DNA of 27,346 nucleotides from a virus. The notes under the pieces are model-generated. The model saw only the letters and a program-made list of their open reading frames with translations, was not told the origin of the DNA and did not search any database. Positions 1 through 27,346 of the stretch are shown one piece after another; the stretch's first letter is position 1, and every line of letters begins with the position of its first letter. The stretch covers positions 1 to 27,346 of the IMG/VR virus record IMGVR_UViG_3300005976_000009; one strand, 5' to 3'. The translations under genes and the position numbers were made by a program.

Positions 1-1095
1 CAATCAAAGGGTGTAACACAAGCTCAGCTTACATACAATACTAATCAGCCAAATGAGCTAACTTGTAAATTTAATACTAATTTACCATTTGATGCTTACA
101 ATTTTATAAAAAATAGTGATTATGGCATACGTATTAAAAAAGACGGACATGATCTACTATTTGTTCAAGATAAATCATCTAAAAAAGTAGACTCACAGGG
201 GCAAATAGAAGTCAGGTTTTATTCATCTATTTACAAATCATTATATGCTGAGCCAACGCTTATTAATCAACAGTTCGTCAATCAAAGTGGAATTGTTACA
301 GCCAACAGAATACAAGGCTTTGAGTTTATCTTAATAAGTAATGATGTAACCCTTAGCTTGACGACAGGAGTAAACCAAAATCTTGCTATAATAGACGAAC
401 TACGTAAGTCAAGTGGTGCGTGGAGTTACTTCGATACAGGATTATATGCTAGAGGTGACGGTTCGTATTCTAATAGAATATTAATTGGCGATTATAACAA
501 TATAGAAAGCTACGGAGCAATAGACACACGGTTTGCAACCGAAAGATTGGAAACAAGTAATGTAAGAAGCATCTTTAACTCTAACCCAGTTCTGACAAAC
601 CTTCAAACATTCTACAACGGGAGACAAATACAATTCTTATACCCTATACTTGATACAGGGCAAGGTGGAGGCTCAAGCAACTCAGCGCCCGTGTTCGAGA
701 GGACTAATTATACATTCGTTGACCCTGAGTTTCCACTCGTAGAAATTAACGGTAAGATATATATTCAAGACGTAAATTATACAGGATTAGAACGAAGGTT
801 CTTTAATTACCCCGTAACCTTAACCGCTAACTCAGATGATGGGGCAGGTGCTCAGATTTATAACGTAAACGATGCTCTGGCGTATCTTTATCGCAAAGGG
901 GTGTATTATCTCAAAACACAAAAAGAAAGCCTTAGAATTGACTGTGAGATAGCCTTTAGAAAATTAACCTTTCCTAAATATCTTGATGTTAATTATTCAA
1001 AGACAATCACTCGAAATAATAAAAAATATCTGATTCACGATATAAAAGAAAAGATACTATATACTAAACTTCAATTTGATTTAACAGAATTATGA
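1..1095 (+). CDS. Tail/baseplate-like structural protein, 5' truncated
   Basis: The reading frame is open from the first base and ends in TGA at 1093-1095, so the gene begins outside the window. An internal TTG at 358 is not needed as a start. At least 364 residues are visible, rich in Asn, Tyr, Thr and beta-prone stretches, with no transmembrane segment. A Gly/Ser-rich linker (GQGGGSSNS) lies near the middle, which is a composition common in phage tail-tip or baseplate proteins. The stop overlaps the next start as ATGA, so the two genes are translationally coupled. Its position before the lysis cassette fits the end of a tail module. I do not recognise a specific family; the tail assignment rests on context and composition. 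Confidence 0.6.
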   Translation, partial: QSKGVTQAQLTYNTNQPNELTCKFNTNLPFDAYNFIKNSDYGIRIKKDGHDLLFVQDKSSKKVDSQGQIEVRFYSSIYKSLYAEPTLINQQFVNQSGIVTANRIQGFEFILISNDVTLSLTTGVNQNLAIIDELRKSSGAWSYFDTGLYARGDGSYSNRILIGDYNNIESYGAIDTRFATERLETSNVRSIFNSNPVLTNLQTFYNGRQIQFLYPILDTGQGGGSSNSAPVFERTNYTFVDPEFPLVEINGKIYIQDVNYTGLERRFFNYPVTLTANSDDGAGAQIYNVNDALAYLYRKGVYYLKTQKESLRIDCEIAFRKLTFPKYLDVNYSKTITRNNKKYLIHDIKEKILYTKLQFDLTEL

Positions 1096-1874
1096 ACGCA
1101 AACGGCAGAGCAATAGGCACAAATGACTCACTTGCGCAGACAATGAGTACAGAACAGCAACAATATGCTGAGGTTATTGAGTTTAAAAAAGAATATCAAA
1201 GTGGAACTCGTAACGTGTTTATTTATGCACCTGAAAGAGTTAACACCCGTCAGCTCTTGGCAGGTGCTCAGAACTTAGCAGGTGCATTTTATGCTACCGC
1301 TCCTGATCAATATTCATTTACCACATTAACGGGGTCAAAGACACGCAAGCTTGGAGAAGATCCTAGATCAATAACCTTAGACGTTAATTATACAGTTTTG
1401 CCAAACTACGCAGCGTTTAGTGATACTTCTATTGGAGACTTTAGTTGCAATCTCTATTTTACTATACTCAATATATACTCAGACGATTATTTAGCTTCTG
1501 GAACGTTCCCACTCTTTGGCTTTACCGTTGAGCCTTTGATTGTAATAAATGCTGGATTATTCAACTGGTTTAAATCGACAGCAACGTATAATTTTGTAAA
1601 CTTCAATACTAATCTTAATCTTAAAGACACGATTGGCGCACGGCCTAGTATTGCTTTAGGTGGCGTGTCATATCCAGACTTTAGTATAGACCCTACAAAA
1701 CTAACTGCGGATCAATACCAACGCTTTATAGTAAATGGTAATAGACCACTGGCAGTATCTTTAGCCTTTGACGTTACGGGGGTCAACTTTAACAACGCAG
1801 CATTCCTAGCGAGGAACTTCTACGGTCAAGTCTCATACGCATTTAATTACTACGCACTGCTTGCCAACTTCTAA
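1092..1874 (+). CDS. Unknown structural protein, probably tail
   Basis: 260 residues beginning at an ATGA overlap with the upstream tail-like gene. It is rich in Asn, Phe, Tyr and Ala with alternating beta-prone segments, and has no signal peptide or obvious coiled coil. The N-terminal 25 residues are polar and probably flexible. No catalytic motif is visible. It is the last gene before a short intergenic stretch that carries the repeated late element, so it probably ends a tail transcription unit. It may be a tail fibre, baseplate or receptor-facing component. That is inferred from location only. Confidence 0.55.
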   Translation: MNANGRAIGTNDSLAQTMSTEQQQYAEVIEFKKEYQSGTRNVFIYAPERVNTRQLLAGAQNLAGAFYATAPDQYSFTTLTGSKTRKLGEDPRSITLDVNYTVLPNYAAFSDTSIGDFSCNLYFTILNIYSDDYLASGTFPLFGFTVEPLIVINAGLFNWFKSTATYNFVNFNTNLNLKDTIGARPSIALGGVSYPDFSIDPTKLTADQYQRFIVNGNRPLAVSLAFDVTGVNFNNAAFLARNFYGQVSYAFNYYALLANF

Positions 1875-1886
1875 TTAGTCAATGAT

Positions 1887-1899
1887 TAGTCATTATTTG
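1887..1899 (+). promoter_or_regulatory. Late 13-bp element, copy 1
   Basis: TAGTCATTATTTG occurs here, at 20640 and at 24308, each time just before a late gene. In this copy a second TTAGTCA lies 11 bp upstream (start 1875), forming a direct repeat. A TATAAA-like box follows at about 1908. The downstream ATG (1931) is 31 nt after the element. It is a candidate late promoter element or operator. Confidence 0.55.
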
Positions 1900-1930
1900 C
1901 ACGTACCTATAAAAATAGGATTCCTTAATC

Positions 1931-2161
1931 ATGTCTTGTAGTGAGCCAATTAATATTGTACGGGGTAACTTAGTTAATATCCCAGTTACTTTGCGCTTGG
2001 ATGTGCTCAGCTTTAGCTTTACCTGTGGTGGTATAGTCGTCGTTCCTATAGTTGGCGATATTTACACTCAAACAGTTGATTCGCTTATTAACGGGCAAAC
2101 TACAACAACAGACGGCAAAACTGTTACAGTCAGTGGCGGATTAATAACAAGTATAGTATGA
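1931..2161 (+). CDS. Small hypothetical protein before the lysis cassette
   Basis: 76 residues, beta-rich, with a hydrophobic centre (around residues 35-45) that is too short and Gly/Pro-broken for a confident membrane span. The C-terminal half is Thr/Gly rich. Its stop overlaps the ATG of the M23 peptidase as ATGA. The upstream region holds the repeated late element, so this is the first gene of a probable late operon continuing to 3898. I do not recognise the family. It could be a small structural or spike protein or a lysis accessory factor. Confidence 0.5.
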   Translation: MSCSEPINIVRGNLVNIPVTLRLDVLSFSFTCGGIVVVPIVGDIYTQTVDSLINGQTTTTDGKTVTVSGGLITSIV

Positions 2162-3183
2162 CTAATCCACTAACACACCCAATTACAAGCTCTTACGGCA
2201 TACCTAGAACCCACATAATCAACGGGGTTACGTATCGTGATGTTCATGATGGTATTGACTTTGCATATCCCCAAGGCACACCTGTAACGTTACCACCTTC
2301 TGGAGCGTGGGACGGAGTAGTTACGTATGCAGGGCTAGATCAGTTCGGAGGGGCGTACGTTGATGTTAAGAGCGATAAAGATGGAGGTGTTGCTCGCTTC
2401 CTACACTTATCAAGAATAGACGTTAAAAAAGGCGATAGAGTGACTAGTAATCAGCGTATAGGATTATCAGGAGGAGCGAGAGGAACGTGGGGGGCTGGAC
2501 ATTCTACAGGCGCACACCTTCACCTTGGCTTACTAGTCAACAATAGAGCCGTTGACCCTAAACCATGGCTTGAGAAAGCATACACACAAACTACAATAAT
2601 TGACCCAAACACTACTATGAATGACGAACTAATTAAATTTATACAAGGAAGCGGAGGCTCAGCACTAAGTAAAGATCTTCTCGTAAAAGCAATACAAAGC
2701 GGAGATAAAGAATACTTTGCAAAGTATTACCCTGCTTGGCTTTTAGAAGTTGAAGCAGAACGACAAAGTGCAAATAACAATACGACAAGTAAGCCAGAAA
2801 CTAAAACTGAACCTTTAATTGCAGAACAAAGTGCAAATACAGCTGATCAATTCCACAAATCAGTACAAGAACGCAAAGAAGAGGTAGACGCTAGAACAAA
2901 GGAAATAGTAAACGCTACCGATCTTATTGGCTTAATTACAGAAGCTCAAGAACTCAACAAAAAGAAGCTCAGCGGTTCAGAATGGTTTTTAGGCTGGCTT
3001 ACATTCGGTATTGATAAGTGGGCGATCATTACAACTACACTATCGACAGCCCTCTTCTACATTTCTCAGAACGTACCTAGTGAATATCACCAATTACTCT
3101 TCATATTCGGAGGGGTAGCAAGCCTTGGGGTGTTGTTCTTCTTTGGAGCTAATAAATTAATTGATAAATGGAATAAAAGATAA
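2158..3183 (+). CDS. M23 family endopeptidase with C-terminal membrane segments (endolysin-like)
   Basis: 341 residues. The N-terminal 140 residues form an M23/LytM-type zinc endopeptidase. The first zinc motif HxxxD is H30-D34 (HDGIDF), and the HxH motif is H120-H122 (HLHLG), with H83 and H115 also present. Members cut peptidoglycan cross-bridges. Residues about 200-275 are charged and probably coiled. Two hydrophobic segments at about 284-304 and 309-330 look like membrane spans, followed by a basic tail. There is no N-terminal signal peptide. ATGA overlap upstream and TAATG overlap downstream place it inside a tight operon with three small membrane proteins. It is probably the phage lysin; a virion-associated lysin is an alternative. 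Confidence 0.85.
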   Translation: MTNPLTHPITSSYGIPRTHIINGVTYRDVHDGIDFAYPQGTPVTLPPSGAWDGVVTYAGLDQFGGAYVDVKSDKDGGVARFLHLSRIDVKKGDRVTSNQRIGLSGGARGTWGAGHSTGAHLHLGLLVNNRAVDPKPWLEKAYTQTTIIDPNTTMNDELIKFIQGSGGSALSKDLLVKAIQSGDKEYFAKYYPAWLLEVEAERQSANNNTTSKPETKTEPLIAEQSANTADQFHKSVQERKEEVDARTKEIVNATDLIGLITEAQELNKKKLSGSEWFLGWLTFGIDKWAIITTTLSTALFYISQNVPSEYHQLLFIFGGVASLGVLFFFGANKLIDKWNKR

Positions 3184-3470
3184 TGACTTCGAGTAGAACA
3201 CTTTCACTTTACGCACGCTTGTATAAGTTCTTTATAGCTAAGGAGAACAAAAAACAAACGCTCAGTAAGTATCTCCAAAAGACAATTATCAGAGGGGGTA
3301 CATTTTGGGGATGGTTCTTGTTTGTCTTATTTCTAAACATTGATTATTTTGTACATACTGGCGACTATTATGCTCTCACAATCTTTATTAACCAACTTTA
3401 TTTCATACCAATCGGTTTTACTTACGGGGTACTTAGAGAACTTTATTTTGACTATGAATCCACTCGATAA
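3183..3470 (+). CDS. Small membrane protein, holin-like
   Basis: 95 residues with a basic N-terminus (about 1-36) and two hydrophobic stretches at about 40-55 and 63-82, ending in a short acidic tail. The start ATG overlaps the stop of the endopeptidase gene (TAATG). Size, topology and location next to a peptidoglycan endopeptidase fit a holin or related lysis membrane protein, which would form membrane lesions at lysis. Families of holins are too divergent to identify by eye, so this remains an inference from context. Confidence 0.5.
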   Translation: MTSSRTLSLYARLYKFFIAKENKKQTLSKYLQKTIIRGGTFWGWFLFVLFLNIDYFVHTGDYYALTIFINQLYFIPIGFTYGVLRELYFDYESTR

Positions 3471-3651
3471 CGTCCTTATTTTATTGAGCTATGCTACAGC
3501 ATATTCGCAATTGTTATTCTGGGCAATAGTATTAATGTCATTAGACGAATACGATAGCTTATCAACTAAAGTACTAGCACAACAAAAAAAAGATACTCAA
3601 ATACTACACGGTGAGCTATTAGAAATAAAAGAATTAATTAAAAAATTATAA
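3454..3651 (+). CDS. Small membrane protein with coiled-coil tail
   Basis: 65 residues from the ATG at 3454, which overlaps the upstream gene by 17 bp. I prefer this to an in-frame TTG at 3340 that would bury the gene in its neighbour. One hydrophobic segment (about 7-28) is followed by a charged, probably helical tail rich in Gln, Lys, Glu and Leu. Its stop is one base from the next start (TAA-T-ATG). In a lysis cassette it may be a holin partner, antiholin or spanin-like protein. No diagnostic motif was seen. Confidence 0.5.
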   Translation: MNPLDNVLILLSYATAYSQLLFWAIVLMSLDEYDSLSTKVLAQQKKDTQILHGELLEIKELIKKL

Positions 3652-3652
3652 T

Positions 3653-3898
3653 ATGGACGCAACAATATTTACAGCCATTTTTGGAGCTTTAACAATCCTA
3701 GGGGGTGGAGTGATAACCCACTTATTGAACGAAAACACCAAACTAAAGCAAGATAACGCTTTTTTGCTTGTGTCACTCTACGATCTTACCTCAGCAATTC
3801 AGTTTACTGATAGTGTATCAGATGACTCTAAACTGCACGATGTAGCTAAGAAGATTAAAGAAGAGCTTAAACTTAAGATCGAATCAAAATCTAAATAA
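3653..3898 (+). CDS. Small membrane protein, lysis cassette
   Basis: 81 residues. An N-terminal hydrophobic segment (about 4-24, with GGGV) is followed by a polar helical region and a very Lys/Glu-rich C-terminus. This topology (short N-out, one span, cytoplasmic charged tail) is common in single-span holin-like proteins. The start follows the previous stop by one base without a Shine-Dalgarno sequence. It is the last gene of the rightward unit that begins at 1931. The function is inferred from position only. Confidence 0.5.
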   Translation: MDATIFTAIFGALTILGGGVITHLLNENTKLKQDNAFLLVSLYDLTSAIQFTDSVSDDSKLHDVAKKIKEELKLKIESKSK

Positions 3899-4004
3899 TC
3901 TTATACGTCCCGTACTTATTAACTAAGTATTTTTTCATTATATCAACGACTGGTTTAGTAAGTAATATTGGAGGTAGCAATATAATTGCAATGAGTAGTT
4001 TCAT
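3891..4004 (-). CDS. Possible 37-residue membrane peptide, convergent
   Basis: An ATG-initiated leftward frame encodes MKLLIAIILLPPILLTKPVV and a basic tail. It has an N-terminal hydrophobic segment with two prolines that resembles a signal/anchor. It ends 8 bp inside the 3' end of the rightward gene. A CATAAT hexamer lies just before the start, but no good -35 box was found. It is antisense to the late operon, which argues for caution. It may be spurious. Confidence 0.25.
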   Translation of the reverse strand: MKLLIAIILLPPILLTKPVVDIMKKYLVNKYGTYKII

Positions 4005-4021
4005 AGATTATGCCCAATCTA

Positions 4022-4050
4022 TTGACATAGGCGAATTTATGGGGTATACT
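4022..4050 (+). promoter_or_regulatory. Strong sigma70-like promoter
   Basis: TTGACA (4022-4027), a 17-bp spacer and TATACT (4045-4050). The ATG at 4062 lies 11 nt after the -10 box, so the expected leader is about 4-5 nt or none. It drives the 4062/4373 gene pair. Confidence 0.85.
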
Positions 4051-4061
4051 AACTCAATTAT

Positions 4062-4376
4062 ATGAGCATGTCAAGACACCCTAGAGTTCAAAAGGATTAT
4101 GAACAACGTCTTAAAGATATAGAAGAGATGGGATTAACACCCGAAGAATATCTGATCAATACCCTGCCGTGGGCAAATGGTGTAGCGTATGTCCCTAATG
4201 AATTTCCGTATGAAGGAGACTTTGAACACCATGTACTTTGGTTTTTAGGCAAGACTCAGGAAGAGGTTGACAACGTAATTAATACTATCCGCAAACATAA
4301 GAACTGTACTATTATCAGGAACCACACCAAGTACCAATCAGTTAAAGGATTAGTTCATTATCATGTATTTATATGA
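4062..4376 (+). CDS. Hypothetical protein with FPY...EHHVLW motif
   Basis: 104 residues. The first 28 are charged and helical (an RxxDIEEMGLTPEEYL-like stretch). The central segment NEFPYEGDFEHHVLWF is conspicuous, and a helix plus a beta-rich end containing KYQSVKGLVHYHVFI follow. The FPY, EHHVLW and closing HYHVF elements recall a family of uncharacterised proteins in fungi and large viruses (DUF3605-like). That recollection is by motif only. Clustered histidines (residues 56-57 region and the C-terminal HYH) could bind metal. It is transcribed from a strong near-leaderless promoter and is coupled by ATGA to the HTH regulator downstream. Confidence 0.6.
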   Translation: MSMSRHPRVQKDYEQRLKDIEEMGLTPEEYLINTLPWANGVAYVPNEFPYEGDFEHHVLWFLGKTQEEVDNVINTIRKHKNCTIIRNHTKYQSVKGLVHYHVFI

Positions 4377-4852
4377 GTAGAATACTAGAATTACAAAAGA
4401 TTATAGCCTGTGATATAGTTCAAGGGACTGAATTACTCAAATATGTACGAGAGCAAGACAAGCTACTCAAAAAGCTATCAGTAAAGGCACGTAGAGAGGA
4501 GATTGCAAAGATATTGGCATATAAGCCTATTCAGTACACAAGAAAGCAAATAGAGGTTATTGTAAAAAGATTATACGCTAAGCCTGAGACACACTCAAAA
4601 ATTAAAGAATTATTAATAGCTGGCAAAACAAATCAAGACATTGCATTGATTTGCGGTGTGTCGACTGAGACGGTAAGGAAGTGGAGGGGTAAATTTGGGT
4701 TTTCTAAACCAGCACAAAAAAGATTTACTGATGATCAGTTGTTGGAGCAGTTAGATCAAAAAAAGACAGATACTGAAATAGCTGAGTTGTTTGGAGTAAC
4801 AAGATATGCCATAACTAAAAGGAGGCTAAAGCTAAAAAAAGCCACCTACTAA
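4373..4852 (+). CDS. DNA-binding protein with two helix-turn-helix motifs
   Basis: 159 residues. The N-terminal 70 residues are basic and helical. Two helix-turn-helix units follow: residues about 73-108 (KTNQDIALICGVSTETVRKW) and about 120-154 (KTDTEIAELFGVTRYAITKR). The two are recognisably alike in the order QDIA/TEIA, GVS/GVT, TVRKW/AITKR, and could be an internal duplication. Such proteins bind DNA as phage transcription regulators or small-terminase-like factors. ATGA coupling to the 4062 gene and a separate promoter between the late lysis genes and the leftward block suggest a regulatory role. The target is unknown. Confidence 0.75.
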   Translation: MSRILELQKIIACDIVQGTELLKYVREQDKLLKKLSVKARREEIAKILAYKPIQYTRKQIEVIVKRLYAKPETHSKIKELLIAGKTNQDIALICGVSTETVRKWRGKFGFSKPAQKRFTDDQLLEQLDQKKTDTEIAELFGVTRYAITKRRLKLKKATY

Positions 4853-4862
4853 AATTCGGTGG
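4834..4862 (-). terminator. Rho-independent terminator, leftward
   Basis: Read leftward: a CCACC/GGTGG stem, an 11-nt loop and CTTTTTTT (A-tract at 4834-4840 on +). It ends the leftward unit with the 4876 gene. The hairpin overlaps the 3' end of the convergent rightward CDS and may act weakly on that strand too. Confidence 0.7.
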
Positions 4863-4875
4863 TGGTTTACGCATG

Positions 4876-5088
4876 CTAAACTTTGTTTGCGTCTGTTTGG
4901 TATTCTTCAACTTTAGCTTGAGCTACATGGTGAGAAAACACCTGCAAGTCAGTTAAAACATTCTTACAGCAGTCTGAGCAATGACGAGCCCATAACCCAC
5001 TTAATTGACTCACGTCTTTATTGCGAGTAACAAAGTAGAAGGTATGACCATTGTCAATTACCTTAGCCTTGTAAATGGCTGTAGCCAT
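4876..5088 (-). CDS. Small cysteine-containing protein with a strong RBS
   Basis: 70 residues with an N-terminal beta-rich half (MATAIYKAKVIDNGHTFYF) and a cysteine/histidine cluster (HCSDCC at about 36-41, then HH at about 53-54) that could bind zinc. This is the only gene in the window with an unmistakable Shine-Dalgarno sequence: AAGGAG ends 8-10 nt before the ATG. It has its own promoter around 5135-5163 and a terminator right after it, so it forms a monocistronic unit. The family is not recognised. Confidence 0.6.
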   Translation of the reverse strand: MATAIYKAKVIDNGHTFYFVTRNKDVSQLSGLWARHCSDCCKNVLTDLQVFSHHVAQAKVEEYQTDANKV

Positions 5089-5134
5089 AAGCTTAACTCC
5101 TTACTAGATTAATACTACGTTTTCAGGATATTAT

Positions 5135-5163
5135 AGTATTACATAGTTTTTTTGATTAGTCAA
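5135..5163 (-). promoter_or_regulatory. Promoter for the 4876 gene
   Basis: Leftward TTGACT (5163-5158), a 17-bp spacer and AATACT preceded by TGT (extended -10 like). A TATAAT further on (5135-5130) is too far from this -35. The leader is about 40 nt and contains the AAGGAG ribosome site. The -35 abuts the upstream terminator. Confidence 0.5.
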
Positions 5164-5189
5164 ACAAAAAGCTACCCTTTTGGGGTAGT
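5164..5189 (-). terminator. Rho-independent terminator of the 5270 gene
   Basis: Leftward: ACTACCC/GGGTAGC stem of 6-7 bp, CAAAA loop, then CTTTTTG. It is placed between the 5270 gene and the next promoter. Confidence 0.8.
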
Positions 5190-5209
5190 AGTCGGGTTGG
5201 ATTGATACT

Positions 5210-5238
5210 TCAAGAGGAACTGGCACAGTTACTCTTGA
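5210..5238 (-). other. Long imperfect hairpin in 3' UTR
   Basis: TCAAGAG pairs with CTCTTGA (7 bp), then a one-by-one mismatch, then AACT/AGTT around a 5-nt loop: 11 paired bases in 29 nt. It lies between the 5270 stop codon and its terminator. Its role is unknown: an RNA stability element, a protein-binding site or part of a short RNA. Confidence 0.5.
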
Positions 5239-5269
5239 GTGCGTTAATAATTTTGAGAGTTGCTAAAGA

Positions 5270-5467
5270 TTAAACTTGCTCAAATCCCATTTCGTTAAAG
5301 TAGCTGATGGCATCTTTATTGTCTGTTTCAACTTTAAAGATATAGTTAAAGTCTGTGATTGCATTATTGTAATTTTTGATACTAATATCGAAAGCGGGGT
5401 CGAATCCGTGGTATCCTGTGTTTAACATGCTTTCGATTTGTTTTAGAGTGAGACTGAAAGTAGTCAT
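5270..5467 (-). CDS. Small hypothetical protein
   Basis: 65 residues, acidic and Asn/Phe rich, with no membrane segment or known motif. It is transcribed from a consensus TTGACA-17-TATAAT promoter (5523-5551) and has its own terminator at 5164-5189. The leader of about 50 nt contains a tandem TAACTAATTA repeat just before the ATG and no Shine-Dalgarno sequence. The perfect promoter implies strong early expression. The function is unknown. Confidence 0.55.
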   Translation of the reverse strand: MTTFSLTLKQIESMLNTGYHGFDPAFDISIKNYNNAITDFNYIFKVETDNKDAISYFNEMGFEQV

Positions 5468-5522
5468 AATTAGTTATAATTAGTTATATTGTGTAGAACT
5501 CATTATCCGATGTTCTGAATTA

Positions 5523-5551
5523 ATTATAACATACGTGTCATGTATTGTCAA
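5523..5551 (-). promoter_or_regulatory. Consensus sigma70 promoter overlapping an RHH gene end
   Basis: Leftward TTGACA (5551-5546), a 17-bp spacer and TATAAT (5528-5523): a full match to consensus. The -35 lies in the last codons of the RHH gene. The spacer contains the 11-mer TGTCATGTATT (5536-5546 on +), which is shared with the RHH gene's own promoter and is a candidate operator. Confidence 0.85.
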
Positions 5552-5696
5552 GTATATTTTTGTAATTCTCTAATACTAACCTTAAGAATTGCGAAAGGGT
5601 TAAGCCCTTCTTAACTGCCAGATCAGCATAATATGCTTTTAGTTCCGCACTAAGCTTTATGTGCAGATCAGTATCGTGATTGATTTTTTTAGGCAT
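5538..5696 (-). CDS. Ribbon-helix-helix (Arc/CopG-like) regulator, 52 aa
   Basis: Starts at MPKKINHDTDLHIKLSAELK and ends in TGA at 5538-5540. The short beta strand (DLHIKLS), helix A (AELKAYYADLAVKKG) and helix B (LTLSQFLRLVLENYK) match the ribbon-helix-helix layout. Such proteins bind DNA as dimers, usually repressing their own and neighbouring promoters. The start codon is exactly 35 nt from the first base of a TTGACA, implying a leaderless mRNA. Its 3' end contains the -35 box of the next gene. TGTCATGTATT occurs in both promoters, consistent with autoregulation plus control of the 5270 gene. Confidence 0.75.
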   Translation of the reverse strand: MPKKINHDTDLHIKLSAELKAYYADLAVKKGLTLSQFLRLVLENYKNILDNT

Positions 5697-5702
5697 GCTA
5701 TA

Positions 5703-5731
5703 TATGTCATGTATTAATCAGTTTTTGTCAA
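5703..5731 (-). promoter_or_regulatory. Promoter of the RHH gene, leaderless geometry
   Basis: Leftward TTGACA (5731-5726), a 17-bp spacer and a weak GACATA -10 (5708-5703), then 6 nt to the ATG. The 11-mer TGTCATGTATT (5705-5715 on +) covers the spacer/-10 junction. The poor -10 makes this tentative, but the spacing matches six other genes. Confidence 0.5.
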
Positions 5732-6235
5732 TCTTTTATATTCACTCTCGAGTTCACTCACTGTCATTGCTCCTGATTTTAGGAGGGCTTGGGAGAGGGT
5801 TGTAGTGTCCTTGATATAGTTTGCTATTGTCTGATCTGAGCCTGTCGGTTCATAGTAAGGGTGGCAAGATACCTCTAACTTAAAACGACCTGGTGTAGTA
5901 ACCAGTTCGCAATCATAGCCATGCTCTGACAATGTTTTTATGTCTTGATACTTAATCAGGATATAATCGTTTTTTATTTTGTCTTGAAACGCAGGAAGTA
6001 GTTTGATACAATGACGGATTATAAATAACTTATCTCCTTCACTTAGATCATCAAATGCAAAAGGTACGTCTTCGATATTTAACCTAAAAGCTAATTCGCC
6101 TTGTTTGTAGCCAACCATTGTGCCTACTCCAAAGTATGGTTGCCCTTCATTAACAATCTTACGATTCTCAGGGTCTTGTAGTAGTGTGGTTATGTCTTTG
6201 ATTAGATCGTTTGTTAGTTGGTAGTTCATACGCAT
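5714..6235 (-). CDS. Hypothetical protein
   Basis: 173 residues, mixed alpha/beta, slightly acidic. No membrane segment and no motif recognised. Two starts are possible: ATG at 6235, or the third codon ATG at 6229, which overlaps the stop of the upstream gene as ATGA and may be the coupled start. It is the last gene of a leftward run (5714-9389) whose members abut or overlap. It ends just upstream of the RHH promoter. Confidence 0.55.
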   Translation of the reverse strand: MRMNYQLTNDLIKDITTLLQDPENRKIVNEGQPYFGVGTMVGYKQGELAFRLNIEDVPFAFDDLSEGDKLFIIRHCIKLLPAFQDKIKNDYILIKYQDIKTLSEHGYDCELVTTPGRFKLEVSCHPYYEPTGSDQTIANYIKDTTTLSQALLKSGAMTVSELESEYKRLTKTD

Positions 6236-6552
6236 ATATTATATATTTTTCCAATATTTGAATCTCCATAATCTCTAAATTTTATTTTAGGCATTATACC
6301 TCTGTAGTTTGTATAATTGACACTCAAACTTAAATCCTTTTTGCCTATAGCAATATCAACTTCAAAGCCTTTCATCTGTTCTTCTGATAAAATCTTAATG
6401 GGGTAGCCTTCAAGCTGACTTAATAGAGATTCTTTCACTTTAGGATGAGCTTTGGGGAATAGTTTTTGCATACGATTAAATGTCTTTTTTGTCATTAGAA
6501 TTTCGTTTGCAAACCACGGTATTTCTTTGTAAGTAAAGTTTTCTTTATTCAT
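6226..6552 (-). CDS. Hypothetical protein, possible toxin-side partner of the XRE gene
   Basis: 108 residues, basic, mixed alpha/beta, with no recognised motif. It directly follows an XRE-type helix-turn-helix gene (5 nt gap) in the same leftward operon. A small unknown gene beside a small XRE gene is the layout of many toxin-antitoxin or repressor pairs. Nothing in the sequence shows toxin activity, so this is only a suggestion. Its stop overlaps the next gene's internal start as ATGA. Confidence 0.5.
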   Translation of the reverse strand: MNKENFTYKEIPWFANEILMTKKTFNRMQKLFPKAHPKVKESLLSQLEGYPIKILSEEQMKGFEVDIAIGKKDLSLSVNYTNYRGIMPKIKFRDYGDSNIGKIYNICV

Positions 6553-6557
6553 ACTCT

Positions 6558-6755
6558 TTATATATTATTAGATTTCAAAAAGTCTATCATTTTATTATTT
6601 GATGTGATTTTTACACCCATACCTAGTGCGTCGAGCATTTTGAGAAATGTATCTAAGGTTATTCCACCTTCACCATTCATAAACCTTGTTACTGATGTGT
6701 GTGTAACTTTTGCCTCTTTTGCTAATTGCCTTGCACTCATATTTTGTATGAGCAT
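6558..6755 (-). CDS. XRE/Cro-type helix-turn-helix regulator
   Basis: 65 residues. Helices 2-3 of the Cro/C1 fold are clear: MSARQLAKEAKVTHTSVTRF (about 6-25), followed by the characteristic GITLDTFLKMLDALG segment. DNA binding is therefore expected. The protein is short, with an early start at MLIQ; upstream in-frame codons contain no other ATG before a stop. It lies within the leftward operon, so it is probably controlled from further upstream. It may act as a Cro-like regulator or antitoxin. Confidence 0.75.
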   Translation of the reverse strand: MLIQNMSARQLAKEAKVTHTSVTRFMNGEGGITLDTFLKMLDALGMGVKITSNNKMIDFLKSNNI

Positions 6756-6782
6756 ATTAAGCCCATCTGGATTTGTATCTCT

Positions 6783-7184
6783 TTAACTGTCATACTCTGC
6801 ATAAATTTCTTCTATTATATTTATAGCTTCGTCTACTGGTTTGTGTACTCTTAGAGCTTCGGTGAATTCATGATATAGGTGCTCTCCTAGATTATCTTCA
6901 TAGACAAACCCGTTGCCATTATCGCGTGTGATATCTCTATCAAGAAACTCCATTACGCCTTTTGAGAGCATAGCCATTATTATTATTTTCTTGAAGTCTT
7001 GACCTAGATTCTCAAATCTTATCATATCCAGAATATCTATTGCATTCCAGTATTGATCGCTAATGGTGAATAAGCAATTATCACCATCAAGCCAACAATC
7101 AATATTTGGTGTAAGCGAATTTAATCTATCCCTAGCTTCTTCATTAGTTTTAAGCTCATTTAGTAGTTTATTTAGTAGTGTCAT
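6783..7184 (-). CDS. Hypothetical protein
   Basis: 133 residues, acidic, predicted mostly helical, with a central Asp/Trp-rich stretch (NIDCWLDGDN). No known motif. The start follows the previous stop by one base in the recurrent junction AAATAATATG. It is part of the leftward early block. The function is unknown. Confidence 0.5.
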   Translation of the reverse strand: MTLLNKLLNELKTNEEARDRLNSLTPNIDCWLDGDNCLFTISDQYWNAIDILDMIRFENLGQDFKKIIIMAMLSKGVMEFLDRDITRDNGNGFVYEDNLGEHLYHEFTEALRVHKPVDEAINIIEEIYAEYDS

Positions 7185-7185
7185 A

Positions 7186-7386
7186 TTATTTAGTTATTTG
7201 TCCAAATATTGCCTTTGGTTCACTTGCAAACTTAATATACTTATCAAGATATTCTCGCAGTATTTTTTTAGTCTCATCATCTTTTATTGATTCTATAATA
7301 TCAACTATCGATTTAACGTTTGCAATCATATTTGGCATTAAGTCCGTCACTGTAATATCTCCTATTTTAGTAGTTCGGTTAAACAT
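7186..7386 (-). CDS. Small hypothetical protein
   Basis: 66 residues, mostly helical (a long helix over about 20-55), with no recognised motif. TAA-T-ATG junction with the downstream gene. The short gap upstream (7387-7410) places it in the same leftward transcript as the 7411 gene. The function is unknown. Confidence 0.5.
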   Translation of the reverse strand: MFNRTTKIGDITVTDLMPNMIANVKSIVDIIESIKDDETKKILREYLDKYIKFASEPKAIFGQITK

Positions 7387-7410
7387 ATCTATTTTAAGTA
7401 AGTATTAATA

Positions 7411-8148
7411 TTATTTATTATTCTCTTTATAATTATCTAATGCGAGGCGTGCTTGGTAGTAGGTTTCAAGAGCATTTTCAGCGTCAAGTGTAAATACATC
7501 CCACTTGTCTTGCCCTAGTGCGTAGATTTTGTTTATAGCTTTCTTGACTTCTGCCTCCAACCGTTCAAGCTCTTTGTCTTTTTTTGGGTAGTGGGAGGTT
7601 ATATTTAGTGATACCACTGGTAATTCCGCATTACTAAACTCAACATATAAGACCTCTCCGCCTATAACAGTTAAGGCGTAAGGAAGCCCCCATACAGTTA
7701 TTTTGTCCCCAGCAACTATCTCCACCCCATCAAACGTAAGCTTCTCAGGGTTGAAGCCTTTGATTGGTTTGAGTATTGTATTAAATTTTGTAGTTTCATT
7801 AACGTAATCAATATCTTCTACAACAGTATAACCCTCACCTGCAATAGCTTCGGCTATTTTAAGATAGTCTTGTTTGTATTGGTTTATGCTTTGATCTTCC
7901 ATGTCGTCTGGGAGGTTGTCGTCAATAACTGGCTCTAATGCTTCGAAGGGGAATATCCACTCTTCGCTTTTGTCTGCTGTGTATACATAGCAATAGTCTT
8001 TTGTGCATTCTGTAACATCTTTAACCTCTAGTACCTCACCCAGCATATCTTTCATAGCGTCAGGGAAAGCTAAATCTTGTGTTCTTTCTACTATCTCCTT
8101 TGCATTATCTTTTATGCGAACTAAGTCGCCTGCTTTGAAATTAGTCAT
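7411..8148 (-). CDS. Hypothetical protein with SH3-like N-terminal region
   Basis: 245 residues from the ATG at 8148. A longer in-frame version starting at 8229 would overlap the gene before it and is not preferred. The N-terminus (FKAGDLVRIKDNAKE, then MLGEVLEVKDV and EEWIFPFEALEPV) looks like a small SH3/KOW-type beta barrel, often involved in nucleic acid or protein binding. The middle is beta-rich, with a helical C-terminus. It follows a 51-residue gene by 4 nt (TAACTATATG). The role is unknown. Confidence 0.55.
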   Translation of the reverse strand: MTNFKAGDLVRIKDNAKEIVERTQDLAFPDAMKDMLGEVLEVKDVTECTKDYCYVYTADKSEEWIFPFEALEPVIDDNLPDDMEDQSINQYKQDYLKIAEAIAGEGYTVVEDIDYVNETTKFNTILKPIKGFNPEKLTFDGVEIVAGDKITVWGLPYALTVIGGEVLYVEFSNAELPVVSLNITSHYPKKDKELERLEAEVKKAINKIYALGQDKWDVFTLDAENALETYYQARLALDNYKENNK

Positions 8149-8152
8149 ATAG

Positions 8153-8308
8153 TTAGTTATAAAGTTGATTATTTTGTATTGTATTATCGCCCTCAAGGCC
8201 AAGAAGTTCGTTAAGATCATCAATGTCACCGCTTAGTTTTAACTGCCCATCTTCTTGTATTTTAATGATTCTGTACGCATTGCATACCCCATAGAAGTAA
8301 GACACCAT
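8153..8308 (-). CDS. Small protein, 51 aa, overlapping the preceding frame
   Basis: ATG at 8308 leads to a 51-residue product containing AYRIIKIQEDGQLKLSGDID, then an acidic Leu-rich helix. Its stop is 4 nt before the 7411-8148 gene, as expected for an operon member. It overlaps the 8239-8394 frame by 70 bp in a -1 relation. It may instead be the C-terminal part of that frame after a frameshift. Confidence 0.4.
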   Translation of the reverse strand: MVSYFYGVCNAYRIIKIQEDGQLKLSGDIDDLNELLGLEGDNTIQNNQLYN

Positions 8309-8394
8309 TTCAAATGAGCTACTTTATGTGCATCCTCGTCATCTATCAACATATATGTATTCGGGTATTTTTTTGTGCTAATGTCTATCTTCAT
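8239..8394 (-). pseudogene. HNH-endonuclease-like N-terminus, truncated or frameshifted
   Basis: ATG at 8394, one base after the stop of the upstream gene. The 51-residue product contains YMLIDDEDAHKVAHLKW and MGYAMR. This resembles the N-terminal segment of phage HNH endonucleases, where a (V/I)DDED...W...GYA(V/Y)R pattern precedes the catalytic domain. The frame then stops, and no HNH catalytic residues follow. A -1 shift near the G4 run (8287-8290) would join it to the downstream 51-residue frame. It is either a remnant or a sequence indel. Confidence 0.4.
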
Positions 8395-8395
8395 G

Positions 8396-9085
8396 CTAAT
8401 ATGCTATATTTAATGATTGTAAATTCTGTATTCGTTCTTGATACTTTGCCAATGCTCTCCAATCTGTCATGTAGCGTTTGCCTTCTAATCCGCATCTTAC
8501 GGCTCTAAAATCTCTGTCAATCCATGTTTGAAGTTTAATTGCCTCGCCTTCATGAAAATAGCATCTAGTAATTAAAGAGGCGAACTGGTCTAAGCCTTCT
8601 TCCCATCCTGATAAGCAGTTTGAATACAATGTACAGTTTGTAGCTTTGTAATCGCCTTCAGTAACATTTCCAACATTCATAGGGTTCATAGTCTCAACTG
8701 CTCGACCTTTCGTTCCCATGTGGCTTTCATTGTGTCCTACTGCTAAGACAAAGTTAACTGGTATCTGATAGTGCTGAGATACCTTGATAATCATATCTGT
8801 TGTAATTGGCGAATTAGGAAAGTACATTTGCCTATATGCTTCTATTGACGATCTTTGTTCTTCAAATGATATTTTTGGTTCAACTGGCTTGACTGATTCA
8901 TTATACGATAGTTGCTCAAGGCTAATAGCTTCTTTAATATCATTGCTACTAGCCTCAAGGGTGATTGAAGAATTACTGTAACGTTCTAAATTAGGTAACT
9001 CTTCTGGTGCATAAGCGTTAACACTTACTGCTAACAACCCTGCTAAAGCGAATGTTACGATTATCGTTAAATTAGTTTGAGTCAT
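8396..9085 (-). CDS. Exported lysozyme-like peptidoglycan hydrolase
   Basis: 229 residues from the ATG at 9085 (MTQTNLTIIVTFALAGLLAV). The N-terminus is a signal peptide or anchor with an AYA cleavage-like site near residue 26. I reject an upstream in-frame ATG at 9172, which would bury the signal peptide. The domain at about 85-225 has a lysozyme-like pattern: VGHNESHMGTKGRA with candidate catalytic E110, then MNPMNVGNV and a WEEGLDQFASLI helix, as in transglycosylase/glucosaminidase-type enzymes. Four cysteines could form disulphides outside the cytoplasm. It overlaps by 14 bp the gene for a membrane coiled-coil protein. Its place in the early block is unusual for a lysin. Confidence 0.7.
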   Translation of the reverse strand: MTQTNLTIIVTFALAGLLAVSVNAYAPEELPNLERYSNSSITLEASSNDIKEAISLEQLSYNESVKPVEPKISFEEQRSSIEAYRQMYFPNSPITTDMIIKVSQHYQIPVNFVLAVGHNESHMGTKGRAVETMNPMNVGNVTEGDYKATNCTLYSNCLSGWEEGLDQFASLITRCYFHEGEAIKLQTWIDRDFRAVRCGLEGKRYMTDWRALAKYQERIQNLQSLNIAY

Positions 9086-9389
9086 TAGTTGTAATTGATA
9101 ATGCTTGTAATTCAAGTTCTTTTGCTTGCTTTCTAAGCTCTGCAACTTGTTTATCTTGTTCAGCCTGTACAATTATTCTTTCCTGTTCTGCTTTCGATTG
9201 TTCTAACTGAGCTATTGGATTAACTGCCTCGGCTTGTTTTGGTTCAGGGGTTAAGAGAACACCTGCAAGAAGAATAACGGTTAGAACCATTGCTCCAATG
9301 AGCAAAGCACCTCCGATACTGTTCTTGTGATTAGATAACTTGGAATTAGCTTTAGTTTGTGAAAGTAATTCGTCTAAGTTGTTTGGCAT
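9072..9389 (-). CDS. Type II membrane protein with external coiled coil (spanin-like)
   Basis: 105 residues: a polar N-terminus (1-24), one strong transmembrane segment (about 25-48), then a Gln/Glu/Lys-rich heptad-like region (about 60-97) expected to form a coiled coil outside the membrane. This topology resembles inner-membrane spanins (Rz-like). No lipoprotein partner (Rz1-like) is visible in an overlapping frame. It overlaps the exported lysozyme-like gene, suggesting joint action at the cell envelope. It is first in its leftward unit, behind a structured leader. Confidence 0.55.
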   Translation of the reverse strand: MPNNLDELLSQTKANSKLSNHKNSIGGALLIGAMVLTVILLAGVLLTPEPKQAEAVNPIAQLEQSKAEQERIIVQAEQDKQVAELRKQAKELELQALSITTNDSN

Positions 9390-9422
9390 AATAAATAGTT
9401 TAGTTTGTTTTTATTTTATTCA

Positions 9423-9512
9423 CCCCTACATCCAAAATTCCTAAAAGTCTGTAGGGGCTAACTCAACCTACACCAGTGGTATAGGCTGAATTAGAGAACC
9501 GCTTAGGCGGTT
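9423..9512 (-). promoter_or_regulatory. Structured leader with two hairpins and a dyad
   Basis: Three elements in 90 bp upstream of the 9389 start codon: an 8-bp stem CCCCTACA/TGTAGGGG (9423-9430, 9450-9457); a 19-bp near-perfect dyad CCTACACCA-G-TGGTATAGG (9467-9485); and AACCGC-TTAG-GCGGTT (9497-9512), which overlaps the end of the 9511 gene. No U-run follows the last stem, so termination is doubtful. No clear promoter was found here. Confidence 0.45.
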
Positions 9513-9813
9513 AGTCTATAGTGAACATGCTCATTATTCCTCCTTTGTATAAATCATCAAGCGTGTTTTTGGTAAGTGTTAACTTTCCAGTGCACTTATT
9601 GTGGTAGCTCATGTATCCGCTTCCTCCGTGTTTTTCTAAAACATCCACTTCGGATTCTTCAAGCAGTTCGTCACTGATACAATAGCATTCTTCATCTTCA
9701 GCTATAATACATTTAAGCTCTTCTATTTTATCCTCATTGCCCGCAATAGGTAGGTAAAAGTTCCACTCCTCACCTTCATTGTCGTTAATTTCTGTGAATT
9801 TTACGTATTTCAT
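9511..9813 (-). CDS. Acidic hypothetical protein
   Basis: 100 residues, very acidic in the middle (IIAEDEECYC and EESEVD). The N-terminus (MKYVKFTEINDNEGEEWNFY) is beta-rich. Three cysteines include a CYC motif. No known family. It is encoded between the tRNA-like RNA and the structured leader of the envelope genes, in the leftward direction. There is no Shine-Dalgarno sequence; the start is preceded by AAATATT. The function is unknown. Confidence 0.5.
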   Translation of the reverse strand: MKYVKFTEINDNEGEEWNFYLPIAGNEDKIEELKCIIAEDEECYCISDELLEESEVDVLEKHGGSGYMSYHNKCTGKLTLTKNTLDDLYKGGIMSMFTID

Positions 9814-9849
9814 AATATTTTAAGTTTATTTCTCAGCTCAAAGGCTGAA

Positions 9850-10033
9850 TCAAGCAGACAGGATTCGAACCTGCGTAAGAAAGGATTAAGCCACGTATTA
9901 TAGTGATGGGTCAGGCTGGGTAGTCATCACACTCCCCCGACGTCTATTTCCCTTTATTCTTTTATTAGAGTACAAAAACTAATCGTCTGTCTTCTGCACT
10001 TTTTCAGCTATTGACCGCTTTAGCTACTGCTTG
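9850..10033 (-). ncRNA. tRNA-like RNA with a long insert between D and T arms
   Basis: Leftward strand. A perfect 7-bp acceptor stem (CAAGCAG 10033-10027 with CTGCTTG 9857-9851), U8-A9, a 4-bp D stem GCTA/TAGC with loop AAGCGGTCAA (A14, GG and A21 present), and a T arm GCAGG-TTCGAAT-CCTGT (9874-9858). Between the D and T arms lie about 131 nt instead of the usual 22-45. The insert holds a pseudoknot-like arrangement (GTGATG/CATCAC with AGCC/GGCT) and a GCA-started 10-codon frame ending in TAATAA (9997-9962). No normal anticodon arm was found and CCA is not encoded. There is no G3-U70 pair, which argues against a standard tmRNA. Flanks extend the acceptor helix to about 18 nt. It is a divergent tmRNA, an interrupted tRNA or another tRNA mimic. 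Confidence 0.5.
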
Positions 10034-10085
10034 ATTCAATCTTTCAACAAGCCGTTTTTGTTAGGAACGACTGAAACCTAGGCAC

Positions 10086-10883
10086 TTACGCATTCTTCAA
10101 TAGCTTAATAAGTTTTGCAGCTATGTGTTCGTATGCTGACTCTGCTGCTGCTTGCCACGCAGACTCTGCTGCTGCCTCTGCTGCCGACCCTGCTGACTGT
10201 GCTGCCTCTGCTGACCATACTGCTGACCATGCTGGCCGTGCAGACTCTGCTGACCATGCTGCTTGCCACGCAGACTCTGCTGCTGACCATACTGCAGACT
10301 CTGCTGCCTTTGCTGCTGCTTGCCATCCTGACTCAGCTGCTGACTGTGCTGCCTCTGCTGCCTCTGCTGCTGCTGACCATCCTGACGCTGATGCCGACTC
10401 TGCTAAAGACCATGCTGACCGTGCCACCTCTTCTGCTGACTCTGCTGCCGACTCTGCTGCCGACTCTGCTAAAGACCATGCTGACTCATCAATCTCTTCT
10501 CGTTTCGAACGACTAAGTAACTCAACAATCGAGTCAATCGCCGCTTTCCCATCATCGAATGCATATTGTCTGCAACCAAATGTTGGGTCAGTTAAGACAG
10601 CAATCTTCATATCAATTACGACCTTTACGACCTGTGACAAATCTTTTCCAGCTGGAATTGAATTATAAAAGTCAAATTGATCTGCTTTATTTTTGGGTAG
10701 GTTTTTAAATATTGTATCACCAAGATACAATATAGCAACAGCAACATCGAGTTTCTCTTGGAATTTTTCACCAAGTATTTGGCAAACAGCGAATTCACCA
10801 GAGCCTACATTGCAGCCTTGATTTTTTTCGATGTTCTGGACAACGTGTCTTTTGAATTTTGGATTATTATTGTATGATTGCAT
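10086..10883 (-). CDS. Protein with globular N-domain and Ala/Ser/Trp pentad repeats
   Basis: 265 residues. Residues 1-125 look globular (FGCRQYAFDDGKAAIDSIVEL). Residues about 130-250 are a low-complexity array built from units such as SAWSLAESA, AESAA and WSAAESAWQA with a rough 5-residue period. The C-terminus YEHIAAKLIKLLKNA returns to normal helix. Proteins of this style occur in phages and bacteria, but no function is established that I know of. The array is encoded by CTGCTG-rich DNA prone to slippage. A 10-bp tandem duplication at the start creates a second, out-of-frame upstream ATG (10893). Confidence 0.6.
   Translation of the reverse strand: MQSYNNNPKFKRHVVQNIEKNQGCNVGSGEFAVCQILGEKFQEKLDVAVAILYLGDTIFKNLPKNKADQFDFYNSIPAGKDLSQVVKVVIDMKIAVLTDPTFGCRQYAFDDGKAAIDSIVELLSRSKREEIDESAWSLAESAAESAAESAEEVARSAWSLAESASASGWSAAAEAAEAAQSAAESGWQAAAKAAESAVWSAAESAWQAAWSAESARPAWSAVWSAEAAQSAGSAAEAAAESAWQAAAESAYEHIAAKLIKLLKNA
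10130..10490 (-). repeat. CTG-rich degenerate repeat array inside CDS
   Basis: Degenerate 12-18 bp units with the core GACTCTGCTGCC / GACCATGCTG (plus strand) encode the Ala/Ser/Glu/Trp repeats. The base composition is clearly more GC-rich than the flanks. Confidence 0.8.
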
Positions 10884-10893
10884 ATGATTGCAT
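10867..10893 (-). other. Upstream mini-ORF from a 10-bp duplication
   Basis: The sequence TGCAATCATA is duplicated in tandem. The first ATG (10893) opens an 8-codon frame MQSYAIIQ that stops after the real ATG (10883) in another frame. It could modulate initiation of the repeat protein. A GCCGT/ACGGC hairpin lies just upstream (10913-10935). Confidence 0.35.
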
Positions 10894-10947
10894 AATAAGT
10901 ATTTAATTTAACAGCCGTTTTTGAGAGATACGGCTAAACTCTGTTGC

Positions 10948-11058
10948 TTAGTCTTCAAAGAACTCTAAAAGTTCTTCTTTATTTGGTGTATATTGTTCTT
11001 GCTCTACTTGCTCCGCTAATGGTAAGCATACTTCGAGCCAATCTGTATTATATTCCAT
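10948..11058 (-). CDS. Small acidic protein, 36 aa
   Basis: ATG at 11058 encodes MEYNTDWLEVCLPLAEQVEQ and an acidic C-terminus ending EFFED, stop TAA at 10948-10950. It has no membrane segment. It follows the 29-residue membrane peptide gene by 8 nt in the unit driven from 11258-11286. Composition and operon spacing support a real gene. The function is unknown. Confidence 0.45.
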   Translation of the reverse strand: MEYNTDWLEVCLPLAEQVEQEQYTPNKEELLEFFED

Positions 11059-11066
11059 ATTTGTTT

Positions 11067-11156
11067 TTATTTAGTTGGTGAAAATATCGCAATTATGATA
11101 ATGATAAACAAAACTGCTAGGAAATGTTGAAAACTATCTGATTGTATAAATTCCAT
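11067..11156 (-). CDS. Small single-span membrane peptide, 29 aa
   Basis: ATG at 11156 encodes 11 polar residues and then a strong hydrophobic segment (FLAVLFIIIIIAIF), ending FSPTK. This resembles small phage membrane peptides. The leader just upstream contains an AACTC-GGGA-GAGTT hairpin with a GNRA-type tetraloop (about 11161-11175). It is the first gene after the promoter at 11258-11286. The function is unknown. Confidence 0.45.
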   Translation of the reverse strand: MEFIQSDSFQHFLAVLFIIIIIAIFSPTK

Positions 11157-11257
11157 AATGTATAACTCTCCCGAGTTGTTACTTAAACCGTTATAGTCTA
11201 AGCCTTTTGTATCTCCAGAAGTAATTTATTTTAATGTGTTACTCTGTTGATATAATA

Positions 11258-11286
11258 AGTATACATAATTATTTTGATTATGTCAA
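11258..11286 (-). promoter_or_regulatory. Strong sigma70-like promoter, leftward
   Basis: TTGACA (11286-11281), a 17-bp spacer and TATACT (11263-11258). The leader of about 95 nt to the first small gene (11156) contains a GNRA-capped hairpin. It serves the 11156, 11058 and probably 10883 genes. Confidence 0.85.
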
Positions 11287-11294
11287 GTAAATAT

Positions 11295-11534
11295 TCAAAT
11301 AATACTAGAAAGTAGCTTCTGTATCGCTTGAACACCCTTTGGAGTAACCATTGTTTTATTATTTATTCGTGAATTTCCTAGCCCATTTTGATATACTTGC
11401 ACCTTAATTTCAAACCAACCTCTATCAATGTATTCTTGATATGGCTCATTATTGTATCGTAGCACGTTATTATCTCGTAAGAACTGGAATAGCTTATTAC
11501 GTCCTGTGCCTATAACTTTAGCGACTGCGGTCAT
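11295..11534 (-). CDS. KilAC-domain antirepressor, C-terminal part
   Basis: 79 residues in frame. GTGRNKLFQFLRDNNVL, then YNNEPYQEYIDRGWFEIK, and finally KTMVTPKGVQAIQKLL match the phage antirepressor KilAC (ANT) domain, a DNA-binding module in antirepressors. The same frame continues upstream without a start, and KPKILFYDKVAEAKNTIE there also belongs to the domain. The ATG at 11534 therefore cuts the domain and is probably not the true start. A -1 shift near 11590-11614 would connect it to an ATG at 11677. A terminator-bearing leader precedes that ATG. Confidence 0.75.
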   Translation of the reverse strand: MTAVAKVIGTGRNKLFQFLRDNNVLRYNNEPYQEYIDRGWFEIKVQVYQNGLGNSRINNKTMVTPKGVQAIQKLLSSII

Positions 11535-11557
11535 TTCAATAGTGTTTTTTGCTTCTG

Positions 11558-11677
11558 CTACTTTGTCATAAAAAAGGATTTTAGGCTTGTCTTCTTTTGC
11601 TTTTCTTTGACTTCGATGAGTGAGAATATACCAGATTGATCTGTTGGTGCAGTGTATGAATCAATTATATTGTTCAT
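11558..11677 (-). pseudogene. N-terminal frame of the KilAC antirepressor, out of frame
   Basis: ATG at 11677 opens a 39-codon frame, starting MNNIIDSYTAPTDQSGIFSL and running through LIEVKEKQK, that stops at TAG 11558-11560. At about codon 27 a -1 shift inside the A-rich tract AAAGAAAAGCAAAAG would continue as KEDKPKILFYDKVAEA into the KilAC domain, giving one protein of about 127 residues. The cause may be a real mutation, recoding or a base-call indel. Confidence 0.5.
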
Positions 11678-11681
11678 GTAT

Positions 11682-11754
11682 AAAAAAATCACGGGCTAGC
11701 AACGACGCAAGACACCCGTGATTTAATTTCGTTGCTATTTAAGTCTTGGTCGTT
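11682..11754 (-). promoter_or_regulatory. Attenuator-like RNA leader of the antirepressor
   Basis: The transcript from the 11761-11789 promoter would start near 11754. A 10-bp terminator stem AAATCACGGG/CCCGTGATTT (11724-11715 with 11695-11686) is followed by a U-run just before the ATG at 11677. The 19-nt loop is complementary to two upstream leader segments: AACGACCAAGAC (11754-11743) pairs with GTCTTGCGTCGTT (one bulge), and TAGCAACGA (11737-11729) pairs with TCGTTGCTA (11705-11697). The two pairings overlap in the loop and compete. This suggests conditional termination. Confidence 0.65.
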
Positions 11755-11760
11755 AAGATT

Positions 11761-11789
11761 ATAATATACGGCGTTTTGTTAGTTGTCAA
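11761..11789 (-). promoter_or_regulatory. Promoter of the antirepressor leader
   Basis: Leftward TTGACA (11789-11784), a 17-bp spacer and TATTAT (11766-11761). It is flanked upstream by the dyad at 11794-11808. Confidence 0.8.
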
Positions 11790-11793
11790 CCCC

Positions 11794-11808
11794 TCGACAT
11801 GATGTCGA
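11794..11808. promoter_or_regulatory. Perfect 15-bp dyad, candidate operator
   Basis: TCGACAT-G-ATGTCGA is a perfect 7+1+7 palindrome that begins 4 bp upstream of the antirepressor -35 box. No second copy was noticed. It is a likely binding site for a dimeric regulator (activator position) or a repressor. Confidence 0.6.
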
Positions 11809-11818
11809 ACCCCAAGAT

Positions 11819-11836
11819 TTCCCCGAATCTGGGGAA
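11819..11836 (-). terminator. GC-rich hairpin after SSB
   Basis: TTCCCC-GAATCT-GGGGAA forms a 6-bp stem just beyond the SSB end. It can alternatively pair over a longer stretch with CCCCAAGATT (11810-11819). There is no clear U-run, so termination is uncertain. Confidence 0.35.
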
Positions 11837-11874
11837 TACTTAAAACGGGAACGTAGCATTAAGTTCTTCCAGAT

Positions 11875-12249
11875 CTACCCATCTACTGAGGGAGGCTCGT
11901 TGTAGACTTTAGCTTCATTAGAAGAGTTTGTAGCCTCTTTCTTGCTATTAGTAAAGATAATCTCACTAATAGTCCACACTTGCTTACTATAGCTCTTACC
12001 GTCCTTTTCCCAGTTATCAGTTCTACATTTAGCAAGGCACGTAAGATTATCACCCTTTTTGAAGTTGTTTTGGATTAGCTCAGCTCTCTTTTCCCATGCT
12101 TCACAGTTAAAGAAGTTGACAAGCGGTTTGCCGTTGCTGTCTTTGCCTTGATTATCTGCTATTGATAAGTTAGCTACTGTCTTACCGTTCTGCGTTGTTC
12201 TGATTTCAGGATCTGCTGTTAAGCGTCCTGATAGTGTTAGTTGATTCAT
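11875..12249 (-). CDS. ssb: Single-stranded DNA-binding protein, C-terminal tail out of frame
   Basis: 124 residues with a typical SSB OB-fold: NQLTLSGRLTADPEIRTTQN, then VANLSIADN, VNFFNCEAWEKRAELI, and KGDNLTCLAKCRTDNW. SSB coats single-stranded DNA during replication and recombination and recruits partners through an acidic C-terminus ending in PF. In frame the protein ends at ...PPSVDG. The -1 frame immediately after reads VDLEELNATFPF and stops at 11840, which is the expected acidic tail. So either -1 frameshifting makes the full protein or a base is missing near the GGG at about 11878-11880. It sits in an operon with Rad52 and starts after TAAATAAT. Confidence 0.9.
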   Translation of the reverse strand: MNQLTLSGRLTADPEIRTTQNGKTVANLSIADNQGKDSNGKPLVNFFNCEAWEKRAELIQNNFKKGDNLTCLAKCRTDNWEKDGKSYSKQVWTISEIIFTNSKKEATNSSNEAKVYNEPPSVDG

Positions 12250-12250
12250 A

Positions 12251-12721
12251 TTATTTACTAAGTGCTTTTTTAATTTCTGATAATGTATATTCTTTACCTT
12301 CGATGCTTATAGTTTCTTCTTTTGATTCTTCAATATCAACTATTTCATAATCTCCAAGAACATACTGATCGTCACCGCCAACAAACCAGCCTTGTTTGTA
12401 TTCTTTTTTAGCGCATAAACGAGCATCGTCAGAGATACGAGCATCGCCATAGATACGAGCATCGCCATAGACCCAAGCATCGCCATAGACCTGAGCATCG
12501 CCATAGACCTGAGCATCGCCATAGACCTGAGCATCGCCATAGATACGAGCATCGCCATAGACCCAAGCGTTGCCTTCTTGTGATAAGTTTTTTTCTTTTT
12601 CGATGTATCCTCCGAGTTCTCCTTTAGATACACTACCAAAGTTCTTTAACGCTTTTATTTGATAGAGTGTTACTCCGTTGTGCTGTATAGTTGTGTTAGT
12701 TAGTTCGTATTTTTTAGACAT
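12251..12721 (-). CDS. YGDA-repeat (beta-helix-like) protein
   Basis: 156 residues. The N-terminus (ELTNTTIQHNGVTLYQIKAL, GELGGYIEKEKNLS) and the array of 8-9 six-residue units (VYGDAR, IYGDAQ, VYGDAW) match a widespread phage protein type. The hexapeptide spacing suggests a left-handed beta helix. The C-terminus (about 105-156) is a separate acidic domain with GKEYTLSEIKKAL. No enzymatic function is known to me. The array is encoded by 18-bp DNA repeats. TAA-T-ATG junctions flank it on both sides within the SSB/Rad52 operon. Confidence 0.7.
   Translation of the reverse strand: MSKKYELTNTTIQHNGVTLYQIKALKNFGSVSKGELGGYIEKEKNLSQEGNAWVYGDARIYGDAQVYGDAQVYGDAQVYGDAWVYGDARIYGDARISDDARLCAKKEYKQGWFVGGDDQYVLGDYEIVDIEESKEETISIEGKEYTLSEIKKALSK
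12421..12573 (-). repeat. 18-bp tandem repeats encoding YGDA units
   Basis: On the plus strand the unit is GAGCATCGCCATAGACCT with small changes. Three successive units are nearly identical (about 12492-12545), which suggests recent duplication. Confidence 0.9.
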
Positions 12722-12722
12722 A

Positions 12723-12863
12723 TTATTTAATTAAGTTTTCTAGGATTATTTCTATTGTTTTAAGAGCGTATCGCAATTTGTGATCTAGCTCTTTCTTTTG
12801 TTGGATTAAGTTAATGTATGCTTTAAGTTCGATTAGTCTATCTTTTAGATTTTCAGTTTCCAT
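12723..12863 (-). CDS. Small helical protein, 46 aa
   Basis: ATG at 12863 encodes METENLKDRLIELKAYINLI and continues as an amphipathic Leu/Lys/Glu helix that probably forms a coiled coil. The stop TAA is one base before the YGDA-protein start, and the start lies one base after the upstream stop. Operon spacing strongly supports a real gene. The function is unknown. Confidence 0.6.
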   Translation of the reverse strand: METENLKDRLIELKAYINLIQQKKELDHKLRYALKTIEIILENLIK

Positions 12864-12864
12864 A

Positions 12865-13140
12865 TTATTCTAGTTCTAGTATTTTTTGAATTTCATTTGT
12901 TAGTTTGCTTATAAGTGAGTCTCGTGCTTCTTTCATAGTATTAAACACATTTTCATGTTCTTTCTCAAAAATATGCACGCTACTTAATCTTGACTTATCT
13001 GTTCCGAGTTGGCGTATAACATTATATACAATTCGGTTACAAGACTTTTTAGGCTTACCCTTACTTTGAGATACTGAATCAATAAACCTTCTTACTTCTT
13101 CTATTTCAAAGATGTTTAGTTTGTTTGTGTAGTATTTCAT
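12865..13140 (-). CDS. Hypothetical basic helical protein
   Basis: 91 residues, basic centre (KGKPKKSCNR), mostly helical, with no recognised motif. It is preceded by CAACTAAATAATATG, the recurrent junction in this operon. It lies between SSB-proximal genes and the Rad52 gene and may belong to the recombination module. No function can be read from sequence. Confidence 0.5.
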   Translation of the reverse strand: MKYYTNKLNIFEIEEVRRFIDSVSQSKGKPKKSCNRIVYNVIRQLGTDKSRLSSVHIFEKEHENVFNTMKEARDSLISKLTNEIQKILELE

Positions 13141-13153
13141 ATTATTTAGTTGT

Positions 13154-13309
13154 TTAATTAAGTAATTTCTCGTACAAAGAATCGCAGTATTCTACAAGTT
13201 CTTTGTACCGCTCTTCAACATACTTTATGTGCTTATCTTTGACTTGCACCATAAACTTTAGTCTTGCATTTTCTAGTTCAAGCTCTTTGTCTTCTAGTTT
13301 TTGCTTCAT
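13154..13309 (-). CDS. Small coiled-coil protein, 51 aa
   Basis: ATG at 13309 overlaps the previous stop as ATGA. The product begins MKQKLEDKELELENARLKFM and continues as a charged helix with heptad-like Leu/Val spacing, a likely coiled coil. It ends TAA at 13154-13156, 13 nt before the next start. Tight coupling supports a real gene. Confidence 0.6.
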   Translation of the reverse strand: MKQKLEDKELELENARLKFMVQVKDKHIKYVEERYKELVEYCDSLYEKLLN

Positions 13310-13707
13310 AAGATTGATTGTATTATTACTGTTTGTCTAATTGTTGATGGTTTAGTGAACTCACTAGAGTCATATTCTGCCCCTATCTCACTATATGCGT
13401 CTTGTAGTGCTTTTTCAAGCTTAACTGCGTCTAGTGAGTCAGGAGGGTATGAATATTTAATAATGATCTCAGCACCGTCATATTCAATAGGTTCTGATTG
13501 CTTTTCACCATTGCAGTGTACTAAGCTCTTAACTCCTTTCTCAATATCTTTCTTCATTTTGTCATAGGCTTGAGTAGCGGGCTTAATATCTGCCATAAGT
13601 CTTTGAAGAAGGAGGAACTTCTCACCCTGCTTCAGAGTAGGATCATTTTGTATTTCGCTTGCTACCTGAGAAAACAATCCTGCTAGTTTTGATATTTTTT
13701 CATTCAT
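13306..13707 (-). CDS. Hypothetical protein next to Rad52
   Basis: 133 residues. The N-terminal half is helical (KISKLAGLFSQVASEIQN, MADIKPATQAYDKMKKDIEK), and the C-terminal half is beta-rich and acidic (YDGAEIIIKYSYPP). No known motif. It is encoded just downstream of the Rad52-like gene and coupled by ATGA to a coiled-coil gene, so it is probably part of the recombination module. A TTGACA lies 11 nt before the start but has no -10 in register. Confidence 0.5.
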   Translation of the reverse strand: MNEKISKLAGLFSQVASEIQNDPTLKQGEKFLLLQRLMADIKPATQAYDKMKKDIEKGVKSLVHCNGEKQSEPIEYDGAEIIIKYSYPPDSLDAVKLEKALQDAYSEIGAEYDSSEFTKPSTIRQTVIIQSIL

Positions 13708-13738
13708 ACGTAAACAATGTCAATTAATATATACATAA

Positions 13739-14305
13739 TTATTTTACTGAGTAATTAAATCTTGTTTTGCCATTACTATCAACGCAGGTCAGTAATACAA
13801 GTTTACCGTCTACGTTGAAGCCACTTTGCCATACAAGACCTTTTTGGAATTTAGGTGTCATAACATACTTATCACCTTTTTGTTGATATTCACCTTCATT
13901 AAGGTTAATAAAAATTGAAGGGTATTCGTATAGTTCTCTACCAATTCCTAGATTGAAGCAAGCCCTCTTAAAAGCGTCTGAGGCTTCTCCTTTGACTCCT
14001 TCGGTTTTGCTAGGAACTCCTACGTCCATTTTCCAAATCCATTGACTAAGAGTTTCTGAGTAAATACCAACCTTACAAAAAAGATTACCATTGATTATCT
14101 CATAAGTCTTTTGCCATTTATCAACTCCGTAGACATCGTCAAGCCTCTTCATATCAACCCGAGCATCTTTATACGCTAACATAATAGCGAATACTTGCAC
14201 TTCAGTACCTTTCTTATATGATCCTACTGATTGCACTCTAAAGTCTATTTCATCAGTAGTAAGCGGTGTGTTAAGTTTAATTTGAGATGTAGATTGAGTT
14301 GTCAT
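13739..14305 (-). CDS. Rad52/22-type single-strand annealing protein
   Basis: 188 residues. AYKDARVDMKRLDDVYGVDK, LFCKVGIY, WIWKMDVG and KGEASDAFKRACFNLGIGRE form the signature of the Rad52/22 (Sak-like) annealing family. This includes the acidic/basic DNA-binding hairpin region and the conserved KGEASDAFKRA helix. It would anneal complementary single strands coated by SSB during recombination-dependent replication. Its SSB partner lies in the same leftward operon at 11875. The start is preceded by TCTTATG with no Shine-Dalgarno sequence. A terminator separates it from the upstream 14384 gene. Confidence 0.85.
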   Translation of the reverse strand: MTTQSTSQIKLNTPLTTDEIDFRVQSVGSYKKGTEVQVFAIMLAYKDARVDMKRLDDVYGVDKWQKTYEIINGNLFCKVGIYSETLSQWIWKMDVGVPSKTEGVKGEASDAFKRACFNLGIGRELYEYPSIFINLNEGEYQQKGDKYVMTPKFQKGLVWQSGFNVDGKLVLLTCVDSNGKTRFNYSVK

Positions 14306-14334
14306 AAGATTGAGAATATAAGTTAAATGAATAA

Positions 14335-14374
14335 ATAAAAGAAAAAATAAGGAGGATTAAAATAAATAACCCTC
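14335..14374 (-). terminator. Rho-independent terminator after the 14384 gene
   Basis: Leftward stem GAGGGTTA/TAATCCTC (8 bp, one G-U), a 7-nt loop, then CTTATTTTTTCTTTT. It is strong and well placed 10 nt after the stop codon. Confidence 0.85.
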
Positions 14375-14383
14375 TGAGCATAG

Positions 14384-14701
14384 TTAATAAATCACGCATA
14401 GCTCTGAAATATTAAATAATTCTTGTGCTTTAGATCGCTTATTAAGCAAATCCTGATAGTTAACATCTGGCTTAATCTCAGATAATCGAGAGCCGTAATA
14501 TTCAGCAATATCAATCTCTGGAAGATATAAAGCATACTCCTCCATCTCTTGATCTAAATCTCTAATGTATTCGAGTAATTCGCTTTGAATAATATCTAAG
14601 TTAACTTCACTCATTAAACTAAAACATAGTTTAGCTTCATCAATATAGTTGTCTTTGAATGTTGAGATAAACGCCTCAACCCGTTCTGTGTAGTTTTGCA
14701 T
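14384..14701 (-). CDS. Acidic helical hypothetical protein
   Basis: 105 residues, very acidic, mostly helical (LLEYIRDLDQEMEEYALYLP). No membrane segment or known motif. It is transcribed from a near-perfect promoter (14732-14760) with a leader of about 24 nt and ends at a strong terminator, so it is a monocistronic early gene. High expression and small acidic size are common among early phage host-takeover proteins, but no specific target is evident. Confidence 0.55.
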   Translation of the reverse strand: MQNYTERVEAFISTFKDNYIDEAKLCFSLMSEVNLDIIQSELLEYIRDLDQEMEEYALYLPEIDIAEYYGSRLSEIKPDVNYQDLLNKRSKAQELFNISELCVIY

Positions 14702-14731
14702 AAGTAAATGAGCTTAAGTTGCTCTGATATT

Positions 14732-14760
14732 AGTATACGTAATTATTATAATGTTGTCAA
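14732..14760 (-). promoter_or_regulatory. Strong promoter inside an RHH gene 3' end
   Basis: Leftward TTGACA (14760-14755), a 17-bp spacer and TATACT (14737-14732). The -35 box is formed by the Leu-Thr-Thr codons near the end of the RHH gene 14746-14925. Confidence 0.85.
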
Positions 14761-14925
14761 GTCTTCTACGGGTCTTCCTCTCGTTTCTGACTGCAACTCT
14801 AAATTGACCTGTCTTCTAATTGCATTGTCATAAGTCTTACCAGCTGTATCTGGAAGCTGTTTGATTAACTCTCTTAATCTCTCTCTAACCTCAGGCGTAA
14901 TTCGTATCATGGTTGTATCATTCAT
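14746..14925 (-). CDS. Ribbon-helix-helix-like regulator, 59 aa
   Basis: MNDTTMIRITPEVRERLREL starts with a short strand (TMIRIT) and helix A, then a loop and helix B (KTYDNAIRRQVNLEL), the Arc/MetJ-like layout. It probably binds DNA as a dimer. The start lies exactly 35 nt from the first base of TTGACA (14960-14955), giving a leaderless mRNA. Its own 3' end carries the -35 box of the next gene, as in the RHH gene at 5538. The two RHH genes sit at opposite ends of the leftward block and may control its promoters. Confidence 0.65.
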   Translation of the reverse strand: MNDTTMIRITPEVRERLRELIKQLPDTAGKTYDNAIRRQVNLELQSETRGRPVEDLTTL

Positions 14926-14931
14926 TGTTTA

Positions 14932-14960
14932 TTTATTCTACATTATTTGAGTGTTGTCAA
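14932..14960 (-). promoter_or_regulatory. Promoter of the 14746 RHH gene, leaderless geometry
   Basis: TTGACA (14960-14955), a 17-bp spacer and a weak AATAAA -10 (14937-14932), then 6 nt to the ATG. The -10 is poor; the conserved spacing supports the call. Confidence 0.5.
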
Positions 14961-15283
14961 GGGTAGTTAAAACATATTCATACAGGTAATGTTGAAGTTG
15001 GTTGGTAGTTGCCCCCCTACCCCCCAAAGTAAATTAGAGAAGATAGAGAAGCAATCATACAGTATAACGTATCGTTGTATAGTTTCAGTGGTTAAGGCTT
15101 ACATATCCAGTATTGCTACTGCCCTTTTGTATGTTCCACAAATTAAGTTGCCCAAGCCTTTCAGATTATTGAGTTTGGTTATTAGTCAATAAGAGCTGTA
15201 ACTGTTCACGATTCATCTTTTATCTTTGCACTAGAGCGTTGTCATTATCCAACGGTAGAAGATTATCACCGACGGCTTTGTAT
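14961..15283. other. Divergent control region without a convincing gene
   Basis: It separates the leftward and rightward blocks. It contains two C6 runs split by TA (15012-15025), unusual in this AT-rich DNA, and a CGTTG/CAACG hairpin (about 15238-15256). There is a TAGTCAATAA sequence near 15184 resembling the late element half-site. A 67-codon rightward frame (14989-15192) has no promoter, RBS or recognisable content. A replication origin is possible but unproven. Confidence 0.4.
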
Positions 15284-15312
15284 TTGACAAGTTATAAAAA
15301 TTATACTATAAA
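15284..15312 (+). promoter_or_regulatory. Promoter of a putative short RNA
   Basis: TTGACA (15284-15289), a 17-bp spacer and TATAAA (15307-15312), rightward. No ORF follows before the terminator at 15339-15365. Confidence 0.75.
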
Positions 15313-15317
15313 GGCTA

Positions 15318-15365
15318 TATAAGCCGTAAACTTATAGTAGCTCCCTTAATTGGGAGTTATTTTTT
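15318..15365 (+). ncRNA. Putative short RNA (about 45-50 nt)
   Basis: A start near 15318-15320 and a terminator ending in U-run at 15365 give a very short transcript containing TATAAGCCGTAAA and the terminator hairpin. The same 13-mer recurs at 15382-15394. It could be a regulatory RNA, a replication primer or an attenuated leader of the 15463 unit. Confidence 0.45.
15339..15365 (+). terminator. Rho-independent terminator in the control region
   Basis: AGCTCCC-TTAATT-GGGAGTT (7 bp, one G-U) followed by ATTTTTT. Confidence 0.85.
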
Positions 15366-15381
15366 GTAACCTCGAATCTAT

Positions 15382-15394
15382 TATAAGCCGTAAA
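15382..15394 (+). repeat. Second copy of TATAAGCCGTAAA
   Basis: Exact 13-bp copy of 15318-15330, 64 bp downstream, placed after the terminator and before the 15463 promoter. Confidence 0.8.
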
Positions 15395-15427
15395 ACTTTG
15401 ATTCATACACTAAGTTAAATTTACTTC

Positions 15428-15456
15428 TTGCGTATTGTCAAATTGTATGTTATTCT
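15428..15456 (+). promoter_or_regulatory. Leaderless promoter of the nuclease operon
   Basis: TTGCGT (15428-15433), a 17-bp spacer, TATTCT (15451-15456) and 6 nt to the ATG at 15463. Confidence 0.6.
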
Positions 15457-15462
15457 GATTGT

Positions 15463-15792
15463 ATGAACACCAGAATTAAAGGAGCTAACGCTGAAAAGGA
15501 ATATGAGCAACTTCTTATTGATAGAGGTTACTTAGTAGAGCGAGTGAAAGGTTCAAGTAAATTTAATAAGTCAGTAGACTTTTTTGGGATAGCTGATCTT
15601 ATATGTCTTAACGCTTATGAAATAAAACTCGTTCAGGTTAAATCTAACGGCACTTCTGGAGCAGTTAAGAAGCTAACTGAGTGGTATAACAAAAATATGA
15701 TTTACTTGCCTCAGAATGTAAGTATTGAGGTTGTAGTGAGATATGACAATAAGCCACTTGATACAAGGTGGAGAATAATAACAATAATATGA
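15463..15792 (+). CDS. Holliday-junction-resolvase-like PD-(D/E)XK nuclease
   Basis: 109 residues. The order GANAEKEYEQLLIDRGYLVE (E11/E13), KGSSKFNKSVDFFGIADLI (D39) and KLVQVKSNG (Q58-V-K60) follows the archaeal Hjc-like/PD-(D/E)XK layout, with metal-binding acid residues and a QVK in place of EVK. It probably cuts branched DNA during recombination and before packaging. It starts a rightward operon (leaderless promoter) and is coupled by ATGA to a 52-residue gene and then Dam. A VRR-type or other small nuclease is an alternative. Confidence 0.7.
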   Translation: MNTRIKGANAEKEYEQLLIDRGYLVERVKGSSKFNKSVDFFGIADLICLNAYEIKLVQVKSNGTSGAVKKLTEWYNKNMIYLPQNVSIEVVVRYDNKPLDTRWRIITII

Positions 15793-15947
15793 AAAAAGAA
15801 AGAACATACACCCGAAAAGAAATAATAGACGTCTGCAGATTTGTATTTAGCTCAATTGCTATTGCTCAAGGATTTAGTCCAGATTATGTGAACAAAATGA
15901 TTAAGTCAGTGAATACATATTTAGACAATAAAGAGAAAGGATTATGA
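15789..15947 (+). CDS. Small hypothetical protein, 52 aa
   Basis: ATG at 15789 overlaps the nuclease stop (ATGA), and its TGA overlaps the Dam ATG (ATGA). It starts MKKERTYTRKEIIDVCRFVF, basic then helical, with no membrane segment certain. Double coupling leaves little doubt that it is translated. The function is unknown. Confidence 0.65.
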   Translation: MKKERTYTRKEIIDVCRFVFSSIAIAQGFSPDYVNKMIKSVNTYLDNKEKGL

Positions 15948-16804
15948 TTGGATTACCGTACATGGGGAGTAAACGCAAGTTAGCGTCAAAAATAGTTACA
16001 CATATACTTACAGCTTATCCAGAAACTGAATATGTTTATGACTTATTTGGAGGAGGTGGAGCTATATCTTTTGAGTTTTTGAAACGTAGAAAGAAAGTTA
16101 TATACAATGATCTTAATACAGGTGTTTGTGAATTGCTCAGAAAGATACAAAGAGACGGTGTAACAGATGACTTTTTCAATTGGATTTCAAGAGAAGAATT
16201 TGAGTTATTAAAAAATGGGGATACTTGGAGATCAGGGCTTGCAAAAGTGTGCTGGAGCTTTGGAAACAATCAGTCAGACTACCTATTTGGCAAATCAGTT
16301 GAGCCTATAAAAAAACAAGCACATGATTCCCTTATGGCAAATAGTTATGATAGAACTTCTGCGACAAGAAACAAACTATTAAAGCAGTTTATAGAAGAGA
16401 AGAAGATAGAAGGGAGGTTTGAATTACAGCAATTAGAGCGATTACAGCAATTAGAGCGATTAGAGCGATTACAGCAATTAGAGCATTTAGAGCAATTAGA
16501 GCGATTAGTAATAAGCAATGTATCTTACGAGCAAGTATCAATAACAGCACCTATTGATAAGACTATTATATATCTTGACCCACCTTATTTTAATACAGCT
16601 AAATATCAGGAGCAGGTAGACCACGCAATGCTATACAGCTGGATAGAGCAAAGCAAATATACAATATATCTTAGTAGCTATGAGTCTACGTTGAACTTGG
16701 TAAATTCTTTTGAGCATAGATCCACATTATCAGCAACTGCAAATAACAAAGTCAAAGAAAATTTATACACAAATAAACTTGAAACTAACTATTATTTATT
16801 ATGA
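15944..16804 (+). CDS. dam: D12-class N6-adenine DNA methyltransferase
   Basis: 286 residues. The N-terminal GSKRK segment, AdoMet-binding motif I DLFGGGGA (33-40), ND motif (YNDLN, 54-58) and catalytic DPPY (212-215) identify a Dam-like enzyme that transfers a methyl group to N6 of adenine. It may protect phage DNA from host restriction or time replication. A tandem Leu-rich array (LQQLERL units, about 160-188) is inserted just before the DPPY region. A weak AAAGGA may act as RBS. The recognition site cannot be read from the sequence. Confidence 0.85.
   Translation: MIGLPYMGSKRKLASKIVTHILTAYPETEYVYDLFGGGGAISFEFLKRRKKVIYNDLNTGVCELLRKIQRDGVTDDFFNWISREEFELLKNGDTWRSGLAKVCWSFGNNQSDYLFGKSVEPIKKQAHDSLMANSYDRTSATRNKLLKQFIEEKKIEGRFELQQLERLQQLERLERLQQLEHLEQLERLVISNVSYEQVSITAPIDKTIIYLDPPYFNTAKYQEQVDHAMLYSWIEQSKYTIYLSSYESTLNLVNSFEHRSTLSATANNKVKENLYTNKLETNYYLL
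16423..16506 (+). repeat. 9-bp tandem repeats in Dam
   Basis: In-frame units TTAGAGCGA, TTACAGCAA, TTAGAGCAA and variants encode LER, LQQ and LEQ triplets. Copy number changes would alter the protein length without a frameshift. Confidence 0.85.
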
Positions 16805-16881
16805 CAGCTACAATATTAATGCTCATTTTCTATATCATTTTACCGATTGCATACATAATTGAAAGAATGTTGAAGAAGTAG
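16801..16881 (+). CDS. Single-span membrane peptide, 26 aa
   Basis: ATG overlaps the Dam stop as ATGA. The peptide MTATILMLIFYIILPIAYII followed by ERMLKK is one hydrophobic helix with a basic cytoplasmic end. Coupling to Dam supports translation. The role is unknown. Confidence 0.5.
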   Translation: MTATILMLIFYIILPIAYIIERMLKK

Positions 16882-16907
16882 TCTTAACCCTCACTACACA
16901 CTTTTGG

Positions 16908-16936
16908 TTTACAACTATTAGTTAATTTCCTACAAT
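16908..16936 (+). promoter_or_regulatory. Leaderless promoter of the 16943 operon
   Basis: TTTACA (16908-16913), a 17-bp spacer, TACAAT (16931-16936) and 6 nt to the ATG. Confidence 0.75.
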
Positions 16937-16942
16937 GTACTC

Positions 16943-17188
16943 ATGAAAACACAAGAATGTTATTTTTGCAAAACCTTATTTCATAAAAAACAAGTAAGTA
17001 ACTGTAACAATTGCAAGTGTATTTCATGCCCTAAACATATTTATCAATGGAGCGATGAAAGTAATATTTCAATCACCAGATACCAACCAGAACTTTGTTT
17101 ACTGTGCTACATGCAACAATACCCAAACGACTGGAAAGAATTACAGAATAAATTAAAACAAGAATATGACAGAATACAAAATAATTAA
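16943..17188 (+). CDS. Small cysteine-rich zinc-binding-like protein
   Basis: 81 residues with an N-terminal CYFC, a CNNCKCISCPKH cluster and a later CLLC, a spacing typical of two-site zinc fingers (treble-clef or RING/LIM-like). Such proteins bind nucleic acid or proteins. The C-terminal third is a charged helix. It is first in a rightward operon of four overlapping small genes with a leaderless promoter. No specific family is assigned. Confidence 0.6.
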   Translation: MKTQECYFCKTLFHKKQVSNCNNCKCISCPKHIYQWSDESNISITRYQPELCLLCYMQQYPNDWKELQNKLKQEYDRIQNN

Positions 17189-17360
17189 AGAAGGCAACGG
17201 TTACACTGTCAAAAGATATACCCTTTACCTCAGTTCCGACTTACTAGACTTTGATACTAAGCGTAACGTATTTTTAACACGGCGACATGCTATCGATACA
17301 TTAAACATCTATTTGAAAAACAAAACTAATTACACTATTTCAGAATTATGCACTTCATAA
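17166..17360 (+). CDS. Small hypothetical protein
   Basis: 64 residues, basic, with a beta-rich start (EYKIIKEGNGYTVKRY) and helical end. It overlaps the upstream gene by 23 bp and the next by 13 bp, a dense arrangement typical of phage early genes. No motif is recognised. Confidence 0.5.
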   Translation: MTEYKIIKEGNGYTVKRYTLYLSSDLLDFDTKRNVFLTRRHAIDTLNIYLKNKTNYTISELCTS

Positions 17361-17563
17361 CTAAGAACCTACATCACATTATATTCGCATTTATTTTAAC
17401 AGTAGCAGCATTTGGAACTATAGCGTTATTAAATTCTCAAGATACTATCAATACTGAAGCTCAGAATAGAGCAGGGATCAAAGAAGGCCCTGGTTGTTAC
17501 TGTGATTTCATTACAGGCTGGTGTGAAGGGTTAAAAGTATATAATAATCAATCATCATGTTAA
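17348..17563 (+). CDS. Exported or membrane-anchored cysteine-containing protein
   Basis: 71 residues. A hydrophobic N-terminal segment (about 10-28, IIFAFILTVAAFGTIALL) acts as signal peptide or anchor. The rest contains four cysteines (CYC, WC, SSC) suited to disulphide bonds outside the cytoplasm. It may act at the cell surface, for example in superinfection exclusion; this is inferred from topology only. Confidence 0.5.
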   Translation: MHFITKNLHHIIFAFILTVAAFGTIALLNSQDTINTEAQNRAGIKEGPGCYCDFITGWCEGLKVYNNQSSC

Positions 17564-17754
17564 GACAAATATTTTACAAAGATCATGAAATTACTATAGA
17601 ACATCTACTATTCAATCAAGTAGCAGTAGGATTGTATGACAGCAAGCAGATTACTATTGATAAAGTTAAAATGGAAAATATAAATCAGAAAATAGCAGAT
17701 CAAATAAAAGTCTACATGCAATATATTGACACGCTATGCTTGCCGACAGCCTAA
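17557..17754 (+). CDS. Small hypothetical protein
   Basis: 65 residues, no membrane segment, mixed beta (HEITIEHLLFNQVAVGLYD) and helix. It overlaps the upstream gene by 7 bp and closes the 16943 operon. No motif recognised. Confidence 0.45.
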   Translation: MLRQIFYKDHEITIEHLLFNQVAVGLYDSKQITIDKVKMENINQKIADQIKVYMQYIDTLCLPTA

Positions 17755-17760
17755 CCTTAC

Positions 17761-17789
17761 TTGACTAAACATAGATAATAGGCGTTTAT
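17761..17789 (+). promoter_or_regulatory. Weak promoter of the ParB-like remnant
   Basis: TTGACT (17761-17766), a 17-bp spacer and a degraded GTTTAT, then 6 nt to the ATG at 17796: the leaderless geometry with a poor -10. Confidence 0.35.
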
Positions 17790-17795
17790 GCGATT

Positions 17796-17957
17796 ATGAA
17801 CATCAGAGAGTTAAACATTAGCGATCTGCAATTTGCAGAGTATAATCCTAGAGTAATAAGCAAAGAAGAATTTCATGGTTTGAAAGCAAGCCTTAAAACA
17901 TTTGGCTAAGTTGAGAACATTATAGTCAATAAAGCTATGAAAAAACACTTGACTTAA
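17796..17957 (+). pseudogene. ParB-domain (phage methylase-type) gene, broken by a stop codon
   Basis: MNIRELNISDLQFAEYNPRV leads into ISKEEFHGLKASLKTFG, the start of a ParB/sulfiredoxin-type N-terminal domain as found at the front of phage DNA methylases. An in-frame TAA (17907-17909) then interrupts it. After the stop the same frame continues with VENIIVNK, which fits the family, but ends shortly after without the GGHQR motif. It is both nonsense-mutated and truncated. It may still yield a 37-residue peptide. Confidence 0.65.
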
Positions 17958-17977
17958 TCGGATAAATGAGCTAAAAT
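17949..17977 (+). promoter_or_regulatory. Leaderless promoter of the 17984 RHH gene
   Basis: TTGACT (17949-17954), a 17-bp spacer, TAAAAT (17972-17977) and 6 nt to the ATG at 17984. Confidence 0.75.
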
Positions 17978-17983
17978 TAAATC

Positions 17984-18166
17984 ATGACTAGAGGAGGAAA
18001 AAGAATAAATTCAGGTAGAAAAAAGTTAAATCGCGAAAACGTGACTATTGAGATTTATAAAGAAACCCATACCTTGATAAAACAGTTCGCGGAGTTAAAA
18101 AACATATCAATTAAAAAATATTTAGAAAATTATGCCAACAATCAAAAAGAAAGTATCACCACTTAA
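17984..18166 (+). CDS. Ribbon-helix-helix-like DNA-binding protein, 60 aa
   Basis: MTRGGKRINSGRKKLNRENV is a basic N-terminal arm of the RGGKR..GRKK type. It is followed by a strand (VTIEIY), helix A (KETHTLIKQFAELKN) and helix B (ISIKKYLENYANNQ), the RHH layout. It probably represses or regulates nearby promoters. It overlaps the PLD-like gene by 35 bp and precedes the packaging genes, so it could control entry into the late programme. The basic arm may contact the minor groove. Confidence 0.6.
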   Translation: MTRGGKRINSGRKKLNRENVTIEIYKETHTLIKQFAELKNISIKKYLENYANNQKESITT

Positions 18167-18767
18167 AAGACTGATACTTAATTCAGAGTTTGAGCGATTG
18201 CCAAATATAGAAAAGGGATTTGAGTATCATTGCTTAAGCGTTGGTCAATATAATCTTATTGATATTGTTGAGCATGTAGCAGATCAAATTGGGGAGTGTT
18301 CAGTTGACTTAGCAGTTTGGACTGCGGCGAATGCAAGTCTTAAAAGAGCAGAAAACTTTGTTAAGTACGGCAAAATAAAAAACATGCGATGGATCATCGA
18401 CCCAAGCTTTCAAGCCCGGCAGCCCTCGTATGTTAGAACTCTGAACGGGGCATTTGGTAGGAATTGTATTAGAACTATCCCCACTCACGCTAAGTTCATT
18501 GTTATGTATAACGATAATTGGAGCGTTTTAATTCAAACATCTATGAATCTGAATCAAAATAAAAGATTGGAAAGTTTCACGATTATCGAAGACGAAAAAT
18601 TGTGTTCATTTTATAAAGACTTTACCAGTCTTGTTTTTAGCGATATCGACCAAGAATTAAACTTTGAAAGTCAAAATAATAAAGCTTTGAAAACTCTAAT
18701 TGAGAAAAAGAATTATGAGTTAAACCCCGATATTCAATTAGAAGAATTACCAGAAATGTTATTTTAG
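18132..18767 (+). CDS. PLD-like (HKD) domain protein
   Basis: 211 residues. One HxK motif is visible: THAKFIVMYNDNW (H119, K121), followed by SVLIQTSMNLNQNKRLE, the HxK...SxN...N...E pattern of phospholipase D-like enzymes. The upstream VDLAVWTAANASL matches the preceding strand. Single-motif members act as dimeric nucleases or phosphodiesterases. Such genes occur next to terminase genes in some phages. It ends 2 nt before the small terminase start. Whether it is a nuclease or an inactive structural relative is unknown. Confidence 0.7.
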   Translation: MPTIKKKVSPLKRLILNSEFERLPNIEKGFEYHCLSVGQYNLIDIVEHVADQIGECSVDLAVWTAANASLKRAENFVKYGKIKNMRWIIDPSFQARQPSYVRTLNGAFGRNCIRTIPTHAKFIVMYNDNWSVLIQTSMNLNQNKRLESFTIIEDEKLCSFYKDFTSLVFSDIDQELNFESQNNKALKTLIEKKNYELNPDIQLEELPEMLF

Positions 18768-18769
18768 TT

Positions 18770-19162
18770 ATGCCGAGACCTTTAGTAGACCCTAAAAAGA
18801 AAAAGACTGGAAGACCCGCAAAAATCAACGGTTCAGTCGTGGACAAACTTGAACAGGCGTGGGCACTTGGTTGTACTGATTTAGAAGCGTGCTTTTATGC
18901 TGGGGTTTCTAAAGATGCTCTTTATGATTATGAAGCAACGTACCCAAAGTTTGTCCTCAGAAAAGAGCTTTTGAAACAAAGACCAGTCCTCGAAGCACGC
19001 CAAACACTGGTCAAGTCGATCAAGACCGACCCCGATATGGCTTTGAAATTTTTGGAGCGTAAACTTAAAGGTGAGTTCAGCACACGCCAAGAGATGACGG
19101 GTAAAGACGGCGAAAGTTTAGCAGTGCCATTAACATTACTCCCAAATGGTAAAAAGGATTAA
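18770..19162 (+). CDS. terS: Terminase small subunit
   Basis: 130 residues. The basic N-terminus (DPKKKKTGRPAK) is followed by a helix-turn-helix (ALGCTDLEACFYAGVSKDALYDYEATYP, about 37-64) and a helical oligomerisation region. It would recognise phage DNA for packaging and load the motor. It overlaps the large-subunit gene by 17 bp, the classical order. Confidence comes from HTH content, size and position before TerL. Confidence 0.8.
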   Translation: MPRPLVDPKKKKTGRPAKINGSVVDKLEQAWALGCTDLEACFYAGVSKDALYDYEATYPKFVLRKELLKQRPVLEARQTLVKSIKTDPDMALKFLERKLKGEFSTRQEMTGKDGESLAVPLTLLPNGKKD

Positions 19163-20642
19163 TCAAAGATACGTTGAAGAATACAAAGCCAATATTGAGC
19201 GATGTATCAAATCGCAGGGGGACACAATAACAAAAGCATCTATTAAAAAAGATTTAGCAGATCCAGAGTTAATAGCTCTTTTTGCATATCTCGTATTACC
19301 ACACTACTTTTACAGATCATTTAAAGACGTACACTATCAATTACTAGATCATATTCAAATAGGGGTAAGGAATAAGCCCCACAAAGCAACCAAAGCATAT
19401 AGAGGAGCGGGCAAATCTTCAATTCAACTCGTACTAGCGGGAGTATATGAAGCTATCTACAACACGCACTCGTACGTAGTTATTAACTCATATAACGATA
19501 AGATGAGTATTGACAAACTCAAGGCTATCAAAGACGAGTTTGAAACTAACGAGAATATTCGCTGGATATACGGTGAGCCAATACATGACAAAGATTCATG
19601 GAATAAATCCGATTTAACAATATTTGGTAAAACAAGAATAAGAACTATCTCAACAGGACAAAATCCTAGAGGATTACTTGATAAAGGTTCAAGGCCAACA
19701 AAGATTATTTCAGATGATATAATGGATGATGAAGATGTAAGGAGTGAAGAGATGCGTACGAAGTCTCTTGATTGGTATAAGAAAGCCTTGACACCAGCAC
19801 TTTCAGAGACAGGAATAATGGAGATATTAAACACACCCTTGCACCCTACAGATATAATTGAGACGATATTCAAAGGTGAACCACCATACCATAACTGGGA
19901 TAAACTAAAGATACCTGCTTTGATTAACGGTGAGTCGGTTGATCCAGATTGGAAGACAACCGACCAGCTTAACGAAATGGCAAAAGATGAGTTTACATTT
20001 AGCCAAGAATATTTATGTAATCCGCTTTTAGTAAGCAGTGGTATGGTCAAGTTTGACTGGTTAAGGTTCTGGACTGATGCACAAGAGCAGGCTAATCAAG
20101 TCAAGCTTCCTGAGATTAAGAAAGTATATCTACATGCTGATACTACCCATACTGGCAAGCAAACAAGCGACTATTTTTGTTTAGGAGCGATTGGAGAAGG
20201 TAGCGACAGCAATTACTACTTACTCGACTATATCCTCGAAAAGTTAGACGTAGAAAAGCAAGCCCGCTTGTCTATCGAGTTCTATAAAAAACTTATAATT
20301 CAAGGGTACGAAGTAGGACGATTTACTTATGATGAGAAAGCTAATCAAGGTTTTGGGTATTGGATTAAGAAACTGGCAAAAGAAGAATACGGGTTAAGTT
20401 TACCTATTGAAGAGTTAAAGTATTCAGCGGATAAGGTAAGCCACTTTACACCACACAAGCCACATTTCATAGCTAATAGAATAATACTGCCCCACAAACA
20501 TGAATCAAACAAGACTGCACTGGATCAATTACTGGCATTCCCACAAAAAGGAGTGCATGATGACTTTGTTGATATGATCTCGGGATGTTTAGATAATTAC
20601 AAGATGAAAGAGAAGGCAAAAGTAGTAGGTATTATCTTCTAG
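19146..20642 (+). CDS. terL: Terminase large subunit
   Basis: 498 residues. N-terminal ATPase: Walker A-like YRGAGKSS (85-92) and Walker B IISDDIMDDED (187-197), with coupling region SWNKSDLTIFG. C-terminal RNase H-like nuclease: D332 in HADTTHTGK, and HDDFVDM (D472/D473) near the end. It powers DNA translocation into the prohead and cuts concatemers. Length is typical for TerL. The TAG stop is part of the late 13-bp element (20640-20652) in front of the portal gene. The ATG within the TerS gene is chosen because codons upstream offer no better start. Confidence 0.95.
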   Translation: MVKRINQRYVEEYKANIERCIKSQGDTITKASIKKDLADPELIALFAYLVLPHYFYRSFKDVHYQLLDHIQIGVRNKPHKATKAYRGAGKSSIQLVLAGVYEAIYNTHSYVVINSYNDKMSIDKLKAIKDEFETNENIRWIYGEPIHDKDSWNKSDLTIFGKTRIRTISTGQNPRGLLDKGSRPTKIISDDIMDDEDVRSEEMRTKSLDWYKKALTPALSETGIMEILNTPLHPTDIIETIFKGEPPYHNWDKLKIPALINGESVDPDWKTTDQLNEMAKDEFTFSQEYLCNPLLVSSGMVKFDWLRFWTDAQEQANQVKLPEIKKVYLHADTTHTGKQTSDYFCLGAIGEGSDSNYYLLDYILEKLDVEKQARLSIEFYKKLIIQGYEVGRFTYDEKANQGFGYWIKKLAKEEYGLSLPIEELKYSADKVSHFTPHKPHFIANRIILPHKHESNKTALDQLLAFPQKGVHDDFVDMISGCLDNYKMKEKAKVVGIIF

Positions 20643-20652
20643 TCATTATTTG
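20640..20652 (+). promoter_or_regulatory. Late 13-bp element, copy 2
   Basis: TAGTCATTATTTG, 36 nt before the portal ATG. If TAGTCA serves as -35, a TAAAAT lies 16 bp downstream (about 20662-20667). Confidence 0.55.
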
Positions 20653-20688
20653 CCAGTTAGATAAAATAAAGACGATATTAAGCGGAAT

Positions 20689-22848
20689 ATGAGACTACAA
20701 GATAGAATCAGAGCTGGGTTCAGTGCATTCAATCAAGCTAAGCCTGCAATTGCACGCCCTGATTATTCTGTACCACAAACACTGGACAATCTCAAAATCT
20801 CCGCTCTACCACCCTCCCTACAACAATACGCTCAGTTCATAGTAACACCCCCACCATTCCATACTTACCACACTTACTATCAAGTATTTAATGAAGTACA
20901 AACACCTATTGATAAGATTGCTGAGAGAGTCGCAGCTCTAGGCGGTCAACTGTATGATAAAGATGGTGTTGTAGATCAAGACCTAACTGACAAGCTCTAT
21001 GCTGAGTACAATCTCGAAGAGTTAACATCTGAGCTAGTTCGACACCGCTTAATCTATGGACAAGTAAACCCTGCTTTATTCAATGAAGAAGATACTACTA
21101 AACAGATCCAACTAATACCAAGTGAGCAAGTAACTCTTTGGCAAACTCAAGGGTTCAAGATCGAACGGCTTACATGGAGGTTTGAGTATACTACGCTTGA
21201 TATTAAAGATGACTTTAAAGTATTCAGAATACCGTCAATCAATTCTAAGTTCTTTGGTAAATCACCTCTAACTTCTTTTTATGATGATCTTAATCAAGTA
21301 AGCCTTGATAGAGATAACTTCAATCAGTTCCTACTAAACAACTCGTTCTTTGGCGTTGCTATTATCCCAAATGAGGGACTTTCAAAAGACGAATTGGACG
21401 CTTTAGTTGAAACTGCCAAGCAACTCAACGACCCACGCTCACGTTACAAGACAGGAGTATATACAGGAGTAAAAGAACTCAAACAAATTAAGCAGGAGAT
21501 CCAAGCACGCTTGAGCATTGAAGAAAAGAAATACATAGCTGTTAAGACTGCTAATGCGTTTGGTTACCCTTACCAATTACTTAAAGTATCCACAGGAGGC
21601 CTTGGACAAGGTGAGCAAAAAACCGTAATGCAGAATTACAAAGAAGAAACGATTGACCCCGCTCAAGCTATGGTAGGGCAATTTATCAATAACTTTGTAT
21701 TGCAGGTAGTAGCTAATAAAGCAGAGTATGCAGGGCTAATATGGAAGCCAAATGAAATGGTTATCAGTACTCTTGATGACATGATGAAGGTTGCCAACGC
21801 TGGATTTGCAAGCGGTCTATTCTCAGCATACGAAGCAAAAACAAGATTCTTGGGTTATACTGATGATGAAGTACAGTATGATGATAAGTTCAGAAAGATC
21901 GGCTCTAATGTTGTTAAAGAGGGTGAACTAAAAGAGGGAGATGTTCAGACTGATGAAGCACAAGACGAAGTAGAAGAGAATATTAAGTCGGTTGTATCCG
22001 CTGAATACATTAAATCATACATTCAAAATGCCAAGTCACTAAACGGTAATGATAAGCAACGAATCAAGAAGTTTTTAGAACTGGTTAAAAAGGAACGTGA
22101 TGAGGGCTTTTCACCAACCGAAGTAGTAGTCAAGAACGATAGAGCCAAAATGCTTCAAGACATGGTTGAACAGGCTTACACTGAGCAGATCAACGCCTTT
22201 GACTTTATAATTAACAAGAAGACCGTTGACGCTGATGGCTCACTTACTGAGGAAGAAATCAGAGAGGAACTAACGCCGCTGGCTAGCTTCTTAGACGTTG
22301 GATTGATGACCTACTATGTTAACTACTTAATGACTCTTGGTAAGATTGACGCTATTAATCAGATTGAAGAATTAGGCTTATCGCTTACAAACGCAGAAAG
22401 GGCTGAGGTCAATAAGGAAGTGACTGACTATGCTAATAAAAGAGTTGAGTCATTACTCGGAGTAGAGAACGGCGGAGATAATTCAATTGACAGTCCTTTA
22501 GTGTCAAGTAGCTTAGATGACACAACAGTAGGGCTTATCATGGCAGTCCTTACAATGGCAACGACCCGCAAGGAAGCAATGGAGCTATTCAGGCGAAGGA
22601 TTAAAGACCGTGCTAAGCTCTTGGCCGATAATGAAGCTGGCAGGGCTTACAATGCTGCGGTTGATATTGTGTCAAAAAAAAACAATAATATTGGCTGGGA
22701 ATGGCTATTAAGCAGATCAATAGATAAAAGAGAGATACACTTTGTATTGGTAGGCATGACAGCCCGCTATGGTCAAAGAATCAACGGGGAGACACCAGGC
22801 GAAAGAATAAATTGTAAATGCGGAAAGAAATTAATTAAATTAGTATGA
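20689..22848 (+). CDS. Portal protein with C-terminal MuF-like domain
   Basis: 719 residues, longer than typical portals (400-500). Residues about 40-430 are portal-like: YYQVFNEVQTPIDKIAERVA, then a wing/stem region and the GLGQGEQKTVMQNYKEETI segment. The C-terminal part (about 560-719) ends with RAKLLADNEAGRAYNAA, WEWLLSRSID and ERINCKCGKK, resembling the Mu gpF/SPP1 gp7 minor head domain. The portal forms the DNA entry ring; MuF-like domains are minor head proteins, some carrying effectors. The stop overlaps the protease start as ATGA. Confidence 0.85.
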   Translation: MRLQDRIRAGFSAFNQAKPAIARPDYSVPQTLDNLKISALPPSLQQYAQFIVTPPPFHTYHTYYQVFNEVQTPIDKIAERVAALGGQLYDKDGVVDQDLTDKLYAEYNLEELTSELVRHRLIYGQVNPALFNEEDTTKQIQLIPSEQVTLWQTQGFKIERLTWRFEYTTLDIKDDFKVFRIPSINSKFFGKSPLTSFYDDLNQVSLDRDNFNQFLLNNSFFGVAIIPNEGLSKDELDALVETAKQLNDPRSRYKTGVYTGVKELKQIKQEIQARLSIEEKKYIAVKTANAFGYPYQLLKVSTGGLGQGEQKTVMQNYKEETIDPAQAMVGQFINNFVLQVVANKAEYAGLIWKPNEMVISTLDDMMKVANAGFASGLFSAYEAKTRFLGYTDDEVQYDDKFRKIGSNVVKEGELKEGDVQTDEAQDEVEENIKSVVSAEYIKSYIQNAKSLNGNDKQRIKKFLELVKKERDEGFSPTEVVVKNDRAKMLQDMVEQAYTEQINAFDFIINKKTVDADGSLTEEEIREELTPLASFLDVGLMTYYVNYLMTLGKIDAINQIEELGLSLTNAERAEVNKEVTDYANKRVESLLGVENGGDNSIDSPLVSSSLDDTTVGLIMAVLTMATTRKEAMELFRRRIKDRAKLLADNEAGRAYNAAVDIVSKKNNNIGWEWLLSRSIDKREIHFVLVGMTARYGQRINGETPGERINCKCGKKLIKLV

Positions 22849-24107
22849 TCGACTTTATAATCAACACCAAATCATTAACAGCAGGCGGGCTTGTAATCCG
22901 TGGCACTGCAACCACTAATCACCTTGATAAGCATGGTGAATCAATCACTATCTCGCCAAACGCATTTAAACAGTCATATAAGAAGTTTATTGATAAAGGT
23001 GGTAAGATCATGGCTGAGCATGGTTTTGAGCGTAAATATGGTAACAGACAGCTTGGTAATGTACTCAACATGGAATACGCACCTGAAGACTATTCTATTG
23101 ACTCACCAAAACCTTTAGAGATGAAAATTGATGTTGTTGCTAATATTACTGATCAAGAATTAATACAAGATATTTTAGCAAACAAGAAGACAAGCTTTTC
23201 ACTCAACTGGAAAACATTGAACTGGTTGACCAATCAAAAGACTAAGCAACGCATAGACACCGAGGTAGAGATCAATGAGCTAACAGTGACAGGTGATCCA
23301 GCCAATCCTAAAGCTAAGTTTACCGTTGTTACAGATGAAGAGTTGGCTAAGCAGTACAAGCTAGGGGAACGAGTAAAAGTCTTTGATACAATCGGAAACG
23401 TTAAAACGGTCTATGTTGATAATGATAATCACTACTATGTTGATGTAGAGTTTGAAGACGAGATTGTTAATATGAAGACGGCAAGCAAAATCCCGTTTGA
23501 GTTGATTAATAAAAAGAGCAAAAACTACGGTTGTGTGATGGCGAAATACAAAGATGATATATTGAACCCTCTGACTAAGATTATTCGCAAAGAAGATTTG
23601 TATGTTGATCCAAACGATCCAATAAAAGATGGAATAGAAAAGAACCCACACACAACGCTTTTATATGGCTTATTGCCTAGTGTGACAAAAGAACAAATAG
23701 AAAACGTACTATTTGCATCACAAGACTGGACTAATGTTTTTACTCTCGTTGGGACTTATAATACTAAAATCAACCCAAAGTGTATTGGTGTAACTATATT
23801 TGAAAAAGACGATTATGACGTTTTAGTTCTCGAAATGGCAGACGAAAGATTCAACAAAGCAAATGAATTATTAAAGACACTACCATACGAGTCAGAGTAC
23901 CCTGATTATATAGCACATACAACACTGGCCTATTTGCAAAAGGGTAATGCGGAAGGCTACCGTGAAAGCATTAAAGAAATAGCTAAGAATATAAGCTTCA
24001 ACATAGAGTCAATTATCTTTTCTAGTGCTGAGCAGAATAGAGAGTATACAGTATTACAGCCGTATCGTGTAAATATTAAATCAAAATATAAAGTTAATAT
24101 TCTTTAG
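22845..24107 (+). CDS. Prohead protease fused to a 2H phosphoesterase-like domain
   Basis: 420 residues. Residues 1-160 fit the HK97-type (S78) prohead protease: LVIRGTATTNHLDKHGESI, H59 in MAEHG, and Ser in KKTSFSLNW (S117/S119), then LTVTGDPANPKA. Residues about 170-215 look like a small SH3-like linker. Residues about 226-410 carry two HxT motifs, H269-T-T (PHTTLLYGL) and H358-T-T (AHTTLAYL), 89 residues apart, the hallmark of 2H phosphoesterases. The first half would mature the capsid; the second could hydrolyse cyclic nucleotide or RNA 2',3'-phosphodiesters. Confidence 0.85.
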   Translation: MIDFIINTKSLTAGGLVIRGTATTNHLDKHGESITISPNAFKQSYKKFIDKGGKIMAEHGFERKYGNRQLGNVLNMEYAPEDYSIDSPKPLEMKIDVVANITDQELIQDILANKKTSFSLNWKTLNWLTNQKTKQRIDTEVEINELTVTGDPANPKAKFTVVTDEELAKQYKLGERVKVFDTIGNVKTVYVDNDNHYYVDVEFEDEIVNMKTASKIPFELINKKSKNYGCVMAKYKDDILNPLTKIIRKEDLYVDPNDPIKDGIEKNPHTTLLYGLLPSVTKEQIENVLFASQDWTNVFTLVGTYNTKINPKCIGVTIFEKDDYDVLVLEMADERFNKANELLKTLPYESEYPDYIAHTTLAYLQKGNAEGYRESIKEIAKNISFNIESIIFSSAEQNREYTVLQPYRVNIKSKYKVNIL

Positions 24108-24303
24108 ACCAGTCTGGCTGATATTCTGAAATATCGAGCTTGCCATCCAAATACGCTTGAATAATCACACGCAGTAAATGAGCACGTGTAAAAGCGTATT
24201 GTTTAGCTTTATTCTTTAATATAGTAGCCTGCTCTTTATCTACGTTCAAAGCGTTAATATAACGTCTATCTTGCCAAGACTTATCAATTTTTTTCATAGT
24301 CAT
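24094..24303 (-). CDS. Leftward RHH-like regulator inside the late region
   Basis: 69 residues (ATG at 24303, or the third codon ATG at 24297). RRYINALNVDKEQATILKNK is followed by QYAFTRAHLLRVIIQAYLDG. This strand-helix-helix arrangement with a basic start resembles ribbon-helix-helix proteins. It runs against the head genes, overlaps the protease end by 14 bp, and its start abuts the palindrome TGACTAGTCA of the late element. That suggests it binds there and controls the scaffold/capsid promoter and itself. Confidence 0.6.
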   Translation of the reverse strand: MTMKKIDKSWQDRRYINALNVDKEQATILKNKAKQYAFTRAHLLRVIIQAYLDGKLDISEYQPDWSKEY

Positions 24304-24333
24304 TGACTAGTCATTATTTGTAAAATAGTCAAC
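24304..24333. promoter_or_regulatory. Late 13-bp element copy 3 with palindrome
   Basis: TGACTAGTCA (24304-24313) is a perfect palindrome containing the start of TAGTCATTATTTG (24308-24320). A further TAGTCA begins at 24326. It lies between the leftward RHH start and the scaffold ATG at 24356 (35 nt after the element). It is a candidate operator/promoter. Confidence 0.6.
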
Positions 24334-24355
24334 ATTAACTTTCTGTCTTAATGCT

Positions 24356-24991
24356 ATGTATGATATACTAACAAGCAACGCACAGTCTGTACTTTCCAAC
24401 GAGGGGGTGCAAACAAACAATGCTGGCGTAGTTAAATTCACATCAGACAACGAAGGTTGCGTTGAGTTTATCGACAACAGCAAAACTTACAGACTAAACT
24501 TCACAAAGAACGGTCAAGAATTTGACTTATCAAGTGAGGTGGAAACCATCGAAAACATTAAGTCTATGACGGACGCTGACGAAAACGGTGATGCAACACC
24601 AAGTATCGAATCGGAAGAAGGCACAGAGAAAGTTGTTGAGGAGGTATCCGAACCAACAGAACTTGAAGAAATGAAAGCTATGTACGAATCAAAGATGTCT
24701 GAAATGGAAACCAAAATTGATTCTATGATGACTGATATTGAAGAGTTAAAAGCTTGCATGCCTAAAGAAAACGCGAAGAATGAAGAAGAGCCTACAGCGG
24801 AACCCACTGAGGAACCTAAGGAGGAATCAACTGAAGAAATCACGAACGAGAAGACTGAAGCAGAAACTACTGAGGAACCTAAGGAGGTTGCTAAAGAAGA
24901 AGCTGAGGAAATCGACAACACTAAAACCGCTAAAGCTTATTATGGGGATTATGCGGAATATATAATTAACAACGAAAAAACATTTATTTAA
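24356..24991 (+). CDS. Scaffold-like acidic protein
   Basis: 211 residues, very acidic. A small beta-rich N-terminus (residues 1-60), then a coiled-coil helix (ELEEMKAMYESKMSEMETKI), a long Glu/Thr/Pro-rich region with EEPKE repeats, and a short aromatic C-terminus (AYYGDYAEYIINN). Acidic, helical proteins between protease and major capsid protein commonly act as scaffolds cleaved during maturation. The ATG is preceded by the late element. The gene ends one base before the capsid start (TAA-T-ATG). Confidence 0.65.
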   Translation: MYDILTSNAQSVLSNEGVQTNNAGVVKFTSDNEGCVEFIDNSKTYRLNFTKNGQEFDLSSEVETIENIKSMTDADENGDATPSIESEEGTEKVVEEVSEPTELEEMKAMYESKMSEMETKIDSMMTDIEELKACMPKENAKNEEEPTAEPTEEPKEESTEEITNEKTEAETTEEPKEVAKEEAEEIDNTKTAKAYYGDYAEYIINNEKTFI

Positions 24992-24992
24992 T

Positions 24993-26102
24993 ATGGCTAC
25001 TAACGTAGAAGAACAAACTACTCAACTTAGTACTGACGTTTCAGGACGTGCATCTAGATGGGTAAATACAATTAACAAATTCTTGGTTACTAATAACCAA
25101 GCACCAATTGACTTCGCTCCTATCATTGGACAATCAATTGACAACCTTAAGACCTTTTCTGGTGCAGGTGCTGCAACTGGACAAGGACTTATTGAAACTC
25201 GTGTTGATACTCCTATTACCTTCGTTGGTACTCAAGGTGGTGTATTCATCGAGGCTGGTGTAGACTACAAGACTAACCAAAACCACAATGTAACGGTTAA
25301 CTCTTTTAGTCTCAACGGTACATACTCACAAATCGCTTGCGGAACTGCAACTGACAACGAAATCTCTACTTTCGCAACTGGAACGGCTACTCTTCTAAGA
25401 GAACGAGCTGAAATTCAAGGTTGTGAAGATGTAATCGCACGAACTCCTGATCGAACTCAGTTGATCGCCTCTTTCGAGAACGCTCTTGAGAACGAGAAAC
25501 TTGTTCTTGCTGATCGCAAAGCTGCTGCTGCTGTTACTAGCAATGCTTCAGTTGCTGCAATCAACACGACTGGACTTGCTACCTATGGACCAATCACTGA
25601 CGCAATGCTTGCAATGATCGGAAACCTTGGAGGATTATATTCTCAGCCAGGAACTGGTCATGTGTTCTTGATGAACAATACTGTATTCTCAAAGATGCTT
25701 CGTGAGCAAACTGCTGACGGTGCATTCCAGAACGCTACTGTATTCTCAGCTGGACACTTCCAAGCTGACTATCCAAATGGACGCCGACCAACCGTTGGAC
25801 TCGTAGGATACTTCGCAGGATTCCCAGTCTACCTTACTAATGGTATTCTCTCAACATACACTGTTAACGCTTCAAACGTTATCCAAGCTCAAACTGGAGG
25901 TACTAACTCTGCTGTACTCTTCGGACTTCCTTACACTCTAGGACTTTACCGAGGTGCTGCTGAATTTGATACAATCACTGTATTCAACCCACAGAACGAT
26001 CGCCAAAGCTACCTTGAAGGTGAAATCACTGTAGGTGCTGCAACTTATATGGCTGCTGTTCTTAAAGCTCCTGCAGCTTGGAACTACTACGCTGTTGCAT
26101 AG
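24993..26102 (+). CDS. Major capsid protein
   Basis: 369 residues, rich in Ala, Gly, Thr and Asn, directly after the protease and scaffold-like genes, the standard place of the major capsid gene. Features include a helical N-arm (RASRWVNTINKFLVTNNQAP), a Gly-rich loop and a C-terminal beta region (ITVGAATYMAAVLKAPAAWN). Codons look biased toward a few choices (GCT, GGA, AAC, CGA), consistent with heavy expression. It would form the icosahedral shell. I cannot confirm the HK97 fold by motif, but the module order supports it. Confidence 0.8.
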   Translation: MATNVEEQTTQLSTDVSGRASRWVNTINKFLVTNNQAPIDFAPIIGQSIDNLKTFSGAGAATGQGLIETRVDTPITFVGTQGGVFIEAGVDYKTNQNHNVTVNSFSLNGTYSQIACGTATDNEISTFATGTATLLRERAEIQGCEDVIARTPDRTQLIASFENALENEKLVLADRKAAAAVTSNASVAAINTTGLATYGPITDAMLAMIGNLGGLYSQPGTGHVFLMNNTVFSKMLREQTADGAFQNATVFSAGHFQADYPNGRRPTVGLVGYFAGFPVYLTNGILSTYTVNASNVIQAQTGGTNSAVLFGLPYTLGLYRGAAEFDTITVFNPQNDRQSYLEGEITVGAATYMAAVLKAPAAWNYYAVA

Positions 26103-26139
26103 TTGACAATTCTAACATTAAGACAAACCTTAACCTTAT

Positions 26140-26457
26140 ATGAAATACGTAATCAAATCATCATTCTACTCACCTGAAAATCAATACTCTGGACCAGCTG
26201 GTCGTATCATTGACGAAGAGCTCTACAAAAAGGCTATTGAATGGGGATATGAGGATAGAGTTGGCATAGAGGGGTATATCCCTGCCACCTTTCGCTCTGA
26301 CGAAGAACTTGACAATGAAATTGCTCAACTACTTGCAGAACGTGAAAAACGTCAATCAGAACAGGCTAAGGTTGTCGATGTTGAAGTATCAGAAAAACAG
26401 GACGATACGCAAGTATCTGAAACAACTCAGAAAAGGGGACGACCCGCTAAAAAATAA
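26140..26457 (+). CDS. Small head-associated protein with basic tail
   Basis: 105 residues. An N-terminal folded part (MKYVIKSSFYSPENQYSGPA, GYEDRVGIEGYIPATF), then a Gln/Glu-rich helix, then an acidic stretch and a terminal KRGRPAKK AT-hook-like motif. Position after the capsid gene suggests a head or decoration protein. The RGRP motif could contact DNA. A TTGACA at 26103 lacks a matching -10. The function is inferred from context. Confidence 0.5.
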   Translation: MKYVIKSSFYSPENQYSGPAGRIIDEELYKKAIEWGYEDRVGIEGYIPATFRSDEELDNEIAQLLAEREKRQSEQAKVVDVEVSEKQDDTQVSETTQKRGRPAKK

Positions 26458-26465
26458 CTAACTAT

Positions 26466-26855
26466 ATGGCTACACGCACATTCACTACCCTAGTCGCAAG
26501 ACCAGAACGCCTCGTGTTATCTGCTCTCGGAACTGCACTTGCAGCATCTGACGACACTAACGCGGTTGACGTTCTTAACTACAACAAAATCAAGGCAGTT
26601 GCTCTTACTGATGGCTTCTCTTCTGGTAACATCACTATTACTGCTCAATCTTCACAAGACGGCACTAACTGGGTTACTCTAGGAACAGCTGCAACAATTA
26701 CTGCTAATGGATATGCTTACGTACTCTCAGGAGCTACTGCAATCCAAGACATCACCACTGATAGATATGTTCGCTTTATTCGAGGCGGAGACTCTAACAC
26801 TGGTACTGTTCAAATCCAAGTTACCGCTGGTAACGCACCAATCAATCTTAACTAA
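26466..26855 (+). CDS. Head/decoration-like structural protein
   Basis: 129 residues, beta-rich, Thr/Ala/Gly rich, with DGTNWVTLGTAATITANGYA and RYVRFIRGGDSNTGTVQIQV. This alternating strand pattern recalls small jelly-roll or immunoglobulin-like virion surface proteins. Codon bias resembles the capsid gene, implying many copies. It lies between the capsid and connector genes. It may be a decoration protein; no family assigned. Confidence 0.55.
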   Translation: MATRTFTTLVARPERLVLSALGTALAASDDTNAVDVLNYNKIKAVALTDGFSSGNITITAQSSQDGTNWVTLGTAATITANGYAYVLSGATAIQDITTDRYVRFIRGGDSNTGTVQIQVTAGNAPINLN

Positions 26856-26857
26856 TT

Positions 26858-27346
26858 ATGGCATGGGAGATAAAAGCTAATGACCTACGAGCAATCAAAG
26901 GGAATGAAGACAGCTGTTTTGACACTGAGCTTAACGCTTATATCTCCGCTATAATTACTGATATTGAATACATAACAGGGCTTGACTTTGACTTCCCTTC
27001 CGGAACTCAGACGGTAGTGTTCAAGAATACCAAACGAAAAAACCAATTTGTTTTAGACGGTGTTATTCTCCAAATAGGGGCATGGCAAACGGTAACACAA
27101 GTTGAACGAGGGTATATATCAAACCCACAGTATTCACTATTAGTTGAAGATTCTGATTATTCGCTAGAGATTCCACGTATTCAAGGCTACACGCCAATTA
27201 CTGAGCTATACTTCATCTGCTCACATATCCGAGAACTTGAAACTATTAGAGTAACGGGAACACAGGGATTTAACGCAACTATACCACCAGACTTGCTTTA
27301 TGTAATGGCAGAAATGGCAGATGCTTACTTCCAATCTCTGAGTAAG
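26858..27346 (+). CDS. Head-tail connector-like protein, 3' truncated
   Basis: 163 codons visible, open to the end of the window. MAWEIKANDLRAIKGNEDSC and ELNAYISAIITDIEYITGLD form N-terminal helices, then a beta region and a C-terminal helix (LLYVMAEMAD). This helix-beta-helix order resembles gp6/gp15-type head-completion connectors, and its place two genes after the capsid fits. The right part of the gene and the tail genes lie outside the window. Confidence 0.6.
   Translation, partial: MAWEIKANDLRAIKGNEDSCFDTELNAYISAIITDIEYITGLDFDFPSGTQTVVFKNTKRKNQFVLDGVILQIGAWQTVTQVERGYISNPQYSLLVEDSDYSLEIPRIQGYTPITELYFICSHIRELETIRVTGTQGFNATIPPDLLYVMAEMADAYFQSLSK

What the first reader, a model, noticed from the sequence alone, without database searches (positions are those of the whole stretch)
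9847..10044. tRNA-like RNA with canonical D and T arms but a 131-nt insert and an extended acceptor helix
Seen: 7-bp acceptor, D arm and T arm with conserved tRNA bases, no normal anticodon arm, a pseudoknot-like insert, and a GCA-started 10-codon frame ending TAATAA. Flanking bases extend the acceptor helix to about 18 nt with one mismatch. Known: tmRNAs join a tRNA-like end to a tag frame with pseudoknots, but they need a G3-U70 pair and lack a full D stem; here the opposite holds. Inference: a divergent tmRNA-like RNA, a tRNA with an intron-like insertion, or a tRNA mimic used for regulation or processing.
Basis: partly seen in the sequence, partly recalled or inferred. Interest (0 to 1): 0.7.

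Follow-up and report, generated by a model that had tools for sequence, protein, structure and literature searches.

The report
Phage RNA on a tRNA scaffold
This phage carries a gene for an RNA that has the top half of a tRNA but a 132-base insert where the codon-reading arm should be, and many other phages carry similar molecules with interchangeable inserts, which suggests that phages use tRNA ends as a ready-made holder for small functional RNAs.

Summary
On the minus strand (10033 to 9851) lies a perfect tRNA top half: 7-bp acceptor, T8, 4-bp D arm with A14 and G18G19, and 5-bp T arm with TTCGAAT. A 132-nt insert replaces the anticodon and variable arms. The acceptor helix runs on to 18 positions with one mismatch. 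The descriptor gave 0 hits in 600 shuffles of the window. It is not a canonical tRNA, tmRNA or Rfam RNA. The tag frame and pseudoknot are not convincing, and an intron reading needs a poor anticodon stem.
Relatives give the best clue. Phages sharing this phage's Erf protein, and more than 120 further IMG/VR stretches, carry tRNA-like elements with a conserved acceptor/D/T scaffold (about 90% identical) and unrelated inserts (median 58 nt, 94 clusters among 118 elements). Two payload types also occur without the scaffold, one before a terminator in cultured Cellulophaga phages, one behind a Bacteroidota-type promoter. The inserts therefore look like functional RNA modules.
The window element has the same architecture but a different scaffold lineage, and no homologue of its insert was found. 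Best reading: a tRNA-scaffolded small RNA, probably cut out by host tRNA enzymes. Its target is unknown.

The parts
9851..10033 (-). whole tRNA-like element (183 nt): tRNA top half with a 132-nt insert
   Evidence: top hit of model R1 in the window
10027..10033 (-). acceptor stem 5' strand CAAGCAG
   Evidence: pairs 7/7 with 9851-9857
9851..9857 (-). acceptor stem 3' strand CTGCTTG; A discriminator at 9850
10007..10024 (-). D arm GCTA-AAGCGGTCAA-TAGC with A14, A15, G18, G19, A21
9858..9874 (-). T arm GCAGG-TTCGAAT-CCTGT
   Evidence: T arm alone matches RF00005, 12.6 bits, below its cut-off
9875..10006 (-). 132-nt insert (payload) in place of anticodon and variable arms
   Evidence: no homologue found
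10034..10044 (-). 5' flank that extends the acceptor helix (TTGAAT, mismatch A, AAAG)
9840..9850 (-). 3' flank that extends the acceptor helix (ATTCAG, mismatch C, CTTT); partly shared with a competing hairpin TCAGC-CTTTGA-GCTGA at 9848-9833
   Evidence: hairpin read directly from the sequence
9962..9997 (-).
   Evidence: 0.9% of shuffles, 4.8% with any tandem stop; post hoc
9903..9930 (-). possible pseudoknot: hairpin loop GTGATG 9930-9925 complementary to CATCAC 9908-9903
   Evidence: found in 9% of shuffles, not significant
10086..10883 (-). upstream co-directional ORF (Ala/Ser/Trp-rich repeats, phrog_3416-like); the element probably lies on its transcript
   Evidence: no promoter-like or terminator-like site between it and the element
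9511..9813 (-). downstream co-directional ORF (phrog_14226-like), start codon 36 nt after the element

Best explanation
The element is a small-RNA gene of a temperate-looking phage of probably a Bacteroidota host, built on a tRNA scaffold. The acceptor, D and T arms fold as the top half of a tRNA. The anticodon and variable arms are replaced by a payload RNA, so the molecule cannot decode. Shown by sequence: the scaffold, the absence of an anticodon arm, and a large set of phage RNAs with the same architecture whose payloads are swapped wholesale, two of them also found free-standing. Inferred: the RNA is transcribed with its neighbours, cut out by host RNase P and tRNA 3'-end enzymes that read the T arm and acceptor stem, and protected from decay by its tRNA-like ends. 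The payload then acts in trans on a host or phage target, for example as a decoy or inhibitor of a defence or translation factor, or as a regulator. Fast turnover of payloads on a fixed scaffold fits an arms race.
For: Perfect tRNA top half, 0 descriptor hits in 33 Mb of shuffled sequence. Not a canonical tRNA or tmRNA and not in Rfam. 9 of 42 records searched, nearly all sharing the Erf gene, have matches to the scaffold model; this includes the window (partial match) and a few ordinary tRNAs. The 16-mer AGTCAGGTGGCGGAAT hits more than 120 IMG/VR stretches; 122 of 143 places have a matching T arm and acceptor 69-269 nt away. Among 118 non-ARAGORN elements the scaffold is 90-92% identical (partly by the selection), inserts 48%, equal to shuffled inserts (47%), in 94 clusters. 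All 39 elements with a canonical tRNA within 500 nt lie on its strand, as expected of processed arrays. Recurrent payload classes keep structure: compensatory changes in the closing stem of A2. Payloads occur outside the scaffold: model R2 finds Cellulophaga phage RNAs at 40 bits, E 1e-4, next hit 19 bits, with an intrinsic terminator; L175 carries the L146 payload at 86%/43 nt, E 2e-7, behind a TAACTTTG promoter motif and inside an 8-bp closing stem. Model R1, trained without the window, ranks the element first in the window, 23.2 bits, E 0.0016, next 8.9 bits.
Against: Canonical tRNAs of other isotypes score 20-39 bits with R1, so the R1 hit shows a tRNA top half in general, not descent from the AGTCAGG lineage. 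The element differs from most of that lineage: acceptor starts with C, D arm TA-GCTA, extended acceptor helix (others extend by 0-1 bp), 3' ATTC rather than ACNN, and not in a tRNA array. No homologue of its own insert was found, so covariation cannot be tested for it. No transcript data. A15-C48 is not a Levitt pair.
Confidence: 0.58

Rival explanations
1. A tRNA gene that has lost or had replaced its anticodon arm by insertion or recombination and is now a decaying pseudogene without function.
For: Phage tRNA genes are often lost and remodelled (general knowledge); no homologue of the insert; insert not more structured than shuffles; A15-C48 not paired in the usual way.
Against: Acceptor, D and T arms have no mismatch and keep all tested tRNA-specific bases; the acceptor helix is longer than a tRNA needs; similar elements are frequent in phages, so the shape is not a one-off accident.
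Confidence: 0.16
2. A cis-acting processing or regulatory element: the tRNA-like fold between two co-directional genes is a cleavage site for RNase P and 3'-end enzymes that separates or protects the mRNAs, and the insert is filler.
For: Lies between the ORF ending at 10086 and the ORF starting at 9813 with no promoter or terminator between; extended helix, and a competing hairpin 9848-9833 just before the start codon.
Against: A cleavage site needs no 132-nt insert; the comparable elements lie in tRNA arrays and carry payloads that also exist alone.
Confidence: 0.14
3. A divergent, minimal tmRNA with tag AEDRRLVFVL.
For: tRNA-like ends joined to a GCA-started frame ending TAATAA at 9997-9962. 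Phage tmRNAs are known, including a TLD-only form in phage DS6A reported to inhibit host tmRNA (PMC4131195, PMC11915505).
Against: No tmRNA match with ARAGORN or Rfam; no G3-U70; a full D stem; no P2 helix; frame at chance level after the fact; no tag in 118 similar elements.
Confidence: 0.03
4. A tRNA gene interrupted by a small intron that is spliced out to leave tRNA-Leu(UAA).
For: ARAGORN with introns allowed returns tRNA-Leu(taa) with a 110-nt intron after position 34.
Against: The anticodon stem would be GAAAA/CTTTC with an A-C mismatch; no intron family matches; 110 nt is too short for a known group I intron (general knowledge); another ARAGORN mode gives tRNA-Cys for the same stretch.
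Confidence: 0.04
5. A phage attachment site or captured host tRNA remnant.
For: tRNA genes are common integration sites (PMC9897764); the phage has repressor-like and antirepressor-like genes.
Against: attP carries one end of a tRNA, not both halves; the T arm plus acceptor 23-mer is absent, at up to 2 mismatches, from 395 Bacteroidota genomes; no integrase among the window proteins tested.
Confidence: 0.03

Closest known systems
AGTCAGG-type phage tRNA-scaffold elements
   Same: tRNA acceptor, D and T arms with the anticodon and variable arms replaced by an unrelated insert of 13-130 nt or more; T arm ACAGG/GCAGG-TTCGAAT-CCTGT nearly identical; phage genomes
   Different: Those share a leucine-type D arm TGGCGGAATTGGTAGACGC and acceptor AGTCAGG, have no extended acceptor helix and often sit with tRNA arrays; the window element has another D arm and acceptor and stands alone
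tmRNA (RF00023) and the TLD-only tmRNA of mycobacteriophage DS6A
   Same: tRNA-like ends with a functional RNA in place of the anticodon arm; phage copies exist (PMC4131195, PMC11915505)
   Different: tmRNA has G3-U70, no D stem, a long P2 helix, several pseudoknots and a conserved tag; none is established here
Phage tRNAs that defeat tRNA-targeting defences
   Same: phage-encoded tRNA-shaped RNAs serving counter-defence (abstract of PMC11555353)
   Different: Those are normal tRNAs with anticodons that replace cleaved host tRNAs; this molecule cannot decode
Artificial tRNA-scaffold expression of recombinant RNA (from memory: Ponchon and Dardel)
   Same: RNA of interest inserted in place of the anticodon stem-loop to use tRNA processing and stability
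   Different: man-made; here natural

Membership tests
canonical tRNA (RF00005) | acceptor stem, D arm, T arm with conserved bases | tested here: met
canonical tRNA (RF00005) | 5-bp anticodon arm with 7-nt loop; score above the curated threshold | tested here: not met
   ARAGORN none; Rfam only 12.6 bits on the T arm against 29 needed
tmRNA (RF00023 and permuted forms) | match to tmRNA covariance models or ARAGORN tmRNA | tested here: not met
   only a meaningless hit at a lowered threshold
tmRNA (RF00023 and permuted forms) | G3-U70 alanine identity pair and absence of a D stem | tested here: not met
   acceptor CAAGCAG/CTGCTTG has no G-U; D stem 4 bp
tmRNA (RF00023 and permuted forms) | conserved tag reading frame | tested here: inconclusive
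   frame present but 0.9-4.8% of shuffles have one and no homologue exists to test conservation
intron-containing tRNA | splicing to a tRNA with an intact anticodon arm; intron of a known class | tested here: not met
   A-C mismatch in the forced stem; no intron family in Rfam; splicing itself not testable here
phage tRNA-scaffold RNAs with swapped payload | tRNA top half intact, anticodon and variable arms replaced by an unrelated insert | tested here: met
phage tRNA-scaffold RNAs with swapped payload | sequence descent from the AGTCAGG/leucine-type scaffold | tested here: inconclusive
   R1 top hit 23.2 bits, E 0.0016, but ordinary tRNAs score 20-39 bits with R1
phage tRNA-scaffold RNAs with swapped payload | payload is a structured RNA conserved in relatives | tested here: inconclusive
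   met for other members; no homologue of the window payload
phage tRNA-scaffold RNAs with swapped payload | processed, stable transcript | not testable with these tools
   needs RNA from infected cells

The most novel reading that the evidence does not exclude
Phages of Bacteroidota and others carry a modular class of small RNAs in which a fixed tRNA top half serves as a holder for interchangeable payload RNAs, each a free-standing functional RNA in its own right, turned over quickly against changing host targets. The window element is a member on an independently derived scaffold with an extended acceptor helix.
Probability: 0.45. Interest if true: 0.88.

Novelty: new variant of a known kind. 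Interest (0 to 1): 0.7.

Why it matters
tRNA annotation tools skip or miscall these molecules, so a large set of phage RNAs may be overlooked. If the payloads are functional, phages have evolved a natural tRNA-scaffold expression system, and the roughly 90 unrelated payloads seen here would be a catalogue of candidate RNA inhibitors or regulators of bacterial processes, testable one by one. It would also show that tmRNA is not the only case of a tRNA end carrying another RNA.

Tried and rejected
tmRNA reading (ARAGORN, Rfam, tag and pseudoknot shuffles). Intron reading. Attachment site or captured host tRNA. Antisense pairing of the insert with the rest of the window: longest 11 nt, same as shuffles. 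Exact T-arm, D-arm and acceptor patterns in IMG/VR for close relatives: none for the 28-mer; one D-arm hit, L229, has no T arm and is chance; one T-arm hit, L230, is another unrecognised tRNA-like of about 95 nt with acceptor CATGCAG but no other similarity. Neighbour genes as queries gave no relatives. The 99.9% identical sister contig ends at window 12402 and does not reach the element. A universal closing stem in the payloads: only slightly more frequent than in shuffles. My column choice for the second helix was wrong, so that count says nothing; the pairing was read by hand. Free-standing homologues of three other payload classes in cultured phages: none. Literature searches found no description of such a family, but only open-licence PubMed Central papers were searched.

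Full report
WHAT IS THERE. The window is a 27,346-base IMG/VR virus record with terminase, portal, Erf-type annealing protein, SSB, a repressor-like and an antirepressor-like gene. Only 4 of 42 genes have a Shine-Dalgarno-like motif, the number expected by chance being about 3; this fits a Bacteroidota host. On the minus strand, between an ORF ending at 10086 and one starting at 9813, the sequence 10033 to 9851 forms a perfect tRNA top half: acceptor CAAGCAG/CTGCTTG, T8, D arm GCTA-AAGCGGTCAA-TAGC with A14, G18, G19 and A21, and T arm GCAGG-TTCGAAT-CCTGT. The flanks add TTGAAT/ATTCAG, one A-C mismatch and AAAG/CTTT. The anticodon and variable arms are replaced by 132 nt. A descriptor of these arms finds this one place in the window and nothing in 600 dinucleotide shuffles, about 33 Mb.

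WHAT IT IS NOT. ARAGORN finds no tRNA or tmRNA. With introns allowed it forces tRNA-Leu(taa) with a 110-nt intron and an A-C mismatch in the anticodon stem, or tRNA-Cys in another mode. Rfam gives nothing over the window at E 1, and over the element alone only the T arm at 12.6 bits against a threshold of 29. The insert is no more stable than its shuffles. There is no antisense match to the rest of the window beyond chance. The T arm plus acceptor is absent from 395 Bacteroidota genomes at up to two mismatches, which argues against a captured host tRNA or an attachment site.

RELATIVES. Loci sharing the Erf protein were scanned for the same architecture. Several carry tRNA-like elements that are too long or lack an anticodon arm. 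Three of them share the 5' sequence AGTCAGGTGGCGGAAT. The 26-base 3' end was found in only 4 stretches of the bacterial genome collection, all from metagenome-assembled genomes, and the scaffold in 1 of 294 genomes of one bacterial family. So the elements are essentially viral.

CONSERVED HOLDER, SWAPPED CONTENTS. Among 118 distinct non-ARAGORN elements, 5' and 3' scaffold parts are 90% and 92% identical between members of the leucine-type group (part of the 5' identity is by selection with the 16-mer). Inserts are 48% identical, the same as shuffled inserts (47%), and fall into 94 clusters, 83 of them single. Inserts are on average slightly more stable than shuffles (mean z -0.66, standard error 0.09, n = 111). 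Acceptor and T stems vary with compensatory changes (11 of 12 pairs), though pairing was a search criterion, so this is not independent. One recurrent payload (A2: L205, L228, L042, L127, L137, L178, L119) keeps a closing stem through compensatory changes that were not a criterion; in L228, a virus genome assembled from Manatee Spring, it sits on a different acceptor, AGTGCAG. All 39 elements with an ordinary tRNA within 500 nt are on the same strand as it; L113 packs 7 ARAGORN calls and more than ten tRNA-like elements into 5 kb.

PAYLOADS ALSO EXIST ALONE. The payload of L110, L168, L207 and L213 resembles a free-standing RNA in Cellulophaga phages phi10:1, Nekkels_1 and phi19:3. A covariance model built only from the scaffolded copies finds these at 40 bits, E 1e-4 over 0.5 Mb, the next hit being 19 bits, E 1.5. 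There the RNA is followed by an intrinsic terminator and is nearly identical in phages of two families. Both forms have stem AGGTTA/TAACCT, crossed by GATAAC/GTTATC in one and GAATAA/TTATTC in the other. The payload of L146 occurs in L175 without tRNA ends: it lies between tRNA-Gln and tRNA-Phe, behind a TTTG...TAACTTTG promoter motif and inside an 8-bp stem AGAGTAAG/CTTACTCT (86% over 43 nt, E 2e-7). The payload is therefore the functional unit in at least these two cases, and the tRNA top half is a holder.

HOW THE WINDOW ELEMENT FITS. A covariance model of the scaffold (R1), built without the window, ranks the element first in the window at 23.2 bits, E 0.0016, next 8.9 bits. This must not be over-read: ordinary tRNAs score 20 to 39 bits with the same model. 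So the element is shown to have a tRNA top half with the anticodon arm replaced, the same architecture, but common descent with the AGTCAGG lineage is not shown. Members with a TA-GCTT-type D arm (L032 17720-17787) and a tRNA-like with acceptor CATGCAG (L230) show that other scaffolds occur.

MECHANISM. Shown: architecture, modularity of the class, viral distribution, co-occurrence with tRNA arrays. Inferred: excision by RNase P and 3'-end processing, end protection, and action of the payload in trans. No promoter-like or terminator-like site separates the element from the upstream ORF; the nearest good promoter match is at 11286-11258 on the same strand, so it is probably co-transcribed. What the payload binds is unknown; rapid replacement of payloads suggests targets that change, such as defence systems. 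The closest experimental precedents are tmRNA and the TLD-only phage tmRNA of DS6A, reported to inhibit host tmRNA (PMC4131195, PMC11915505), and phage tRNAs that counter tRNA-cutting defences (PMC11555353).

VERDICT. The class as a whole appears undescribed in the papers and families I could search. The novelty rating is kept at 'new variant' because this element is one sequence without a homologue of its payload, and because only open-licence literature was available.

Noticed in passing
window 22845-24107 (+): The protein after the portal has a C-terminal part resembling phrog_755 'RNA ligase' (E 6e-11, residues 223-369) and, below the Pfam cut-off, the anti-CBASS protein Acb1 (E 6e-5); a 2H-phosphoesterase-like domain apparently fused to a structural or protease region.
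   Followed up: partly
L245 600-690, L246 600-690, L247 600-692: A nearly identical, apparently undescribed pseudoknotted RNA with an intrinsic terminator in cultured Cellulophaga phages of two different families (Assiduviridae, Pachyviridae).
   Followed up: partly
L113 1-4957: Phage array with 7 ARAGORN tRNA calls and more than ten tRNA-like elements with different inserts in 5 kb, including scaffolds other than AGTCAGG.
   Followed up: partly
L042 8985-9120; L180 7082-7189; L188 from 4212; L216 from 3737; L131 from 484: Some tRNA-scaffold elements carry an additional hairpin inserted into the D loop between GAA and TGGTAGA, a second insertion site.
   Followed up: no
window 10086-10883 (-): Ala/Ser/Trp-rich repetitive protein whose repeat region is open in several frames on both strands.
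   Followed up: no
window 12402-12574: YdcK-like beta-solenoid repeat gene (12251-12721); the 99.9% identical sister contig ends inside this tandem repeat.
   Followed up: no
L230 5908-6002 (-): Unrecognised tRNA-like of about 95 nt with acceptor CATGCAG and the same T arm as the window element, in an otherwise unrelated virus.
   Followed up: partly

Follow-up and report, generated by a model that had tools for sequence, protein, structure and literature searches.

The window analysed here, meaning the whole stretch of DNA presented above, spans the 27,346 bases of an IMG/VR virus record. On its minus strand, between the ssb gene (12249-11875) and a reading frame that encodes a KilAC domain (PF03374), lies a short leader locus with its own promoter and terminator. 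A rad52-ssb operon (14305-11875) precedes it on the same strand, with the end of ssb being situated 150 nucleotides upstream of the terminator.

Promoter, leader and downstream reading frames

The promoter (11761-11789, minus strand) is of the sigma-70 type, and is composed of a TTGACA -35 element (11789-11784), a 17-nucleotide spacer and a TATTAT -10 element (11766-11761), corresponding to 11 of 12 consensus matches. Sites with at least 11 of 12 matches occur seven times in the window, as opposed to 1.4 times (standard deviation 1.1) in shuffled sequences, and all seven combine an exact TTGACA with a spacer of 17 nucleotides, so that the TTGACA-17 promoters of this phage are probably real. 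The near-consensus promoter that an initial annotation had placed before the leader accordingly belongs to a class that is over-represented in the window. Immediately 5' of the -35 element is a near-perfect 17-bp dyad, TTCGACATCATGTCGAG (11793-11809), which has a 15-bp palindromic core, is the sole place in the window with three or fewer mismatches, and constitutes a candidate operator; within 11793-11840, it is accompanied by a second dyad of the same candidate status, CCCCAGATT-N6-AATCTTGGGG. A second strong promoter (11286-11258, minus strand) is located 3' of KilAC, and the region that it would drive holds only short ORFs, including one for a hydrophobic peptide of 29 amino acids (MEFIQSDSFQHFLAVLFIIIIIAIFSPTK).

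With transcription predicted to begin at approximately 11754, some 7 nucleotides past the -10 element, the leader RNA would extend for 77 nucleotides (11678-11754, minus strand), or approximately 73 in its terminated form. It ends in an intrinsic terminator consisting of a 5' arm (AAATCACGGG, 11715-11724), a loop of 19 nucleotides (TGTCTTGCGTCGTTGCTAG, 11696-11714), and a 3' arm (CCCGTGATTT, 11695-11686) that together with the following U-run covers 11679-11695; the 10-bp stem and its UUUUUUU tract are of the usual kind for such a terminator, and the loop is unusually large. The predicted minimum free energy is -18.9 kcal/mol for the leader (z -2.3) and -18.3 kcal/mol for the terminated 73-nucleotide RNA. 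These dimensions agree with the leader of about 75 nucleotides, ending in a 10-bp terminator and U-run, that had originally been described. An ATG (11677-11675) follows 8 nucleotides past the terminator, a gap too small to accommodate another promoter, and the promoter, leader and terminator immediately precede the only transcription route into the KilAC region.

That ATG had been taken for the start of KilAC, an assignment that proved incorrect: it opens a frame of 38 codons (ORF38, 11561-11677, minus strand) that is not the KilAC frame and that has no Shine-Dalgarno site. The KilAC (ANT) domain itself (11295-11588, minus strand, 97 amino acids) is recognized by a profile match with an E value of 2.2e-27, and its frame is open from 11660; the first in-frame ATG, at 11534, falls inside the domain, and an intact frame leading from a start codon is absent from the single sequence that covers the region. 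It is possible that expression of KilAC needs a -1 shift in an A-rich stretch or an internal start, the other possibilities being an assembly error or decay; the gene may, in other words, be frameshifted or decaying. No frameshift-stimulating structure was found past the A-rich stretch. The missing Shine-Dalgarno site at ORF38 is no argument against its translation, because such sites are almost absent from the genes of this phage, and the A+T-rich start contexts that prevail across nearly all of those genes (for example, TAACTAAATAATATG) suggest a host with Shine-Dalgarno-independent initiation, although the promoters are sigma-70-like.

Two repetitive coding regions were also noted elsewhere in the window. 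The interval 10086-10883 (minus strand) encodes a protein built of repeated Ser-Ala-Trp-Glu units (WSAAESA...), and is open in several frames owing to a TGC-rich tandem repeat, while 16422-16508 is a tandem repeat with a 9-bp unit, possibly prone to slippage, within a D12 adenine methyltransferase gene (QLERL repeats).

Loop complementarity and predicted folding order

The terminator loop is the common pairing partner of two segments of the leader, both of which lie upstream of it on the same strand. The first, S1 (AACGACCAAGAC, 11743-11754), comprises the first 12 nucleotides of the RNA and is predicted to form an early hairpin that precedes the terminator; it can form 12 pairs with the loop, interrupted by one bulge, at -15.4 to -16.6 kcal/mol. 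The second, S2 (TAGCAACGA, 11729-11737), corresponds to nucleotides 18-26 and can form nine perfect pairs at -12.7 to -13.3 kcal/mol. The partners of S1 and S2 overlap within the loop (at UCGUU), so that the two pairings are mutually exclusive. The pairing of S1 with the loop is by itself only mildly unusual, being equalled in 41 of 2000 and 90 of 5000 dinucleotide shuffles (p ~0.02 as a duplex; p ~0.09 when scored as a prefix minimum free energy). The two pairings jointly were matched by none of 5000 shuffles and none of 8000 random phage placements, and of the 54,574 positions in the window at which this geometry can be placed, only the site itself has them; this joint statistic was chosen post hoc, after the claim had been seen, and because its thresholds were taken from the site itself, these figures show how rare the combination is and do not amount to a clean test. 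The joint complementarity is nevertheless clearly non-random, and the presence of two exclusive upstream partners for the loop, as claimed at the outset, is upheld. The possibility that S1 and S2 represent a repeated DNA operator was considered and rejected, with S1-like sites showing no excess elsewhere and S2-like sites only a slight one.

Simulated folding of the growing RNA placed the S1:loop pairing at lengths of 54-64 nucleotides (-14.0 kcal/mol, P 0.94-1.0) and the terminator at 66 nucleotides with a probability of 0.88, rising to 1.0 at 70 nucleotides, and it is therefore predicted that S1 pairs with the loop first and then gives way to the terminator. The early S1 hairpin depends upon the start site, for when transcription is begun at least 3 nucleotides further in, folding yields the S2:loop pairing instead. 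From the predicted start the latter is barely populated in cis (P ~0.05), so that the competition within one molecule reduces to that between S1 and the terminator. The initial annotation had envisaged two competing anti-pairings; the order of S1:loop and terminator bears this out for S1, and the same folding does not sustain it for S2, which on this model is better understood as a further target reached in trans. The S1:loop pairing crosses the terminator, and for both to form in full would require a pseudoknot, whose link of 5 nucleotides over 12 pairs is judged, by reasoning, to be of marginal feasibility. Since the S1:loop form leaves the terminator arms free, the strength of any block to termination would depend upon that marginal geometry.

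Dimerisation of the leader RNA is predicted to be favoured by 7 kcal/mol over two separate monomers, which, together with the exposed 19-nucleotide loop and the anatomy of a promoter, a 73-nucleotide RNA and a terminator, would also suit an independent small RNA of approximately 73 nucleotides whose targets in trans are other mRNAs, of phage or host, and for which S1 and S2 would only shape or dimerise the molecule. Beyond S2, however, no perfect match to the loop of at least 9 nucleotides exists elsewhere in the window, and an RNA of this type leaves the position directly before KilAC unexplained; this alternative is regarded as decidedly unlikely.

Relatives and a survey of KilAC leaders

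Searches by blastn in phages and plasmids returned no homologue of the leader, and an exact search with the loop recovered no homologous leader. The same stem with any loop gave 10 matches, all of them in unrelated coding sequence or terminators, and a 17-nucleotide core of the loop gave a single match, ascribed to chance, in G+C-rich coding DNA. Scans of viral contigs with the KilAC protein, terminase, Rad52 and SSB identified only distant phages that lack a leader with this sequence or one close relative, L002, which is 99.9% identical, yet whose contig stops at approximately 12402, short of the leader. The putative attenuator leader is without relatives in the collections searched. The L002 contig breaks inside a tandem array (12419-12568) with an 18-bp unit that encodes YGDAQV repeats.

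The generality of the arrangement was assessed across 90 KilAC genes and 670 other ORFs of the same loci, by counting terminator hairpins located no more than 45 nucleotides before the start. Such terminators precede seven of the KilAC genes as against six of the other ORFs (Fisher p 2e-4). If only loops greater than 15 nucleotides are counted, the figures are four of the 90 and none of the 670, where the four include the study site itself as well as L054, a weak terminator. With the study window removed, the counts become 6 of 89 for terminators (p ~0.001) and 3 of 89 for those with large loops (p ~0.002). The large-loop arrangement thus recurs but is rare, and judging by the survey, KilAC genes with a large-loop terminator directly in front appear to be a class that can be found. 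In the Oceanospirillum phage GJ44 (L008) and in IMGVR_UViG_3300022208_000010 (L013), a promoter-like sequence, a leader and a large-loop terminator likewise stand directly before a KilAC gene, but their leaders lack sequence similarity to the one studied here and show nothing exceptional in loop complementarity; GJ44 was discarded as an independent case of such complementarity, falling within its genome background (6.8% of placements). The L013 leader (2010-2095; fold z -5.7) is further distinguished by a GGAGG ribosome site that is hidden in the 3' arm of the terminator, with the U-run directly before the ATG.

The control terminators bear upon a rival account of the locus, in which the hairpin is the ordinary intrinsic terminator of the rad52-ssb operon, the promoter arose by chance in the gap, KilAC is a decaying remnant, and the pairings are functionless. 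The six controls demonstrate that terminators also occur shortly before the starts of other genes, and the proximity of ssb on the same strand and the disjunction between the ATG and KilAC frames are in keeping with this account as well. The control loops, however, measure 4-8 nucleotides versus 19 in the leader, a strong promoter is interposed between ssb and the terminator, and the joint complementarity is unique in the window. On balance, this account is considered unlikely.

A putative attenuator and its comparison with known systems

The preferred reading, which is held tentatively and at somewhat less than an even chance, is that the leader is a transcription attenuator controlling expression of the KilAC putative antirepressor region; promoter, terminator, position and joint complementarity are read from the sequence, and the order of structures from folding. 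In its favour stand the promoter class, the short gap before the ATG, the joint pairings, the folding order, the enrichment of such terminators before KilAC genes and the precedents of IsrK and P4 CI; against it count the absence of a homologous leader, the mild rarity of S1:loop alone, the free terminator arms, the break between the ATG and KilAC frames and the ordinary loop complementarity of GJ44. Transcription would start near 11754, and S1, at the 5' end of the leader, would pair first with the future terminator loop, until emergence of the 3' arm allowed the terminator to form and most transcripts to stop at approximately 73 nucleotides, with read-through producing an mRNA that covers ORF38 and KilAC. 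Once terminated, the RNA would have its loop exposed and could pair, in trans, with either S1 or S2 on nascent transcripts, and since sequestration of S1 would remove the early hairpin, termination would be favoured, and the outcome would be negative feedback on antirepressor synthesis, following the logic of the P4 CI immunity RNA. The compact RNA switch first proposed for the antirepressor is in this way retained as to the promoter, leader and terminator before KilAC and the joint pairings, and given up as to the action of S2 in cis and the ATG as the start of KilAC. A more specific version, that of a self-contained RNA immunity switch with a new layout, in which the terminator loop is the antisense element, two exclusive and overlapping targets in the first 26 nucleotides set read-through, S1 is a cis antiterminator and S2 is a landing site in trans, is doubtful. 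Few cases of small-RNA control of antirepressors are, to our knowledge, on record in phages (C4, sar and IsrK); if the attenuator is real, its 77 nucleotides would unite termination and antisense in one hairpin, and would indicate that such switches arise repeatedly.

C4 RNA is processed, rather than ended by its own terminator loop. Like the C4 RNAs of P1 and P7 (RF01695 and RF03163), the leader stands ahead of an antirepressor operon (KilAC, E 2.2e-27, with the caveat of its frame) and contains two paired segments; unlike them, it has its targets upstream of the loop, whereas those of C4 (a2/b2) are downstream, next to icd. Pairing of the leader or loop with the downstream interval 11681-11540, which includes the start of the short ORF, was no better than in shuffles (p 0.47-0.74). 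The Rfam C4 model (RF01695) found the P1 control at 68.8 bits and gave no match to the leader at the gathering score or at an E value of 10, so that membership in the C4 family was rejected, and the earlier description of the leader as analogous to, and not evidently homologous with, C4 is supported.

In the isrK-orf45-anrP region of Gifsy-1, a short RNA with an intrinsic terminator is followed, upon read-through, by a short ORF and then the antirepressor, and IsrK pairs with the downstream orf45 and activates its translation (PMC4825925). The studied locus has the same anatomy, but anatomy only, with a terminated RNA (hairpin 11724-11679), ORF38 and then KilAC; its complementary segments are 5' of the loop, in contrast to the downstream pairing of IsrK. 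This gene order, shared with isrK-orf45-anrP (PMC4825925) and with P1 c4-icd-ant, would favour translation control of the C4 or IsrK type, in which read-through mRNA would be bound by the short RNA close to the start of ORF38 or KilAC; the absence of downstream pairing above shuffles and of any match to the C4 model both weigh against it, and it is the least probable of the explanations considered.

In P4, the CI RNA is released from the transcript by processing, and its seqB is antisense to both seqA and seqC, which provide an upstream and a downstream target (as described in PMC4825925). The leader resembles it in that one segment, the loop, has two complementary sites within the same leader (S1 and S2), and in an effect that is predicted to be on transcription termination. 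It differs in that both targets are upstream, in that the antisense segment is a terminator loop, and in that an antirepressor region lies 3' of it, as compared with replication genes in P4. P4 CI and IsrK are the nearest known systems in their mode of working. Because the downstream target of both was tested for here and not found, the leader is not a member of either, and by analogy it probably works in a manner like that of P4 CI or IsrK.
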